Assembly: GCA_025454925.1 (NCBI GenBank)
Contig: JALONM010000001.1
Coordinates: 62,001 to 126,000, forward strand
Origin: Cytophagaceae bacterium
Lineage (GTDB): Bacteria; Bacteroidota; Bacteroidia; Cytophagales; Cytophagaceae
DNA length: 64,000 nt
Direction: 5' to 3'
In this document: positions 1-64,000 of the stretch, one piece after another
Layout of the letters: every line of letters starts with the position of its first letter
How positions within the stretch are numbered: the first letter of the stretch is position 1
The notes under the pieces: generated by a model
The model's database searches: none
What the model was told of the DNA's origin: nothing
The model's input: the letters and a program-made list of their open reading frames with translations, nothing else
Made by a program: the position numbers and the translations under genes

Positions 1-59
1 TCTAACCCTTTGTTGAGACTCTCCTTTTTTTCTTTCGAAAACAATCCGAAAAATGCCAT
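1..59 (-). CDS. ftsY: FtsY signal-recognition-particle receptor, N-terminal fragment cut by the window edge
   Basis: Only the first 19 codons lie in the window, starting with ATG at 59-57 on the minus strand. They read MAFFGLFSKEKKESLNKGL, which matches the usual start of Bacteroidota FtsY: a short hydrophobic lead, then a Lys/Glu-rich stretch ending in a KGL motif. FtsY is the SRP receptor GTPase that delivers ribosomes making membrane proteins to the translocon. It follows rpmB, rpmG and the DUF4295 gene, the conserved Bacteroidota order, which supports the call. The GTPase domain is outside the window and cannot be checked. Confidence 0.8.
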   Translation of the reverse strand, partial: MAFFGLFSKEKKESLNKGL

Positions 60-105
60 ACGCAGGTAAGCTAAACGATCTGGAAACTAAATGGATGTAA
101 ACACA

Positions 106-127
106 GCAGGCCCTAAACAGGGCCTGC
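106..127 (-). terminator. 9-bp hairpin between the DUF4295 gene and ftsY
   Basis: GCAGGCCCT (106-114) and AGGGCCTGC (119-127) form a perfect GC-rich stem with a four-base loop. It sits 21 bases after the DUF4295 stop and 47 bases before the ftsY start. On the minus strand it is followed by TGTGTTTACAT, not a true T run. It may be a leaky terminator or a processing site that lowers ftsY expression relative to the ribosomal genes. Confidence 0.5.
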
Positions 128-147
128 TAATAGAAGTTCTCGAAAAC

Positions 148-300
148 TTATTTCTTAATAGCTTCCTGAACCTGATCTACAGGTACAATCTCCTCACGGA
201 AAGTATAAGCGCCTGTTTTTTCAGATTTAACAGCTTTGATCACTTTTGCATACCCTTTAGTGTCTTCTTTCTTCAGGGTAGCCACTACTTTCTTTGCCAT
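148..300 (-). CDS. DUF4295 small basic protein of the L28-L33 operon
   Basis: A 50-residue protein too short for many gene finders. It starts MAKKVVATLKKEDTKGY and ends in QVQEAIKK. Lys-rich, with no signal peptide or membrane segment, it matches the DUF4295 family, which is found almost only in Bacteroidota, directly after rpmG. Its ATG (300-298) follows the rpmG stop by one base, so it is surely co-translated with L33. Its position and charge suggest a ribosome-associated role, but no function is established that I know of. The start is fixed by the tight spacing. Confidence 0.9.
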   Translation of the reverse strand: MAKKVVATLKKEDTKGYAKVIKAVKSEKTGAYTFREEIVPVDQVQEAIKK

Positions 301-301
301 G

Positions 302-484
302 TTACTTTATCTCCTTATGGATAGTGTACTTTTTAAGAATGGGGTTATATTTCTTCAACTCCAAACGCTCCGTAGTGTTCTTACGGTTTTTTGTTGAGAT
401 ATAACGGCTTGTTCCTGGCTGACCAGAGTTCTTATGCTCGGTGCACTCAAGAATTACCTGAATGCGGTTACCTTTCTTTGCCAT
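302..484 (-). CDS. rpmG: 50S ribosomal protein L33
   Basis: This 60-residue basic protein starts [18 protein letters not shown] and has the L33 pattern, with a conserved [12 protein letters not shown] segment and a C-terminal [17 protein letters not shown]33 sits near the E site of the large subunit. Of the zinc-ribbon cysteines found in some L33 forms only one (in LEC) is visible, so this is the zinc-independent (C-minus) type. It lies 25 bases after rpmB and one base before the DUF4295 gene in a single minus-strand operon. Confidence 0.95.
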
Positions 485-509
485 ATTGCCTGATGCTAAT
501 GATTAAAAT

Positions 510-752
510 CTATACTCTTTCCAAATGACCTTTTTCAGCAGCCTTTAAGAGAGCAGCTTCCAATCCGATCTTGTTGATCGTACGAAGACCGCGGGCTGAC
601 AACTTCAAGGTGATCCAACGCTTCTCAGAAGCTAAATAGAACTTCTGGATGTGGATATTAGGATAAAAACGACGGAGAGTTTTATTGTTCGCATGTGATA
701 CCTTGTTACCAACCTGCGTTTTCTTTCCGGTTATTTGACATACTCTTGGCAT
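510..752 (-). CDS. rpmB: 50S ribosomal protein L28
   Basis: An 80-residue basic protein, MPRVCQITGKKTQVGN at the start, with the L28 signature of a short N-terminal C-x-x-T-G-K motif, then a SHANNKTLRRFYPN segment and a C-terminal LSARGLRTINKIGLE. L28 is a large-subunit protein needed for subunit joining. It is the first gene of the rpmB-rpmG-DUF4295 operon, and a good Bacteroidota-type promoter lies just upstream. Length and sequence are normal. Confidence 0.96.
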   Translation of the reverse strand: MPRVCQITGKKTQVGNKVSHANNKTLRRFYPNIHIQKFYLASEKRWITLKLSARGLRTINKIGLEAALLKAAEKGHLERV

Positions 753-777
753 AACTTTTCAGTTAAAAATCGGACCG

Positions 778-809
778 CAAAAATGCGATTTTTTTATTTA
801 GAAACCAAA
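778..809 (-). promoter_or_regulatory. Bacteroidota-type promoter for the L28-L33 operon
   Basis: On the minus strand TTTG (809-806) is followed after 20 bases by CATTTTTG (785-778). This fits the Bacteroidota primary sigma pattern (-33 TTTG, about 20 bases, -7 TAnnTTTG) with one mismatch. Transcription would begin near 771, giving a leader of about 20 bases before the L28 ATG at 752. Confidence 0.6.
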
Positions 810-859
810 CAATGCGAATACTATTCCTTACAAATAAAATAAGATCCTGATAATCAATA

Positions 860-3046
860 CTATTTTTTATCCTCCGGATCAGCATCTTCCTCACTTTGAT
901 CAGAATTTTCCTGAGTTTCCTCCGGTTCGGTCATATTTTCGTCATGTTCTTTGATCTGGCGCTGCAATTCCATTTGATCTTCAATGCCAAGACTTTCCAT
1001 CTCTTCTTTGCTGGGCTTAATTATCTGAAACTCTACCCTGCGGTTCAGTTTGCGGTCGGAATCAGTTTTTTCTTCTACAATAGGCTTTTGACTTCCATAC
1101 CCTATCGCTTCTACCCGATCAGGACTAATATGCCCCCTGTCTACCAAATATTGCTTAATAGATTCGGCACGCTTCTGAGATAGACGCAGATTAGCATCCT
1201 GATCGCCCTGCGAATCGGTATGCCCGGAAATTTTTAGCTTGAAATAAGGATGGTCCACCAGAAAATTTACAACCTTATCCAAATCCTGCTCCATATCCTT
1301 TAAAATATCGGCTTTCCCGTTTTCAAACTCCAAATGCTCGAATGTCCATTTATTGTACTTAATAGGATTCGTTTCAATGCGAATGGTAGTATCTCCGTCG
1401 AGCGAAATTTTCTTTTCAATCCGAAAGAAATCATCTCCCTGTATAATGAGTAAATAATCCTGGTTATCGATCAGGTCAAACTCAAAACTTCCATCTTCTC
1501 TTATGAACTTAGGCGCTACTTCGATTCCCTGGCTTAGGTCAATGACCGAAACAATGCCTTTAAAAGGATCTCCGGTGGTAGAATCAACCAATATGCCTTT
1601 TAACTTGGTATTGGCATTGGGCTGGGCTTCCATAGGAAGCGGAAAAGAAAAAATATCGAGGTTCTTCAGGTTATCGGATTCGGACCGTGCGTAAAATAAA
1701 TCTTTGGATTTGGAATCTATGGTGAAATAATATTCATCGCCTTTTCCATTGACCAGGGGACCAATATTTTTTGGTTCCTGCCATTTACCTTCCAATCGAA
1801 CGGCCTTGTAAATATCGAAGGTTTTGAATATTTGTTCGGTAGTATCAAATCCTCCAAAATTTACCAGATGACCATTGGAGCTGAAATAAAACACATGATG
1901 AGAAGGGTGATAAAAGGGGCTTACCTCATTTCCACGGGTATTGAGCGTTGGTCCCATGTTTTGTGCTGGCGACCATTCACCGGTGGCTAATTTATGAGTA
2001 AAGTAAATATCGCTCAAGCCCATCCCGCCTTTACGGTCGCTGGCAAAATAGAGTGTATCCTCACTGTGGGAAAGACTTGGTTGGGAATCCCAATAAACAG
2101 AATTAACGTTAGCTCCCAGGTTGCGAGGTACTGTCCAGGTTGAATCTTCCTGCAGGTAGCTTACATAAATATCGCAGGAACCCATACAGTCGCGGCAATC
2201 GTATTGAAAGTCGGCAACCTTGCAACGTGCAAAATATAGCGTGCGACCATCGCGACTTAAACATGCAGAACCTTCGTTGCAATGCGAATTGATTACATTG
2301 GAAAAGGGCTGCGCTTCATCCCAGAATCCATCGTAATTTTTGGAGAAATACAATTCTTCGTTTTCGCGATAATTTAATTTGGAAGGGGTTAGCTCACGTT
2401 TACGTTTAGTAAAAATCAACAAGTTGTCGCCAATGTTCATGGCTGGTCCGTAATCCGGAAAACGGTTATCATTTACCAACTCGCCCATATTCAAAAAGAC
2501 ACTCTTCGGCGGACGCAGGGTATCAATCGCTTTTCGATATTCTACCAGGTCGTAGTAATAATCGAGCGGAACAAAATTATCGATTTCTGATGTTGTTTCA
2601 GTCTCGTAGATTTTCAAAATGTGTTTGTAATATTTACCCGGATGATTTTTTAAGGCCAGGCGATAAATGTATTTCAACTTCAATTTCATCCCATACAATT
2701 CGTACAGGTTTCCGAGTCGCCACAACAAGTCTACATCTTTAGAAAAATTCTCCACGCCAAAATTATTCACGTACGATTCCAGCAACGGAAGTAGTTTTAC
2801 ATAATCCCGGTTCTTTTCATACTTCTTGATTAAAGCCATGGTTTCGGCATTCTGGTAATACCGGACTTTATTCAAATTAGGAAACGCAAATTGAAATTCT
2901 GATTTTTTGGCAGTGATGGTGTCAAAACTTGACTTTTTTACATCCCGGGTCACATATTTATTCTTCGACTTCTGCCCATGCATAACAGGGCTTGTCATCA
3001 AGTAAATAAGGAAAAAAACTATTTTTATGTACCGGGTACAGTTCAT
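860..3046 (-). CDS. PorE-like outer-membrane protein: TPR, PD40 propeller, regulatory-like domain, OmpA C-terminal domain
   Basis: The reading frame is open from 3115, but I place the start at 3046. There MNCTRYIKIVFFLIYLMTSP forms a signal peptide, and a -7 promoter box lies at 3120-3113, upstream of 3046 but on top of the longer start. The mature protein has a TPR-like helical part (about 60-150), WD40-like PD40 repeats (about 210-470, with SRDGRTLYFA and DTLYFASDRKGG motifs), a carboxypeptidase-regulatory-like beta domain (about 485-570), and an OmpA peptidoglycan-binding domain (about 585-690, with ISGHTDSQGD and NRRVEFQI). An acidic tail follows. The domain order matches PorE of Porphyromonas gingivalis, a T9SS part that ties the machine to peptidoglycan. 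Unlike PorE it shows no lipobox. Bacteroidota carry several paralogs of this type, so the T9SS role is an inference. Confidence 0.8.
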   Translation of the reverse strand: MNCTRYIKIVFFLIYLMTSPVMHGQKSKNKYVTRDVKKSSFDTITAKKSEFQFAFPNLNKVRYYQNAETMALIKKYEKNRDYVKLLPLLESYVNNFGVENFSKDVDLLWRLGNLYELYGMKLKLKYIYRLALKNHPGKYYKHILKIYETETTSEIDNFVPLDYYYDLVEYRKAIDTLRPPKSVFLNMGELVNDNRFPDYGPAMNIGDNLLIFTKRKRELTPSKLNYRENEELYFSKNYDGFWDEAQPFSNVINSHCNEGSACLSRDGRTLYFARCKVADFQYDCRDCMGSCDIYVSYLQEDSTWTVPRNLGANVNSVYWDSQPSLSHSEDTLYFASDRKGGMGLSDIYFTHKLATGEWSPAQNMGPTLNTRGNEVSPFYHPSHHVFYFSSNGHLVNFGGFDTTEQIFKTFDIYKAVRLEGKWQEPKNIGPLVNGKGDEYYFTIDSKSKDLFYARSESDNLKNLDIFSFPLPMEAQPNANTKLKGILVDSTTGDPFKGIVSVIDLSQGIEVAPKFIREDGSFEFDLIDNQDYLLIIQGDDFFRIEKKISLDGDTTIRIETNPIKYNKWTFEHLEFENGKADILKDMEQDLDKVVNFLVDHPYFKLKISGHTDSQGDQDANLRLSQKRAESIKQYLVDRGHISPDRVEAIGYGSQKPIVEEKTDSDRKLNRRVEFQIIKPSKEEMESLGIEDQMELQRQIKEHDENMTEPEETQENSDQSEEDADPEDKK

Positions 3047-3112
3047 CCCTGTTAAACATTTTTCACCATGGCATAGGTATTGTGAATCTATGTACCCATC
3101 CTGGAGAGTAGA

Positions 3113-3120
3113 CAAATATA
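3113..3120 (-). promoter_or_regulatory. -7 promoter box upstream of the OmpA-family gene
   Basis: The minus strand reads TATATTTG (3120-3113), a full match to the Bacteroidota -7 consensus TAnnTTTG. No clear TTTG is seen at the -33 distance. A start near 3106 would leave a leader of about 60 bases before ATG at 3046 and argues against the longer reading frame from 3115. Confidence 0.45.
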
Positions 3121-3178
3121 CTAAATATTATGTCATTTTGACATTTTATTGCTCAGGATTTCTGATTTTTGACATACG

Positions 3179-5680
3179 ATGAACGATCATATAGGAAATA
3201 ACGATATGCTTCTGGCTAATTTCTTTAGTGAAGAGGGAGAAGAATTTATTCCACTGCTAACAACAGAGGATGAAGAAGGCATTAACAAGGAAAAAATACC
3301 TGACTCACTACCGATTTTACCGGTGAGAAACACGGTATTATTTCCTGGTGTGGTCATGCCAATTACGGTAGGTAGAGAGAAATCCATCAAGCTGGTAAAA
3401 AAAGCCTATAAAGGAGACCGAATCATTGGTGTATTGGCCCAGGAAAATTCTCAGCAGGAAGAACCAACCGCATCCGAACTTTTCTCAGTTGGCACAGTAG
3501 CTCGCATCATGAAAATGCTGGTGCTTCCAGATGGCAATACTACAATCATCATTCAAGGGCTAAGACGTTTTGAACTGGCAGAAATGCTCGAGAGTGAACC
3601 TTTCTTTATTGCTCGTATAAACGTTCTGGAAGAAGATTTTTCACAAATCGAGGATAAACAATCTAAAGCGCTTGTTCAAACCTTAAAGGATTCGGCCAAT
3701 AAAATACTGAAGTTAAACAGCGACATTCCTCAAGAAGCTCAAATCGCCGTTCAAAATATTGAAAGCATTAGTTTTCTTACTCATTTTCTTTCATCCAATG
3801 TGAATGTGGATGTAAAAGAAAAGCAAACTTTGCTGGAAATCAACAATGGCCTGGACCGTATCACCCGCCTGCTGGAGATCATGGATAAGGATATCCAGAT
3901 GCTTACGCTGAAGCAGGAAATCCATAGCAAAGTACATTCCGACATCAACCAGGAACAACGCGAATATTATTTGCGTCAGCAAATCCGTGTGATGCAGGAA
4001 GAGCTCGGCCAGGAATCTTCAGATAAAGAAATTGAAAAGCTCAGAGAAAAAGGCAAACTTAAGAACTGGCCGGAAGCGGTAGCCCGTCATTTCGAGAAAG
4101 AATTAAGAAAACTGGAGCGGAGCAACCCTTCTTCACCCGAGTTTGGCAATACCATGACGTATGTAGAGCTGATGCTTGATTTGCCATGGAATGAATTCAC
4201 CGAGGATAATTTTGATTTAAAAAGAGCTAAAACCATTCTGGACGAAGATCATTTTGGTTTAGAAAAAGTAAAAGAGCGAATCATTGAATACTTGGCTGTG
4301 TTGAAGCTGAAGAACGACATGAAAGCGCCTATCCTTTGCTTGTACGGCCCTCCGGGAGTAGGAAAAACATCCCTCGGCAAATCTATTGCTCGTTCGCTGG
4401 AACGCAAATACGTGCGCATCGCATTGGGTGGTTTGCACGACGAGGCAGAGGTGCGAGGACATCGCAAAACTTATATTGGCGCCATGCCTGGAAAAATTAT
4501 CCAGGGGCTGAAAAAAGCAGGAGCCTCCAACCCTGTCTTTGTTCTGGATGAAATCGATAAAGTTGGAACTGACTTTAAAGGAGATCCCTCTTCCGCATTG
4601 CTGGAGGTCTTGGATCCAGAGCAGAACAGCGCCTTTCAGGATAATTACCTGGAAGTCGATTATGACCTTTCTAAAATCCTCTTCATCGCCACGGCCAACT
4701 CGCTCGACACCATCCAGCCAGCCTTGCGCGATCGTATGGAGATCATTGAAATAAACGGTTACACGCTGGAAGAAAAAACAGAAATCGCTAAAAAATACCT
4801 GGTCCCCAAACAGAAAAAAGAACACGGTTTAAAACCCAAAGACGTAGCCATTAGCGACAAAGCAATTATTAAACTCATTGAGCACTATACGCGCGAATCG
4901 GGTGTGCGTGGCCTTGATCGTAAAATTGCTTCCGTAGTTCGAAATACTGCCAAGAGCATTGTATTGGAAGAAGAATTTCCGAAAACGATTCAACCCGAGC
5001 ACATTGTTAAAATTCTCGGTGCTGAAGATTTCGATAGAGAAATATATGAGAACGAAGAATTGGCGGGAGTAGTGCCAGGGCTCGCCTGGACCAGCACCGG
5101 AGGAGAAATCCTGTATGTGGAAGCCAGTCTCAGCAAAGGGCGAGGCAAATTAACGTTATCGGGTCAGTTGGGTAATGTTATGAAAGAATCGGTAGGAGCT
5201 GCATTAAGTTACCTGCGCACCGAAGCCGATAAAATGGGCATTGATGCCCAGGTTTTTGACCACTACGATTTACACGTGCATGTGCCAGCGGGCGCTGTCC
5301 CTAAAGATGGCCCTTCGGCAGGGATTACCATGTACACAGCCCTCGCCTCTGTTTTCACTCAACGTAAGGTAAAATCACACCTGGCCATGACAGGAGAAAT
5401 TACGCTGAAAGGAAAAGTACTTCCGGTGGGTGGAATTAAAGAAAAGATTTTAGCCGCTAAACGTGCGGGAATCAAGGAAATTATTTTGTGTAAACGAAAT
5501 AAAAAAGACATCGACGAAATTACTCCTACCTATCTTGAAGGATTGAAATTTCACTATGTGGAATATGCTAATGAAGTTTTAAAAATTGCCTTACTGGCAG
5601 GTAAAGTAAAAAATGCCATGTCTTTGGAAATACCGGTAAAAGAAAAAGTAAAAACCGGGAAAATAAAAAAAGTTTCCTGA
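3179..5680 (+). CDS. lon: ATP-dependent Lon protease
   Basis: 833 residues, full length for bacterial LonA. In order: an acidic N-terminal extension (1-45), the substrate-binding LAN domain (about 46-240, with [14 protein letters not shown]), a coiled-coil helical arm (about 245-320), an AAA+ module with Walker [10 protein letters not shown] from residue 390 and Walker [10 protein letters not shown] near 455, then the protease domain. The catalytic Ser713 lies in PKDGPSAG and Lys756 in GGIKEK, the correct 43-residue spacing of the Lon Ser-Lys dyad. Lon degrades misfolded and regulatory proteins in the cytoplasm. It is divergent from the OmpA-family gene, and porQ follows after 16 bases, so the two may share a transcript. 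Confidence 0.98.
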
Positions 5681-5696
5681 CGTTCTGGCTGCAAGT

Positions 5697-6794
5697 ATGC
5701 GTTCTGACTCATTCCTTTCCCTGAAACGATTCGCCGTGGCTGCAACCACGTGTGTGTGCTTTTTTACAATGCAAAAAGGGTTGAGCCAGCAAGGAGGAAA
5801 AAGTACCTTCCAATTCCTGAATGTCCCAATGGACGCGCATACCGCCTCGGTGGGAGGAGCAACGGTTTCCAATCCACAGGCTTCCTTGGCGCTCTCGCTC
5901 CAAAACCCTGCCTTGCTTCGGGATACCTTAATGCAGCAATGCTACAGCAGTTATATCCCTTATTTTGCCGATATCAAAAGCACCTCCATTGGCTATTCCC
6001 GCACCATACGGAACCAACCATATGCCCTTCATCTTTCCTACCTGTCCTATGGGGAAATGAACGCCACGGATGAAACAGGTACTGTTACAGGTGTGTTTCG
6101 TCCAGCGGATCTTGCCCTTACAGTAAGTACTTCGCGCAGCATTGCCCCTTTTACCATCGGAACCAATGTGAAATTTATTTACAGCGAACTCTATTCCTTC
6201 TATAAAGCATACGGACTATATGCTGATATTGGCGGAGTGTTCAAACATCCCAACAGAGACTTTAATGTAGGTATTTGTGTGCGAAACCTGGGTATGCCCA
6301 TTCGGAATTTTAATCGTGGCGTAAAAGAAACCATGCCTCTGGATGTTAGGATTGGAACTACGTACAAACTAGAACACGTGCCGTTGCGTCTATCCCTTAC
6401 AGGTCAGCATTTATATAAATTTGACGTTGTGTACCTGGATACTGCGCTCGCTAAAACCAAAGATCTGGAAGGCAATTATGTAATTCCTGAAAAAACTTTT
6501 GGAGACAAAATCCTGAGGCATTTTATCGTAGGAGCCGAATTCCTTTTGAGCAAACACTTGCAATTTCGGGCAGGCTATAATTTTATGCGAAGAAAAGAAT
6601 TCCGGCTCGATTCCAAAGCTGGCACCACCGGACTTTCCTGGGGAATCTCGCTTAAATTGCGCAAGTTAGACTTGGATTTCAGCCGTTCCAATTATCATCT
6701 TAGCGGTGGCCGGAATTGGATTACTTTGACTTGCCGTTTATCTGAATTCACCAAAGTCAGAAAAAAACAAGAGCCTACCAGCATTCCTCAATAA
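5697..6794 (+). CDS. porQ: Type IX secretion system outer-membrane protein PorQ
   Basis: 365 residues with an N-terminal signal sequence ending near LSQQ (about residue 31). The mature part begins STFQFLNVPMDAHTASVGG and continues with SLALSLQNPALL, the conserved opening of PorQ, a FadL-like beta-barrel relative. PorQ works with PorU, PorV and PorZ in the attachment complex that cleaves the sorting tails of T9SS cargo and anchors them at the cell surface. The rest is beta-strand rich with alternating aromatic residues, typical of a barrel. It follows lon by 16 bases. Several T9SS cargo proteins occur elsewhere in this window, so the context agrees. Confidence 0.85.
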   Translation: MRSDSFLSLKRFAVAATTCVCFFTMQKGLSQQGGKSTFQFLNVPMDAHTASVGGATVSNPQASLALSLQNPALLRDTLMQQCYSSYIPYFADIKSTSIGYSRTIRNQPYALHLSYLSYGEMNATDETGTVTGVFRPADLALTVSTSRSIAPFTIGTNVKFIYSELYSFYKAYGLYADIGGVFKHPNRDFNVGICVRNLGMPIRNFNRGVKETMPLDVRIGTTYKLEHVPLRLSLTGQHLYKFDVVYLDTALAKTKDLEGNYVIPEKTFGDKILRHFIVGAEFLLSKHLQFRAGYNFMRRKEFRLDSKAGTTGLSWGISLKLRKLDLDFSRSNYHLSGGRNWITLTCRLSEFTKVRKKQEPTSIPQ

Positions 6795-6848
6795 AACCAA
6801 CTTTTTTAATAGCATATTTCTCATGATCTTTGTCGCAAACTACAGATC

Positions 6849-7460
6849 ATGACAAACATCGCATTAAACACAGAAATCGAACAAGTAAGTTACAGCCTGG
6901 GCATCAATATCGCCGGAAGCCTTCTCAATCAAGGATTTGAAGGCCTGCATGTGGATGCCCTTCAAGCAGGATTGGCGGATGCCCTTCGAGGCAGTTCCCT
7001 ACGCATTTCACCAGAACAAGGGGAGCAACTTATACAAGAATATTTCCAACAATTACAAGCTCGCAAACACGAAAAAAACATCCTGGAAGGAAAAGCATTT
7101 CTGGAAGCGAACAGCGCCAAAGAAGGTATTACCGTTTTACCAAGCGGCCTCCAATATAAAATATTGAAAGAAGGAAATGGCAAAAAACCTTCCATCAACG
7201 ACACCGTTACTACCCATTACCATGGCACGTTGATTAATGGAACTGTATTCGACAGTTCTGTACAACGTGGTAAACCAGCTTCTTTCCCGGTTAATGGTGT
7301 TATTCAGGGCTGGGTAGAAGCCTTGCAACTTATGCCTACTGGTTCCAAATGGCAGCTTTTCGTTCCTTCCCATCTGGCTTATGGCAGCCGCGGAGCATCC
7401 GAACTTATTGGACCGCATACTACCTTGATTTTTGAAGTAGAACTGCTTTCAATTCAATAA
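6849..7460 (+). CDS. FKBP-type peptidyl-prolyl cis-trans isomerase
   Basis: 203 residues. The N-terminal part (about 5-80) is the helical dimerisation domain of the FkpA/FklB type (EQVSYSLGINIAGSLLNQGFE). The C-terminal part (about 95-203) is the FKBP fold, with GTLINGTVFDSS, PVNGVIQGWVEAL and PSHLAYGSRGA motifs containing the usual binding-pocket residues. There is no signal peptide at the chosen ATG, so it should be cytoplasmic, as FklB is. It catalyses proline isomerisation and may act as a chaperone. It stands alone downstream of porQ with its own 54-base upstream gap, where GATCTTTG (6825-6832) is a possible, one-mismatch -7 box. Confidence 0.93.
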   Translation: MTNIALNTEIEQVSYSLGINIAGSLLNQGFEGLHVDALQAGLADALRGSSLRISPEQGEQLIQEYFQQLQARKHEKNILEGKAFLEANSAKEGITVLPSGLQYKILKEGNGKKPSINDTVTTHYHGTLINGTVFDSSVQRGKPASFPVNGVIQGWVEALQLMPTGSKWQLFVPSHLAYGSRGASELIGPHTTLIFEVELLSIQ

Positions 7461-7471
7461 TAAAACACCGT

Positions 7472-7513
7472 AACGTACCCGGGCGTACAATATCGTATTA
7501 TCCCGGGAACGTT
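7472..7513. terminator. Imperfect inverted repeat after the FKBP gene
   Basis: AACGTACCCGGG (7472-7483) pairs with CCCGGGAACGTT (7502-7513) with one mismatch and an 18-base loop. It starts 12 bases after the stop codon. No T run follows on the plus strand, so termination is only likely, not certain. The rest of the gap up to 7709 shows nothing recognisable. Confidence 0.4.
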
Positions 7514-7709
7514 GCGAAAAAAGAACGTGAAATAAACTTGGCAAAGGCATAACAAAGCATAAAAGTTAACAATCCGAAACATCCACCAGATTGGCACCTG
7601 ACAAATCGATCAAAGAGATGCTTTAACCGTTTTAAGCCCTCACTTATCGAAAATCTGGTGTTTTTATGTGCGATTGATCCCATCTTTAATTAATAGAAAC
7701 GAAACGTGT

Positions 7710-8429
7710 ATGGAAGAGACCCAATATGTTAAAGGTGTAAAAAAGTATATCGTAGGTACAGTGATGATCATTGGGGGGCTGCTGCTGTTTGGGTTCAACT
7801 TTGGCTGGCTTCCTCAGGAATACAAACCTATGTTTTTTTCCTGGCCCATGCTGCTCATTGTATTTGGAATTATTAACCTGGCAGACAAATGTAACAGTGT
7901 TTTTGGCGCTTTACTTACGTTGGTTGGAGTTATCTTTCTGTTACCCCGAATTCCGGGCTTGGGAATCACAAGCATTGACGGGCTCTTCTGGCCTACCCTG
8001 TTAATTGGTGCAGGAGTTTTCATCATCAGCAAACGCTTACGTAAAAAAAAAGCTAAGCACTGGTGCTATAACATTCCTTTGGAAAAAAAAGGTGAAGATG
8101 GATTTCTACATGAGAAAAATGTTTTCGGAGGAAATAAAAAAGTTATTATCGGGGAATTCAGAGGCGGCAAAACAGAAAATTTCTTTGGCGGCTCAGATAT
8201 AGACCTTACTCAATGTTATTTACCTCCTGGCAAGCATATCCTGGAAGTTGAGTGCATCTTCGGCGGTGTCGAATTAAGAGTCCCCCCCGATTGGAAAGTT
8301 ACAGTAGATGTCAATCCCGTGATGGGAGGATTTCATGACAAACGCAAAACCGTAAGCCAACACAACAGTGATTCCGAATTAATCATCAAAGGCGCTGTAT
8401 TATTCGGCGGAGGAGTTATTAAATCCTGA
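7710..8429 (+). CDS. LiaF-like membrane protein with four transmembrane segments
   Basis: The frame is open from 7668, but ATG at 7710 (MEETQYVKGVKKY) is the better start, just before the first membrane helix. 239 residues: four predicted membrane segments (about 11-28, 40-57, 61-78 and 86-104), a Lys/Arg-rich linker, then a beta-rich cytoplasmic domain with repeated FGG motifs (NVFGGNKKV, FFGGSDIDL, IFGGVELRVP). This is the architecture of the LiaF/YvqF family, cell-wall stress regulators that restrain a histidine kinase in Firmicutes. A LytS-type kinase and LytTR regulator follow within six bases, so a membrane-sensing role acting on that pair is a reasonable inference. Confidence 0.8.
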   Translation: MEETQYVKGVKKYIVGTVMIIGGLLLFGFNFGWLPQEYKPMFFSWPMLLIVFGIINLADKCNSVFGALLTLVGVIFLLPRIPGLGITSIDGLFWPTLLIGAGVFIISKRLRKKKAKHWCYNIPLEKKGEDGFLHEKNVFGGNKKVIIGEFRGGKTENFFGGSDIDLTQCYLPPGKHILEVECIFGGVELRVPPDWKVTVDVNPVMGGFHDKRKTVSQHNSDSELIIKGAVLFGGGVIKS

Positions 8430-8434
8430 TCTCT

Positions 8435-9508
8435 GTGAGGCACCCGTTTTTCAATTCCATATTTTCAGTTTCCATATATTCAGGAGTATTGGCCCTTGTT
8501 ATCGGGGGCCATTTCCTTATTCTAGAATCTTTTTACCGCCTTCCCTGGATATTGGCGCTGGCCGACAGCTTGGTTTTCAATATCCTGCTGGCTATGCTAC
8601 TACTACCTGTTTGGTATGCCATTGCGTATTATCATTCAGACAAAAACATTGTTTTAAACACCATTCTTAACCACAGCACAATATTAGTGGTGGTGTTGTT
8701 GGTTTGGATGCACCTTGGCAACTGGATATTGTTGGGATTTAACTACAGACCTTATCATTTATTTTTGCTGAAAGCACTGCCCTTGCGCTTTGTAAGCGGC
8801 ACCTTGTTTTATCTCATGGTGGCCCTGGTATATTACCTTTTGCGTAATTACGAAAACGCCAGAAAACAAGAGCAAACAAGAAATGAACTGGAACAAAAGA
8901 TCAGGGAAGCGCAAATCGAAATGCTTAAATCGCAAATCAACCCACACTTTTTGTTTAACAGTTTAAATTCTATTAATTACCTCACCCTCCAAGACCCTGG
9001 CGCTGCCAGAGCCATGATTGTGAAGCTTTCCGATTACCTTCGCTATTCCATTGCCCATTCGGAGCAATGGGTAAGTTTGCAGGAAGAACTTAACAATGTA
9101 AGCCGTTACCTCGAAATTGAACAAGTGCGTTTCGGAGACAAACTTGCTTTTCGGCTGGAGTATGAAAAAGAATTAGCCGGCTATGAGATTCCTTGTATGA
9201 TCCTTCAACCCCTGGTTGAAAACGCCCTTAAACATGGCGTTTACCAAAGTCTCGGGCAAGTACACATCTATTTGAATGTCATAAAAGAACCAGGACACTT
9301 GACGATTCGCATCATGAACGACATAGACCCTGAAGCGCCAAAATCCACGCCAGGCACAGGTTTGGGCCTGGCTAATATCCGCGAGCGACTGCGACTGTTA
9401 TACGACTCTAATCAATACCTTAAAACCATTCGGGAAGAAAATAAATTTATTGCGGAATTGCATTTACCCGAGCGCCACTCACTTTCACCTTCAACAAAAA
9501 AAGCATGA
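8435..9508 (+). CDS. LytS/YehU-type membrane sensor histidine kinase
   Basis: 357 residues starting with GTG, five bases after the LiaF-like gene. Four hydrophobic segments fill about residues 8-135. A coiled-coil linker (about 140-163) leads to the His_kinase domain (PF06580) with LKSQINPHFLFNSLNS, in which His171 is the expected phosphorylation site. The ATPase part carries PCMILQPLVENALKHG (N box) and GTGLGLANIRERL (G box). There is no extracellular sensor domain of note, so input probably comes through the membrane or through the LiaF-like partner. The stop overlaps the next start in ATGA, showing translational coupling with the response regulator. Confidence 0.92.
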   Translation: MRHPFFNSIFSVSIYSGVLALVIGGHFLILESFYRLPWILALADSLVFNILLAMLLLPVWYAIAYYHSDKNIVLNTILNHSTILVVVLLVWMHLGNWILLGFNYRPYHLFLLKALPLRFVSGTLFYLMVALVYYLLRNYENARKQEQTRNELEQKIREAQIEMLKSQINPHFLFNSLNSINYLTLQDPGAARAMIVKLSDYLRYSIAHSEQWVSLQEELNNVSRYLEIEQVRFGDKLAFRLEYEKELAGYEIPCMILQPLVENALKHGVYQSLGQVHIYLNVIKEPGHLTIRIMNDIDPEAPKSTPGTGLGLANIRERLRLLYDSNQYLKTIREENKFIAELHLPERHSLSPSTKKA

Positions 9509-10233
9509 AAAAAGTAGTTATCATAGACGATGAAGCACCCGCCAGAGCCTTAATCCGTCACTTCCTTAGCGAGGTGAAAGAATTTGAAATTATTGCGGAA
9601 TGCCAAGACGGTTTTGAAGCCATAAAAGTTATTCAGGAACAAAAACCAGATCTTATTTTCCTGGATGTGCAAATGCCCCGACTGACTGGCTTTGAAGTTT
9701 TGGAGTTGATTTCACCTCAACCTGAAATCATCTTTTCAACGGCCTATGACAATTATGCTATCAAAGCATTTGAAGCCAATGCCATCGATTACCTTCTGAA
9801 ACCTTATACTCAAGAGCGTTTCAACACGGCCATTGAAAAGGCCAAAGAGCGATTAAAAAACAAAAACGACTCAGCAGCATCAATACAAATCGAAGGCTCC
9901 GAGCAATTGGAACGCATTGCTGTACGTACAGGAAATAAAATTAAAGTAATTCCCAACCATGAAATCTTTTACCTGGAATCCGATGGTGATTATGTGCGCA
10001 TACATACCCAAGAAGGTGTTTTTCTAAAAGAAAAAACCATGAAGTATTACGAGGCGAATTTAGCAGGCAAAAACTTCATTCGCATTCACCGCTCCTATTT
10101 ACTTAACGTTACGTTTCTTGATCGGTTGGAAATGTATGACAAAGACAGTTATTTGGCGATCTTGAAAAATGGTGAAAAACTAAAAACCAGTGCCAATGGG
10201 TATAAAAGCCTGCGGGAACGGCTATCGTTATAA
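9505..10233 (+). CDS. LytTR-family response regulator
   Basis: 242 residues. The receiver domain (1-120) has the acidic pair Asp8/Asp9, phospho-acceptor Asp54 in LIFLDVQMPR, and a conserved Lys in YLLKPY. A short linker leads to a LytTR DNA-binding domain (about 135-240; HEIFYLESDGDYVRIHT and FIRIHRSYLLNV). LytTR regulators bind short direct repeats at target promoters. The start overlaps the kinase stop by four bases. Two strong hairpins follow and end the operon. No LytTR repeat target could be assigned by eye. Confidence 0.93.
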   Translation: MKKVVIIDDEAPARALIRHFLSEVKEFEIIAECQDGFEAIKVIQEQKPDLIFLDVQMPRLTGFEVLELISPQPEIIFSTAYDNYAIKAFEANAIDYLLKPYTQERFNTAIEKAKERLKNKNDSAASIQIEGSEQLERIAVRTGNKIKVIPNHEIFYLESDGDYVRIHTQEGVFLKEKTMKYYEANLAGKNFIRIHRSYLLNVTFLDRLEMYDKDSYLAILKNGEKLKTSANGYKSLRERLSL

Positions 10234-10235
10234 AT

Positions 10236-10270
10236 ATTTCGCCTTGCTATTTCCCATAGCAAGGCGAAAT
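10236..10270. terminator. 15-bp perfect hairpin after the response regulator
   Basis: ATTTCGCCTTGCTAT (10236-10250) and ATAGCAAGGCGAAAT (10256-10270) pair perfectly around the loop TTCCC. It begins three bases after the response-regulator stop. It is the first of two adjacent hairpins. The A/T ends give only short T runs. Confidence 0.6.
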
Positions 10271-10272
10271 TC

Positions 10273-10335
10273 AAGCCCAGGATAATCGCAGTGGAAAGAA
10301 TTTCCTCCCCACTGCGATTATCCTGGGCTTAAATT
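10273..10335 (+). terminator. Long 22-bp perfect inverted repeat before argH
   Basis: Arms at 10273-10294 and 10309-10330 are fully complementary (22 bp) with a 14-base loop. TTTTT follows at 10334-10338 after three A residues. This can act as a rho-independent terminator for the LiaF-kinase-regulator operon. The stem is unusually long for a terminator, and it lies only about 50 bases upstream of the argH start, so it may also shape the argH leader. Confidence 0.6.
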
Positions 10336-10383
10336 TTTCTATTGGAAAAAATGGGCTTAATTTCGTGTTTTAGCGCAAAACGT

Positions 10384-11721
10384 ATGGCACAGAAACTCTG
10401 GCAGAAAGACAAAGGAGTAGATTCGTTAATTGAAACATTTACTGTTGGTAAAGATCGTGAAATGGATATTTATCTGGCTCCCTGGGATGTATTGGGATCT
10501 ATGGCTCATACTACCATGTTGGAGTCCATCCAACTGATACCCTCTGATGAGCTGCCTGTTCTGAAAAATGCCTTAAAAGAAATCTACAAGCAAACCATCG
10601 AAGGTCAATTTAACATTGAAGAAGGTGTGGAAGATGTACATTCTCAAGTAGAATTGCTTCTCACCAGGGCCCTGGGTGATATAGGCAAAAAAATTCACAG
10701 TGGACGATCGCGTAATGACCAGGTTTTACTGGATTTAAAATTATATACCCGCGATGCAATACGCCGGGTAACGCTCGAAAGCAATACCTTGGTAAACCTG
10801 CTGCTGGAACTGAGCGAAAAACATAAAAACGATTTACTTCCGGGCTATACCCATTTGCAACTGGCGATGCCTTCTTCCTTCGGACTTTGGTTTGGCGCGT
10901 ATGCAGAAAGCCTGATTGACGATATGGAAATGTTGCTCGCTGCTTATCGCATCAGCAATCGCAATCCACTCGGATCGGCGGCAGGCTATGGCTCCTCATT
11001 TCCATTAAACAGGCAAATGACCACCGATTTACTCGGCTTTGAACGTATGAATTACAATGTCGTGTACGCGCAAATGGGACGTGGTAAAACGGAACGCAAC
11101 GTGGCTTCGGCGCTGGCATCTGTTGCCTATTCACTGGGCAAACTATCGATGGATGTGTGCTTGTACATGAACCAAAATTTTGGATTCTTATCTTTCCCCG
11201 ATGAACTCACTACTGGTTCCAGCATTATGCCGCACAAAAAAAATCCGGATGTTTTTGAATTGATCCGGGCTCGTTGCAATCGCATGCAGGCGTTGCCCAA
11301 CGATGTTGCCATGATTACTGCCAACTTACCTTCCGGCTATCACCGAGACCTTCAGCTCATTAAAGAAATTTTTGTTCCTGCATTTGAAGAACTAATTTCT
11401 TGCCTTCAAATCGCCCGCTACATGCTGGAACAAGTACAAGTAAAAAAAGATTTGCTGCGCGACGAAAAATATAAATACCTTTTTACAGTAGAAGTAGTAA
11501 ATCAATTGGTGAACGAAGGAATGCCTTTCCGAGATGCGTACAAAGAAGTAGGCATGCAGGTAGAAAAAGGTACTTTTAAAGCACCATCGGAAATACATCA
11601 TACTCATGAAGGCAGCCTTGGAAATCTGATGTCTGCTGAAATCAGAAACGCACGAGACAAGGTACTGGCTGGCTTTGAATTTAACCGCGTGGAGCAAGCC
11701 ATAGAACGCTTATTGCAATAA
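10384..11721 (+). CDS. argH: Argininosuccinate lyase
   Basis: The frame extends back to 10342, but the ATG at 10384 (MAQKLWQKDKGVDS) aligns with the family start and clears the terminator hairpin upstream. 445 residues, normal for ArgH. Visible motifs are TVGKDREMD, HSGRSRNDQV and the fumarase/lyase signature GSSIMPHKKNPD, whose flexible loop holds the catalytic serine. It cleaves argininosuccinate to arginine and fumarate, the last step of arginine synthesis. No other arg gene is in the window. A FAH-family gene follows after 29 bases and may be co-transcribed, without an obvious metabolic link. Confidence 0.96.
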   Translation: MAQKLWQKDKGVDSLIETFTVGKDREMDIYLAPWDVLGSMAHTTMLESIQLIPSDELPVLKNALKEIYKQTIEGQFNIEEGVEDVHSQVELLLTRALGDIGKKIHSGRSRNDQVLLDLKLYTRDAIRRVTLESNTLVNLLLELSEKHKNDLLPGYTHLQLAMPSSFGLWFGAYAESLIDDMEMLLAAYRISNRNPLGSAAGYGSSFPLNRQMTTDLLGFERMNYNVVYAQMGRGKTERNVASALASVAYSLGKLSMDVCLYMNQNFGFLSFPDELTTGSSIMPHKKNPDVFELIRARCNRMQALPNDVAMITANLPSGYHRDLQLIKEIFVPAFEELISCLQIARYMLEQVQVKKDLLRDEKYKYLFTVEVVNQLVNEGMPFRDAYKEVGMQVEKGTFKAPSEIHHTHEGSLGNLMSAEIRNARDKVLAGFEFNRVEQAIERLLQ

Positions 11722-11750
11722 CATCGATTTGCCCTTACTAAAATACTTGG

Positions 11751-12359
11751 ATGAAAATAATTGGTATAGGAAGAAACTATTCGGAACACGCAAAGGAACT
11801 TAATCATGCCTTGCCGGCAGAACCCATTGTATTTTTAAAACCCGATACTGCCCTCTTGCGTGGCAATGCCCCTTTCTATTATCCGGAATTCAGCCAAGAT
11901 ATCCATCACGAAGTGGAAGTGGTGGTGAAAATATGTAAAGAGGGGAAATACATTCAGGAAAAATTCGCACACAAGTATTACGAAGAAATTGCCTTAGGCA
12001 TCGACTTTACAGCACGCGACTTACAAAAAAAAGCACAGGAGCAGGGCCTTCCCTGGACGTTGGCGAAAGGATTTAACGGTTCAGCACCGATTTCTGAATT
12101 TATTTCCAAGCAAGGACTTTCCTTGCATCAACTTCCCTTCTCTCTTCATGTAAACGGAACGCTGCGCCAGACGGGCAATACCGAACAAATGGTCTTTTCT
12201 ATTGATTACCTTATTGCATACGTATCTCAATTCATTACCCTGAAAACTGGGGACTACCTATTTACCGGAACTCCACCCGGTGTGGCTTCTGTAAAGCCCG
12301 GAGACCGCCTTCAAGCCTATTTACAAGACCGATGCATGCTCGATTTCGAGGTCCGGTAG
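11751..12359 (+). CDS. Fumarylacetoacetate hydrolase family protein
   Basis: 202 residues, the short FAH form. It opens MKIIGIGRNYSEHAKELN and contains PIVFLKPDTALL, the metal-binding HHEVEVVVKI (two Glu and a His in the pattern of the family), GIDFTARDLQ, and a C-terminal LFTGTPPGVASVKPGD motif. These are the active-site features of FahA/YcgM-type enzymes that hydrolyse or decarboxylate acylpyruvates or oxaloacetate, using Mg or Mn. The exact substrate cannot be told. It is cytoplasmic and lies 29 bases after argH. Confidence 0.92.
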   Translation: MKIIGIGRNYSEHAKELNHALPAEPIVFLKPDTALLRGNAPFYYPEFSQDIHHEVEVVVKICKEGKYIQEKFAHKYYEEIALGIDFTARDLQKKAQEQGLPWTLAKGFNGSAPISEFISKQGLSLHQLPFSLHVNGTLRQTGNTEQMVFSIDYLIAYVSQFITLKTGDYLFTGTPPGVASVKPGDRLQAYLQDRCMLDFEVR

Positions 12360-12446
12360 AATGCTTGCACTTTGAATGAATTTGCGTATTTTAGCATGGA
12401 AGGGAATGGTTACAAATAGCACCTTTCCTTTTTTCAAACAACTAAA

Positions 12447-13562
12447 ATGCTTTCAACAAATAGAAATAAAATTATCCTCTTAATCTTATTTCCAGTTACC
12501 CTTCTCGTAACAATGCTGCTTGCATTCAGGCCGTTTGAAACGCTGGAATTGGTAGGAAACTCCGAACAGTTGTTTCAGCCCTTTGCCTACTGTGATTCCA
12601 CGGAATACAAAGACAGTTGTTCCCAAATTTTTGAGGTGCGTGCTACCCAGGAAGAAGTACGATTTAGCTACCTATTGGGCACAGGCCCCATGTATCCTTA
12701 TGCAGGTGTATCCCTGCACGCGCCTGATACAAGCTATTTCGACATTCGAGCATTTGATTACCTTAACATACAACTTACTTCTCTTTCCGGTAAAAGGCTT
12801 CAATTGCACATCTCTACATTTGCCACCGGATTTACCAAGCCTCAAGAATTGCTTACCTACCGTTATTTGCTGAAAGAAATTGATATAGATCCCAAAACAA
12901 CCGAATTCAAAATACCACTCAGCGAATTTTCCACTCCCACCTGGTGGTTTAATCAGCATAAATTGACAGAAAAAGAATTAGATGCGCCCGAGTTCGACAA
13001 AGTGAAAGTAGTAAACATACAAAACTGTCAATTGCTGGGAAGAAACATCAAAGATACGATTTCCGTTTCCCGGTTAACGTTTTCTAAAAACACTCAAACC
13101 TTTTGGATAAGCCTTTTGGCGGCACTCCTGATCTATGCTTCAGTCATTAGCCTTATCGCGTTAAAAACCGGAACCAAGCAATCGCCCAACACTATTCAAA
13201 TCAAATACAATCCAGTATCTGGCAAGAACCAATTTGGTAAAGAATTGGACAAAGTTATTGATTTCATTTCTTCAAATTATTCGGACCCAGAGCTATCATT
13301 GCGCAAAATTCAAGTAGGCACGGGAGTCTCTGAGTCAAAGGTATCCGCGCTAATTCGCGAAAAATTTGATTTAAGCTTCAAACAATTCCTCAATCAACTC
13401 CGGCTCAATGAAATTAAACGCTTGCTCACGGAAACCGATTTACCCATATCCGACATTGCCTACAAGGTGGGATATGGAAACATTTCGCACTTCAACCGTG
13501 TTTTTAAAGAGGCCGAAGGACTAAGTCCGAATGACTTCCGAAAGAAAAAACTCTCCAAATAA
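12447..13562 (+). CDS. Membrane-anchored AraC-family regulator with an extracytoplasmic jelly-roll-like sensor
   Basis: 371 residues. An N-terminal membrane segment (about 9-28) is followed by a beta-rich outside domain (about 35-212). This part resembles CBM11/CIA30-type jelly rolls (FDYLNIQLTSLSGKRLQLHI, FKIPLSEF, WWFNQH). A second membrane segment lies at about 216-238, then an AraC helix-turn-helix domain (about 265-368) with SLRKIQVGTGVSESKV and the second helix motif ISDIAYKVGYGNISHFNRVFKE. The layout is a one-component sensor that would read a ligand in the periplasm and bind DNA inside. The convergent neighbour is a GH128 beta-glucanase, so a glucan ligand is plausible, but that is an inference. 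Confidence 0.85.
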   Translation: MLSTNRNKIILLILFPVTLLVTMLLAFRPFETLELVGNSEQLFQPFAYCDSTEYKDSCSQIFEVRATQEEVRFSYLLGTGPMYPYAGVSLHAPDTSYFDIRAFDYLNIQLTSLSGKRLQLHISTFATGFTKPQELLTYRYLLKEIDIDPKTTEFKIPLSEFSTPTWWFNQHKLTEKELDAPEFDKVKVVNIQNCQLLGRNIKDTISVSRLTFSKNTQTFWISLLAALLIYASVISLIALKTGTKQSPNTIQIKYNPVSGKNQFGKELDKVIDFISSNYSDPELSLRKIQVGTGVSESKVSALIREKFDLSFKQFLNQLRLNEIKRLLTETDLPISDIAYKVGYGNISHFNRVFKEAEGLSPNDFRKKKLSK

Positions 13563-13594
13563 TTCTTTTTCACCCAACTTTATACATCGACCTC

Positions 13595-15061
13595 CTATTC
13601 ATATTTAAGGATGGTTCGGGCCAATCTTTTTCTTCCTACATCCACCAACAATTGATAACAGCCAGGGGCAACATTTGCACCAATAGGTACTGCCGTATTG
13701 CCAGGCCCTGATTGCTGGTCTACAATATTGCCCAACATATCCAACAAATAATATTGCACACGTTCCGTACTTCCTAAATATTGAACCATCGTACTTTGCG
13801 CAAAAGGTGATGTGACACTAAGCATTTCAGCTCCAACAAGTTCCACGTCATTACTAAAAGAGTCTAAATCTAAGGTAGACTCAATCGCCGTATCAAAATA
13901 ATTAATATTAAACCCACCTCCATGATAGCGGATACGAAGTAAATGCTCACCGGCTGGAATGGTGAGTCCGGAAACCGAAACCGTTGTCCACGTTTGATAA
14001 CCACCCGTTGGAGAAAAGGTTATTCCGCTGCGCAACACTTGACCATCTAATTCTAATGAGAAATTTCCGTTCGCATTTAAAGAGGCAACTCTAAAATCAA
14101 AACGAAAAACCCCTCCTGGTGATTGAATAATGTGCTCGGTCCAGTCTCCATTATCGAGCCAACCAATATTTTGTCCTCCACCAGCATCGGTAGTAGTTTC
14201 CAGGCCGGTGCCACGACGACGATAATGATCCTCTGCTTCTATTCTTCCTGGTAATACTTCTTTAGGCCCGTAGGCAGCATTCATATAGAGAGAACCTAAG
14301 GTGGTTAGTGTACCACTCGTACTTCCTAAAATATTAATGGAAGGATTATCCGCCCTTCTTCCAGTAAACCAGGAATAACGATAAATGTCCGGATCATTTT
14401 CAAACTGGGCCACTGAATTGGTTATATACGTATTCTTGTAGGTGGCTGTCTGAGCAGGATCCCAGCATGCGTATTCTGTAATCCATAACGGACGATTATA
14501 TACTTTTAAATTATTAACTAATGCAAACAAGCCACCCGTGGTTGTTTCGTAGCAATGAAAGGCGATATAGTCGACCCTGCACGTCGGACACAAGGCAAAA
14601 AATTCGTTGTGCCATGTTATTGGGCTGGTATAGCCAGGCAAACAAGTACTGGTGCTTCCATAGGCAGGAGCGGCACTTACAATTTCGAGATTCCTTGCAT
14701 TGGCTACCTGCTCAACTTTACTCCAACTTGCCACCGCTTCAGCGGGAGTCATATTGGCTTCTACCAAAAAATTGGGTTCGTTGAAAGCCAGTAAATATTT
14801 GGCACCAGCAGGAATATTGGCAATAAGAGTATTTACATTAAAATTATCATTCCATACCATGGGCACATATTCTATGCCTATAGAAGGAAATGTGGTGGCA
14901 ACTGCGGCATCCGGAACATTGGTCCAGTTGTACCACCAAGAGCAGCCGCTATGAACTGTTGTAAGATCTGCTACTGAATGATACCCATAAGCCAGCCCGC
15001 GCTTCGGACTTACTTGTGCTATTGTTAAAATGGGGAGGAAAAGTAGAAACCAGATTTTCAT
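13595..15061 (-). CDS. Secreted GH128-family beta-1,3-glucanase with CBM6-type module and T9SS tail
   Basis: 488 residues. A signal peptide (MKIWFLLFLPILTIAQ) precedes a GH128/Asl1-like TIM barrel (about 18-255). The likely acid/base is Glu95 in AFNEPN and the nucleophile Glu196 in WITEYACW; SWWYNW near 41 is typical of the family. A CBM6-like module follows (about 265-395; RIEAEDHY, GQNIGWLDNGDWTEH, FNINYFDTAIE). A C-terminal beta domain (about 405-488) ends in CYQLLVDVGRKRLARTILKYE-like strands, a T9SS type A sorting tail. GH128 enzymes cut beta-1,3-glucans such as laminarin or curdlan. It converges on the AraC sensor gene; the stops are 32 bases apart. Confidence 0.88.
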   Translation of the reverse strand: MKIWFLLFLPILTIAQVSPKRGLAYGYHSVADLTTVHSGCSWWYNWTNVPDAAVATTFPSIGIEYVPMVWNDNFNVNTLIANIPAGAKYLLAFNEPNFLVEANMTPAEAVASWSKVEQVANARNLEIVSAAPAYGSTSTCLPGYTSPITWHNEFFALCPTCRVDYIAFHCYETTTGGLFALVNNLKVYNRPLWITEYACWDPAQTATYKNTYITNSVAQFENDPDIYRYSWFTGRRADNPSINILGSTSGTLTTLGSLYMNAAYGPKEVLPGRIEAEDHYRRRGTGLETTTDAGGGQNIGWLDNGDWTEHIIQSPGGVFRFDFRVASLNANGNFSLELDGQVLRSGITFSPTGGYQTWTTVSVSGLTIPAGEHLLRIRYHGGGFNINYFDTAIESTLDLDSFSNDVELVGAEMLSVTSPFAQSTMVQYLGSTERVQYYLLDMLGNIVDQQSGPGNTAVPIGANVAPGCYQLLVDVGRKRLARTILKYE

Positions 15062-15386
15062 TTATTTATTTTTTTAGTTCAAATAAATGATAAAATAATA
15101 TTGCGACTGATATAGAATTTCAACAATAATTACATCCTAGTTATGGGCTCTACTTCTTTAAAACCGTGAAGTAAAGTTCGCCTTAAAAAAAATTAATACA
15201 TTGATAAACAAACAATAAACGTTAATATGAATCTATTAAAAACATTTAACAAACGTTGTTGCATATCCAGTAAAATATTGGTTTTTGAAACTTTACAGGT
15301 ATTTGGTAACTGAGTTAGTGATTTACCGTATTAAATCGATATATAGGGATAACTGATATACATTTCAATTCATAATTAAACAAATA
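15062..15386. other. AT-rich divergent intergenic region between GH128 and siaC-like genes
   Basis: About 325 bases without a gene. It should hold both promoters. On the plus side TACATTTC (15358-15365) differs by one base from the -7 consensus. On the minus side TTTATTTG about 20 bases before the GH128 ATG also has one mismatch. No hairpin, repeat or RNA gene was recognised. Confidence 0.4.
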
Positions 15387-15755
15387 ATGGCGTTGAATCC
15401 TTTACACATCGAAGGCACACTTAAAACACCATTGGTGGTACTCAGTCCGGATGGGAAGTTGGAGTTTTCAGGAAATTCATATCCAGAAAACTGTATTAGC
15501 TTTTACAAACCTGTCATTGATTGGGTAAACCTGTATGTGAAAGCCCCTGCCGCCTCTACAGAGATCGTTTTCTATTTTCGATACTTCAACACGTCCACGT
15601 CTGGTATTGTCATCGAAATTTTAAATCAGGTTAAAGCCCTTCAGCCTTCACCGCAGATAAAATGGATGTATGATAAAGAAGACGAAGAAACGTATTTCTC
15701 AGGACAAAATTTTGCAGAACTATTGGAATTAAGCTTTGAATTCCAGGAGCGCTAA
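15387..15755 (+). CDS. SiaC-like regulatory phosphoprotein (DUF1987)
   Basis: 122 residues, full length for DUF1987. Conserved parts are TPLVVLSPDGKLEFSGNSYPEN, the FYKPVIDWVNLY helix and FYFRYFNTSTSG. The Thr at position 69 matches the phospho-threonine of Pseudomonas SiaC. In that system SiaC is phosphorylated by the kinase SiaB, dephosphorylated by the PP2C phosphatase SiaA, and when unphosphorylated activates a diguanylate cyclase. The next gene, 64 bases on, encodes a PP2C phosphatase, as expected for a SiaA partner. No SiaB gene is visible nearby. Confidence 0.88.
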   Translation: MALNPLHIEGTLKTPLVVLSPDGKLEFSGNSYPENCISFYKPVIDWVNLYVKAPAASTEIVFYFRYFNTSTSGIVIEILNQVKALQPSPQIKWMYDKEDEETYFSGQNFAELLELSFEFQER

Positions 15756-15819
15756 TCAGCAAGGGGAAGTATTTATTGGGGAGTCCTGGTTCAGGATATA
15801 AGGGTTCAATTACAGAAAA

Positions 15820-16605
15820 ATGGAAGACGAAGGTAAAAAAAGATTGGAAGAAAATATTGAAGTAGCACGCTTAATTCAAAGTGCCTTACTTCCGGAGGAG
15901 CAGTTATTTCGTTCCTACTTCTCGGATGCCTTTATACTATACCTCCCTAAAGATGTAGTGAGCGGCGATTTTTACTGGATGCAACAGTACAACAATAAAA
16001 TATTTGTTGCTTTGGTTGACTGCATCGGACATGGAGTTTCAGGCGCAATGATGTCTATGGTGGGCATGCAAATTCTTTCACAAGTAATCAGAGATTATCA
16101 ATATTTATCTACCTCAGAAATATTAAAGCGACTCAACGACCAACTCGTCTCCACATTTGAACAGCAGGGTAGACAGCAATTCATTACCTGTAGCCTTGAT
16201 ATTGGCCTATGTAAAATTGATACATACGAACAACTGATTGATTTTGCAGGCGCTAAAAGCAACTTGTACTGTGTAGATGCCGCTAAAAAAATGGATATCT
16301 ATTGGGGCGAAAAATATTCCGTAGGTTATAAAATTGGTAATTCAGAACGGAAATTTAAATCACATCGTTTCTACTATAATGCTGGCGATGTAGTGTACTT
16401 ATACTCGGATGGTTTCCCGGATCAATTGAGTGATGAAAAAAACAATTACAATAAATTTTTACATCAAAGACTTAGAAACCTTCTTCTGGAAAACTCAAGC
16501 CTGAACATGGAGGATCAACGTAATTCTTTACAGAATGCATTCAACGAATGGAGAGGTAGCTCAGAACAGCTCGATGATATTTCAATTTTAGGAATACGTC
16601 TGTAA
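15820..16605 (+). CDS. SpoIIE/PP2C-type serine/threonine phosphatase (SiaA-like, soluble)
   Basis: 261 residues consisting almost only of a SpoIIE phosphatase domain. The opening AIR/AQS-like helix IEVARLIQSALLP is followed by metal-binding motifs DVVSGDFYW, DCIGHGVSGAMMS, YLYSDGFPDQ and the C-terminal DDISILGI. No membrane helix, HAMP or receiver domain is present, unlike Pseudomonas SiaA, so the protein is probably soluble and its input unclear. The best inferred substrate is the SiaC-like protein encoded just upstream. Both genes are followed by a long gene-free stretch. Confidence 0.88.
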   Translation: MEDEGKKRLEENIEVARLIQSALLPEEQLFRSYFSDAFILYLPKDVVSGDFYWMQQYNNKIFVALVDCIGHGVSGAMMSMVGMQILSQVIRDYQYLSTSEILKRLNDQLVSTFEQQGRQQFITCSLDIGLCKIDTYEQLIDFAGAKSNLYCVDAAKKMDIYWGEKYSVGYKIGNSERKFKSHRFYYNAGDVVYLYSDGFPDQLSDEKNNYNKFLHQRLRNLLLENSSLNMEDQRNSLQNAFNEWRGSSEQLDDISILGIRL

Positions 16606-16847
16606 AAATTAAATTTTCAAGTATTCACCAATCGACTTTTCTGCATCGTACGCTTCAATTGAAAAAGCTCTAATAGATCGCAGATCCATAGTTCAATTCC
16701 TATAGATGGTTATATTCTAACTGCGGAAACGCATCTATACTATTATCTCATACCTTTCACCGATTTTTATTCAACTAAACCTAGCTTTCTCAACAGAAAC
16801 TGAATGATCATGGAAGATAGTCATGGATTGCAGAAATATGCAACTCT

Positions 16848-16893
16848 TGATTTTAGTTGAAGTTTCTTCACAGAAGATTTTCTATGGAGAAAT
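16848..16893 (+). repeat. Copy 1 of an intergenic repeat found upstream of two surface-protein genes
   Basis: This segment shares an exact 21-base core (16873-16893, containing TTTTCTATGGAGAAAT) and a looser TTGATTTTAGT part about 15 bases before it with 24597-24644. Both copies lie upstream of large secreted-protein genes in the same direction. Confidence 0.55.
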
Positions 16894-17325
16894 TCCATTT
16901 AAACAGATAAAGGTTTTGCGTAGGGGAAAGAGTGTAAAGCCAAAGCAACGCAGTAGAAGGTGATTTAGCAACATAATCAAAAGATAACAATTCATAGATT
17001 TCGGATTCTTGTTTTTAAATTATAAGACAGAATACTCCACTCTAGATAAACAAATGTATTTGCTTTCAAATTAAGTCATTTACTAATTCCAAAAATTATC
17101 CAACAAATAATAGAATAGAACAAGAACATTCAAGACTTATTCTCTGACTAATTTTGTATTCATCGAACAATCTCTATACCTATTTTTTCCTCAATTATAA
17201 ATTACCCTTTCAATCAAGTATAGATTTATAAATTCGATATGTGAGTTAAAAAATGAATGATGTTAAAAAAAAGTGAATCGAATATGTAAATGAAAAAGTC
17301 ATTCAAATTTAATTCTTCAGGCATT

Positions 17326-17333
17326 TACTTTTG
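17326..17333 (+). promoter_or_regulatory. -7 promoter box for the metalloprotease operon
   Basis: TACTTTTG fits TAnnTTTG fully. Transcription would start near 17340, 38 bases before the ATG at 17378. No clear -33 TTTG is seen. Confidence 0.45.
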
Positions 17334-17377
17334 TAAAAGAGAATAGTGGCAACAATTCGAACCTAAATGATTGACTT

Positions 17378-20300
17378 ATGAAATCCCAACATTTCAAATT
17401 ATTTTCCCTTTTGATTACCTGCTTATTGTATTTCGTATGTAGCACTTGTATAGAGGCCCAGCAATTCCCTGTAAAAGTTGGTTCCCTGGGAGAAGTGAGA
17501 AGCAGCCTGCGTACATCCCCAAACGCAAAAGCATCTGGAACACAAACTATTAAAATTGACAACCAGCTGTTCCGAATTAATTCTCAGGTTAAAACAGATG
17601 AGAACATACAACTTTCAGGATATTACGAATCCGAACACAATACTCTCCTACAACTTACTGTTTCAGATGATAAACTGGAAGGTGATATCGTTAACATAAA
17701 ACAAAAAACAGCATTCCGATATTATTCAGATGCTAATGGAGATATCTTCAAAATAAAAGAAGACATAAACAACCTATTGTGTTCTGATTATGCGAGTGAA
17801 AGTGAAATCAAACAAGCAAACACACGGGCGGCATCCAGCAGCAAAATAGCCGCAATCACAGCCCCACCTGCAAGTTCTACTGTCTATTCATTACAAAGTT
17901 TCTCTACAGCCAGAGCTGTTATCTATTTAGATTTTGATGGACAAGTAGTTTCTGGGACGTATTGGAATGTGGGACAAGCTATTAATGCACTACCTTCAAA
18001 TTTTGATGAAAATGGAATTCGAGAAATTTACAGACTTGTAGCCGAAGATTATCGTCCCTTTAATGTAAACGTTACTACGAGCGAAGCCGTTTATCTGGCA
18101 GCTCCTGCCAACCTAAGAACAAGGTGCATCTTTACCCCTACGTATTTTAATGATATGTCTGGAATATTGGGGGTCGCAAGATTAAACTCTTTTATTTCTG
18201 GTGTAGAAACTCCTTGTTGGGTATTTACCGGAAACGTTAAACATGCCGGAGAATCAGCCTCTCATGAGGTTGGACATACCTTAGGATTGGAACATGACAG
18301 AACATTAAACAGCAGCACAAATGTTTACTTTGATGGAACCGGGCACGAAGGCTGGGCGCCCATTATGGGCTCTTCCATTAATGCAACCTTAGGTCAATGG
18401 AGTAAAGGAGAATATGCGCAAGCCAATAACAGTGAAGACGACCTCGCAATCATGACGGGCCCAGGGAAATTAACGTATAGAACAGATGGTGATAGAAATA
18501 CGCTTAGCACAGCCAGAGCATTGGTACTGGAAACGAATGGTCAACTTCTAGCATCCAAAAACAGTGGCATTATTACTCAGGCTTCCGATGTTGATTATTT
18601 TTCTTTTACAATTCCAGCAGAAGGAGCTAACCTCAATATTATAGTAAATCCTGCTGCCTCCAATCCTAACCTGGATGTATTGTTTCGAATTCTAAACACA
18701 GCTGGCACACCAGTAGTCTTTTCAAATCCAAATTTTTCATTATCGGCAAATATCATTACAAGCCTTAGTGCAGGTACCTATTACCTGGAAATAGATGGTA
18801 CTGGAAAAAATAATCCATTATCAAATGGATATTCTGATTATGGGTCCTTGGGCGAATATTCCATTTCAGGTAATATAACCAGTGCCAATACTCTAAGAAC
18901 TGCGGAGGCGGTTAATAACTGCAATCAAGGCGTATTGGTGGATTACATCACGGGAATCTACAATACACTTCCTTCCTTTTCCGGTCTCACTCCTACAAAC
19001 TCTGTGAACTCAAGAGATATTAGTCTTCTGTCTATTCCAAACAACAACAGTAGTAATTATGCTGCAAGATTTACGACGTATATTCAAGTACCAACAGACG
19101 GACAATATACATTCTTTACCAACTCCAGTGGAGGCTCTAAATTATACATCGGTTCACAACTCGTTGTTAATAACGATGGAAATCATGCCCTTCAAGAACA
19201 ATCAGGTCGGATAGGTTTGCGGGCAGGAAGACATTTATTGATAGTTGAATATTTCCGCCATGCTACAGTCCCTCAGCTACAAGTTAGTTATTCGAGTTCA
19301 GCGATCACCAAACGAGCAATTCCGGAATCTATTCTTTGTCAAAACGCCCGAATTCCAGAAAACCCCACCAACTGCAATGCAAGCATTCGATTTGCCTACT
19401 ACAAGGGAACCTTTAGCCTGCTCCCCAATTTTAATACACTTACCAGCCTTAGATCTGGCAACAGTGTACAAATCAATTTAAGTACCATTGGTGCCGATGC
19501 AGACCCTTTCGCAGTTCGCTATAATGGCTATATTGATGTGCCTTACCATGGAACCTACACCTTTTTCACCAACAGCAAAGACGGATCCAAACTCCTCATT
19601 GGCTCGCAATTAGTTGTCTCCAACGATGGTCTCCATGCGCTGCAAGAGCGTTCAGGCAACATCTACCTTCAAAAAGGCAAACATGCTATCACCATCGAAT
19701 ATTTCAGCAATGGAGTTAGTCCTTCGCTGAGTGCATCGTATAGAGGTCCTGGAATAACGAAACGAGTGATCCCTGCCAGCGCTTTATGCAACGATTACGT
19801 TGACCCAAACAACTTAACACTAAGAGATCCTGATGCTGTATTTGCCGGATGCAACGCAGGAATTCATAATAATTTTTATTCAGGCATTTTTACAAACTTA
19901 CCAAATTTCTCCACTCTTACTCCACTTAGCAGTGGTATAAACTACAGTATCGGACCTGTTAGAAACTTCAGTACCACAAGCTTCGCAAACTTAATGACAG
20001 GATATTTAAATATTCCTACAGACGGTATTTATACTTTTTTCTTAAATAGTAAAGATGGATCCAAGTTTTTTGTAGGAAATCAATTAGTAGTAAATAATGA
20101 TGGCTTGCATTCAGCTTTAGAGCAATCTGGCAGAATCGGCTTAAAAGCAGGGCGTCATGAAATTCGATTGGAATATTTTGTAAACAACGGTGGTGAACTT
20201 TTAGAGTTAAGATATGAATCAGCATTACTTAGCAAACAATTAATTTTGTATACCTCCGTATGTACCTATGGATTTTCTCTAAGCAATAGAAATTCTGATG

Positions 20301-20575
20301 CAGAACCCCAAGAACAAATAAGAGATAATGAAAATAGGGTGAACATTCAATGCTATCCGCAGCCCTTCGAACATACCACTACTATTTCTTCTAAGAATGG
20401 TACATCCATTTCCTCAGTTAAAATAATAAATGCTGCAGGTGTTGAAATTTATTCGAATTCCGATATCAACACTTCATCACTCATCATTGGAGAAGAATTA
20501 CAACCAGGAGTATTTACGGCTATAATTGATACTGACCAAGGTTCGCAAATGATTCGATTGGTAAAAATTAAATAA
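17378..20575 (+). CDS. Secreted metzincin metalloprotease with PPC, three PA14 domains and T9SS tail
   Basis: 1065 residues. A signal peptide ends near residue 28 and a pro-region runs to about 165. The peptidase domain (about 175-365) has the metzincin zinc site HEVGHTLGLEHD (His296, Glu297, His300, His306) and a downstream Met-turn PIMGSS. A PPC-like beta domain (about 370-500) follows. Three PA14-type modules come next (about 513-655, 664-810, 823-970), each with a FxTNSKDGSKLxIGxQLVV-like core and NDGxHALxEQSG pattern. A type A T9SS tail starts near 985. It should be an exported surface or extracellular protease; PA14 domains often bind glycans. The next gene starts four bases after its stop. 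Confidence 0.88.
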   Translation: MKSQHFKLFSLLITCLLYFVCSTCIEAQQFPVKVGSLGEVRSSLRTSPNAKASGTQTIKIDNQLFRINSQVKTDENIQLSGYYESEHNTLLQLTVSDDKLEGDIVNIKQKTAFRYYSDANGDIFKIKEDINNLLCSDYASESEIKQANTRAASSSKIAAITAPPASSTVYSLQSFSTARAVIYLDFDGQVVSGTYWNVGQAINALPSNFDENGIREIYRLVAEDYRPFNVNVTTSEAVYLAAPANLRTRCIFTPTYFNDMSGILGVARLNSFISGVETPCWVFTGNVKHAGESASHEVGHTLGLEHDRTLNSSTNVYFDGTGHEGWAPIMGSSINATLGQWSKGEYAQANNSEDDLAIMTGPGKLTYRTDGDRNTLSTARALVLETNGQLLASKNSGIITQASDVDYFSFTIPAEGANLNIIVNPAASNPNLDVLFRILNTAGTPVVFSNPNFSLSANIITSLSAGTYYLEIDGTGKNNPLSNGYSDYGSLGEYSISGNITSANTLRTAEAVNNCNQGVLVDYITGIYNTLPSFSGLTPTNSVNSRDISLLSIPNNNSSNYAARFTTYIQVPTDGQYTFFTNSSGGSKLYIGSQLVVNNDGNHALQEQSGRIGLRAGRHLLIVEYFRHATVPQLQVSYSSSAITKRAIPESILCQNARIPENPTNCNASIRFAYYKGTFSLLPNFNTLTSLRSGNSVQINLSTIGADADPFAVRYNGYIDVPYHGTYTFFTNSKDGSKLLIGSQLVVSNDGLHALQERSGNIYLQKGKHAITIEYFSNGVSPSLSASYRGPGITKRVIPASALCNDYVDPNNLTLRDPDAVFAGCNAGIHNNFYSGIFTNLPNFSTLTPLSSGINYSIGPVRNFSTTSFANLMTGYLNIPTDGIYTFFLNSKDGSKFFVGNQLVVNNDGLHSALEQSGRIGLKAGRHEIRLEYFVNNGGELLELRYESALLSKQLILYTSVCTYGFSLSNRNSDAEPQEQIRDNENRVNIQCYPQPFEHTTTISSKNGTSISSVKIINAAGVEIYSNSDINTSSLIIGEELQPGVFTAIIDTDQGSQMIRLVKIK

Positions 20576-20579
20576 AACT

Positions 20580-23500
20580 ATGAAACATCTATTCAAAACT
20601 CATTTGTGGGGATATTACTTTGTTTTAATTTTCTCCATACAAACTAGTTATGCTCAGCGTTTTATTCAACTCATGAATGATCCGAATGTTTCGTTCGACC
20701 AAGTCAAAAAAGAAGCAGATGCCCACTTCAAATTAAATGGCACTGGTAAAGGGCAAGGATATAAAGTTTATAAACGGTGGGAACACGAAAAACTTCTTTC
20801 TCAAAAGCCAGATGGTTCTTTTCAATCGAAAGAAGAATTTTTAAAAGAATGTGATAAGCTTCCCAAAAAATCGAATGGGGCTAAAAATGCGAAGGTGGGA
20901 AATGTATACCGAGAGCTCGGCCCAAAAGGATTTACTGTAACTTCCGGCTATGCTCCTGGAATGGGGAGAATAACGTCCATTTGTGTTGACCCTCAAAATG
21001 CTAATACCATTTATGCCGCTGGAACAGGCGGAGTATGGAAAACAACCAATAACAGTACTTCATGGACTCCTCTTACCGATCATTTAGCGGCTGTATATTC
21101 GAACGCAGTAGCAGTTCAACCAGGCAACTCGAACGTTGTAATAATTGGAATAAAAGATCAGGGGATAATGAAATCTACTAACGGTGGTAGTACGTTTGTG
21201 GCAACCAATATCACTTTTGGAGATCCATATAAAATCATTTTTCATCCTAACACACCTACCATTGTTTTGGTTGCCAGCAGCACAGGTTTGTATCGGTCAA
21301 CCGATGCGGGCTCTACCTTTACTCAAATTATTTCTGGGTTATTTAATGACGTTGACTTTAAGCCAGGAGACCCAAGCACTGTGTACACTTGTGGCAATAG
21401 TTTTTTCAGATCCATTGACACCGGACTCAACTTTACCCAAATCACGGCTGGCATTAGTACCTTCGGGCGTTCGTTCTTAGCAGTTTCCCCTGCCAATGCA
21501 GCTTATGTTTACCTGGTTCAAGCAGAAGGAGGTGCACTCGGATATATTTATCGCTCTACAAACAGTGGTCTTACCTTCCAAACAAGACTAGATGCAGATC
21601 CACTAAATGGAACCAATTATTTAAACGGAAATCCGTCTTTATTTGGAGGACAAGCTAACTACGACCTGGCCATTACGATGTCGCCAACAGATGCAGAAAC
21701 TATATTGATAGGAGGAATCAATATTTGGAAATCAACCAATGGTGGTACCTCCTTTTTTCAACAAACGGAATGGACGTATGGAAACGCCATTGGATATGTC
21801 CATCCCGACATTCACGCCTTGGAATGGGTCAATGGCATTATTTATACAGGTAGCGATGGAGGCATTTTTAGAAGTGCTAACGGTGGCGATGACTGGACAG
21901 ATATGAGCAAGGGCATAGGTAACAGAGAATTTTATCGAATCGGGGGAATAGAATCCGATCCTTATTATATCGGAGGAGGCTCTCAAGATAATGGTCAAAG
22001 TCTATTACTTACCAATGATGTAAACAACTGGAGAGAATGGTTTGGTGCAGACGGTATGGAAGTCGTGATTGATTACAACAATAAAAACAATATTTATGCT
22101 TGTGTGCAAAATGGGGAAGTTTGGAAATCAAACGATGGTGGCATGTCTTACATAAAAGGTGGCGTTCCACCTGGTACCGGAGATTGGAATACACCGCTCT
22201 TAATGGATCCGGTAAATCCATCTACGTTATATATCGCATATGAAGATATGTGGAAATCTACAGATGGAGCAAATACCTGGGTAAAAATCTCCAATGTAAG
22301 CGATGGCTTTAGCGACATGAAAGCCGCAGCCATTGCACCAAGCAACAATCAAGTGATGTATATGGGCAGGCAAAATCAAATGTGGGTAACACGCAATGGC
22401 GGCACCAACTGGACCAATATATCTGCAGGTCTTTTCGACAATATAAACTATATAAGCATCCATCCTACCGACCCTAACCGGGTAGTTGTATCAACTAATT
22501 TTACCATCTTTCAAACAAGCAATGGAGGCCAATCCTGGAACGTTATAAGTTATAATTTACCGTATATTCAAAAGCGTTGTGTACTCTATCAGCGAGGTCC
22601 TGAAGACATCATCTATGTTGGCTTGCAAGTTGGAGTATTCTACTTAAGACCCAATACCACCACCTGGGTGGAGTATTACGATGGATTGCCCAACGTACCC
22701 GTTTCAGAATTAGACATCAACTATTCCATCAATCGATTGCGGGTTGCCACTTATGGAAGAGGTTTGTGGGAAGCACCATTAATCAGAAACGCCAACACCT
22801 TACCTACTGTATCAATTACAGCACCCACGAATGGATCCAGCTACACTTCGCCAGCAGCAATTACGATCAATGCTTCGGCAAGCGATGCCGATGGAACCAT
22901 AACTCGAGTAGAATTCTTCAACGGAGCAACCAAGTTGGGCGAAGATCTGACAGTACCTTATTCTTTTGTATGGAATATAAGCACTTCAGGTACCTACCAA
23001 CTAACAGCCATTGCGACCGATAATGCCGGAGGAACCAGAACTTCGACAGCAGTTGCTGTCACTGTTAGTTCTGGTGCTACTCAAACTCCTTACGGAGGAA
23101 TTGCAGCAGCCATTCCCGGAACTATACGAATTTCCAACTATGATTTAGGTGGACAAAACATTGCTTACTTCGATGGCACAGCAGGAAACAGCGGAGGAAG
23201 TTACAGAACCGATGATGTGGATTTACAAGCTTGCTCTGAAGGAGGGTTTAATGTTGCCTGGGTGGCAGCCTCGGAGTGGCTAGAGTATACCGTTAATGTC
23301 TCGCAAACGGGATCGTATAATTGTTCCCTAAGAGTGGCTACTCCAATGGCTGCACGCACACTTCGTCTTTATTTAAACAATAATCCCATTACAGCAAGCA
23401 TTACTGCTCCCAATACTGGTGGCTGGCAAAGTTGGCAAACTCTGGTGGTACCCAACATTTCACTCACTCAAGGTACGTCGGTAATGCGAGTCACTTTTGA

Positions 23501-24305
23501 AACCGGCGACATAAATATGTCGTACCTAACGTTTAGCGCCAATGCAACAAGCCAAACGCCTTATGGGGGCATAGTAAAAGCAATACCCGGAAAAATTGAA
23601 GCGGAAGAATACGACTTAGGAGGACAAACAATAGCCTTTAATGATTTAACTACTGGAAATTCTGGTGGGGCTTTCCGCACCGATGCTGTCGATATTGAAA
23701 ACTGTTCAGAAGGAACGTTTAATATTGCATACACAGGAGCTGGAGAATGGCTGGAGTATACCGCGAATGTAAGTGCCACGGGTGTTTACACCATTCAATT
23801 CAGAGTGGCAACTCCTATTGCAGGAAGACAGATTCGACTGGACGTAGATGGGACGCCTGTATCAGGTACGGTAACCATTCCTGCCACTGGAGGATGGCAA
23901 TCCTGGCAAACCGTATCCGTGCCAAACATTTCTCTCACCACAGGAACTAAAGTTCTTCGTTTAAATTTCTTAACAAGCGATGTCAATGTAAACTTCATCC
24001 AATTTGTTCGAAACACAAGCATCAGAGATGCTTCGGAAGCTGAACAATCAACAATTCAGCAGATTTTAATATTCCCGAATCCTGTTTCTGATGTATTGCA
24101 AATTACCGGAAAAAAAGGAAGCGATTCCGAGATAGAAATTCAGGTATTAAACGCACTGGGTGAAGTACTTTTGCGACAAACCGCTCAAGCACCCGAAGGA
24201 ATTTTCAACTCCAACTTATCTTGCAAAGGACTTGATGAGGGTGTGTATTTTATAAAAATAATTTCAGGCAAAGAGTTTAAAATAGAAAAATTTATCAAGC
24301 AATAA
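20580..24305 (+). CDS. Giant surface protein: VPS10/BNR beta-propeller, Ig-like, two CBM6-like modules, T9SS tail (paralog 1)
   Basis: 1241 residues. Signal peptide ends near SYAQ (about 25). A conserved N-terminal segment (MNDPNVSFDQVKKEA, GTGKGQGYKVYKRWEHEK) precedes a large sortilin/GH74-like propeller region (about 100-735) with many BNR blades (WKTTNNSTSWTPL, STNGGTSFF, GGSQDNGQS). An Ig-like domain lies at about 740-828 (PTVSITAPTNGSS, DADGTITRVEFF). Two CBM6-like modules follow (about 832-985 and 991-1145; YDLGGQ, SGGxxRTD, EWLEYT) and a T9SS type A tail (1160-1241). It is four bases behind the metalloprotease, so co-transcribed. The function is unknown; polysaccharide binding is likely. 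The two catalytic aspartates of GH74 xyloglucanases could not be assigned. Confidence 0.88.
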   Translation: MKHLFKTHLWGYYFVLIFSIQTSYAQRFIQLMNDPNVSFDQVKKEADAHFKLNGTGKGQGYKVYKRWEHEKLLSQKPDGSFQSKEEFLKECDKLPKKSNGAKNAKVGNVYRELGPKGFTVTSGYAPGMGRITSICVDPQNANTIYAAGTGGVWKTTNNSTSWTPLTDHLAAVYSNAVAVQPGNSNVVIIGIKDQGIMKSTNGGSTFVATNITFGDPYKIIFHPNTPTIVLVASSTGLYRSTDAGSTFTQIISGLFNDVDFKPGDPSTVYTCGNSFFRSIDTGLNFTQITAGISTFGRSFLAVSPANAAYVYLVQAEGGALGYIYRSTNSGLTFQTRLDADPLNGTNYLNGNPSLFGGQANYDLAITMSPTDAETILIGGINIWKSTNGGTSFFQQTEWTYGNAIGYVHPDIHALEWVNGIIYTGSDGGIFRSANGGDDWTDMSKGIGNREFYRIGGIESDPYYIGGGSQDNGQSLLLTNDVNNWREWFGADGMEVVIDYNNKNNIYACVQNGEVWKSNDGGMSYIKGGVPPGTGDWNTPLLMDPVNPSTLYIAYEDMWKSTDGANTWVKISNVSDGFSDMKAAAIAPSNNQVMYMGRQNQMWVTRNGGTNWTNISAGLFDNINYISIHPTDPNRVVVSTNFTIFQTSNGGQSWNVISYNLPYIQKRCVLYQRGPEDIIYVGLQVGVFYLRPNTTTWVEYYDGLPNVPVSELDINYSINRLRVATYGRGLWEAPLIRNANTLPTVSITAPTNGSSYTSPAAITINASASDADGTITRVEFFNGATKLGEDLTVPYSFVWNISTSGTYQLTAIATDNAGGTRTSTAVAVTVSSGATQTPYGGIAAAIPGTIRISNYDLGGQNIAYFDGTAGNSGGSYRTDDVDLQACSEGGFNVAWVAASEWLEYTVNVSQTGSYNCSLRVATPMAARTLRLYLNNNPITASITAPNTGGWQSWQTLVVPNISLTQGTSVMRVTFETGDINMSYLTFSANATSQTPYGGIVKAIPGKIEAEEYDLGGQTIAFNDLTTGNSGGAFRTDAVDIENCSEGTFNIAYTGAGEWLEYTANVSATGVYTIQFRVATPIAGRQIRLDVDGTPVSGTVTIPATGGWQSWQTVSVPNISLTTGTKVLRLNFLTSDVNVNFIQFVRNTSIRDASEAEQSTIQQILIFPNPVSDVLQITGKKGSDSEIEIQVLNALGEVLLRQTAQAPEGIFNSNLSCKGLDEGVYFIKIISGKEFKIEKFIKQ

Positions 24306-24321
24306 TTAAAACCGAACTTCT

Positions 24322-24339
24322 CAATAGAAATTCTTCTAT
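24322..24339 (+). repeat. Short repeat next to paralog 1 (copy a)
   Basis: CAATAGAAATTCTTCTAT, 17 bases after the paralog 1 stop, occurs again exactly at 28800-28817. The core ATAGAA-ATTC-TTCTAT can form a 6-bp hairpin. A CGG(A/T)TAAAAA string follows about 10 bases after both copies. Confidence 0.6.
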
Positions 24340-24383
24340 GTAGAAATGTCGGATAAAAATTTCTTACTATCCTAAATCAAATG

Positions 24384-24419
24384 GTCTGTGCGTTTCTTGG
24401 AAAACGTGCAGACTTTTTT
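24384..24419 (+). terminator. Rho-independent terminator of the metalloprotease-propeller operon
   Basis: GTCTGTGCGTTT (24384-24395) and AAACGTGCAGAC (24402-24413) pair over 12 bp with two G-U wobbles and a six-base loop, followed by a T run (24414-24419). It lies about 80 bases after the stop of paralog 1. Confidence 0.8.
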
Positions 24420-24908
24420 ATTTATAAAAAGTACCTACAAGTACCAACCCTAGGCAACCCTTTATAAATTTTGATCTTGACAAAAGCAAATTTAATTGCT
24501 AAACCAAATCTATTTAAAACCATTCACCTCCACGGGCAGCTTCATCGCGGTTGGGCATCGAAAAGAATTTATTCAAGTCCGTTTTATTCTGAAGCTATTG
24601 ATTTTAGTATTCGTTTCACTATTGAAGATTTTCTATGGAGAAATAAGGATTACAACAATTGTTCGTAGTACTTCCAGTTAAACCCGGAGATCTGATTTTT
24701 ATTAAGCTTTACCAACTCGCAATCCATTCATCATTTCACTTTTTATAGATACTAATTACCATTAGAACTACATATTTCTTTTAATACAATAATGTAATCC
24801 ACTTCATTAACACTATGATAATAATTAGAAAATAACATAGTTAGATGAAATGAGATTTACAATAGTAAAACAATCATATAAATTGATATTCTAAAAACAA
24901 ATGATACT
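24420..24908. other. AT-rich intergenic region upstream of paralog 2
   Basis: No gene is supported; the two short overlapping frames at 24471-24681 have no recognisable sequence. The region holds a second copy of the 16.8-kb repeat (24597-24644). ACTATG (24812-24817) / CATAGT (24836-24841) is a weak inverted repeat. No clear -7 box was found before the ATG at 24909. Confidence 0.4.
24597..24644 (+). repeat. Copy 2 of the intergenic repeat seen at 16.8 kb
   Basis: The last 21 bases (24624-24644, containing TTTTCTATGGAGAAAT) are identical to 16873-16893, and the preceding TTGATTTTAGT matches too. It lies about 265 bases upstream of paralog 2. Confidence 0.55.
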
Positions 24909-27900
24909 ATGATAATCCCAACAAGATTAATATTAGTGTGCAGTGGATTGCTATGCATACTCTGCGCACCCATGTTGCACGCGCAACGATTCATCGAAAT
25001 GATGAACGATCCGAATGCCGATTTTTACGAAGTAAAAAAAGAGGCAGAGGAATATTTTAAAATTCATGGCACCGGAAAGGGCATGGGATACAAAGTCTAT
25101 AAACGTTGGGAGCATGAAAAATTGCTAACCCGAAATTCGGACGGAAAATTTATGTCTCAAGACCAGCTCTGGCAAGAATATGAAAAAATAAAAACGCAAC
25201 GCAAAGCAGCCCCTAAAAATGCCAAAGTTGGGAATGTATACAGAGAACTTGGTCCCCGCGGATATACCATAACGTCCCACTATTCTCCAGGCATGGGAAG
25301 AATGACCTCCATTTGTGTAGATCCTCAAACTGCTACCACCATATATGCCGCTGGAGTAGGCGGTGTTTGGAAAACAACGAATAATGGAACATCCTGGAAC
25401 CCCTTAACCGATCATTTGCCGAATGTGTATTCCAATGCTGTAGCCGTGCAACCGGGTAATTCCAATTTGGTTATAATAGGGATCCGAGATCATGGGATCC
25501 TTAAATCTACTAATGGTGGAGCTTCATTTCAAGCCAGCAATATCGGCAATGGTAATCCAACGAAAATAATTTTCCATCCCACTAATCCCTCTATCGTTTT
25601 AGTGGCTGCAGATAACGGCATTTATTATTCGAATAATGCAGGAACGTCCTTTGTACAGGTAAATGCCAATTTCGTAACGGATATTGATTTCAAACCTGGC
25701 GATCCTTCTATTGTATATGCCTGCGGCAGAGCATTCTTTCGTTCAATCAATGGCGGAAATTCCTTTACACAAATCACAGCTGGAATCAACACCTTTGATC
25801 GCTCCTTTCTGGCCGTTACGCCTGCCAATCCCAATTACGTATACGTAGTGCAAGCCCGAGGAAGTGGCTTAGGATACATATACCGGTCAAACAACAGCGG
25901 TGTATCCTTTGAAACCCGACTTAATGCTAACCCAACTCAAGGCACGAACTACTTTAATTACAACGTATTTCAGGAAGGCGGACAAGCCTGGTACGATATG
26001 GCCATCACAGCCTCCCCTACCGATGCCGAAACCCTTATTATTGGCGGAATTAATCTTTGGAAATCGACCAACGGAGGAACAAGCTTTTTTCAACAAACCG
26101 ACTGGCTCTGGAATAATTCTTTTGGATATGTGCATGCTGACATCCATGCCCTGGAATGGATAAACGGAACTGTATATTGCGGAAGCGACGGTGGTATTTT
26201 CAGAAGCACCAACGGCGGTGATGACTGGAGCAATATAAGCATGGGCATCGGAAACCGTGAATTCTACCGAATAGGAGGCATTGAATCAGATCCCTATTAC
26301 ATTGGAGGCGGATCACAAGACAATGGCCAAAGTTTACTTCTTACAAACAACGTAAACAACTGGCGGGAATGGGCAGGTGCCGACGGAATGGAAGTAGTCA
26401 TTGACTATAATAATAAAAACAACATATACGGTTGTCTTCAATTTGGTGGTACATGGAAATCTACAGATGGCGGAATGTCTTTTAACGGGCTTACCATGCC
26501 TAGTTCAGGTGCCTGGATTACTCCTCTATTAATGGATCCGGTAAATTCATCTACAATTTACGCTGCCTTTGAAGATATGTGGAAATCGACCAACGGTGGT
26601 AACTCCTGGACTAAAATTTCTTCCGTTGGAGATGGATTTAGCGATATGGAAGCCGCTGCAATTGCCCCCAGCAACAATCAGATACTCTACATGGGACGTC
26701 AAAACAGAATTTGGGTCACACGCAACGGAGGCACCAGTTGGACTGAAATTTCAACAGGAATCTATGGATACCTCAACTACATTAGTGTGCATCCGAATGA
26801 TCCGAACCGGGTAACCGTTTCTACTGGGGATGCTGTATTCACAAGCACCAACGGCGGTCAAAACTGGACGAACATCAATTATAATTTACCTGCCTTACCC
26901 AAGCGTTGCGTATTGCATCAACGCAGTCCGGAAGATATTATCTACGTTGGCTTACAAGTTGGCGTTTTCTACCTGAGACCCGGCACTACTACTTGGGTAG
27001 AATATTTCGATGGGTTACCGAATGTCCCTGTATCGGAAATGGAAATCAATTATTCCATCGGACAATTGCGTGTCGCTACGTCTGGTCGTGGACTCTGGGA
27101 AGCACCAATCATTCAAAGTCCTAATCTTCGTCCATCGGTAGCCATCACCTCGCCTGCGAACGGAGCCTCGTTCAATGCTCCTGCCACGGTAAACATCAGT
27201 GCCAATGCCAGCGATGCCGACGGCACCATTAGCAAAGTAGAATTCTTTGCAGGTGCTACCAAAATTGGTGAAGACCTAACTGCGCCATATTCTTTAAACT
27301 GGAACAACGTATCGGCTGGTTCGTATGCACTAACAGCCGTAGCAACGGACAATCGCAATGCCAATACGACATCTGCAAGTGTGAACATTACGGTCTCTGC
27401 CATTCAAAACCAACTTCCCTTCAGTGGCGCACCAGCAGCCATTCCCGGAACTATTAAAGCTTCCGATTATGATTTGGGCGGTGAAGGAATCGCATTCCAT
27501 GATCTTTCCGCTGGAAATGCAGGTGGACAATACCGCACGGATGGCGTTGACCTGGAAGCCTGCAGCGAAGGTGGATTTAATGTTGGTTGGATTGAAACCG
27601 GAGAATGGCTGGAATATACCGTGCAGATAACGCAAACAGCCACTTACACCGCTTCAGTCAGACTTTCATCCCCCAATCAGGGTGGCACGTTAAGCATCAG
27701 CCTGAATGGTAATACACTTGCCAACGCTGTAGCGGTACCTCAAACCGGCGGCTGGCAGAATTGGCAATCGGTATCCATTCCAAACCTGAATCTAAGCCAG
27801 GGATCTGGTGTATTACGAATTAGCATGAACAGCAATGCGTTTAATATTTCAAGCATTCAATTCAGCCTGAATAGTCCGGTTCAAAGCCCCTTTGGTGGCG

Positions 27901-28640
27901 TTGTCAAATCAATTCCAGGACGCATTGAAGCCGAAGAATACGATTTAGGTGGACCAGATATTGCTTACAACGATCTTTCGGCGGGCAATGCAGGAAATAC
28001 CTTCCGTACTGATGCCGTTGATATCGAAAATTGCTCCGAGGGAGGCTACAACGTTGGCTGGGTTTCTCCTGGTGAGTGGTTGGAATACACGGTTCAAGTA
28101 GCGGCTACTGGAACATATGCCTTACAGCTTCGAGTAGCAGCGCTGGCCAACGACCGACAAGTGCAGGTGCTCGCCGATGGTCAGGCCATTACGGGAATTG
28201 TTTCTATTCCTGCCACTGGTTGGTGGCAAAATTGGCAAACAGTAAACGTACCTTCTGTGTACTTAACAGCTGGACAAAAAATCCTGCGTGTGAATTTCCT
28301 AAACAACGATGTCAACATAAACTACCTTCAGTTTGTTAGCGGGGCTGTTGCTCAAAAAGTAGAAAATACAAGCGAAGAAGAGGAAGAGAATAGCTCATTC
28401 AACTTGTACCCTAATCCTGTAACCGAAAAATTACACATCAATGGAAACGCATATGAGTCGGCTATGGTGGAAATTCAGGTGCTCAATACGGTCGGCAAGA
28501 TCCTGATGACAGAAACAATTCCTTCTCAACAGAATACCTACGCGCATGTTATTTCCTGCAAGGATCTAAGCAGTGGTGTTTATTACTTAAAAGTAAATTC
28601 AGGCGGCATTATTCGAATAGAGAAATTCATCAAGCAATAA
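24909..28640 (+). CDS. Giant surface protein: VPS10/BNR beta-propeller, Ig-like, two CBM6-like modules, T9SS tail (paralog 2)
   Basis: 1243 residues with the same domain order as the protein at 20580-24305 and close identity throughout. Signal peptide to about 26 (HAQ). Conserved N-terminal block MNDPNADFYEVKKEAEEYF and GTGKGMGYKVYKRWEHEK. The propeller (about 100-732) has repeated STNGGxSW blades and IGGGSQDNGQSLLL. Ig-like domain about 737-825, CBM6-like modules about 835-985 and 994-1145 (YDLGGEG, EWLEYT, NINYLQF), T9SS tail 1164-1243 with FNLYPNPVTEKLHI and IRIEKFIKQ. It has its own upstream region and a bidirectional terminator after it. Gene duplication from, or into, paralog 1 is evident. 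Confidence 0.88.
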   Translation: MIIPTRLILVCSGLLCILCAPMLHAQRFIEMMNDPNADFYEVKKEAEEYFKIHGTGKGMGYKVYKRWEHEKLLTRNSDGKFMSQDQLWQEYEKIKTQRKAAPKNAKVGNVYRELGPRGYTITSHYSPGMGRMTSICVDPQTATTIYAAGVGGVWKTTNNGTSWNPLTDHLPNVYSNAVAVQPGNSNLVIIGIRDHGILKSTNGGASFQASNIGNGNPTKIIFHPTNPSIVLVAADNGIYYSNNAGTSFVQVNANFVTDIDFKPGDPSIVYACGRAFFRSINGGNSFTQITAGINTFDRSFLAVTPANPNYVYVVQARGSGLGYIYRSNNSGVSFETRLNANPTQGTNYFNYNVFQEGGQAWYDMAITASPTDAETLIIGGINLWKSTNGGTSFFQQTDWLWNNSFGYVHADIHALEWINGTVYCGSDGGIFRSTNGGDDWSNISMGIGNREFYRIGGIESDPYYIGGGSQDNGQSLLLTNNVNNWREWAGADGMEVVIDYNNKNNIYGCLQFGGTWKSTDGGMSFNGLTMPSSGAWITPLLMDPVNSSTIYAAFEDMWKSTNGGNSWTKISSVGDGFSDMEAAAIAPSNNQILYMGRQNRIWVTRNGGTSWTEISTGIYGYLNYISVHPNDPNRVTVSTGDAVFTSTNGGQNWTNINYNLPALPKRCVLHQRSPEDIIYVGLQVGVFYLRPGTTTWVEYFDGLPNVPVSEMEINYSIGQLRVATSGRGLWEAPIIQSPNLRPSVAITSPANGASFNAPATVNISANASDADGTISKVEFFAGATKIGEDLTAPYSLNWNNVSAGSYALTAVATDNRNANTTSASVNITVSAIQNQLPFSGAPAAIPGTIKASDYDLGGEGIAFHDLSAGNAGGQYRTDGVDLEACSEGGFNVGWIETGEWLEYTVQITQTATYTASVRLSSPNQGGTLSISLNGNTLANAVAVPQTGGWQNWQSVSIPNLNLSQGSGVLRISMNSNAFNISSIQFSLNSPVQSPFGGVVKSIPGRIEAEEYDLGGPDIAYNDLSAGNAGNTFRTDAVDIENCSEGGYNVGWVSPGEWLEYTVQVAATGTYALQLRVAALANDRQVQVLADGQAITGIVSIPATGWWQNWQTVNVPSVYLTAGQKILRVNFLNNDVNINYLQFVSGAVAQKVENTSEEEEENSSFNLYPNPVTEKLHINGNAYESAMVEIQVLNTVGKILMTETIPSQQNTYAHVISCKDLSSGVYYLKVNSGGIIRIEKFIKQ

Positions 28641-28678
28641 TTTTCTCGGAAATAGAATTCGATTTATTACACTAAAAA

Positions 28679-28708
28679 AAAGGACTGTCTCTTTCGAGAC
28701 AGTCCTTT
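28679..28708. terminator. Bidirectional terminator between paralogs 2 and 3
   Basis: AAAGGACTGTCTC (28679-28691) and GAGACAGTCCTTT (28696-28708) form a perfect 13-bp stem with loop TTTC. An A run precedes it and T-rich sequence follows, so it can stop transcription from both convergent genes. Confidence 0.85.
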
Positions 28709-28799
28709 ACTTTTCATGACCATCGCATAGGCAGTGTGCGATGAAAGAATTGTATCAACAAAAAAACGTTAGATCCTGTTCATTTTAACTTAACCTTTC

Positions 28800-28817
28800 C
28801 AATAGAAATTCTTCTAT
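28800..28817 (+). repeat. Short repeat next to paralog 3 (copy b)
   Basis: Exact second copy of CAATAGAAATTCTTCTAT from 24322-24339. It lies 24 bases from the 3' end of the minus-strand paralog 3 and 159 bases after paralog 2. Confidence 0.6.
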
Positions 28818-28840
28818 ACAAAATATCGGTTAAAAAGATT

Positions 28841-31800
28841 CTATTTCGTTTTTACAACTTTAGTGGTATGCTCGCCATCCTCTGCCACTACTCTTACAGA
28901 GTAATAACCAGCAGGCAGATCTTTCCCAAACTCAAAACTATCTTCCAAAATATTCTCTACCTGCATTACTAAATTCCCTTTGGTATCAGTAACAAATACT
29001 GAAATAATTTTAGCATTCGGCACAAAAATCACCGTCGTTTCTTCAAAAGGCTGTGGTATTGCCGATACGGGGGCCGGACTTGCAGAACAGCCTCCAACTT
29101 TAACGGTTTTGCTATACTCTTTATACCATGGCGCCTGAGAGAAGTTTACACCACAATACACGGTAAAGGTAGTGCCGTTCATATAAGCAGGGATCGCATA
29201 GGTAGCCTTTTTATTATCGGTGGCATCAATGGTAGTCGTGGCTCCGCTGTTGCTCCACCAATTTAAACTGGTAATAGCATTCACATCAGGTACCAGTGTA
29301 TACAACACCGTTTGTCCTGCGTCAATGCAAGAAGGGCCATTGATACCAAAAGAACTCACCGTGTTCACAGTAATAGTTACGGCAGCAGAAGTAGCGACGG
29401 CACCTGCATTATCAGTAGCGCGAGCAGTCAATGTATAATTTCCGGCCACCACACCAATCCAACTAAAGGAGTAAGGAGCAGAAAGATCTGTACCGAGTAA
29501 AGTGCTTCCCTGATAAAAATCCACTTTACTTATGCTTCCGTCCGCATCACTGGCATTGGCTGCTATGGCAATGGTGGCAGGAGCCGTAAAGGTAGCGTTT
29601 GACAGCGGCGCAGTAATTGAAACTTGTGGTGGTGTATTTACCGGATTGGTGACAACTATGGAAATACTGGCACTGGTCACTGCCCCCAAATTATCGGTGA
29701 CACGTGCGCTAAGGGTGTAGGTTCCAGCTAACACATTTGTCCAACTAAATGAATACGGAGCACTAATATCTGTTCCCAGCAAGGTAGCACCGTTGTAGAA
29801 GTCTACCTTGGCAACCGAACCGTCGGCATCGCTCGCTGCAGCAGTGATGGACACGCTGGCTGGCGCTAGAAAAGAGGCGTTATTTAACGGTGAGGTTATA
29901 CTTACCTGTGGTGGATTATTTACAACATTGTTTACCGTGATAACCGCCACTGCGGAGTTGGCAACTGCTCCGGAATTATCGGTGGCACGCGCACTTATAG
30001 AATAGGTTCCTGCAGCTACACCCGACCAATTCATGCTATAAGGTGCGGTAGCATCAGTTCCAAGTAATGTGGTTCCATTGTAAAAATCCACCTTGCTTAT
30101 AGACCCATCTGCATCGCTGGCATTCGCCGATATGGTAACTGAAGCCGGCGCAGAAAACGTAGCATTGTTCACAGGAGCGGTCAACAAAATCGTTGGTGGT
30201 GTATTGACATAGGTTCCATAGAATGAAATCTCCGCCACATTTCCATTACTTCCAACCGGTGATAAATAGCGTAGGTAACGGAAATTTGATGCATTGGAAA
30301 CGGTAATACAATTCCACTCCAAGCCTGGTACTCCCGCGATGGTGGCCAGATCTGTGACAGTAGCAAACGTTGCGGAATTACTTCCCTGGAATTTTCCACC
30401 CGTCATTCTCCCTTCAAATCCTGCTCTTGGGAAAAAGCGAACACCGGAAACAGTCGCATTTCTTCCTAAATCAAATCCTACCCATGATCCATCGGCCATT
30501 GGCGAATCAAAAAACGTAGAGGTGTTTCCATCAACGGCCTTGCCTTTGTCGTCTCCCAGATTATTCCAGGAGCCGTCTGTGCCAATAATAGTCGTTGATC
30601 TCAACTCTGCACCCGATACGGTACATGGAGGATTGGATACGACCACTACAATACCTGTGGTGTTGGAGAATGCGCCTAAATTATCGGTAGCTTTCGCAGT
30701 AAGCGTATACGTTCCTGCAGGCACATTAGTCCATGTGAAGGAATAAGGAGCACTTAGATCAGTACCGATCAAGGTACTACCCTGGAAGAATTCAACTTTG
30801 CTAACCGATCCATCGGCATCGCTGGCAGTGGCCGTTAAGCTAATAGAGGCCGGAGCAAGAAATGAAGCATTGTTGGCAGGGGAAGTAAGACTGATGGAAG
30901 GTGCCAGGTTTCCGGTTGAATTTTTAATGATCGGAGCTTCCCAAAGTCCTCGTCCGGAAGTGGCTACACGCAACATACCAATGGAGTAGTTAATTTCCAA
31001 TTCGGAAACCGGTACATTAGGCAATCCATCAAAATAATCAACCCAGGTGGTGGTGCCAGGTTTTAAATAATATACTCCCACCGAAAGACCAACGTACAAG
31101 ATATCTTCCGGATTTTTCTGATACACAATACAACGCTTTCCTATATTAGGAAGATTGAAAGTAACATTAGTCCAATTAGTTCCAGCATTATCAGATTTAA
31201 AAACACCACTATTAGTAATGACACTTACCTTGTTCGCATCGGTAGGGTGCACGCTGATGTAATTGATTCCTCCACTCAAGCCTGCTGTGATGTTTGTCCA
31301 ACTGGTTCCACCATTTTTGGTAACCCACATGGTTCCGCCATCAGCAGCATACAAAAACTGATTATTGGAAGGCGCAATGGTAGCGGCTTCCAGACCTGAG
31401 GAGGTTCCAAAACTGGAAATCTTTGTCCAACTGGCTCCGCCATTGGTTGATTTCCAAACATCACGATAGCCGATGTAAATGGTAGAAGGACTCACTGGAT
31501 CGATGAATAATGGCGTTACCCAATTTCCACCACCACCAGGAGGTTCGCTAATACCTGTGCGGCTCATTCCACCATTGGTAGATTTCCAAAGACCACCATT
31601 TTGCAAACAAGCATACACATTATTTTTGTTATTGTAATCAATGACTACTTCCATACCGTCTGCTCCTGCCCAATCGCGCCAGTTATTCACATTTTTGGTC
31701 AGCAATATGCTTTGTCCATTATCCTGAGATCCACCGCCAATAAAATAGGGATCTGATTCTATACCACCGATGCGGTAGAACTCTCTATTGCCTTTACCAA

Positions 31801-33118
31801 AGGAAATAATACTCCAGTCGTCGCCTTCATTAATGCTTTTAAACAAGCCTCCATCGCTGCCGCAATACACGGCACTTCCAACCCATTCCAGGGCATGCAC
31901 ATCGGCATGTACATATCCAACCGGATTTCCCCAGGTCCATTCCGAAACCTGATAGTAGGTTACTCCACCATCGTTAGAACCCCAAAGGTTAATACCACCA
32001 ATGATTATTTTATTGGCGTTGGTAGGCGAAGCCGTAATGGCCATATCGTATCCGGCCTGTCCACCTCCTTCACGAGGATTATATCCAAAATAATTGGTTC
32101 CATTGGCAGGATTGGCAGCTAGCTGAGTGGTAAATGAAGCCCCACTGTTGGAGGAACGGAATACAAACCCAAGCTCTTCACCTTTGGCCTGAACTACATA
32201 CACATAATTTGGATTGGCTGGAGTAACGGCCAAAAATGACCGGCCGGAAGTAGTAAGGCCTGCAGTAATAAGGCTAAAAGTTGAACCATTGTTAGTGGAA
32301 CGGAAAAAAGTATTTCCGCACGCATACACAATAGAAGGGTCGCCGGGCTTAAAATCCAGGTCATTAAAACCTCCGCCTTGTACCAGTGTAAACGTACTAC
32401 CAGCATCGGTGGAACGAAAAATACCATTGGTGGAAGCCACTAACACCACAGAGGGATTAGCTGGATTATAAATTATTTTTTTAGGGTTCCCGTTGGTAAG
32501 ACTGGTATTCGTCCAGGAAATACCACCGTTGGTTGATTTTAAAATTCCTAAACCACTGATGCCTGCCAGCACCAGGTTGGAATTGGTAGGATGCACTTCT
32601 ACGCAATTCGAATATACAGCGGGTAAATGATCGGTAAGCGGAATCCAGGAAGTACCGCCGTTAGTGGTTTTCCAAACACCACCTACCCCACTGGAGTAGA
32701 TTACCTGATTGTTTTGCGGATCTACACTAATGTAGGTAACGCGACCCATACCTGGAGAATAATGCGCCGTTACATTGAATTTATGAGGTCCTAGTTCTGT
32801 ATACACATTTCCAACTTTAGCAGCAGGACGAGCCTTGCGCGCTGCAATAAGCTTCTCATGTTCGTTCCAAACCTGACGGGCAGTTTGCATGCCTGATGAA
32901 TTCATAGACAACAAGCGTTCGTATTCCCAGCGTTTGAACGCCTTATAACCAGAGCCCTTGCCGGTTCCATGGTCTTTAAAATATTCTTCCGCCATTCGCT
33001 GAACTTCGTAAAAATCAGCGTCTGGATCTTGCATCATTTCTAGAAATTTCTGAGCCTGCATGGGTAGTTGAACCAGCAGTAGAATCAGAAGAAATGCATG
33101 AGTAAACATTCGTAGCAT
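28841..33118 (-). CDS. Giant surface protein: VPS10/BNR beta-propeller, four Ig-like domains, F5/8-type domain, T9SS tail (paralog 3)
   Basis: 1425 residues. Signal peptide to about 22 (QAQ), then the shared block MQDPDADFYEVQRMAEEYF and GTGKGSGYKAFKRWEYER, and a propeller (about 95-730) very close to paralogs 1 and 2. The C-terminal half differs: Ig-like 1 (about 735-825), a discoidin/F5/8 type C-like domain (about 829-974; NNLGDDKGKAVDGNTSTFFDS, WVGFDLGRNATVSGVRFF), Ig-like 2-4 (about 976-1258), a further beta domain with two cysteines (about 1260-1340), and a short T9SS-type tail (from about 1356, ending TTKVVKTK). No CBM6 modules remain. It faces paralog 2 tail to tail. Likely a surface adhesin or glycan binder; enzymatic activity is unproven. 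Confidence 0.87.
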   Translation of the reverse strand: MLRMFTHAFLLILLLVQLPMQAQKFLEMMQDPDADFYEVQRMAEEYFKDHGTGKGSGYKAFKRWEYERLLSMNSSGMQTARQVWNEHEKLIAARKARPAAKVGNVYTELGPHKFNVTAHYSPGMGRVTYISVDPQNNQVIYSSGVGGVWKTTNGGTSWIPLTDHLPAVYSNCVEVHPTNSNLVLAGISGLGILKSTNGGISWTNTSLTNGNPKKIIYNPANPSVVLVASTNGIFRSTDAGSTFTLVQGGGFNDLDFKPGDPSIVYACGNTFFRSTNNGSTFSLITAGLTTSGRSFLAVTPANPNYVYVVQAKGEELGFVFRSSNSGASFTTQLAANPANGTNYFGYNPREGGGQAGYDMAITASPTNANKIIIGGINLWGSNDGGVTYYQVSEWTWGNPVGYVHADVHALEWVGSAVYCGSDGGLFKSINEGDDWSIISFGKGNREFYRIGGIESDPYFIGGGSQDNGQSILLTKNVNNWRDWAGADGMEVVIDYNNKNNVYACLQNGGLWKSTNGGMSRTGISEPPGGGGNWVTPLFIDPVSPSTIYIGYRDVWKSTNGGASWTKISSFGTSSGLEAATIAPSNNQFLYAADGGTMWVTKNGGTSWTNITAGLSGGINYISVHPTDANKVSVITNSGVFKSDNAGTNWTNVTFNLPNIGKRCIVYQKNPEDILYVGLSVGVYYLKPGTTTWVDYFDGLPNVPVSELEINYSIGMLRVATSGRGLWEAPIIKNSTGNLAPSISLTSPANNASFLAPASISLTATASDADGSVSKVEFFQGSTLIGTDLSAPYSFTWTNVPAGTYTLTAKATDNLGAFSNTTGIVVVVSNPPCTVSGAELRSTTIIGTDGSWNNLGDDKGKAVDGNTSTFFDSPMADGSWVGFDLGRNATVSGVRFFPRAGFEGRMTGGKFQGSNSATFATVTDLATIAGVPGLEWNCITVSNASNFRYLRYLSPVGSNGNVAEISFYGTYVNTPPTILLTAPVNNATFSAPASVTISANASDADGSISKVDFYNGTTLLGTDATAPYSMNWSGVAAGTYSISARATDNSGAVANSAVAVITVNNVVNNPPQVSITSPLNNASFLAPASVSITAAASDADGSVAKVDFYNGATLLGTDISAPYSFSWTNVLAGTYTLSARVTDNLGAVTSASISIVVTNPVNTPPQVSITAPLSNATFTAPATIAIAANASDADGSISKVDFYQGSTLLGTDLSAPYSFSWIGVVAGNYTLTARATDNAGAVATSAAVTITVNTVSSFGINGPSCIDAGQTVLYTLVPDVNAITSLNWWSNSGATTTIDATDNKKATYAIPAYMNGTTFTVYCGVNFSQAPWYKEYSKTVKVGGCSASPAPVSAIPQPFEETTVIFVPNAKIISVFVTDTKGNLVMQVENILEDSFEFGKDLPAGYYSVRVVAEDGEHTTKVVKTK
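29350..30910 (-). repeat. Ig-like domain repeats within paralog 3, three of them tandem with a period of about 288 bases
   Basis: Four Ig-like units are encoded: one at about 30650-30910, and three back to back at about 29350-30210. They share near-identical protein cores such as DADGSxSKVDFYxGxTLLGTD and SARATDN-type ends. The strong similarity at DNA level makes unequal recombination and repeat-number change likely. Confidence 0.75.
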
Positions 33119-33353
33119 AGGCTTCGTGGGGTTTTGGGTTAATGGTTAGGTTATAAAATAATAGCTACCAATTATATAAATAATACAACATCAAGACTAC
33201 TATACTAAATTAAAAACCAAAAAAATATTTTAATAGTTATACAAATATTAAAATTGTCACATATCGAATTTCATGGATGTAGATTCCAGACTTAGATATA
33301 AAAGAAAAATTAGATAAGAGGAAAATTAAAAGCCTGAGAAGGCAATGGAAAGG

Positions 33354-34586
33354 TCACAAGGGAAATTGAGCTGCTGCAGTGCCTGCAATCCAGGACGTCG
33401 TCCAGGCAGCCTGAAAATTAAAGCCCCCGGTAAGTGCGTCAATATCCAACACTTCTCCTGCCATAAAGAGTCCGGGGTATTGAAAAAGCATCATAGTTTC
33501 AGGATCCACTTGAGATAATTCTACACCTCCGGCGGTTACAAATTCTTCTTTGAAGGTTGTTTTACCCTTCATCTCAAAAATTCCATTCCTGAGTTCTTCG
33601 TTTAATTTATTTACCGCTTTTGAAGGAGCTTCTGCCCACTTCACCTGAGGCATACCGGCAAGTTCTAATTGACGCTCCCACAAACGCTTGGGGAATTGAA
33701 AGCTAGGGTGACCATATACCTGCCTTTGCCCATGCACATTGCGTTGTGTTTGCCACCAATCTTTTAAGTCTGTTTCTTTGAAAGAAGGCACCCAATTCAA
33801 TAAAAATTTCTGTTGATACTGTTGTGTGGCCAATTCGCGGGCGGCTTTGGAGGAAAGTTGAAGGATAGCAGGCCCACTAAATCCCCAGTGTGTAATGAGT
33901 AAAGGTCCTGAGGCTTCGTGTCCGGTTCCCATCAGTTTGACCTGCGCCATAGGCACAGCAATACCTTCCAACCCTTGGTAACGATGTTCAGACAAATTAA
34001 AAGAAAACAAAGAAGGAACCGGCGTAATGATTTGAACTCCAAGCCCAGATAAAAATGTATAGTCCTTGAGATGAGGAAATCCTCCTGTTGTTACCAACAC
34101 AGCCGCGGATCGATAACTCGTGCCATCGGCACAACGCACTTCCCAGCCTGTTTCCATGCGCAACAAGGTAAGCACCTGCTTATGATATTCTACAGTCAAC
34201 GAGGTTGACTGGGCTGCCTGAAGAAAACAATCAACAATTGTTTGTGAGGAATCCGTAGTAGGAAACATACGACCATCGGCTTCTACTTTCAAAAATACTC
34301 CCCGGGACTTGAACCATTCTACCGTATCGCGCGGAGCGAACTTTCGGAATGCCCGCTTGAGTATTTTTTGGCCCCTGGGATAATGCTTGAGAAGATAGGC
34401 CAAATCCTCTGTATGGTGCGTTACGTTGCAACGGCCTCCACCAGAAACCTTTACCTTCGCAAGGGGTTTACTGGTTTTCTCGAGAATAATCACCTTTTTT
34501 TCAGGTGCAAGTTCCTTGACGCGCAAAGCACCAAAAAAACCGGCGGCTCCCGCCCCTATCACCAATACATCGCAGGATTGCTGCAT
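33354..34586 (-). CDS. BaiN/HI0933-family NAD(P)/FAD-dependent flavoprotein
   Basis: The frame opens with TTG at 34598; ATG at 34586 (MQQSCDVLVIGAGAAG) is the better start. About 410 residues. The FAD-binding Rossmann motif VIGAGAAGFFGA is near residue 9, followed by the family hallmark KVKVSGGGRCNVTH near 50, DGRMFPTTDSSQ near 105, and the C-terminal FAGEVLDIDALTGGFNFQAAWTTS-type motif. This is the HI0933/YhiN group of flavoproteins. A few members reduce bile-acid intermediates, but most have no known substrate. It starts within 15 bases of the HerA-like stop, so the two genes form one operon. Confidence 0.92.
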   Translation of the reverse strand: MQQSCDVLVIGAGAAGFFGALRVKELAPEKKVIILEKTSKPLAKVKVSGGGRCNVTHHTEDLAYLLKHYPRGQKILKRAFRKFAPRDTVEWFKSRGVFLKVEADGRMFPTTDSSQTIVDCFLQAAQSTSLTVEYHKQVLTLLRMETGWEVRCADGTSYRSAAVLVTTGGFPHLKDYTFLSGLGVQIITPVPSLFSFNLSEHRYQGLEGIAVPMAQVKLMGTGHEASGPLLITHWGFSGPAILQLSSKAARELATQQYQQKFLLNWVPSFKETDLKDWWQTQRNVHGQRQVYGHPSFQFPKRLWERQLELAGMPQVKWAEAPSKAVNKLNEELRNGIFEMKGKTTFKEEFVTAGGVELSQVDPETMMLFQYPGLFMAGEVLDIDALTGGFNFQAAWTTSWIAGTAAAQFPL

Positions 34587-34599
34587 AGCAGAAATCAAA

Positions 34600-36132
34600 T
34601 TACCTTCTCCCCTTTAGTCCTAAGGCTCCGAGTAAACCTCTGGTCAACTCACGAAAAACAGTACGACCTATTTGTTTCGTGAGAGAAGAATCCATAACCT
34701 CCTCTAAGGTCGATTTTTCTTTTTTACGTTTTGATTTCTCATTCTTGGCTGGCTCCTCCTCTCCTTCTTCCTCATCTTTCTCGTCGATTTTTTTCTGAAG
34801 GATTTCATATGCCGATTCACGGTCCATGACCTCATTGTATCGGGAAACCATAGAAGAGTTCCTCAAAAGCTGATCGATCTCTTCTTCACTCAACACACCC
34901 ATCCTCGATTGTGGAGCACGAAGTAATGTAGCCACAAGTGGAGTTGGAGTGCCCTTCTCACTCAACACGGTCACGGCCGCCTCGCCAATACCCAAGGAGG
35001 TTAATAATTCTTCTGTTTGGTAAAAATCAGATAAAGGATAATTGTCTGCTGTCAGTTTAATCATCTTGCGGTCATTGGCAGTAAATGCTCTCAAGGCATG
35101 TTGCACCTTCATACCCAATTGTCCGAGCACAGCAGCCGGCACATCAGATGGATTCTGAGTACAGAAAAATATTCCTACCCCTTTCGAACGAATCAACTTA
35201 ATAATCGTCTCAATCTGATCGAGCAAAGCTTTGGAAGCCTCTTCAAAGATTAAATGGGCCTCATCTATAAAAATAACCAACTTGGGCTTTTCCAAATCTC
35301 CTGCTTCCGGAAAACGAGCATACACTTCCGCTAACAGGGACAGCATGAATGTAGAAAACAACTTAGGTTTATCCTGAATATCGGTAAGTTTTACGATTGA
35401 AATATACCCTTGCCCTGCCGCATCCTTCCGCAACAAATCTTCTACATCAAACGATCGTTCACCAAAAAAAACGCCAGCTCCCTGCTGCTCCAATTCGATT
35501 ACTTTACGAAGGATGGTACCCGTAGAAGTGGTAGAGATTTTTCCATATTGTTGTTCCACGGCTGCCTTTCCAGCCTCGGAAATATAATTCAACATGGCTT
35601 TGAAATCATTTAAATCCAGGAGCGGCAATCGTTCATCATCCGACAACTTAAACATCAGCGAAACGATGCCTGACTGTGTATCATTCAAACCTAAAATTTT
35701 GGAAAAAAGTACCGGACCAAATTCCGAAACGGTAGCACGCATGCGCGCTCCCTTGGCATTCGAAATGGAAAATAACTCAACGGGAAATTTTTTAGGAGTA
35801 TACGGAATACCAATTTTTTGAGAACGCTCTTCAATGGCCGTGTTAGAAGCCCCTGCAGCGGCAATTCCACTTAGGTCCCCTTTGATATCCATCATCAAAA
35901 CAGGCACACCGTTCTCCGAAAGTCCCTCTGCGATGGCTTGCAACGTTTTCGTTTTGCCGGTTCCCGTTGCCCCTGCAATAAGGCCATGACGGTTCATCGT
36001 TTTAAGAGGCAAACGCACCGTTGCTCCAGGCAAGGCAAGGCCATCCAAAATGGCGGTACCCAATACCATAGACGATGATTTGAAGGTATATCCTTCCTGT
36101 ATTGATGTCAAAAATTTGTCTTTACGTTCCAT
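34600..36132 (-). CDS. HerA-like ATPase (DUF853 family)
   Basis: 510 residues. Walker A is GATGTGKTKTLQ near residue 53; Walker B is KLVIFIDEAHLIF near 285, followed by FFCTQNPSDVP (sensor-like Gln). The N-terminal region and LMMDIKGDLSGIAAAG match the YjgR/DUF853 group of HerA/FtsK-type ATPases. A Lys/Glu-rich segment near 440-475 precedes a conserved tail ending in GLLGALGLKGRR. HerA proteins act with NurA nuclease in DNA end processing or with Sir2-type partners in defence; no such partner is next to this gene, and the role of DUF853 proteins is not settled. Confidence 0.92.
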   Translation of the reverse strand: MERKDKFLTSIQEGYTFKSSSMVLGTAILDGLALPGATVRLPLKTMNRHGLIAGATGTGKTKTLQAIAEGLSENGVPVLMMDIKGDLSGIAAAGASNTAIEERSQKIGIPYTPKKFPVELFSISNAKGARMRATVSEFGPVLFSKILGLNDTQSGIVSLMFKLSDDERLPLLDLNDFKAMLNYISEAGKAAVEQQYGKISTTSTGTILRKVIELEQQGAGVFFGERSFDVEDLLRKDAAGQGYISIVKLTDIQDKPKLFSTFMLSLLAEVYARFPEAGDLEKPKLVIFIDEAHLIFEEASKALLDQIETIIKLIRSKGVGIFFCTQNPSDVPAAVLGQLGMKVQHALRAFTANDRKMIKLTADNYPLSDFYQTEELLTSLGIGEAAVTVLSEKGTPTPLVATLLRAPQSRMGVLSEEEIDQLLRNSSMVSRYNEVMDRESAYEILQKKIDEKDEEEGEEEPAKNEKSKRKKEKSTLEEVMDSSLTKQIGRTVFRELTRGLLGALGLKGRR

Positions 36133-36498
36133 GAACCTTATGCATTATCTGGCGCAAATTAAACAATTATAGCATTCTGTACTTTAAAGAAATTAATAAT
36201 AGCAATAGGTTTCGAAGACCATTATAAAATTAATTTATCCTGATAAATGAAATACAGTATTGTGATTAAACCAAAACCGTTGATTTGACCTAAAAATAAA
36301 AATAAGTAAACTCAGATAAAGTAAATCCAATCACAGGCCAACAAGAAAATATTACTTAAATACAATTTTATTAGAAACATCGAGAATTAGAAAAATACAA
36401 ATCATAAGTAAATAATGTTAATTTTACGATATTATATTGAATATTTATTCATATTTATATAACTTTTCAAATAAAGTAACTTTTTTATCATTTGAACA
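36133..36498. other. AT-rich divergent intergenic region between HerA-like and TerB-like genes
   Basis: About 360 bases of highly AT-rich sequence with no reading frame, hairpin or RNA gene that I can support. It must hold the promoter of the HerA-like gene; TTAATTTG about 35 bases before that ATG is a one-mismatch -7 candidate. Confidence 0.4.
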
Positions 36499-36531
36499 TT
36501 TGATTTATAAGTACAAATTGATGTACATTTG
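36499..36531 (+). promoter_or_regulatory. Bacteroidota-type promoter of the TerB-like gene
   Basis: TTTG (36499-36502) and TACATTTG (36524-36531) match the -33 and -7 elements with a 21-base spacer. The start would be near 36538, 17 bases before the ATG at 36555. Confidence 0.65.
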
Positions 36532-36554
36532 TATCAACTAAAAAACATACAATT

Positions 36555-36986
36555 ATGGTACTCTTTGAAACAAAGAAAACCAAAAGTTTAAAAAGCCACC
36601 TGGCAAACTTGGTTGCAATCGCAAAATCAGACGGTGATTTCTCAGTAGCTGAAAAAAGATTAATTTTTGATATCGGGGTTAAAAACGGACTTTCAACCGA
36701 TGAGGTGAAAAAAATTATTCGTAGCGAAAAGCCTATAGAGTTTAAAGTTCCTGAAAACGATTCAGAACGTTTCGATGAGCTTTTCGATCTTTGTCTGATG
36801 ATGAATGCTGACGGTGAAATTTCTGAAGATGAAATTTCAAACTGCATAGAACTGGCCGAGAAACTTGGTTTCAAAAAACACATTACCGGAGTTTTGGTTC
36901 GCCGCATTGTAACATTGGTTACAGGAGAAGACCCAAAAAGCAAAGAAGAAGTAAAAATTCTTTGTGGTGATTTCTTGGTATTCTAA
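36555..36986 (+). CDS. TerB-like domain protein
   Basis: 143 residues, all helical and acidic. The pattern LANLVAIAKSDGDFSVAEKRLIFDIG and a second half-repeat CLMMNADGEISEDEISNCIELAEKLG match the TerB/DjlA-type fold, in which paired D-G-D/E loops bind metal ions. TerB proteins were first linked to tellurite resistance and are thought to act in metal-linked stress sensing. There is no signal peptide, so it is cytoplasmic. It is a single-gene unit with a clear promoter and terminator, and no other ter gene is near. Confidence 0.8.
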   Translation: MVLFETKKTKSLKSHLANLVAIAKSDGDFSVAEKRLIFDIGVKNGLSTDEVKKIIRSEKPIEFKVPENDSERFDELFDLCLMMNADGEISEDEISNCIELAEKLGFKKHITGVLVRRIVTLVTGEDPKSKEEVKILCGDFLVF

Positions 36987-37029
36987 AAATACCATTCCCA
37001 AACGTACACACACAATTATTCATAACCTG

Positions 37030-37069
37030 CGCAGCGCTTTCCAATCCTGGATGGTGCTGCGTTTTTTTT
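37030..37069 (+). terminator. Rho-independent terminator of the TerB-like gene
   Basis: CGCAGC (37030-37035) pairs with GCTGCG (37056-37061), extendable by G-U pairs, and is followed by a run of eight T. It lies 43 bases after the stop. Confidence 0.75.
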
Positions 37070-37165
37070 ATAAGATTCTACTAAAATCAACAGCAATCAG
37101 CGTCATGTGAATTTTCTCTCACGATCCAGGATTCGCATCGCTGCACTATTCCGAAAGCCTACTAC

Positions 37166-37303
37166 CTAAAAAGACAGAAGAAACTTTACGAAGAGTCGAA
37201 ATTCCCTTACCAGCATTTGTTCCCCTCGAAAATTCTAATTGGGAATCACTCTGTTTGAAAGCGCGTTCAGTTCTCACTACAATCGCTGCTATTGTCTGAT
37301 TAG
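37166..37303 (-). repeat. Diverged copy of a MITE-like palindromic element
   Basis: The ends CTAAAAAGACAGAAG (37166-37180) and CTATTGTCTGATTAG (37289-37303) are imperfect 15-bp terminal inverted repeats (11 of 15 pairs). Read on the minus strand, the interior contains the same ordered blocks as the element at 50483-50647: GATTGTAGTGAGAACTGAA, a GCGC-rich block, TTTCGAGG and TTTCGACTC. It lies in a gene-free stretch (37070-37404). Confidence 0.6.
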
Positions 37304-37404
37304 AGATTACGAATGAATGCTTGAAAAATGAGAGAATGAAGAAAATACGAAGCGGAATTAAATAACAAAGGTTAGAGGGCTATTCATCATACCCTATAAA
37401 AAAC

Positions 37405-37437
37405 GAAGAGGGAGTCACCGTTGTGACTCACCTCTTC
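37405..37437 (-). terminator. Terminator at the end of the glucan operon
   Basis: GAAGAGGGAGTCAC (37405-37418) and GTGACTC plus CCTCTTC (37423-37437, one bulged A) form a 14-bp stem with a CGTT loop. On the minus strand it is followed by a T run (GTTTTTTAT). It lies 45 bases after the stop of the last operon gene. Confidence 0.8.
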
Positions 37438-37481
37438 TTTTCCCCAAACACCACTAGGTGTAATCTTAAATATCTTTTTCT

Positions 37482-38459
37482 TTACGGTTGAAGGGGACCA
37501 CCATGCGTAAAGACCATATGATCTACTGCTACAGACACGGGAGTAGTAGCTAAAGGTACCGCATCTGACAACAAAACTAAGGAAACTAAATTAATTTTCT
37601 GAGGATTATATGAAATTTCTTCGTTATCAGGGACAAAATCTGTGTACTTAATAGTAACAAGCTTCCACCCAGTCCAGTTTGGTCGAATATTGTAATTACG
37701 GGCAGCCACACCATTTTCCTGCAAACCAATCTGCAACCATGTCTTATTCGATGGTCCGTTGCCGTAAACCATTATATTAAAGTACACTTTGTTATAATCA
37801 GCGTATAAAGGAAAAAAGCCAGAAGTATAACTTACATCGCTATTTACGGCCCTGATATTCAGAAAATTTACATAAGGGGATCCTGCTCCTTGCCATGGAG
37901 TTCCAGACATATAACAATAATTATTTCCATCAGGGAAACCATAATTGGTAGTTGTACCAGGATATTCAATAGGTGGCCAGTCCTTTTGCCATGCTATTTT
38001 AGGTGCACTAAAATTAGTTACGATCACCGCTCCTGCATCCATATTTCTGCGACCAGCAACTGTCATATTGAGCCTCAATGTATCGCCAGGAGAATTTGGA
38101 AAAGAAACCTTTGCTGTCACTGGTTCCAGAGCAAAGGCAGGCAAGGAACTAGCTCTGCCATCCCATACAATTTTGGAAGGGTCTATTTCATTTGAAATTC
38201 CTTCGACTGTATACTTGGCGCCTGAGTTATTTCCGGTAATAGTAAGTACCCAATAAGCATCCCGTTCGAACACCGCCTTAAATCCAACTTTCTGGCCAGT
38301 CGAAAAATTTGGATTCGAGGTGGTAGCGGTTAAACCTTCTTTCACTACCACTTTGCTAAATATAGCCTTTTGATCCGGACCTAAACGCTCCACATCGCTG
38401 CAAGCTGATAACAAGCCAACAAAGGTGACAGCAAGTATCCAATTTCTTCCTATTTTCAT
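37482..38459 (-). CDS. Surface lipoprotein with Ig-like and jelly-roll-like domains, probable glycan binder
   Basis: 325 residues. A lipoprotein signal ends in the lipobox LLSAC (Cys20). The N-terminal half (about 30-160) is beta-rich and Ig-like; the C-terminal half (about 175-325) looks like a CBM11-type jelly roll (VYFNIMVYGNG, WLQIGLQENG, WKLVTIKYTDF, SVAVDHMVF). I do not recognise a named family. Its place as the last gene of an operon with two outer-membrane barrels and a GH16 glucanase suggests a surface glycan-binding lipoprotein, in the role SusE/SusF or SGBPs play in other loci. This is an inference from fold and context. Confidence 0.7.
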   Translation of the reverse strand: MKIGRNWILAVTFVGLLSACSDVERLGPDQKAIFSKVVVKEGLTATTSNPNFSTGQKVGFKAVFERDAYWVLTITGNNSGAKYTVEGISNEIDPSKIVWDGRASSLPAFALEPVTAKVSFPNSPGDTLRLNMTVAGRRNMDAGAVIVTNFSAPKIAWQKDWPPIEYPGTTTNYGFPDGNNYCYMSGTPWQGAGSPYVNFLNIRAVNSDVSYTSGFFPLYADYNKVYFNIMVYGNGPSNKTWLQIGLQENGVAARNYNIRPNWTGWKLVTIKYTDFVPDNEEISYNPQKINLVSLVLLSDAVPLATTPVSVAVDHMVFTHGGPLQP

Positions 38460-38498
38460 ACCATTAATGCGTCTTGATGTGTCTGAAGTAAACTCTTT

Positions 38499-40319
38499 TT
38501 AGAAACTTAGATTAAACATCAGGCTAATCCGGTCAAATTTAACCGAACGCGCAGAAGTTTTGGCGTCTTCCAGATTATACAAATGATGTTGCAGAGTCAG
38601 GTAAGACGCATTTGAGAAACGATAACGAGCCCCATACCCAATCATAGTTTCTGTTTGATCAATCTTGTAGAAGGTAGTATTCCAGTTAATAGGCTGGAAG
38701 TAGTTATTATACAAAGCTGTATATTCAGTTCCGCTAGCCATGTTCATCTTGATACCTGCCAGTAAATCTAACTTTTTAATAAGTTCTAACTCAAGTCCAG
38801 CATCAACTAAATTACTACTCAAATCAACGAAATCAATTGAATCAACACCTGGCCTATTGGTTTGATCCATGCGGAATCCACCATGAAGTACAATACGCTT
38901 CTCCCAACCAATTATTTTATGAATGTTTGCATTCGCTTTTAAACCAATCACCATAAAGGAACGCTTCTCTGTAAGAGATCCGGCAGGCACTACTTCCTGA
39001 AGCATCGCCGTATTTACAGCCAATCCTGCTTTTTCATTCTTATCGTTCCAGGTAGCTTTGATATCAACTCCTGTTCTATTTGGGGTAGCCACTCCAAAAG
39101 GAGTCGCATTACCATAAACCGGATTGTAGGCCATTAATCCAGCAGTTATCTGAGTATTCATCACGCCTGGATCGTGAATCATGTCGAACATGCTCACAGA
39201 TCTTGAAAATGGATTAAGCGGATCGTTTCCATAAATTGGGAAAGTGGCTAAATCATTGGAGCTGGTAGCAAAATTTACACGTTTAGATTGAGCCCCTGAA
39301 CTGTAAAAATAGGGATCCACACTGCGGTAAGTAGCTTTCACATTAATACCCAGTTTAACCAAATCAACAGAAAGTCCTGCATCGAAAAACGCGCCATTCA
39401 CATTCGTTGGTGCCAAGGTGTCTTTAAAGAAATTCATTTGGGACAAACCTCCCTCCGCTAACAAATTCAATCGCATGGCTGCACGGTTCAACAAAACGGC
39501 AGTCAATTCACCGGAACCTACCGGATTATGGAAATAGGTTTTGGGGGCTATTAAACTTTGGGTGCCGCCAATTTCGTAAAGGTTAATGTAATTAGCCGCC
39601 AAATTATAGCGAGAAGTTTTCAATAAGGAAACACGGCCACCTGTTTGGAAAGACGCAGGATCTAAAGCAGTCTGATTGCGATTTCGCAAGAAGAAAACAT
39701 CAAATTTCACTTGATCCAAAAAGGAAGTTTTGGCGCCTATAGAAAAATCCGCGTGTGCCCCTTGTTGCCACCAGCTATTGCCTTTGTTGAAATTCTCATA
39801 TTGAATGTAGTCTCTTCGGAAATCGCTGAATACCGCCGCTTCACTGATCTGGGCATCTCCATCGTTGTTATACATAGTATAAGGAGAAAGCTGAAGGCGA
39901 ATATCCCCCAATTCGTAGTTTACCGTTTTGGCTATAATACCACGAATGTAAATCCAACGTAAAATAGATTCATCTCCAGCGGCATAAAAGCTTCCCAACT
40001 GACTGCGCAAACGAAGTATGGCATTAATCTCCGTTTTCTTGTCCGGAGTGATTTTAAAGCCCAAATCCATCAAAACTGAACCGGTGGAAGTCCGGTCAAC
40101 GTTGAGTGTATCACGCTTGTCCAGGCGGTCCGATTGTTGCAAGCCTCGGCCGTAAATACCGAATTTCACCTTTTCATCCTGCGCCTGCACCTGCTGCATA
40201 TACGTTAATCCCAGCAAAGCTACCAATACGGTGCGAGTAGCGCTAAGGGAGAACTTCCAGGTATTTTGTAGAGGGTTCATAGATATTATAGTCATATTCC
40301 TTTTCAAAGTCTTGATCAT
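38499..40319 (-). CDS. Outer-membrane beta-barrel protein (glucan operon, second barrel)
   Basis: 606 residues as drawn; Met9 or Met15 are alternative starts closer to the signal peptide (VLVALLGLTYMQQVQAQ). The mature part is a run of amphipathic strands with alternating polar and hydrophobic residues and aromatic ends, such as KVKFGIYGRGLQQ, TEINAILRLRSQLG and LMFNLSF at the C-terminus. The terminal Phe is typical of barrels. It has no TonB box or plug domain, so it is not a SusC. It starts eight bases after the stop of the first barrel gene. It may be a porin or channel for glucan fragments. No named family is recognised. Confidence 0.75.
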   Translation of the reverse strand: MIKTLKRNMTIISMNPLQNTWKFSLSATRTVLVALLGLTYMQQVQAQDEKVKFGIYGRGLQQSDRLDKRDTLNVDRTSTGSVLMDLGFKITPDKKTEINAILRLRSQLGSFYAAGDESILRWIYIRGIIAKTVNYELGDIRLQLSPYTMYNNDGDAQISEAAVFSDFRRDYIQYENFNKGNSWWQQGAHADFSIGAKTSFLDQVKFDVFFLRNRNQTALDPASFQTGGRVSLLKTSRYNLAANYINLYEIGGTQSLIAPKTYFHNPVGSGELTAVLLNRAAMRLNLLAEGGLSQMNFFKDTLAPTNVNGAFFDAGLSVDLVKLGINVKATYRSVDPYFYSSGAQSKRVNFATSSNDLATFPIYGNDPLNPFSRSVSMFDMIHDPGVMNTQITAGLMAYNPVYGNATPFGVATPNRTGVDIKATWNDKNEKAGLAVNTAMLQEVVPAGSLTEKRSFMVIGLKANANIHKIIGWEKRIVLHGGFRMDQTNRPGVDSIDFVDLSSNLVDAGLELELIKKLDLLAGIKMNMASGTEYTALYNNYFQPINWNTTFYKIDQTETMIGYGARYRFSNASYLTLQHHLYNLEDAKTSARSVKFDRISLMFNLSF

Positions 40320-40327
40320 CGTAAGTA

Positions 40328-42262
40328 TTAGAAGAAAATTTTAAGTTCAACGGTGGACTCATATCCCTTGAAATCCTCGTCTTTAAAACTATTGTCCTGG
40401 AATCGAATCCAGCGGTGACGGAAGTAAATTGAAGTGCTATTCGACAATGTAAGGTCAGCACCCATTCCTACGCCTCGGCCCATTTGATCTCTGGATAAAC
40501 CTGCCTGACCGTTTCGACCAGTAGTGGCAGTAGTAAGATCCGTCTTTTTATTTCCTTTGGTAAATTCTAAGCCATAGTAACCAGAAATCACCAAGTCTCT
40601 GGCAATATGCACATACGCTTCGGCCTCATGCGCATGAGAACTGATAAATGCGGCCTCTCCAAAAACCGGCAGGATAGAGAACTTATTCTGAGCAGATTGG
40701 GCAGAGCTTAACAAGAAGTAATACACGTCTTTCCCTAAAATCTTATTCTTGTATTTCAACTGCAAATCCAGGGATGCATAATGATTCTTAGAAATCGGAG
40801 TGGAATCAGGGTTCAAGGCATTCACATTCACAATTTCATACACACCTCTGTAAAATGTTCCTATTCGCTGATTCGGACCTAATCTATAAGGATCTCCTGT
40901 AGCTTCTATCAAGGCTGGAAAATTATAGGCCATCCTCGACCATGCTAAGGAATTGATGCGGTGCGAATAGGTCAATTGACGCCCAAACGGAAGTTTATTG
41001 ATTTCACTTTCAAACTGAATACCTCCAATAATTTTTAGCTTACCAATCTTACCTTCTGTATTGATGGCTCCTCCTTGACGGTTGTTGGCTAATCCACCGA
41101 CACCAGTAAGATTTCCACCGAAAGGTTGCAAGTTAAATGTTCCCAAGAATCCATTGTTCAACTCGGGATTTGATGTATTCTGGAATTGCGCCACATTCGA
41201 AGTGAAGTTTTTACTGATCCGGAAGAAGCGAAAATCAAACGGCATACTTCCAAATATTTCCGGCGTTCTCAAATTAAGAATGATACCTTCTCCCCAAGCC
41301 CTCTTATAATTAGGACTTTCATAGAAGCCATACCCCACTTCCCCATTCAGATTAAACCCAAACTTATTAAGAAAGAATTCCGATGTAAAAATTTGCCATT
41401 GTACATCGATAGTTGAATTAATACTATCGCTCCGCGCAGTACTATTGAAGGTATTTAAACTTACATAACTATTATTTCCTAAGTTTTTATTAACACGGAT
41501 ACCCAAATTCGATTTAGGCATTACGATATTCTCACGATCAAACCCTCCGTTGTTTTGCGACATACCATAGAAAACATCCGCGCTCAGGCGAAATGGAAGT
41601 CGCGTAACATTCAAAATAAATCCTTTGAAAGCATTAGTACCGAAACGAATGTCCTGGTTAATGGTACCTGTATGATAGTAAGAAGCATAGCGTCCCTTCA
41701 CATTCCCGGCAGGGTCCCAAGGCTGTCTTTCCCACACACTGTATCGGTTATAACCTACGTTACCTCCAAAAGTGAACGGCGACAAGCGTACCCATTCAAT
41801 ACCACCAAAGCGTAAATAATAACTTCCGTATTTAGTATCTGCAGTACCTCTTAATACCATGGTGTTAAAGGGGCCTGTTCTTCTTGGCTGCGTGGTTCCT
41901 AAAAACGCATCAAAACTATCGCCCAAATACACTTCTGAACCTAAACTCAAACCTGGCATGGGTGAACCACCCAAGTAAAAAAACAAGAAAGGGTTCTGGT
42001 AAATATCACCTCCGCGCATTACAGGCGCTGCGGTCCAGCCATCATATGGGTCTTTCAGCTTTCGACTAAAGAAATAACCACGATAATACCCACCTACATC
42101 AAGCTTGCTTAAAGCCCTCTTAAAATATTCGGGCGACACAGCCAACTGATGCTCGAGCTTTACCGGAGCTATTTGTGCGGAATCTTGCGCGAACACCTGC
42201 AACGCCAGCAACAGCAAACAGCACTGGAGGAATTGACGGCAGGTTGTAAACAAAATCTTCAT
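40328..42262 (-). CDS. Outer-membrane beta-barrel protein (glucan operon, first barrel)
   Basis: The frame is open from 42292; I prefer the ATG at 42262 (MKILFTTCRQFLQCCLLLLA), which gives a standard signal peptide ending in FAQ. About 644 residues of barrel-like strands (YRGYFFSRK, LRFGGIEWVR, FRLSADVFYG, SLDLQLKYKNK), ending KGYESTVELKIFF with a C-terminal Phe. It resembles large Bacteroidota porin-like proteins rather than TonB-dependent receptors; no plug or TonB box is seen. It follows the GH16 gene by a few bases. Transport or display of glucan is the likely role, by context only. Confidence 0.75.
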   Translation of the reverse strand: MKILFTTCRQFLQCCLLLLALQVFAQDSAQIAPVKLEHQLAVSPEYFKRALSKLDVGGYYRGYFFSRKLKDPYDGWTAAPVMRGGDIYQNPFLFFYLGGSPMPGLSLGSEVYLGDSFDAFLGTTQPRRTGPFNTMVLRGTADTKYGSYYLRFGGIEWVRLSPFTFGGNVGYNRYSVWERQPWDPAGNVKGRYASYYHTGTINQDIRFGTNAFKGFILNVTRLPFRLSADVFYGMSQNNGGFDRENIVMPKSNLGIRVNKNLGNNSYVSLNTFNSTARSDSINSTIDVQWQIFTSEFFLNKFGFNLNGEVGYGFYESPNYKRAWGEGIILNLRTPEIFGSMPFDFRFFRISKNFTSNVAQFQNTSNPELNNGFLGTFNLQPFGGNLTGVGGLANNRQGGAINTEGKIGKLKIIGGIQFESEINKLPFGRQLTYSHRINSLAWSRMAYNFPALIEATGDPYRLGPNQRIGTFYRGVYEIVNVNALNPDSTPISKNHYASLDLQLKYKNKILGKDVYYFLLSSAQSAQNKFSILPVFGEAAFISSHAHEAEAYVHIARDLVISGYYGLEFTKGNKKTDLTTATTGRNGQAGLSRDQMGRGVGMGADLTLSNSTSIYFRHRWIRFQDNSFKDEDFKGYESTVELKIFF

Positions 42263-42296
42263 ATTAATCATCGGATCGTTGAATTCAGTCATCTAG

Positions 42297-43193
42297 TTAT
42301 TTTTGCTCTTCCACACGCTTGAATACGCGCACGTAATCCACAAACATGTACTTGGGAAACACTGTATTATCATCGGGATTTCCAGGCCAATTTCCACCAA
42401 TGGCGAGGTTCAACAGAAAATGAAACTTCTGGTCGAAAGGCCAACGATGTGGTTTTAAATCTGCAGGGGTGCGGGTCGCATACAAACTATCGTCCAAGTA
42501 AAAACGAATCACATTCGGCTCCCATTCGGCAATGTATACATGATAATCTGTGGACACATCCTTCCCTTTTTCCAATTCAATTTTAGCACCTACCCATTTG
42601 TTATCAGGCCATGGCAAACCATAATGCAAGGTTCCATGAACCGTTGAGGGTAAATTTCCGATAGTTTCCACAATATCGATCTCTCCACTTTGAGGCCAGG
42701 TACCGTACTTATATTCGGTAGGCAACATCCAACCTGCAGGCCATACACCTTGCTGTACAGGAAGTTTAGCGCGTATCTCCATTCTGCCGTACAAAAAGTC
42801 TGCTTTTCCTCTGCTGTTCACACGAGCCGACGTATACTGCTGTCCTTTATAATTTTGCTTAATGGCTTTAATTACCAGTTTGCCTTTGCGGAAAAATAAG
42901 TTCGCTTTAGAATTAGTATAAAACTGTAATTCGTTATTTCCACCGCCATCTCCGTTTACTTCATAATTCCACTTGGATGTATCTAATGTATCCCCATTAA
43001 ATTCATCGCTCCAATAAAATTTCCAGCCCGGACGAATGGTATCGGTCTTATATCCGTTGTCTCCTGGCTCTACAAAATCTTCTTCCACAGATTCTTCGGC
43101 GGTAAGATACGTATCGGGTTGTTTCACAAAGTATACCTTGGAACAAGCACCTAAAGCAACAATTACTAGTAAAGCTATATATATTTTTTTCAT
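42297..43193 (-). CDS. GH16-family endo-beta-glucanase lipoprotein
   Basis: 298 residues. The lipoprotein signal ends in the lipobox LGAC (Cys17). After a spacer the GH16 jelly roll begins at about 55 (WKFYWSDEFNGDTLDTSKWNYE). The catalytic motif EIDIVE gives nucleophile Glu171 and acid/base Glu176, with Asp173 between, the pattern of laminarinase-type GH16 enzymes with the extra Met/Ile-free EIDxxE core. Further family marks are WPAGWMLP, HGTLHYG and FLLNLAIGGNWPG. Substrate is most likely beta-1,3- or mixed beta-1,3/1,4-glucan. It sits on the cell surface or facing the periplasm. Gaps of eight and four bases to its neighbours place it in the operon. Confidence 0.92.
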   Translation of the reverse strand: MKKIYIALLVIVALGACSKVYFVKQPDTYLTAEESVEEDFVEPGDNGYKTDTIRPGWKFYWSDEFNGDTLDTSKWNYEVNGDGGGNNELQFYTNSKANLFFRKGKLVIKAIKQNYKGQQYTSARVNSRGKADFLYGRMEIRAKLPVQQGVWPAGWMLPTEYKYGTWPQSGEIDIVETIGNLPSTVHGTLHYGLPWPDNKWVGAKIELEKGKDVSTDYHVYIAEWEPNVIRFYLDDSLYATRTPADLKPHRWPFDQKFHFLLNLAIGGNWPGNPDDNTVFPKYMFVDYVRVFKRVEEQK

Positions 43194-43201
43194 ACTCCAG
43201 A

Positions 43202-44302
43202 TTATCGAACAAATCGAATTTCGTCAAGATATAAAGTACCTGTTGGAAGTACCATGTACAAAAGTGTATTCAACTTCTCGCGATCAACACCTTTCAAACT
43301 GATCCGGTATCTTTTCCATTCGTTGGTAATCTCCACCGACACATCATTGACACGTTCTTCATTCATGTCGCCTGCCCCTACTCCGATCTCCGACAAAATA
43401 TAAGGACGGTTCTTGGTGCATTCCGCACGTGCATAAAACTCCAATGCCGTATATTGACTCATGTCAGGCAGTTTCGACCAGTCGTTCAGCATAACATTCC
43501 ATTTACCCGAAGAAAAGATGTACAAACCTCTCCAAGCTTCAGAATTGTCTACAGCGAACTTCAAACATTTAGGACCGAGATATGGATTAAAGCGACAGTC
43601 TGGATCGATTTTCATACTAATACCATTCTTTTCACCCATGAATCCACTGGGAATTCCTCTTTCCCAGCCATCCATGAAAATGTAATAACTGGAAGTATCT
43701 TTAGGAACCTTGCGACCCGATAAAACTAAATCATCGACATTGGTTTCAATAGAAGAAGTAAAGTAGATCTCATCCAGATACACCACCATTGGCCTGGTAA
43801 ATACCAACAAAAACAAACCGTTTAGTGAAGTAGCATTTTGTGGCACCTCTAATACATAGCGTTTCCAGGAGGTGGTTAATGGAATTTTTGTTTGTTCGGA
43901 TTTTGGTTCTCCTTCTTCTCCTATCCCAACTTTCTCCAACAAGCCTTCCGATTCAGCTTTTGCATGAAAAACCAAATATTTGTGTGAACTTAAGTCAGCC
44001 ATGGCTGTTTCAGGAGGAAGAAACCTGCGTGCCGTAGTATTCTTATATACAAAAAGTACAGACCATGACTCCGTTCCATCCATTTTCACTTTCCAACAAG
44101 AGTTTCCCTTGAATGGGGAGACTGTGCAGGCAGCATCCTGGCTTATGCTCGTGCCACCCTTTTCACCAAGCAACCCCGAAGGACTTCCTTCGGTAAACTT
44201 GTCGTCATACACGTAGTAGGGCTGAGCACTTAGTGATGCCCAACACAACAAACCAAGCCATTGAAACCAATTTGTAAAGACCGTCTTGGAATTTCTGTTC
44301 AT
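43202..44302 (-). CDS. Exported protein made of two tandem jelly-roll (CBM-like) domains
   Basis: 366 residues, first gene of the glucan operon. A signal peptide ends near LSAQ (about 27). Two clear internal repeats follow (about 29-180 and 205-366), each starting Y-(V/I)-x-x-D and containing SG(L/F)(L/M)GEK(G/N)G, a Cys pair around the P-(F/Y)-x-G-x-(S/K)-C motif, a W-rich core, WKRY and a final VYLDEI(Y/R)F strand. The fold resembles CBM11/CIA30-like carbohydrate-binding jelly rolls. No catalytic residues or T9SS tail are seen. It is probably a periplasmic or released glucan-binding protein. Name and ligand are unknown to me. Confidence 0.75.
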   Translation of the reverse strand: MNRNSKTVFTNWFQWLGLLCWASLSAQPYYVYDDKFTEGSPSGLLGEKGGTSISQDAACTVSPFKGNSCWKVKMDGTESWSVLFVYKNTTARRFLPPETAMADLSSHKYLVFHAKAESEGLLEKVGIGEEGEPKSEQTKIPLTTSWKRYVLEVPQNATSLNGLFLLVFTRPMVVYLDEIYFTSSIETNVDDLVLSGRKVPKDTSSYYIFMDGWERGIPSGFMGEKNGISMKIDPDCRFNPYLGPKCLKFAVDNSEAWRGLYIFSSGKWNVMLNDWSKLPDMSQYTALEFYARAECTKNRPYILSEIGVGAGDMNEERVNDVSVEITNEWKRYRISLKGVDREKLNTLLYMVLPTGTLYLDEIRFVR

Positions 44303-44522
44303 ATACAGTTATTTTAGATCATTTTTCCCTGATCTTGTTGGAATATGTAGTCTTACTATCAGGATTAAAAGGAAATCTGAAAAAACTTCTAAAATAAATT
44401 CAAATCCCTGTGTCAGGTAATTGTTAAAAATTACGCTTAGGAAGCATAACCGACAGCCAAATCCTGTCTATTAATACTAGGTTCGCACAAAAATGGTTAC
44501 AGTTAAATCGCAATCAATACAA

Positions 44523-44930
44523 TTAATTCACATGAGGGCGCAATTGCTTCTTTTGTTCCAATACATTCAAACTATCTACCACCGCCTCATATAGTTTATC
44601 CATCACCGCAGGATCTTGTTCATAAAACGTTCTGCTTGACTTAAACAATTCATAATCAATACCTTCCTCCTTTAATAATTGTTTTTCAAGGTGCTGGTAG
44701 GTAGCAACGGAGGTATCGTTCTTAATGCGCAAGGTCATCATTGCCTCCAACACATGCAGCTTAACCATAACCTGTACCATTTTCTCTTCAGAAAGAATTT
44801 CTCCTGCCGGTTGGGCCTTGCCATTCTGTTGACAGGAAATACAAATCAGAGAAATCCAAAGAAACACGAAGAGCCAGACCTTCCATGTACTTGTACCAAA
44901 CATATTAAGAAGTGCGATGTTTCTATTCAT
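44523..44930 (-). CDS. DUF4296 lipoprotein
   Basis: 135 residues from the first ATG; ATG at 44903 (MFGTSTWKVWLF) is an equally good start, nearer the signal. The lipobox ICISC gives a lipoprotein. The rest is helical, with the DUF4296 pattern ILSEEKMVQVMVKLHVLEAM and FYEQDPAVMDKLYEAVVDSL. DUF4296 is a Bacteroidota family of unknown function. A 220-base gap separates it from the glucan operon downstream on the same strand, so it is probably not part of that unit. It is divergent from bshB1. Confidence 0.8.
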   Translation of the reverse strand: MNRNIALLNMFGTSTWKVWLFVFLWISLICISCQQNGKAQPAGEILSEEKMVQVMVKLHVLEAMMTLRIKNDTSVATYQHLEKQLLKEEGIDYELFKSSRTFYEQDPAVMDKLYEAVVDSLNVLEQKKQLRPHVN

Positions 44931-45068
44931 ACAACTGTTTTTAAGGAAAAAACCTCCATAAGCCTTGTCTGTAGGATTGCCAGGAGCTTAGTATTCAAAC
45001 GGTTAAAAATACTTAATTTTACACGTACATTCCGAGGAAAAAAGAGGAATAATATTGACTTTCAAAAC

Positions 45069-45770
45069 ATGAAATTAGATGTAATGGCATTTGCCGCCCA
45101 CCCAGACGATGCAGAACTATCGTGTGCCGGAACTTTACTTGCTCAAATAGCCTTGGGAAAAAAAGTTGGCATCATTGATCTTACCCGTGGGGAACTGGGA
45201 ACCAGAGGAACTCCGGAACTCCGGGACATGGAAGCTCAAAAATCTTCTGAACTTTTAGGACTGCATGTGCGCGAAAATCTGGGCATGGCAGATGGATTCT
45301 TTGAAAATGATCGCGAACACATCCTCGCTATGATTCGCGCTATTAGAACTTACCAACCAGACATTGTGCTATGCAATGCCATAGATGACCGACATCCCGA
45401 TCATGGACGAGGTGGCGCATTTCAGTCCAGGGCTTGCTTTCTCTCTGGATTAATAAAAATCGAAACCGGACAAGATGCCTGGAGACCCAGATTGGTATTT
45501 CATTATATACAAGACCGATATTTGAAACCAGATTTTGTGGTAGACATTACACCTTTCTTCAACAAGAAAATTGAAGCCATACAGGCATTTAAATCTCAAT
45601 TTTACGACCCACAAAGTAAAGAACCGGAAACTTATATTTCCTCCTCAGGATTCCTGGACTTTGTAAAAGCTCGTGCCATGGAACTCGGACATTCCATTGG
45701 CGTTACGTACGGAGAAGGATTTACGAAAGAAAAACAACTAGGTATAAAAGATATTTCCACTTTCCTGTAA
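45069..45770 (+). CDS. bshB1: Bacillithiol biosynthesis deacetylase BshB1
   Basis: The frame is open from 44679, but the family start is MKLDVMAFAAHPDDAELSC at 45069. 233 residues of the PIG-L-type zinc deacetylase fold. The metal site AHPDDAE (His/Asp/Asp near 10-13) is intact, with DLTRGELGTRGTPE near 40 and the conserved RHPDHGRG near 110. It removes the acetyl group from GlcNAc-malate in the synthesis of bacillithiol, the low-molecular-weight thiol of Bacteroidota and Firmicutes. The 37-base gap to the CAP-domain gene suggests they may share a transcript. bshA and bshC are not in the window. Confidence 0.93.
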   Translation: MKLDVMAFAAHPDDAELSCAGTLLAQIALGKKVGIIDLTRGELGTRGTPELRDMEAQKSSELLGLHVRENLGMADGFFENDREHILAMIRAIRTYQPDIVLCNAIDDRHPDHGRGGAFQSRACFLSGLIKIETGQDAWRPRLVFHYIQDRYLKPDFVVDITPFFNKKIEAIQAFKSQFYDPQSKEPETYISSSGFLDFVKARAMELGHSIGVTYGEGFTKEKQLGIKDISTFL

Positions 45771-45806
45771 ATCAAACTTCTAACTCCTTACGCTTTCCCA
45801 TCGACT

Positions 45807-46991
45807 ATGCGCAGACGTCTATTGATCGCTGTTGGTATGCAGTTTTGCATACTCCGCTTGTTACATGCTCGATGGATGAGCATGTACCTGCTGCTAGCAT
45901 ACTCACTCACGCCCGCGCAATTCGATGCCGCCGCACTCGACAAGCATTGGATCTCAAAAAATTATTGGCAATGTTATAAAGAAGCATTGAAGGCTCAAAA
46001 AAAATATCCAGACCAAGCCCTCCCATTGATCTACGAAGCCTCTTGTTTACTTCAACTTCAAACGCATAAAAAAATAGTCAAGAGAAAAACATTCTCGATT
46101 GTTCGTATATCGGAAATAATGCTCAAAGCAAGAAATAAAAAAAACAGTGGAGAGCATGCCGCTTTGCACAAGCATTTACTCTCCACCATTCAGGACTCGC
46201 TGATAAAAAACGCTAACCAAAGATACCTTGCTCCCTTAGCGATTAGATCACAGGAAACTTCAGATTCCAAAACAGAAAAAGAATATCAGACTCAATTGAG
46301 CCTGGCTTTAAAACAAAAGAAAATAGCGGAATCAATCTTCAATAATTTCCATAAAACATTCAATAGAAAAAGTGAAACCTGGAAATCCAAATACGACCAA
46401 TCCCTCGATTATACGATTGATGGATTTGATTTTGAAGAATACGATCACCCTTTATATCGACTCTGCAATACCGCAAAAAACGAATCGTACCTGAATGACA
46501 TTGAAATACAATTATTTTATTTCACCAATCTCGCTCGCATCAATCCGGCCTTATTCAGAAACACCTATCTTAAAAAGTATTTACCAGAAACATTTACCTC
46601 ACAGAAAAGCAGCAGCGAGTACGAAAACAGCTTAAACGAAGATCTACTTCGCATGACTCCCAAGCCTCTGCTTTTTCCAGACAAGGATTTATGGAAAGCA
46701 GCACTCGCCCATGCCGAAGACCTGGGAAATAGCGGCCTTACAGGCCACAACTCTACCGATGGCACCTATTGTTTTGACCGGATTAAAACTATTGCAGGGA
46801 AAGACGCCAGTAGTGAAAACTGCGCCTATGGCCCCAATCGTTCTTTCTCTATTCTGATGTTACTTTTGATTGACGAAGGAATTCCTTCCAAAGGACATCG
46901 CTACAACCAACTTGGAGAATCCAAGTTGGCAGGCATAGCACACCGACCTCACAAAGTATATGGTTGGAATACCGTATTTGATTTTCAATAG
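45807..46991 (+). CDS. CAP/SCP-domain protein
   Basis: 394 residues. The start is uncertain: an N-terminal hydrophobic stretch (about 5-35) could be a signal or anchor, and Met24 or Met26 are alternatives. A Lys-rich helical middle part (about 45-220) has no recognised domain. The C-terminal part (about 225-394) is a CAP (SCP-like) domain with AALAHAEDLGNSG, GHNSTDGT, SENCAYG, IDEGIPSKGHRYN motifs, holding the two conserved His residues and Glu of the family cleft. CAP proteins are usually exported; their activity is mostly unknown. It lies downstream of bshB1. Confidence 0.8.
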   Translation: MRRRLLIAVGMQFCILRLLHARWMSMYLLLAYSLTPAQFDAAALDKHWISKNYWQCYKEALKAQKKYPDQALPLIYEASCLLQLQTHKKIVKRKTFSIVRISEIMLKARNKKNSGEHAALHKHLLSTIQDSLIKNANQRYLAPLAIRSQETSDSKTEKEYQTQLSLALKQKKIAESIFNNFHKTFNRKSETWKSKYDQSLDYTIDGFDFEEYDHPLYRLCNTAKNESYLNDIEIQLFYFTNLARINPALFRNTYLKKYLPETFTSQKSSSEYENSLNEDLLRMTPKPLLFPDKDLWKAALAHAEDLGNSGLTGHNSTDGTYCFDRIKTIAGKDASSENCAYGPNRSFSILMLLLIDEGIPSKGHRYNQLGESKLAGIAHRPHKVYGWNTVFDFQ

Positions 46992-47309
46992 TATTTTTTA
47001 TCCAAATCTTTCTCTTTCTCCATAATATTTTTTTATCAAATTCAGTAAAATTGCTACAAATGCAGGCAAGCATTTTCCGATAAAAAAACAACAAAATAAA
47101 ATCTTTACATCTACTTAAAAATCTCTCAAATACCTTATAAATAGGGGCCTACAGGATAAACACACCAACTTTGATATCGAATAAATCACCAGCTTATTTT
47201 TCTCAAAAAAAAATTTACTCAAAAAAAACACCAACCAAAACTTGATGAAAAATTTATTTATCAGAATAAAGCATAGAATCTTGACTTAGTCTTCGAAACT
47301 ATTTTATTA
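46992..47309. other. AT-rich intergenic region before the DnaE-type gene
   Basis: About 320 bases with several A runs. AAATGC (47058-47063) / GCATTT (47070-47075) is a weak hairpin that may end the CAP gene. No gene or RNA is supported, and no clear -7 box was found. Confidence 0.4.
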
Positions 47310-47325
47310 GCAGATATGTATCTGC
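47310..47325. promoter_or_regulatory. Palindrome spanning the dnaE-like start codon
   Basis: GCAGATATGTATCTGC has perfect 7-bp arms around TG and includes the ATG start (47316-47318). It could be an operator, for example for a LexA-like repressor of a damage-inducible polymerase, or coincidence, since half of it is coding. Confidence 0.3.
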
Positions 47326-50261
47326 ATTGCCGCACTCATTACAGTTTATTGCATGGCACTCTTTCTCCAAAAGAATTAGTGGAACATGCAATACAGACCG
47401 GAGCCCAAACGCTTGTCCTTAGCGACATCAACAATACTTCTGCCTGGCTTGATTTTTATAAACACTGCACCGAAGCCGGCATAAAACCCTTGTTTGGAAT
47501 TGAATTCCGAAACGAGCAATATCAACCCTTGTATCAAGGCATTGCACGAACCAATGAAGGAATCTATCAACTAAATAAATTTCTCAGCTCCTGCTTGCTA
47601 CACGGAAAAAAGCTTCCGGCAAGAGCCCCTGAATTGAACGATGTTTATTTTGTATACCGCCTGGGTTCTATCGACGCCAATGAATTGAAAGAAAACGAAT
47701 GGATTGGTATTTGTCCTTGGGAAGTTCCTCTTTTGCTTACTTCCGAAATCCGTTTTCACACTGCAAAACTAGTAGCGTTACATCCTGTTACATTTCAAGA
47801 TTCCCTGCATTACAAAATCCATGGCTTACTGCGTTGCATCGACCAAAACACCACCATGCACAAGCTAGACAAGTCCTACATCAGCCTCGAACGTGAACAG
47901 TTTGTTTCGAAAGCAGTCTTTCAAAAAAACTACGAACTGTTTCCGGCGCTTATGGAAAATACCGAAAAACTGCTGCAATCGTGTGAGGTACATGTAAATC
48001 TCAAACAGAAAAAAAACAAAAAAACATTCACCGGAAGCAAGGACTCAGACTATGAACTGTTGTACAAAAAAGCATACAGCGGACTGCTGGGAAGATATGG
48101 TGAGGAAAACTTTTGTGCTATTGAACGTTTTGAAAAAGAAATGAAAATCATTCGCGAACTTGATTTTCTTGCTTACTTTTTAATTACGGATGACCTATTG
48201 GAATTTGCCAGGAGTAGAAACTTTTACCACGTAGGCCGAGGCTCTGGGGCCAATTCCATTGTAGCCTATTGCCTTGGCATCACCGATGTCAATCCCATCG
48301 ACCTGGATTTATATTTTGAACGATTCATCAATCCCCAACGAAGTTCTCCTCCTGATTTTGACATTGACTTTTGCTGGAACGAACGCGACGAAGTCATTCA
48401 ATATATTTTTAATCGTTATGGCGAGGAACATGTATGTTTGCTTGCAACCTATACAACCTTTCAAACCTCAAGCGCCGTGCGCGAGTTAGGAAAGGTGGTG
48501 GGACTTCCGAAAGAGGAAATAGATAAAATGTTAAATCCTTTGGAAGAAGAAAATTTCCATCCGGCCTCCAAACTGGTAACGAAATATTGTCCCTACCTTA
48601 CGGAACTGCCACAACACCTTTCCATACACGCCGGAGGAATTCTCATCACCGAAGAATCCTTGTACCAATATACGGCCTTGCAAATGATGCCGAAAGGCTT
48701 TCCTATCAACCAGTTTGACATGCATGTGGCCGAGGAAAATGGTTTCGACAAATTAGATGTATTGAGTCAGCGAGGACTGGGGCACATCAAAGATGCAGTA
48801 AACTGGGTACTCAAGAATCAAAACATCCACGTCGATATTCACCGTGTCGAAGATTTTAAAATCGATGAAAACATTCGAAGGCAACTCAAATCAGCAAAAA
48901 CCATCGGCGCTTTTTATATTGAGTCTCCCGCCATGCGCGGATTACTTTCCAAACTACGCTGCGACAACTATCTAAGCCTCGTTGCAGCCAGCTCCATCAT
49001 TCGGCCAGGAGTAGCCGAGAGCGGCATGATGCGCGAATACATCCGAAGGTTTCATCAACCCGAAACCGTGCATTACCTGCACCCCGTATTTGAAGAACAT
49101 CTGAAAGAAACGTTCGGGGTAATGGTGTACCAGGAAGATGTGATTAAAATAGCCCATCACTTCGCCGGATTGGAATTAAGCGAAGCGGACATTTTAAGGA
49201 GGATGATGTCAGGAAAATCAAGAGGCAAAGCCGAGGCGCAACGCATTTACCAGAAATTCTTCGACAATTGCCAGAAGAAAGGATATACCGAGGACTTAGC
49301 TCAGGAAGTGTGGCGACAAATCGAAAGCTTCTCCGGTTATTCCTTTTGCAAAGCACACTCCGCCAGCTATGCGGTAGAGAGCTACCAAAGCCTATTCCTC
49401 AAAACGTATTTTCCTCTGGAGTTTATGGTAGGCGTTATTAATAACTTCGGAGGATTCTATGACACAGAATTGTATGTGCACGAAGCACGCATGTGCGGCG
49501 CCAGCATTGAAGGGCCTTGCATCAACCAAAGCGAATACCTCACTTCCATTCAAGGAAAAGTAATTTACCTGGGCTTTATCCATATCAAAGGAATGGAAGA
49601 ATCCTTTGCCAAACGTATTGTAAAAGAACGCAGCCTGCGGGGGCCCTACACAAGCTTAGGCGACTTTATAGAACGCACACAAGCGAGCCGGGAACAACTA
49701 ACACTCCTGATCCGCATACAGGCCTTGCGGTTTACGGGATTAAGCAGACGTGACCTCATGTGGGCCAAAAACAGCTTTCGTCTCTCTGCCAAACATGAAC
49801 AAAATTCTGGCATGCTCTTTCAAGAACTCCCTTCTATTCTGCCACTGCCCGCGCTGGAAGACAACCTCACCGATACACACGACGATGAGCTTGAATTACT
49901 GGGCTTTCCGTTATGCTCTCCCTTCGAATTAGCGGAAGATGCTCCTCAAGCTAATTGCATCGCAGAAAATTTAGTCACTCGTGCCGGAACCTGGGTGAAA
50001 ATAAAAGGCTATTACATTACCAAAAAAGTAGTGCGCACCAAACGTGGCGACATCATGAATTTTGGCACCTGGATCGATGAAAAAGGAATGTGGTTCGATA
50101 CCACACACTTCAGCAAAAGCCTCGATCAATTTCCTTTCCGAGGCAAAGGCGTATACCTGATTGAAGGCAAAGTTGTATTAGACTTTGATTTCCCTATGAT
50201 AGAAGTATCGCGCATGCACAAGCTCCCAAGAAGAACAAATCTTCACAAAGCCTCTGCGTAA
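47316..50261 (+). CDS. Short DNA polymerase III alpha-type polymerase (DnaE2/ImuC-like)
   Basis: 981 residues, clearly shorter than the replicative Bacteroidota DnaE. Domains: PHP (about 1-230; MYLHCRTHYSLLHGT, LVLSDINNT), polymerase palm with GRGSGANSIVAYCLG near 310 and the catalytic aspartates in PDFDIDF (Asp347, Asp349, Asp351), fingers with YQEDVIKIAHHFAGL, a helix-hairpin region (GYSFCKAHSASYA, GLSRRDLMW), and a C-terminal OB-like fold (about 875-965). The beta-clamp and tau-binding C-terminal extension of replicative DnaE appears missing. This suggests an ImuC/DnaE2 type translesion polymerase, but imuA and imuB are not adjacent. A second role as main polymerase cannot be excluded without the rest of the genome. 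Confidence 0.85.
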   Translation: MYLHCRTHYSLLHGTLSPKELVEHAIQTGAQTLVLSDINNTSAWLDFYKHCTEAGIKPLFGIEFRNEQYQPLYQGIARTNEGIYQLNKFLSSCLLHGKKLPARAPELNDVYFVYRLGSIDANELKENEWIGICPWEVPLLLTSEIRFHTAKLVALHPVTFQDSLHYKIHGLLRCIDQNTTMHKLDKSYISLEREQFVSKAVFQKNYELFPALMENTEKLLQSCEVHVNLKQKKNKKTFTGSKDSDYELLYKKAYSGLLGRYGEENFCAIERFEKEMKIIRELDFLAYFLITDDLLEFARSRNFYHVGRGSGANSIVAYCLGITDVNPIDLDLYFERFINPQRSSPPDFDIDFCWNERDEVIQYIFNRYGEEHVCLLATYTTFQTSSAVRELGKVVGLPKEEIDKMLNPLEEENFHPASKLVTKYCPYLTELPQHLSIHAGGILITEESLYQYTALQMMPKGFPINQFDMHVAEENGFDKLDVLSQRGLGHIKDAVNWVLKNQNIHVDIHRVEDFKIDENIRRQLKSAKTIGAFYIESPAMRGLLSKLRCDNYLSLVAASSIIRPGVAESGMMREYIRRFHQPETVHYLHPVFEEHLKETFGVMVYQEDVIKIAHHFAGLELSEADILRRMMSGKSRGKAEAQRIYQKFFDNCQKKGYTEDLAQEVWRQIESFSGYSFCKAHSASYAVESYQSLFLKTYFPLEFMVGVINNFGGFYDTELYVHEARMCGASIEGPCINQSEYLTSIQGKVIYLGFIHIKGMEESFAKRIVKERSLRGPYTSLGDFIERTQASREQLTLLIRIQALRFTGLSRRDLMWAKNSFRLSAKHEQNSGMLFQELPSILPLPALEDNLTDTHDDELELLGFPLCSPFELAEDAPQANCIAENLVTRAGTWVKIKGYYITKKVVRTKRGDIMNFGTWIDEKGMWFDTTHFSKSLDQFPFRGKGVYLIEGKVVLDFDFPMIEVSRMHKLPRRTNLHKASA

Positions 50262-50351
50262 ACCAGGAGTCCAGGACATTGACAGCGTTTGGTAATCTTG
50301 ATGAATGCTTACTCAATACGATACCATGATTCGGAAGAGTGCGGATAAGGC

Positions 50352-50440
50352 TTGGGCGTGCCCCTCGCGGCCTGACAGCCGCCTCGGGTCGGGCTATACG
50401 CTCCGGCGCCTGCGGCGCCCCGCTGCTATCCCTCACGCGC
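50352..50440. repeat. GC-rich structured intergenic repeat
   Basis: A strongly GC-rich block in an AT-rich genome. It holds GGGCGTGCCC (50354-50363), GCGGC/GCCGC (50367-50371, 50378-50382), CGGGTCGGGCTATACGC, a perfect GGCGCC-TGC-GGCGCC hairpin (50405-50419) and CGCTGCTATCCCTCACGCGC. From memory, strings of this pattern recur between genes in many Bacteroidota; I cannot search to confirm. No plausible protein is encoded. Confidence 0.65.
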
Positions 50441-50482
50441 ATACCAACTATGTTTTAGAGATCATTTCTCTATTGAACCGCA

Positions 50483-50647
50483 ATTAGACAGTAGAGATTG
50501 TAACGAGAGCCGAAAGCTCACCATCAGAGCGCGTTCCCGCAAGAGTTTACGAGGAAGGAATACTAACCTGAATTTCGACGAGGAAATTCGAGGAAACACG
50601 CTCCGATAAAAAGATTTCGACTCGTAGTAATTGTACTACTGTCTAAT
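50483..50647 (+). repeat. MITE-like palindromic element with 12-bp terminal inverted repeats
   Basis: ATTAGACAGTAG (50483-50494) and CTACTGTCTAAT (50636-50647) are perfect terminal inverted repeats of a 165-base element. Interior blocks also pair: CGAG...CGAAA near the left with TTTCG...CTCG near the right, and GAGCGCGTTCCC with GGAAACACGCTC. The whole can fold into a long stem. No clear target-site duplication was seen. A diverged copy lies at 37166-37303 in opposite orientation. Confidence 0.65.
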
Positions 50648-50680
50648 GGCGATTGAAAAATTTTATTACGAAACGCCCCA

Positions 50681-50716
50681 TAAAAAGGCAGGTAAAAGTT
50701 TGATCTTTACCTGCCT
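50681..50716 (-). terminator. Terminator after the NmrA-like gene
   Basis: AGGCAGGTAAA (50686-50696) and TTTACCTGCCT (50706-50716) form a perfect 11-bp stem. On the minus strand a T run (50686-50682) follows. It lies about 50 bases past the NmrA-like stop. Confidence 0.75.
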
Positions 50717-50766
50717 ATATGGAATGCCATTTCACTATTATTCGGCACCTTGAGTGCTACGGATGA

Positions 50767-51654
50767 CTAGGAAGCATTGTAAGCCCCCGCAAATTCTTTC
50801 GCAAAGTCTTCCAACTTAATACTTCCCAAACTTGGCTTATTTTTAAAATAATCTGCCTGCATCTCTCCGCTGCGCAATGCCTTGCCCATAGCAGTATACC
50901 CCTCCGCAATGGTAGGAGAAAGACCTGCTTGCAACATACCTTGTAAGGATTGTTCGTCTGTAAATTCTACAAACGGCAAATTATCTTTCCCGATAGCTTT
51001 TCCTAATACAGAAGCAATATCACTCCAGGCGCGCTCATCACTGGCAATATAGCGTACGCTAAATCCTTGAAAGGACGAAGTGTTTAATTCTTCAAATGCC
51101 GCTTGAGCAATATCCTCCGTATGCGTAAGCACTAAGGTATGATCTGGAGATTGTGTAGCTCCCATGATCCCTGCATTTTTAATGAGCGGAATCATGCTGA
51201 ACAGATTGTAATAAAAATAACTTGGGCGCAGGGATTTTACATGGACTCCTGGCAGCGCCGCTATGGTATCTTCCAATAATGCTACGCCATCAATGGGACC
51301 AGCACCTTTTTTCATATGAGCGCCCACACTACTTAAAATTACCACATGAGTCACCGAACTGCCTTCCAATGCCTGGACATACTGCTGTCCAACGGAACGT
51401 TGATAGTCGAGCCAGTTCGTCACAGTCCATTTCGGAGGTATCATTAAATAAACGGCATTGGCACCGGCGAATGCCTCACGCAAAAATGCTCCGTCTTCTA
51501 TACTGCCAATATGAGCCTGTGCGCCCAACGACTGAATTTGAGCAACCTTAGAGGCATCGGATGAGATGATACTTACCTGATGTCCTGCGGCAATCAATTT
51601 GCTCGCCAGTGGCTTGGTAACATGACCAATAGAGCCTGTCAATACAATTTTCAT
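50767..51654 (-). CDS. NmrA-like NAD(P)-binding oxidoreductase
   Basis: 295 residues. An N-terminal Rossmann motif MKIVLTGSIGHVTKPLA (a GxxGxxxxP form of the NAD(P) loop) is followed by VSIISSDASK, VYLMIPPKW, HVVILSSVGAH and LRPSYFYYNL, the pattern of atypical short-chain NmrA/QOR2-type proteins. Such proteins reduce quinones or act as redox sensors; the active Tyr-x-x-x-Lys of classical SDRs is absent. A divergent HxlR regulator with a conserved N-terminal Cys shares the control region, as in QorR/YodB-type quinone or aldehyde stress modules. A role in electrophile detoxification is inferred. Confidence 0.85.
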   Translation of the reverse strand: MKIVLTGSIGHVTKPLASKLIAAGHQVSIISSDASKVAQIQSLGAQAHIGSIEDGAFLREAFAGANAVYLMIPPKWTVTNWLDYQRSVGQQYVQALEGSSVTHVVILSSVGAHMKKGAGPIDGVALLEDTIAALPGVHVKSLRPSYFYYNLFSMIPLIKNAGIMGATQSPDHTLVLTHTEDIAQAAFEELNTSSFQGFSVRYIASDERAWSDIASVLGKAIGKDNLPFVEFTDEQSLQGMLQAGLSPTIAEGYTAMGKALRSGEMQADYFKNKPSLGSIKLEDFAKEFAGAYNAS

Positions 51655-51739
51655 AGTTTGTTTATGTTAAAGTATGTTCAATTTTGTCAACCGGCCTTTC
51701 AAGAAAATTTTTCTGAATATTATTCCGGCATTGTTGAAA

Positions 51740-51796
51740 CAAAGGTATATTTGTACTTACTAAATGACAAGTACCTACCAAAAAGTAAGTACAAAT
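51740..51796 (-). promoter_or_regulatory. Promoter of the NmrA-like gene overlapped by a 13-bp inverted-repeat operator
   Basis: On the minus strand TTG (51770-51768), a 20-base spacer and TACCTTTG (51747-51740) match the Bacteroidota promoter. Over it lies the inverted repeat ATTTGTACTTACT (51749-51761) / AGTAAGTACAAAT (51784-51796), with a third half site GTACCTACC at 51771-51779. HxlR dimers typically bind GTAC-centred repeats of this kind, so binding should block the promoter. On the plus strand TATATTTG (51746-51753) is also a full -7 match, but it lies far from the HxlR start. Confidence 0.65.
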
Positions 51797-51937
51797 TTCA
51801 TTTATGGTATTTTACAATCATTCGTATACCCGATTGAACAAGATTAATCCTTGTGGCACACGGTTTACTCCTGAAAAAGCCAAACAAAGGCATGTGCCTT
51901 TCAAGGGATTTAAGCACCACAGAACTGCGAAAGAGGT

Positions 51938-52288
51938 ATGAAAAAAGTCAAAGAATCGTCTACCAATCAATTAAACAAGCGAAGCATTGAACTTCAATGC
52001 CCCGTTACCTTCACCTTATCCATCATCGGAGGGCGCTGGAAGCCTCTACTGTTGTGGCATCTGCAAGACGGAAAGAAAAGATACAGTGAATTAAAGAAAG
52101 TACTCCCGCAGATTTCGGAAAAAATGCTCATTCAACAATTGCGGGAACTAGAATCGGATGGCTTGGTAAACAGAATGGCAAAAGAAGTGGTACCTCCTTA
52201 TGTTGAGTATAGCTTGAGTGCCAAAGGAAAAGACATGCACCAACTGCTCAAAGCCATGGCACAATGGGGAATTAAATACCGGGAATAA
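51938..52288 (+). CDS. HxlR-family transcriptional regulator with N-terminal redox-type cysteine
   Basis: 116 residues. The winged-helix HxlR core shows LQCPVTFTLSIIGGRWKPLLLWHL, RYSELKKVLPQISEKMLIQQLRELE and a C-terminal GKDMHQLLKAMAQWG. The only cysteine, Cys21 in the family motif C-P-V, matches the sensing cysteine of YodB, HypR and QorR-type members, which react with quinones, diamide or hypochlorite. It is divergent from an NmrA-like oxidoreductase and probably represses it through the operator at 51749-51796. Confidence 0.92.
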   Translation: MKKVKESSTNQLNKRSIELQCPVTFTLSIIGGRWKPLLLWHLQDGKKRYSELKKVLPQISEKMLIQQLRELESDGLVNRMAKEVVPPYVEYSLSAKGKDMHQLLKAMAQWGIKYRE

Positions 52289-52311
52289 TGAAGTAAAAAT
52301 GGTTAAGGTAT

Positions 52312-52341
52312 AAAAAAAAGACACCCCACACGGGGGCGTCT
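52312..52341 (-). terminator. Terminator after ftsZ
   Basis: AGACACCCC (52319-52327) pairs with GGGGCGTCT (52333-52341) with one mismatch. On the minus strand a run of eight T follows (52319-52312). It ends the dcw operon about 50-75 bases after ftsZ. The hxlR gene converges on it from the other side. Confidence 0.8.
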
Positions 52342-52388
52342 CGGTATCCTAATTAATTCCGGCTAAACCGGTATTTCATTCATAAAAA

Positions 52389-53969
52389 CTAATCCACGTT
52401 GTCGTGTAGGAATTTATTATTACCAAGAATATCATTATCCTCATTCAAGGTAAATTTAGAAACATTGCGCTCTGAAGAATGAGGTTGATCTTTCAGATCC
52501 ACTTTTTTCCGCAGGTAAGCAGGCACTTCCAATTTCTCTTTAAACTCCTCCGGATCGAGATTCTGAGAGGTACTCAAGCTGCTAAGCCGCTTGATACGAT
52601 CTTCAAAACTTTTACTCAACTTCTCTTTATCCTTATCCGTAACCTGAAGCTGTTGTTTGATTTCAGGCTGAGGATCTTCTTTCACCTTAACTTCCCAATC
52701 CTGCGATTTTTTATCACTCTCAAGATCAAATACGTACTCACGTTTCTGTTCCTTTTGCTCATCCGGCTCAGAAAAAAGATCTATCTTTTTGAAAACGATT
52801 TCCTCCGGATGTTGATTCTGCGGATTGATCTTATTCTCCTTCTTAGGTTCCTGCACGGTTTGAGGGCGCTCAAAAGTAAAAATAGAATCATTCGTTTTTT
52901 TCACTTCCGGTGTTGGAGTAGTATCAAACATGCTAATCTGGCGATTTGATTCCAGATCAATCACTTTCTTTGACTCGCGCATCACCGAAGGTTTATTTTC
53001 ATCGAACCCGGTTGCAATAACCGTTACTCGAATCGCATCACCCAAGGTCTCATCCAGGCCCAGCCCCGGAATTACATCGGCCTCGTCGCCCACTTTCTCC
53101 GTGATGTAATCCGTGATATCCGTAAGTTCATCCATGGTAAACTTAGCATCCGGACCATACGCAATGGAGAGCAAAATATTTTTAGCTCCAAATACATCTC
53201 CACTGTCAATAAGTGGAGAGTACAAGGCTTGCTCAATAGCACGCATGGACCTGCCTTCGCCGCTTGCCACCGCAGAACCCATAACCGCCGCACCAGAATT
53301 TTTCATTACACGTTCCACATCCGCAAAGTCTACGTTGATCTCGCTTTGAACGGTAATAACCTCCGCAATACTTTTAGCAGCAGTAAGAAGTACGTCGTTG
53401 GCTTTGGAGAAACTTTCACTGATTTCCAGCTTTCCAAAAAGCTCCTGCAGCTTGTCGTTATTAATGATGATGACCGTATCACAGGCCTGCTTCATTTCAT
53501 GAATGCCTTCCAGGGCCTGACGCTTTTTACCGCTCCCTTCCCACTTAAATGGAAGAGTCACGATGCCAATGGTCAGAATATCCAATTCACGGGCAATTTT
53601 AGCCACCACAGGAGCTGCACCCGTTCCGGTACCCCCTCCCATTCCGGCAGTGATAAACACCATGCGTGTATTGGCAGAGAGCACTTCCCGGATCTCTTCC
53701 TTGTTTTCAAGTGCCGATTCCCGTCCTCTTTCCGGACGCGCACCTGCTCCAAGACCTTTCGTGATGTTCACACCGATCTGAAGTTTTTGCGGAACGCCAC
53801 AACTTTTAAGATGTTGCGAATCGGTGTTGCAAACGAGGAACTCTACATCCCTGATTCCCTGGCTGTACATGTACGTAACCGCATTGGAGCCGCCCCCGCC
53901 AACACCAATAACTTTGATGATGGACTTGTGAGAATCCGGCATATCGAACTTGTAGATACTCTGTGCCAT
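52389..53969 (-). CDS. ftsZ: Cell division protein FtsZ
   Basis: 526 residues. The GTPase core (about 15-325) has GVGGGGSNAV near 22-30, the tubulin signature GGGTGTGAAP at 111-120 and the T7 loop NVDFADVERVM. A long charged linker (about 330-475), rich in Lys, Glu and Gln, leads to the C-terminal peptide VPAYLRKK (about 482-489), the FtsA-docking motif. A further 37 residues follow it, ending FLHDNVD, whereas in many bacteria the peptide is at the very end. FtsZ forms the division ring. It is the last gene of the dcw cluster, 90 bases after ftsA. Confidence 0.98.
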   Translation of the reverse strand: MAQSIYKFDMPDSHKSIIKVIGVGGGGSNAVTYMYSQGIRDVEFLVCNTDSQHLKSCGVPQKLQIGVNITKGLGAGARPERGRESALENKEEIREVLSANTRMVFITAGMGGGTGTGAAPVVAKIARELDILTIGIVTLPFKWEGSGKKRQALEGIHEMKQACDTVIIINNDKLQELFGKLEISESFSKANDVLLTAAKSIAEVITVQSEINVDFADVERVMKNSGAAVMGSAVASGEGRSMRAIEQALYSPLIDSGDVFGAKNILLSIAYGPDAKFTMDELTDITDYITEKVGDEADVIPGLGLDETLGDAIRVTVIATGFDENKPSVMRESKKVIDLESNRQISMFDTTPTPEVKKTNDSIFTFERPQTVQEPKKENKINPQNQHPEEIVFKKIDLFSEPDEQKEQKREYVFDLESDKKSQDWEVKVKEDPQPEIKQQLQVTDKDKEKLSKSFEDRIKRLSSLSTSQNLDPEEFKEKLEVPAYLRKKVDLKDQPHSSERNVSKFTLNEDNDILGNNKFLHDNVD

Positions 53970-54008
53970 AAATGCTGCTGTCTATTGTTTTTTTATTATC
54001 ACCTACAC

Positions 54009-54049
54009 CGAAGTGTGGATGGTACTGCCAGAGGATTCAATTCTGGCAG
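54009..54049 (-). other. Two hairpins in the ftsA-ftsZ gap
   Basis: CTGCCAGA (54025-54032) / TCTGGCAG (54042-54049) is a perfect 8-bp stem. Next to it on the minus strand ACAC-TTCG-GTGT makes a small stem with a UUCG tetraloop. There is no T run, so these are more likely RNA-stabilising or translation-tuning structures upstream of ftsZ than terminators. Confidence 0.4.
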
Positions 54050-54059
54050 ATATTGCTTG

Positions 54060-55388
54060 TTAATAATCCGTAGAATCGTCCATATCGCCCACCATCAATC
54101 CTTTGATGCGGTCGGAGAACTTGCGCAGGTTTAAGTTAAACAACTGCGATGATTTATTCGGATCACTTGATTTTTTTTCTACGTTTTTAATTTCGCGTGA
54201 CTTCATTAAGTCTGCCGCATATTTATTCTCGCGGTCGTCAATAGAAGTAAAGCCAGCCAACACCAAGCCAACGGCTGTTGCGTACATAGGGCTCTTTACT
54301 ACTTCTACCTTACCTTTTCCAAGATGCTCGTTCGGATATCCGATGCGCGCATCCATTCCTGTAACCAATTCAAACAGCTGCTTCACATTCTGAAGTTGAG
54401 CACCGCCTCCTGTGATAACGATACCACCGGCAAGTTTTCCTTCGTAGCCACTGTTTACAATTTCGGCATAAACCATCTCAATGATTTCTTCCATACGCGC
54501 CTGAATAATGTGCGCCAGATTCTTTACAGAAATCTCTTTGTGAGGACGGTTACGAAGTCCGGGAATAGATACCACTTCATTCGGATTGGCTTCTGCGGCA
54601 ATGGCTTTTCCAAATTTCGTTTTCAATAGCTCCGCATGCTTCTGCATCACGCTCAGACCTTGTTGAATATCGTTGGTAATAACATTGCCTCCGAAAGGAA
54701 TTACGGCAGTATGACGAATGATGTTGTCGTAGAAGATGGCTACGTCCGTGGTACCACCCCCGATGTCTACCAACACGATTCCGGCTTCTTTTTCCTCGTC
54801 GCTGAGCACAGACATGCTGGAAGCAATAGGTTCCAGAATCAACTCATCAATTTCCAACCCAGACTTAATGATGCATTTATTGATGTTGTTAATGGCATTG
54901 GTTTGCGCAGTGATGACATGGAAATCTGCCTCAAGACGAACGCCTGACATCCCTACGGGATCCTTAATACCTTCCTGATAATCGACGGTATACAACTGTG
55001 GCATTACGTGAATAATTTCACTGCCAAAAGGCATAACCGTTTTGTACATATCGTTGGTAAGACGCTCCACATCCGAAGGAGAAATTTCATCTTCGTTGTT
55101 GGCGCGTGTAATGCTACCACGGTGCATGGAACTGCGAATATGTTGTCCGGCAATACCCACATTCACCACTTTAATGTCGACCCCGGCTTGGTTTTCAGCC
55201 TCCTTTACAGCCTTGGCAATAGCTTCCACCGTGAGATTGATATTCATCACCATACCCCTGATCACCCCTTCCGACACAGACTTACCCATGCCCAGGATCT
55301 CCAGCTTCTGGTGTTCATTCATCCGACCCACGATCGCACAGATCTTGGTGGTTCCGATATCAAGTCCTACTACCAATTTGTCTTTCAT
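54060..55388 (-). CDS. ftsA: Cell division protein FtsA
   Basis: 442 residues, actin-like. The opening LVVGLDIGTTKICAIVGR is the phosphate-1 loop; SHS2-type 1C domain follows (about 85-165), then IVLVDIGGGTTDVAIF (phosphate 2) and GGIVITGGGAQLQNV (adenosine motif). The C-terminal end is Lys/Arg-rich with a conserved RIKGLMVG amphipathic stretch for membrane binding. FtsA anchors FtsZ filaments to the membrane. It lies between ftsQ (96-base gap) and ftsZ in the dcw order. Confidence 0.97.
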   Translation of the reverse strand: MKDKLVVGLDIGTTKICAIVGRMNEHQKLEILGMGKSVSEGVIRGMVMNINLTVEAIAKAVKEAENQAGVDIKVVNVGIAGQHIRSSMHRGSITRANNEDEISPSDVERLTNDMYKTVMPFGSEIIHVMPQLYTVDYQEGIKDPVGMSGVRLEADFHVITAQTNAINNINKCIIKSGLEIDELILEPIASSMSVLSDEEKEAGIVLVDIGGGTTDVAIFYDNIIRHTAVIPFGGNVITNDIQQGLSVMQKHAELLKTKFGKAIAAEANPNEVVSIPGLRNRPHKEISVKNLAHIIQARMEEIIEMVYAEIVNSGYEGKLAGGIVITGGGAQLQNVKQLFELVTGMDARIGYPNEHLGKGKVEVVKSPMYATAVGLVLAGFTSIDDRENKYAADLMKSREIKNVEKKSSDPNKSSQLFNLNLRKFSDRIKGLMVGDMDDSTDY

Positions 55389-55484
55389 ATCGCTTTTCGT
55401 TGTCAGCAGCGAAGCATCAGATGCTGCGCTTCACTACTTGGGTTAATTCTATTTTCATTTGGTCTGCACTTCATGCAGAGCCGC

Positions 55485-56270
55485 TTATTCGCAAATAATC
55501 TGATCCTTAAATCTCAAATCTACACGCTGATAGGTATTCCAGCCTTTTGCCGGAATTATTTTCTTGTAGAAAACAGCCAGGCGCGCAAACTTATCTTCGA
55601 GTAGTTCGGGTTTTCCGAACTGAATGTATTGTTTTCCCAATTGAGGGTACAAAGTCAATTCACCTTTGCTGTTGGTGGAGATCTGCGCGATCTGCACCTT
55701 CCAGAATTTATGATGATCCAGGTATCGGAAGAAATCCAGGTATGGTTTTCCCTCTTCGCTGGCAAGGTATGTTTCGCTGGCTAAGCGGGAACAAAGACCT
55801 CCATCCACGATTACGACACGCGAAGTGAACTTTTCGGATGTAGAGAGAGTAGTACCATCTGACCCAACGTATACATGAGCACCGTTGGAAGAAATTAACC
55901 TGGCAATGGGTCTGCGCTGTTTCACAAATACCTTGAGGTTTCCTTTGTGATCTTTAGATACTTGAGCATCACTAACAAATTTAAATGATTTAATCTTTTT
56001 CTCCATTTGTTTCAAGTCCAAATGGGAATATTTTTTATCCACAACCAACGCGCTTCCATCGCCTGTCATGAGATCCATCACATCTTCCTCTTCCACGAAG
56101 TAATTATCACCCTCATGATCAATTTCAATAAGAACTTTTTTCACGCGTTTATCGGCCTGCCGTTTCTCCACAAACGAAATCAAGGTAAGCAGGAACAGCA
56201 CAGCCATGGTGGTTTTCAGCCAGGCAGGCAGTTGCAGTCGAAACGGTATGGAAGGCAATTTCCAGTTCAT
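55485..56270 (-). CDS. ftsQ: Cell division protein FtsQ
   Basis: 261 residues. A short cytoplasmic start is followed by one membrane helix (about 18-34, WLKTTMAVLFLLTLISFV) and a periplasmic part with a POTRA-like domain (about 45-115) and the FtsQ/DivIB beta domain (KQRRPIARLISSNGAHVYVGSDGTTLS). FtsQ links early and late divisome parts through FtsB and FtsL. Its start overlaps the murC stop by four bases (ATGA), showing translational coupling. Sequence is weakly conserved as usual; position makes the call sure. Confidence 0.93.
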   Translation of the reverse strand: MNWKLPSIPFRLQLPAWLKTTMAVLFLLTLISFVEKRQADKRVKKVLIEIDHEGDNYFVEEEDVMDLMTGDGSALVVDKKYSHLDLKQMEKKIKSFKFVSDAQVSKDHKGNLKVFVKQRRPIARLISSNGAHVYVGSDGTTLSTSEKFTSRVVIVDGGLCSRLASETYLASEEGKPYLDFFRYLDHHKFWKVQIAQISTNSKGELTLYPQLGKQYIQFGKPELLEDKFARLAVFYKKIIPAKGWNTYQRVDLRFKDQIICE

Positions 56271-57652
56271 TCGTTTTTCTTTTCCAAGGCTTCTTTAAGT
56301 GTATCTAAATAGGTATCTATATCTCCGGCTCCAACGGTTAGCACCACTTCCAGCTCCATCGACTGCAATCGTTCTATCATTTCTTCTTTGCTGCAACGCT
56401 GCACCTTAGCTCCGGTAATTCCTTCGGCAATACTCGCTGAACTCACACCTGGTATGGGCGCTTCACGTGCCGGATAAATATCCAGCAACAGTATTTCATC
56501 CGCGAGACTCAGGCTTTGCGCGAATTCCGCGGCAAAGTCGCGGGTACGGCTGTAAAGGTGTGGCTGAAAAATACAGGTAACTTTTTTCGATGGATACAGG
56601 CCTCTGACCGATGTAAGCAAGGCCTCTACCTCCGCAGGGTGGTGGGCATAATCATCGATCAGCGTGATTTTTTCCGTTTTTAAAATGTATTGAAATCTTC
56701 TTTTTACGCCCAGAAAACTTTGAATACCTGCCCGTATTTTCTCTTCCGGAATTTGTAAACGCCGGACCATGGTAATAGCAGCCAGCGCATTTTCTACATT
56801 GTGATAACCGGGTACTTGCAGCACTAATCCATTGATGCGATGTTCTCCGTCTACATAATCAAATTGAAAACATCCGTCCTCAATGCGGATGTTTTCCGCA
56901 TGAACAGCCTGCCGCTCCAGATGATATTCGGAAGAGGTGCATGCTCCTGACGTTTGCAAAGGCAGGCCTTCTTTCTTGAGTAAAAATCCTCCTGGTTTCA
57001 GCTGAAGAACAAATTCCTGGAAGGATTTCTTAACTTCTTCATGAGAACCGTAAATATCAAGGTGATCCGCATCCATGCTGGTTACTACAGCCTGGTCAGG
57101 AAATAAGGTTAAGAAGGAACGATCGTATTCATCGGCTTCCACCACCACGGGTGCATCAGGAGTTCCAATAAGCAAATTGGTTCCGTAATTGGCAGTTATT
57201 CCACCCAAAAATGCATTCACCTGAATACCGGCTGATTTTAATAAATGAGCCGTGAGGGAAGAAGTTGTGGTTTTGCCATGTGTCCCAGCAATAGCAATGG
57301 TATAATAGCTCTTGGTGATCAGTCCGAGAACCTGCGAACGTTTCATCATGACGTATTTTTCATGCTGAAAATACTGATACTCTACATGTGTTTGTGGTAC
57401 AGCAGGCGTTACCACCACAAGGGTTTCTGATTTTTTATAGAACGCGGTTGGAATTCTTCCTGACTGAAGATCATAATGAATGTCCATACCTTCCCTTACC
57501 AGCTCTTGAGTAAGTTGAGATTCTGTTTTATCGTATCCTCCTACTAAAAAGCCTTGGGCTTTGAACCAGCGCGCAAGGGCGCTCATGCCGATGCCTCCGA
57601 TTCCGAGGAAATAAACTTGACGATATGTTGCTAATTCTCCTGTCATTTGCAA
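56267..57652 (-). CDS. murC: UDP-N-acetylmuramate--L-alanine ligase
   Basis: 461 residues, full length. The N-terminal UDP-binding Rossmann domain has YFLGIGGIGMSALARWF; the central ATPase has GTHGKTTTSSLTAHLL near 110 and the YDRSFLTLFPD and MDADHLDIYG motifs; the C-terminal Mur ligase domain has DDYAHHPAEVEALL. It adds L-Ala to UDP-MurNAc in the cytoplasm, the first peptide step of peptidoglycan synthesis. Its start overlaps the murG stop by ten bases and its stop overlaps ftsQ. Confidence 0.97.
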   Translation of the reverse strand: MQMTGELATYRQVYFLGIGGIGMSALARWFKAQGFLVGGYDKTESQLTQELVREGMDIHYDLQSGRIPTAFYKKSETLVVVTPAVPQTHVEYQYFQHEKYVMMKRSQVLGLITKSYYTIAIAGTHGKTTTSSLTAHLLKSAGIQVNAFLGGITANYGTNLLIGTPDAPVVVEADEYDRSFLTLFPDQAVVTSMDADHLDIYGSHEEVKKSFQEFVLQLKPGGFLLKKEGLPLQTSGACTSSEYHLERQAVHAENIRIEDGCFQFDYVDGEHRINGLVLQVPGYHNVENALAAITMVRRLQIPEEKIRAGIQSFLGVKRRFQYILKTEKITLIDDYAHHPAEVEALLTSVRGLYPSKKVTCIFQPHLYSRTRDFAAEFAQSLSLADEILLLDIYPAREAPIPGVSSASIAEGITGAKVQRCSKEEMIERLQSMELEVVLTVGAGDIDTYLDTLKEALEKKNE

Positions 57653-58746
57653 AGTGCCAGCACCTGGCGGGCTATGTCGTGGGCTGCATCGGGTTTTGCC
57701 AAGGTAGCAATGCGCTGGCTCAACACCTGTTGCTGCGTGGTATCTTTAAGTACTTGAATGGCCGTTGTCACCAACTGCGCCGAAGCATCGGCATCTTTCA
57801 CCAGCAGCGCCGCACCTTTATCGCTGAGCGCACGGGCATTTTTGGTTTGATGATCTTCCGTTACGTTAGGAGATGGAACTAGTATGGCTGGTTTTTTCAC
57901 CAGGCATAACTCTGAGATGGAAAGAGCGCCAGCCCTGGAAATTACAACATCGGCAGCGGCATAAGCCAGGTCCATTTCTCTTATAAAATCTACCGCCTTT
58001 ATCCCGGAAGCCTCGTATGGGGCAACTGCCGATTTGATGTCGTTGTAATAATATTTTCCTGTTTGCCATAACACCGACACGCCAGATTCTGCAAGCATTT
58101 TTAATCCTTGCAACATGGCATGATTGATGGTGCGAGCGCCTAAACTCCCTCCTATGATCAACAACACTGGCTTTCCGCCAGAAAGTTTAAAATGAGACAA
58201 AGCCTGCTCTCTTTTTCCCTCCAATTGAAGAATATCTTTGCGCACCGGATTGCCGGTTAATAGAATTTTCTCTTCTGGAAAAAATTGCGACATACCTTCG
58301 TAGGCAGTACAAATTTTGGAAGCCTTTTTAGCCAACCATTTATTGGTAAGTCCGGCATAGGAATTTTGTTCCTGAATCAAATACGGTATTCCTTTGCTGG
58401 CAGCCTTCATCAGTATCGGGCCACTGGCGTATCCGCCTACGCCTACGCAGGCATCGGGTCTAAAGGAATTGAGTATTTCGGATGCTTTAGATAAACTCTT
58501 CAATAATTTAAACGGGAACGCAATGTTCGACAAGGTCAATCTTCGTTGCAAGCCAGCCACCGGTAATCCGATAATTGGATACCCCGCCTGAGGGACTTTC
58601 TCCATTTCCATTTTACCTTCCGCACCCACAAATAAAATATCAATACCAGGTTCCAACTCTTTTAAGGCATTGGCAATGGCTATCGCCGGAAAGATATGTC
58701 CTCCGGTTCCGCCTCCGCTGATAATTATTTGATGCGATTTACTCAT
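57643..58746 (-). CDS. murG: UDP-GlcNAc:lipid I GlcNAc transferase MurG
   Basis: The frame extends to 58815, but ATG at 58746 (MSKSHQIIISGGGTGGHIFPA) puts the glycine-rich donor loop GGGTGGH at the usual place and gives an eight-base overlap with ftsW. 367 residues of a GT-B fold (GT28). Other motifs are VGGYASGP, QEQNSYAGLTNK, GGSLGART and the acceptor/donor-site VISRAGALSISEL. It transfers GlcNAc to lipid I to make lipid II at the inner face of the membrane. Confidence 0.97.
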   Translation of the reverse strand: MSKSHQIIISGGGTGGHIFPAIAIANALKELEPGIDILFVGAEGKMEMEKVPQAGYPIIGLPVAGLQRRLTLSNIAFPFKLLKSLSKASEILNSFRPDACVGVGGYASGPILMKAASKGIPYLIQEQNSYAGLTNKWLAKKASKICTAYEGMSQFFPEEKILLTGNPVRKDILQLEGKREQALSHFKLSGGKPVLLIIGGSLGARTINHAMLQGLKMLAESGVSVLWQTGKYYYNDIKSAVAPYEASGIKAVDFIREMDLAYAAADVVISRAGALSISELCLVKKPAILVPSPNVTEDHQTKNARALSDKGAALLVKDADASAQLVTTAIQVLKDTTQQQVLSQRIATLAKPDAAHDIARQVLALCK

Positions 58747-59938
58747 CGTTGTCCTCCTCTTCTGAATCCTTATTCGGAGCCAATTCTCCGTCTTCGTTTT
58801 CCTGAATATCACCACGACTTACACTCAGAATAATTCCCAGTGAAATTCCCGTGAACAGCAAGGAGGTACCTCCCATGCTTAGCATAGGAAGAGGCTGTCC
58901 GGTGATTGGACCCAGTCCTACCGCCACTCCCATATTAACCATTGCCTGAATCACGATGCTGAATGCAAGGCCTGCCGACAATAATCCGCCGAATGCTTTT
59001 TTACTGTTCATGGCTACTTTCATACTTCTGTACAACAATCCGAGGTACAAGAAAATGATCAAGGCAGCGAACAACAAACCAAACTCCTCGATGATGGTAC
59101 TAAAAACAAAGTCGGAATAACTCAGGGGTAAGAAATCTTTTTGAATTCCATTCCCAGGCCCTAGCCCAAGATACCCTCCGCGCCAGATGGCGATGTAGGA
59201 TTGTTGGGCCTGAAAAACGGTATCGCCTTCATGAAGAAATTTTTCAATACGACTGATGAATGTTCCCCAACGTTGTCCGGCAATAAGAGCGAATGCCACC
59301 GCCACTCCACCAACGACAAACAAGCGCGCTATCTGTTTTACCGGAACTCTTCCAATAAACATCAGCAACATACAGGTAGCAAATAAAATAGCGGCGGTTG
59401 AGAAATTAAACAGAGCAATCAATCCACATATTACCGAACACCAGAGAATGGCAGGCCACATGGATTTATTCATAATCACTTCCACTGATTCAATGGAAAA
59501 TGCCTTATCAATTTCGCGTTGCCGCTTAGCCAGTATGCGCGCTATGGAAGTAATAAGTGCCAACTTAGCAAAATCCGCCATTTGAAATGACAAACCAAAA
59601 ATACTGATTGCGCGTGTTGCTCCTGCCAATTTACTTCCGAATACAAATCCATATACCAGTAACAAGGGTGCAATCCACAAGGCCACTTTACTCACTCCCC
59701 AATACCATTTGTAATTAATGCGATGTGCCATCCAGGTTAGCACAAGACTCAGGCCTACTAGCAATCCGTGTTTCAGCAAAATAGATTCTGTGGTCACCGA
59801 TTCCCGCTTTAGTGCCAAGGAACCAACAGAGCTATAAACGATGACTAAGCTGAAGAAAGAAAATACCAGCACGATACCCCAAATGATTGGGTCGCCCTTC
59901 ATATTTTTCTCCATCCATATTTTTAGCTTTTCGTTCAT
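58739..59938 (-). CDS. ftsW: Lipid II polymerase / cell division protein FtsW
   Basis: 399 residues, SEDS family with about ten membrane helices. Visible family motifs include LAGATRAISIFGLSFQMADFAKLALI (loop and helix with the catalytic region), GYLGLGPGNGIQKDFLPLSYSDFVFSTIIEEFGL and GLGPITGQPLPMLSMGGTSLL. SEDS proteins polymerise lipid II with a class b PBP partner (FtsI). A charged C-terminal tail is cytoplasmic. It lies seven bases after murD and overlaps murG. Confidence 0.96.
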   Translation of the reverse strand: MNEKLKIWMEKNMKGDPIIWGIVLVFSFFSLVIVYSSVGSLALKRESVTTESILLKHGLLVGLSLVLTWMAHRINYKWYWGVSKVALWIAPLLLVYGFVFGSKLAGATRAISIFGLSFQMADFAKLALITSIARILAKRQREIDKAFSIESVEVIMNKSMWPAILWCSVICGLIALFNFSTAAILFATCMLLMFIGRVPVKQIARLFVVGGVAVAFALIAGQRWGTFISRIEKFLHEGDTVFQAQQSYIAIWRGGYLGLGPGNGIQKDFLPLSYSDFVFSTIIEEFGLLFAALIIFLYLGLLYRSMKVAMNSKKAFGGLLSAGLAFSIVIQAMVNMGVAVGLGPITGQPLPMLSMGGTSLLFTGISLGIILSVSRGDIQENEDGELAPNKDSEEEDNDE

Positions 59939-59945
59939 CCGTTTC

Positions 59946-61334
59946 TTAGTTCGCTTGAATCAGTTTTTTTAATTCTTCTTTAAATTTATTCCCACGGTCT
60001 TCATAGTTTTTAAATAAATCAAAACTAGCACAGCAAGGCGAAAGCAACACCACATCACCCTTCTTGGCAAGGTCTTTACACAACTGTAAACACTCCCGTA
60101 CATTCTTGCTCTCTTGTATTACCGGTATTTTCCCTTTAAATGCGTTGATCAACTTTTCGTTTTCTACCCCCAGGCACACCAAGGCTTTTACTTTGCCTTC
60201 AATTACCTTGTACAAATCCGAATAGTTATTTCCTTTATCTACACCACCGGCAATCCAAACAATTGGATTCTTGATGGCATCTAAGGCATACCAAGCAGAA
60301 TCTACATTCGTAGCTTTGCTGTCGTTGATAAATGTGACTCCGTCCCAAACGCCTGCTAATTCCATCCGGTGCGGAGCATTTTGAAAATCCTGTAATCCGT
60401 CTTCAATAACCCTAGCGCTGATGCCCAATTTGGCCGCTACCAGTGCGGAGGCCATGGTATTGTATACGTTATGCCTGCCTTTCAACACGGATTTGGTCAA
60501 GTCTACAGACAATAGATTTGACTCCTGATGCCCATCGTGACTGATATCGAAATGTGGATCAAGCGTAATTCGATTGAGGTTACCCCAGGCCGCTACTCCT
60601 TCTGATTCTTCCAATGAAAATGGCAGTTCCTGTGCGTCGGTATCTACATCAAACAAAGCATCCTGGATCAACTCAGAGTCTTCCCCATAGATGAATGTGC
60701 AGGAACGATCCATATTCCGAATGATTCGGAATTTAGAGGCTACGTAATTTTCAATCTTATATTCGTATCGATCAAGGTGATCTGGAGTAATATTGGTAAT
60801 AACTCCAATATCTATTTTTAAATCTTTGATACCATCCAATTGAAAACTACTTAACTCCAGCACATAAAAATCGAATTCATCTTTTACTACCAGTTCGGCA
60901 AAACTATTTCCAATGTTTCCAGCCAGCCCCACTCGGAGTCCTGCTTTTTTGAGCAAGTGGAATGTAAGTAGTGTAGTCGTTGTTTTACCGTTCGTACCTG
61001 TAATCCCGATGATTTTCGCTTTTGTGTAACGTCCTGCAAATTCGATTTCAGAAATTACAGGAATCTTCGCCTTTTTGGCTGCCTTTATAATTTCAGCTTT
61101 ATCGGGAATACCTGGGCTCTTTATAATTTCAGACGCCGATAGAATTTTCTCCGAAGTATGTTTTCCTTCTTCAAAGGCAATTTTATTCTCAAGAAGTTTA
61201 TTTTTAAATACTTCCTGAATGGAGCCGGTATCAGAAACAAACACCTGAAACCCTTTGGAGGCCGCTAATAACGCTGCTCCCACGCCACTTTCCGCAGCTC
61301 CCAGAATGACGATATTTTTGTTTTGCTCTGTCAT
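59946..61334 (-). CDS. murD: UDP-N-acetylmuramoylalanine--D-glutamate ligase
   Basis: 462 residues. N-terminal Rossmann-like domain with VILGAAESGVGAALLA; central ATP site GTNGKTTTTLLTFHLL near 115; NITPDHLDRY; C-terminal domain with NDSKATNVDSAWYAL and LLSPCCASFDLFKNYEDRGNKF, a strong MurD mark. It adds D-Glu to UDP-MurNAc-L-Ala. Its ATG overlaps the mraY stop by one base (TAATG). Confidence 0.97.
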   Translation of the reverse strand: MTEQNKNIVILGAAESGVGAALLAASKGFQVFVSDTGSIQEVFKNKLLENKIAFEEGKHTSEKILSASEIIKSPGIPDKAEIIKAAKKAKIPVISEIEFAGRYTKAKIIGITGTNGKTTTTLLTFHLLKKAGLRVGLAGNIGNSFAELVVKDEFDFYVLELSSFQLDGIKDLKIDIGVITNITPDHLDRYEYKIENYVASKFRIIRNMDRSCTFIYGEDSELIQDALFDVDTDAQELPFSLEESEGVAAWGNLNRITLDPHFDISHDGHQESNLLSVDLTKSVLKGRHNVYNTMASALVAAKLGISARVIEDGLQDFQNAPHRMELAGVWDGVTFINDSKATNVDSAWYALDAIKNPIVWIAGGVDKGNNYSDLYKVIEGKVKALVCLGVENEKLINAFKGKIPVIQESKNVRECLQLCKDLAKKGDVVLLSPCCASFDLFKNYEDRGNKFKEELKKLIQAN

Positions 61335-62548
61335 TAGCGCATTTTTAACGTTGCCAGGGTTAGAATTGCCAGCATAATCCCTATGATCCAGAAACGTGAA
61401 ACAATTTTTGCTTCATGATATCCACCTTTCTGAAAATGATGATGCAAGGGCGCCATCCGGAACAATCGATGCTCCCGGGCATACTCAATACCTCGTTTTC
61501 TTTTCTGATATTTAAAGTAGGCGACCTGCAACATCACCGATAAATTTTCAATCAGGAATACTCCGCATAATACCGGGATAAGCAACTCTTTGCGTATGAT
61601 CAATGCTAGTACAGCGATAATTCCTCCGAGGGTAAGACTTCCTGTATCGCCCATAAATACTTGTGCAGGAAAGGAATTGTACCATAAGAATCCGATGCAC
61701 GCACCAATAAAAGCGGCACAGAAAACTACCACCTCTCCTGTGTTGGGTATGTACATGATGTTGAGATAATCTGCAAAAATTTTATTGCCACTCACGTAGG
61801 CCAGCAACGCCAAGGTAACCCCAATGATGGCGGAAGAGCCAGCAGCCAATCCATCAATTCCATCGGTAATGTTTGCTCCGTTGGACACCGCTGTAATAAC
61901 TACTATCACTAAGGCTATGTAGCCTAACACATATAAATTATCTCCAAAAATTGCTTTGTAATCCAATTCGTTGTTTTTCAAAAAGGGAATGGTTGTACTC
62001 AAAGACTTTACGTCTTTAAAGCACGCTTCATTGCTCAAATTTTCGCAATAGGTAGGATCCGTTACATAGTTACGAACGACTACATCTTCGTGGTAATACA
62101 AAGCCAGACCAATAATTAAGCCCAGGCCAATTTGACCAATAATTTTAAAGGTCCCTTTCAAACCTGCCTTGTTCTTTTTGAACACTTTAATATAATCGTC
62201 AGAAAAACCTACAATGCCCATCCAAAGGGTGGTAACAAGCAACAATACAATGTATATATTATCGATTTGAGCGAAGAGTAAGGTTGGAATAAGAATGGCA
62301 CCGATCATGATAAGACCACCCATGGTAGGGGTACCTTTTTTTTCCAATTGACCATGCAAGCCCAAATCCCTTATGGATTCGCCGATCTGCAATCTCCTGA
62401 GCATATCAATTAATTTCCCACCGAAAATCATGGAAATGGTAAGCGATAACAAGGCGGCCAATACTGCCCGAAATGAAATGTATTGAAATAGGCCTGCACC
62501 TGCCAGGTCAAACTGCTGATCGAGATATTGAAACAGGTAGTAGAACAT
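61334..62548 (-). CDS. mraY: Phospho-N-acetylmuramoyl-pentapeptide transferase
   Basis: 404 residues with about ten membrane helices, somewhat longer than the 360 of E. coli, mainly through a loop near 180-200 typical of Bacteroidota MraY ([17 protein letters not shown]). Family motifs are [10 protein letters not shown] near 70, [37 protein letters not shown] and the [12 protein letters not shown] loop. It makes lipid I from UDP-MurNAc-pentapeptide and undecaprenyl phosphate. Its start overlaps the stop of the four-helix-bundle gene by one base (TAATG). Confidence 0.97.
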
Positions 62549-62949
62549 TAGTTTACTTGATATTGAAAGTTTATTCTCGTGTTATTATCCTCATAGGACA
62601 AGTAATGCAATATGTTTATCAATTCGTTGATAGACTCTACACAGGTATCGCAGGAATGATTTACAAAATGTTTCATCTGTATCATCTTAAGCCAATACCT
62701 TGTCTGCACAGCAAGATTAGCAGCCTCCGACAAATTATTGCGATAGTCAGAAGGAACCAAGGCAGCCATCGCTTCCTCAATTTTCTCACGGATATGCAAA
62801 CCACTTCGCAAGACTTTCTCTGCCAGTTCGAATTCGTGATTTTTTAACAACAAAACATACAGATCCATCAGATGCAGTGAAAATCTGAATGTTTTGTCGG
62901 TTACTTGATAACTTGTCATTTCTAGGCTCATTAAGCGTTTATTTTCCAA
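62548..62949 (-). CDS. Four-helix-bundle (S23-like) protein embedded in the dcw cluster
   Basis: 133 residues, all helical. The stretch [61 protein letters not shown] matches the four-helix-bundle family known from 23S rRNA intervening sequences (S23) and from many free-standing Bacteroidota genes. Its start overlaps the murE stop by 11 bases and its stop overlaps mraY by one, so it is translated as part of the wall-synthesis operon. Two cysteines (SCDTC) lie near position 101. No function is known for such proteins outside rRNA. Alternative starts are Met7 and Met11. Confidence 0.8.
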
Positions 62950-64000
62950 GAAGTTTGAATAACTCCTGCACTATTTCTTTATCATCAAAATGATGTTTCA
63001 CTCCTTTAATTTCCTGATAGGTTTCATGTCCCTTACCCGCTATTAAAATGATGTCTCCGGGTTTCGCAATCAGAATGGCCGTTTTGATAGCTTCTTTCCG
63101 ATCAAGAATGGAAAGTGTCTTTTTCTGATTGGTAATGCTTATACCAGCCTCCATTTGCTTTAGAATTTCCTGAGGGTCCTCCTCCCTTGGATTATCGGAA
63201 GTAAGAATTACCCGATCGCTGAAACGACAGGCTATTTCTGCCATGATAGGACGTTTGGCCGCATCCCGGTTTCCTCCGCATCCCACAACTGTAATAATTT
63301 GTTCTTGATGCTGACGAAGATCAACAATGGTCTCTAACACATTTTGCAAGGCGTCGGGAGTATGGGCATAATCAACAAGCGCTGTGATGTTGTTCTCCGA
63401 AACAATGCGTTCAAAGCGACCTCGTGCAGCCTCCAGGTTAGACAGTTCCATGAGTATGGTTTCTTTGTCTTCGCCCAACAAATGAGCCGCAGCGTACACA
63501 CCCAATAAATTATATGCGTTGAAACTTCCCACCAAACGGAACCATACATCCCGGTTATCAATTTCCATTTGTAACCCATTGAAGGAATTGGCCAAGACCT
63601 TTCCTTTAAAATCACAGATCGTTTTAAGTCCAAAAGAATACCTGGAAGACTTGGTATTTTGTTGCATCACGGTGCCACGTTTATCATCGGCATTCACCAA
63701 GGAAAAGGCTGACGCGGATAAATGATCGAAAAACAGTTTTTTTGCCTTTATGTATTCTTCAAAGGTTTTATGATAATCGAGATGATCGTGTGAGATATTG
63801 GTAAACATGGCTCCGGTAAACTGCAGGCCACTGATGCGGTGCTGCACTACCGCATGAGAACTGACTTCCATAAAACAATGGGTGCATCCAGCCTCCAGCA
63901 TTTTCTGCAGAAGGTAATTTAATGTCAGCGCATCCGGAGTAGTATGTGTGGAAGGAATTATTTCATCGTTGATTTTATTCTCTACGGTCGATAACATTCC
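62939..64000 (-). CDS. murE: UDP-MurNAc-tripeptide synthetase MurE, C-terminal part cut by the window edge
   Basis: The open frame runs off the right edge; the Met at 63997 is internal (a Gly codon precedes it). About 353 residues are present, from just after the ATP loop onward: LSTVENKI, STHTTPDALTLN, MEVSSHAVVQHRI, FTNISHDHLDYH, VDYAHTPDALQNVL and VVGCGGNRDAAKRP. The DNPR motif in LTSDNPREEDP is the usual mark of meso-diaminopimelate specificity, so the cell wall is probably of the A1gamma type. It adds the third residue of the stem peptide. It overlaps the four-helix-bundle gene by 11 bases. Confidence 0.96.
   Translation of the reverse strand, partial: GMLSTVENKINDEIIPSTHTTPDALTLNYLLQKMLEAGCTHCFMEVSSHAVVQHRISGLQFTGAMFTNISHDHLDYHKTFEEYIKAKKLFFDHLSASAFSLVNADDKRGTVMQQNTKSSRYSFGLKTICDFKGKVLANSFNGLQMEIDNRDVWFRLVGSFNAYNLLGVYAAAHLLGEDKETILMELSNLEAARGRFERIVSENNITALVDYAHTPDALQNVLETIVDLRQHQEQIITVVGCGGNRDAAKRPIMAEIACRFSDRVILTSDNPREEDPQEILKQMEAGISITNQKKTLSILDRKEAIKTAILIAKPGDIILIAGKGHETYQEIKGVKHHFDDKEIVQELFKLLGK

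Follow-up and report, generated by a model that had tools for sequence, protein, structure and literature searches.

Uptake of large glycans in Bacteroidota is usually viewed as a SusC/SusD process. Clusters of carbohydrate-active enzymes that lack SusC/D are on record as well, and PULDB lists 2,533 of them in this phylum (PMC6499787). The closest described system is the "atypical PUL" CHU_1276-CHU_1280, which Cytophaga hutchinsonii needs for cellulose (PMC12016534). Its proteins with homologs in our locus are outer-membrane proteins that are required for growth on cellulose and have been linked to cello-oligosaccharide assimilation (PMC12016534, PMC5553014). Within the open-access literature (most subscription journals were outside its scope), we found no SusCD-independent class beyond that of C. 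hutchinsonii.

A five-gene operon related to a cellulose locus

We analysed a 64,000-nucleotide stretch of DNA (the window) from a relative of Cytophaga, and all coordinates are positions in it. The ORF listing places five co-directional ORFs at 37482-44302 on the minus strand, with gaps of 8, 4, 8 and 39 bases in transcription order. In transcription order, the features of the locus are:

44303..44522, minus strand: upstream intergenic region of 220 bases, where the promoter is expected
43202..44302, minus strand: gene 1, ORF for a secreted protein of 366 aa with two CBM-like jelly-rolls (weak CBM_6 match, 0.0081)
42297..43193, minus strand: gene 2, GH16 laminarinase-type lipoprotein of 298 aa (PF00722, E=7e-21; GEIDIVE; lipobox LGAC)
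40328..42292, minus strand: gene 3, barrel A, plugless outer-membrane beta-barrel of 654 aa, CHU_1276 homolog (29% identity)
38499..40319, minus strand: gene 4, barrel B, plugless, 606 aa, 22 strands in the model, CHU_1277 homolog (32% identity)
37482..38459, minus strand: gene 5, SGBP-like lipoprotein of 325 aa, CHU_1278 homolog (lipobox LSAC; weak CBM_11 match, 0.018)
37398..37437, minus strand: terminator of the Rho-independent type, hairpin and T run read from the sequence (scan entry GAGTCACAACGGTGACTC)

The gene order, the gaps of 4-39 bases and the terminator that an earlier note had claimed are thus all present on the minus strand. The hairpin (37437-37405, GAAGAGG-t-GAGTCAC / GTGACTC-CCTCTTC) is strong and lies directly 3′ of gene 5; the T run follows at about 37403-37398. 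No promoter was identified in the upstream region, where the scan gave a single weak sigma-70-like match.

Barrel A, barrel B and the SGBP-like lipoprotein are homologous to CHU_1276, CHU_1277 and CHU_1278, and they lie next to each other in the same order. The window operon and the C. hutchinsonii locus further share a bimodular CBM-like protein, a single glycoside hydrolase and the lack of SusC and SusD genes. The earlier note had proposed an undescribed system, a claim that has to be given up in that form, since three of the five products have homologs in a described cellulose PUL (PMC12016534). The two loci also differ. The window barrels are only 29-32% identical to those of CHU_1276-1280 and belong to a different clade, and the binding protein and the enzyme come first in the window operon but last in the other. 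The C. hutchinsonii enzyme is a GH9 endoglucanase acting in cellulose use, whereas gene 2 encodes a GH16 enzyme of the laminarinase type. The window operon is therefore a variant and not the CHU_1276-1280 PUL itself; the best reading is a new beta-1,3-glucan variant of this type. Locus L075 was identified as CHU_1276-1280 on the grounds that its 375-aa protein has all nine CHU_1279 residues named in PMC12016534.

For the enzyme, the motif seen in the earlier note proved sound: the GH16 domain is accompanied by an intact ExDxxE catalytic motif, and the best PDB relatives are a beta-1,3(4)-glucanase (7wwc, 5.2e-65) and a laminarinase (3iln, 8.9e-63).

The product of gene 1 carries an ordinary signal peptide and no lipobox. 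The two jelly-rolls correspond to an N and a C half that can be aligned with one another (30% identity, E=5e-27). The relatives of this protein have a single domain of about 200 aa, closest to the C half (44-58%), and, judging by these alignments, the tandem is a window-specific internal duplication of that domain. The relation to CHU_1279 is weak (hhalign, 83% over 94 columns), and direct orthology is unsupported beyond this profile similarity. A PDB sequence search found no relatives of gene 1, and no useful PDB match came from sequence searches with the SGBP, the two barrels or the binding proteins. Gene 1 is a probable, predicted glucan-binding protein. In gene 5, the lipobox Cys20 is invariant among 39 related sequences.

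Plugless barrels in a genome without SusC/SusD

In the AlphaFold models of barrel A (pLDDT 80.6, pTM 0.81) and barrel B (pLDDT 89.0, pTM 0.85), the barrel begins shortly after the signal peptide and an N-terminal plug is absent. Searches of both sequences returned no Pfam match, no NCBIfam match and no match to plug or TonB_dep_Rec, and neither barrel matched a TonB-dependent receptor. Both lines of evidence agree with the earlier claim that the barrels lack a plug. An origin from TonB-dependent receptors was considered and rejected, because the barrels are plugless, have no Pfam match and differ in profile from eight TBDT-like proteins that this genome encodes.

Aligned to each other by hhalign, barrels A and B gave a probability of 98.8 (E=1.2e-16, 483 columns), compared with 20.6 and 1.1 for the control TBDTs; by this profile comparison they are distant paralogs. 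Foldseek placed barrel A closest to barrels of the AlgE/MtrB/MOMP/OprD type at low TM, and AlgE was among the top matches of both. OprD/Occ porins, chitoporin and AlgE, the nearest PDB folds, are likewise plugless outer-membrane barrels, but they are smaller, have 16-18 strands and are encoded by single genes. TM-scores of the window barrels against known porins (0.2-0.4 on the query) are too low for structure to establish a pore, and there is no useful sequence relation. We found no transport assay in the literature for either barrel or for CHU_1276/1277. The barrels are probably an import route without a plug, and we treat this role as putative.

The genome, which is 99.8% complete, has zero matches to the SusD families PF14322 and PF07980 and no TIGR04056 match above the cut-off; its other TBDT-like proteins fall below that cut-off. 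Neither the plugged SusC transporter nor the SusD lipoprotein of a canonical PUL is thus present, in the operon or in the whole genome, just as the earlier note had supposed for the operon. Beta-glucan use independent of SusCD is well supported.

A conserved core with different enzymes

The barrel A-barrel B-SGBP core is nearly invariant: in the named loci, 74/74 and 76/76 testable neighbours conform, with the SGBP-like gene directly 3′ of barrel B in 76/76. It occurs in Cytophagaceae, Flavobacteriales and Bacteroidales, and its partners differ between lines, with GH16/GH158/GH30/GH3 for beta-1,3-glucan, GH9/GH5 for cellulose, GH18 for chitin and GH5/GH27 possibly for mannan. The window genome has one copy of each kind, four in all, beside GH16, GH9 (L070), GH18 and GH5-type enzymes. 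The order of the whole window operon, from the CBM-like gene to the SGBP, is found again at seven loci (L128-L134) that are spread over six other genomes. This shows that the arrangement is not due to chance, and the genes are not scattered in relatives. In all seven loci a GH3 gene comes next; in the window genome no GH3 gene adjoins the operon, and GH3 is encoded elsewhere.

In a phylum-wide sample, barrel B was detected in 6/392 genomes, which is a lower bound since few candidates per genome were scored. Thus, the core is locally common but not universal. One locus with the core, L114, has no stand-alone hydrolases and encodes a GT2 synthase fused to GH-type domains, a UDP-glucose dehydrogenase and an acyltransferase.

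Barrel phylogeny tracks enzyme class. The barrel B tree requires 7 changes of enzyme class, compared with a shuffled mean of 27.9, and 0/200 shuffles were as low. With the two cellulose labels merged, the barrel A tree requires 4 changes (25.8 shuffled) and the SGBP tree 3 (24.3 shuffled). Such tracking would be predicted for a pore that handles what the enzyme releases, and it argues against the strongest rival explanation, namely that the pair merely anchors or organises surface enzymes and binding proteins while sugars enter through another porin. That idea draws on the reduction of cell-associated beta-glucosidase in C. hutchinsonii after loss of CHU_1277 or CHU_1276, on poorly binding CHU_1279 variants that still restore growth, so that presence outweighs binding, and on the slight likeness of the barrels to solved porins. 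However, an anchor needs less than two full-size barrels with long, ordered and strongly conserved loops, and loss of CHU_1276 impairs growth on low glucose. We regard a pure scaffold as unlikely, though worth keeping in mind.

Sister loci add a GH158 endo-beta-1,3-glucanase (9oro, 3e-100), GH30, GH3, SSF or sugar MFS permeases and an AraR/NrtR-type NUDIX regulator, which amounts to a full catabolic set. These genes speak against export or remodelling, in which AlgE-like barrels would secrete a self-made beta-glucan trimmed by GH16. The operon has no synthase, the GH9 and GH18 versions are degradative, and the C. hutchinsonii deletions abolish growth on cellulose. The Foldseek matches to AlgE fit export, but it is only because of L114 that we retain it, as an improbable rival. 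Least probable is a decayed PUL that lost susCD and now uses generic porins: relatives in the family do use SusCD and the genome's TBDT-like proteins score under the SusC cut-off, but the barrels are unrelated to these proteins by profile, and the pair has kept both its gene order and its sequence across several orders, with one and the same lipoprotein throughout, which marks it as a positive module rather than a remnant.

Proposed mechanism and comparison with known systems

The reading we prefer, and hold to be fairly likely, is a system for acquiring beta-1,3-glucan of the laminarin type, built on a SusCD-independent outer-membrane core, in which the glucan is cut, held and imported through both barrels. 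The GH16 lipoprotein would cut the glucan at the cell surface, where the chains may be held by the products of genes 1 and 5. Oligosaccharides would then enter the periplasm, presumably passively, through the two barrels, which probably work together, partnered or capped by the SGBP lipoprotein. GH3 enzymes could release glucose and thereby keep up the gradient. The operon would be a paralog, with a different substrate, of the cellulose PUL. The earlier idea of porin-based, SusCD-independent beta-glucan uptake is supported in part: none of the findings that the earlier note named as refuting it (a plug domain, a susCD pair under the same control, genes scattered in relatives) turned up, and laminarin-type beta-1,3-glucan is the most likely target, while import through the barrels is a putative step.

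On a wider scale, Bacteroidota may possess a second general and modular glycan-acquisition machine besides SusCD. It would consist of heteromeric, plugless, paralogous barrels and an SGBP-type lipoprotein, would be TonB-independent and diversified by substrate (beta-1,3-glucan, cellulose, chitin, mannan) and could replace SusCD entirely in some genomes, with the window as its beta-1,3-glucan line. We see the chances of this generalisation as evenly balanced. The conserved barrel pair opens oligosaccharide import by SusCD-less degraders to direct tests, for which a single genome with four naturally occurring substrate versions offers internal controls.

Like canonical SusC/SusD PULs and utilisomes, the window operon joins a hydrolase lipoprotein, a glycan-binding lipoprotein and an outer-membrane barrel in one operon for one glycan; unlike them, it has two unplugged paralogous barrels in place of a plugged TonB-dependent barrel and SusD. 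It resembles the PULDB clusters in being a glycoside hydrolase operon of Bacteroidota without susCD. These are a mixed class numbering thousands, listed without a proposed transporter, whereas the window type has a defined and conserved barrel pair (PMC6499787). What appears to be new is the near-invariant core that is joined to different enzymes across groups. Because this pair accompanies four different sorts of enzyme set and occurs in genomes without any SusD, the C. hutchinsonii cellulose locus seems to be a single representative of a broad class, apparently a widespread family of substrate-specialised operons of which it alone has been studied so far.

Operon structure

ORF analysis, the GH16 match and a genome search confirmed a five-gene glucan operon with two barrels, GH16 and binding modules and without SusC/SusD, as the earlier note had claimed from the sequence.

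37482-44302, minus strand: five-gene operon (ORFs; gaps, read in the direction of transcription, of 8, 4, 8 and 39 bases)
43202-44302, minus strand: binding protein, gene 1, with an internal duplication

Gene 1 encodes a secreted protein that carries two CBM-like jelly-rolls, and gene 2 a lipoprotein of family GH16; they are followed by the genes for two large beta-barrels (A and B) and for an SGBP-like lipoprotein (surface glycan-binding type, here called SGBP). A hairpin and a T run lie 3′ of the operon. The GH16 is a sure family match (Pfam, 7e-21) with an intact EIDIVE motif, and its closest known structures are laminarinases and beta-1,3(4)-glucanases. Counterparts of gene 1 in same-order relatives are a single domain of ~200 aa, closest to the C-terminal copy of the window protein. 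In a related locus (L117, 5070-6881), a single protein combines a CBM-like domain of this type with a GH2_C-type TIM-barrel enzyme, which independently supports a glycan-binding role. No GH3 gene adjoins the operon; six are present elsewhere in the genome. We also observed, past the operon and co-directional with it (28841-33118), a secreted-looking protein of 1425 aa with GGVWKTTNGG-type beta-propeller-like repeats, Ig-like repeats and a T9SS-tail-like C-terminus.

Distribution of the core and of SusC/SusD

A scan of GTDB genomes yielded 80 related loci in Cytophagaceae, Flavobacteriales and Bacteroidales. Where the contig permits, barrel B is immediately preceded by barrel A (74/74) and immediately followed by the SGBP lipoprotein (76/76), with median gaps of ~4 bases within this three-gene core. 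The whole-genome loci, which partly overlap with the named loci behind these fractions, give 50 and 49 such cases, respectively, and a single true exception on the downstream side (L114). The complete window order (binding protein, GH16, barrel A, barrel B, SGBP) was found again in seven loci from six genomes (L128-L134; L130 and L133 share a genome), followed in all seven by GH3.

In the window's genome (99.84% complete), neither Pfam model detected SusD and no SusC exceeded the TIGR04056 cut-off; matches below it are weak and confined to the N-terminal region of other receptors. Both proteins are absent from 9 of 19 same-family genomes, all nine of which have barrel-pair matches, and both are present in the two genomes lacking the barrel pair (G013 and G014). 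The 44 genomes reached via related loci carry 0-4 SusD each.

Bacteroidales loci with the core (L136-L139, L141, L147, L152), several from ruminant gut, include three with GH5; in the ruminant ones, the core has two SGBP lipoproteins and an enzyme is not obvious. Gut Bacteroidales may possibly use fibre independently of SusCD. A separate core clade (L189, L194, L195, L201) neighbours sulfatases and T9SS-tailed CBM4/9 proteins, which suggests a sulfated glycan. In four further loci (L150, L178, L179, L196), one operon joins the core to an AraR/NrtR-type NUDIX regulator, GH158 and a sodium-solute symporter, likely a laminarin regulon in Flavobacteriales.

Barrel families and enzyme classes

Pfam gave no convincing match for either barrel, in the window or in relatives, and NCBIfam none for barrel B and its relatives or for the window's barrel A. 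AlphaFold modelled A from 51 aligned relatives and B from 57, both with confidence (pLDDT 80.6 and 89.0, respectively). Both barrels start shortly after the signal peptide, B has 22 strands, and neither contains a plug domain, in agreement with the earlier reading. Foldseek found general barrel likeness only (AlgE, OprD-type, MOMP, ushers; query TM mostly 0.2-0.4). A profile comparison of A with B (98.8%, E=1.2e-16, 483 columns) shows them to be distant paralogs; eight TBDT-like proteins encoded in the window's genome reached only 20.6% and 1.1% against the barrels. The long ordered loops are on average more conserved than the strands, and their motifs GxATPNRxG (B) and GxxANNRxG (A) align with each other. 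Such loops may line or narrow a putative pore.

Core-linked enzymes fall into beta-1,3-glucan (GH16, GH158, GH30, GH3), cellulose (GH9 or GH5), chitin (GH18) and probably mannan (GH5-type with GH27 alpha-galactosidase) classes, the mannan label and part of the cellulose labels being based solely on enzyme family. Some loci also carry sodium-solute symporters, sugar MFS permeases or AraR/NrtR-type NUDIX regulators. Class changes number 7 on the barrel B tree versus 27.9 when shuffled (0/200 shuffles as low), and, with cellulose labels merged, 4 versus 25.8 for barrel A and 3 versus 24.3 for the SGBP lipoprotein; near-copies flatter these comparisons, and 32 of 95 rows have no enzyme class. In the barrel B tree, the chitin and mannan groups each form one fully supported branch. 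Four core copies, each of a different class, occur in the window's genome, and one Flavobacteriales genome (CANFBW01) has GH16, GH9 and GH18 versions (L130, L133, L160, L198). Class tracking on the trees and differing copies within one genome indicate, judging by sequence, that the barrels are specialised by substrate.

Proposed mechanism and known systems

Most likely, the GH16 cleaves laminarin-like glucan on the cell surface, where two exposed binding proteins of the operon would hold it; fragments would pass inward through the barrels, acting as a paired, passive pore, and GH3 beta-glucosidases would complete the breakdown. This model builds on the enzyme class, anchoring signals and gene linkage, on the lack of a plug and of SusCD, and on homologs that have a cellulose-growth phenotype. 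Its main rival, barrels serving as a scaffold, seems rather improbable to us. A role in export is more doubtful still; it draws on L114 (5942-17774, minus strand), where the barrel pair, without the SGBP lipoprotein, neighbours an acyltransferase, a UDP-glucose dehydrogenase, an epimerase and a GT2 synthase of 1321 aa with fused GH26/GH72-like domains. There, synthesis or export may have co-opted the core.

In Cytophaga hutchinsonii, chu_1276-1280 has been described as an "atypical PUL" that serves cellulose use: this requires the outer-membrane proteins CHU_1276 and CHU_1277, while CHU_1278 and CHU_1279 resemble SGBPs and the endoglucanase is CHU_1280 (PMC12016534). Cello-oligosaccharide assimilation has been linked to CHU_1277 (PMC5553014), and the cluster was reported in two more cellulolytic species (PMC12016534). 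We matched it to a related locus, L075, through CHU_1279 residues named in PMC12016534. The SusCD-independent beta-glucan system of the earlier note stands in outline, and its description as undescribed holds only in part, since chu_1276-1280 was already known (PMC12016534). In the open-access literature searched, we found no account of core versions for beta-1,3-glucan, chitin or mannan, of a paralogous relation between the barrels, or of the core's wider distribution. The window operon belongs to the type of the C. hutchinsonii cellulose PUL, as a new variant for beta-1,3-glucan, and our results suggest that the type is a broad, substrate-diversified class.
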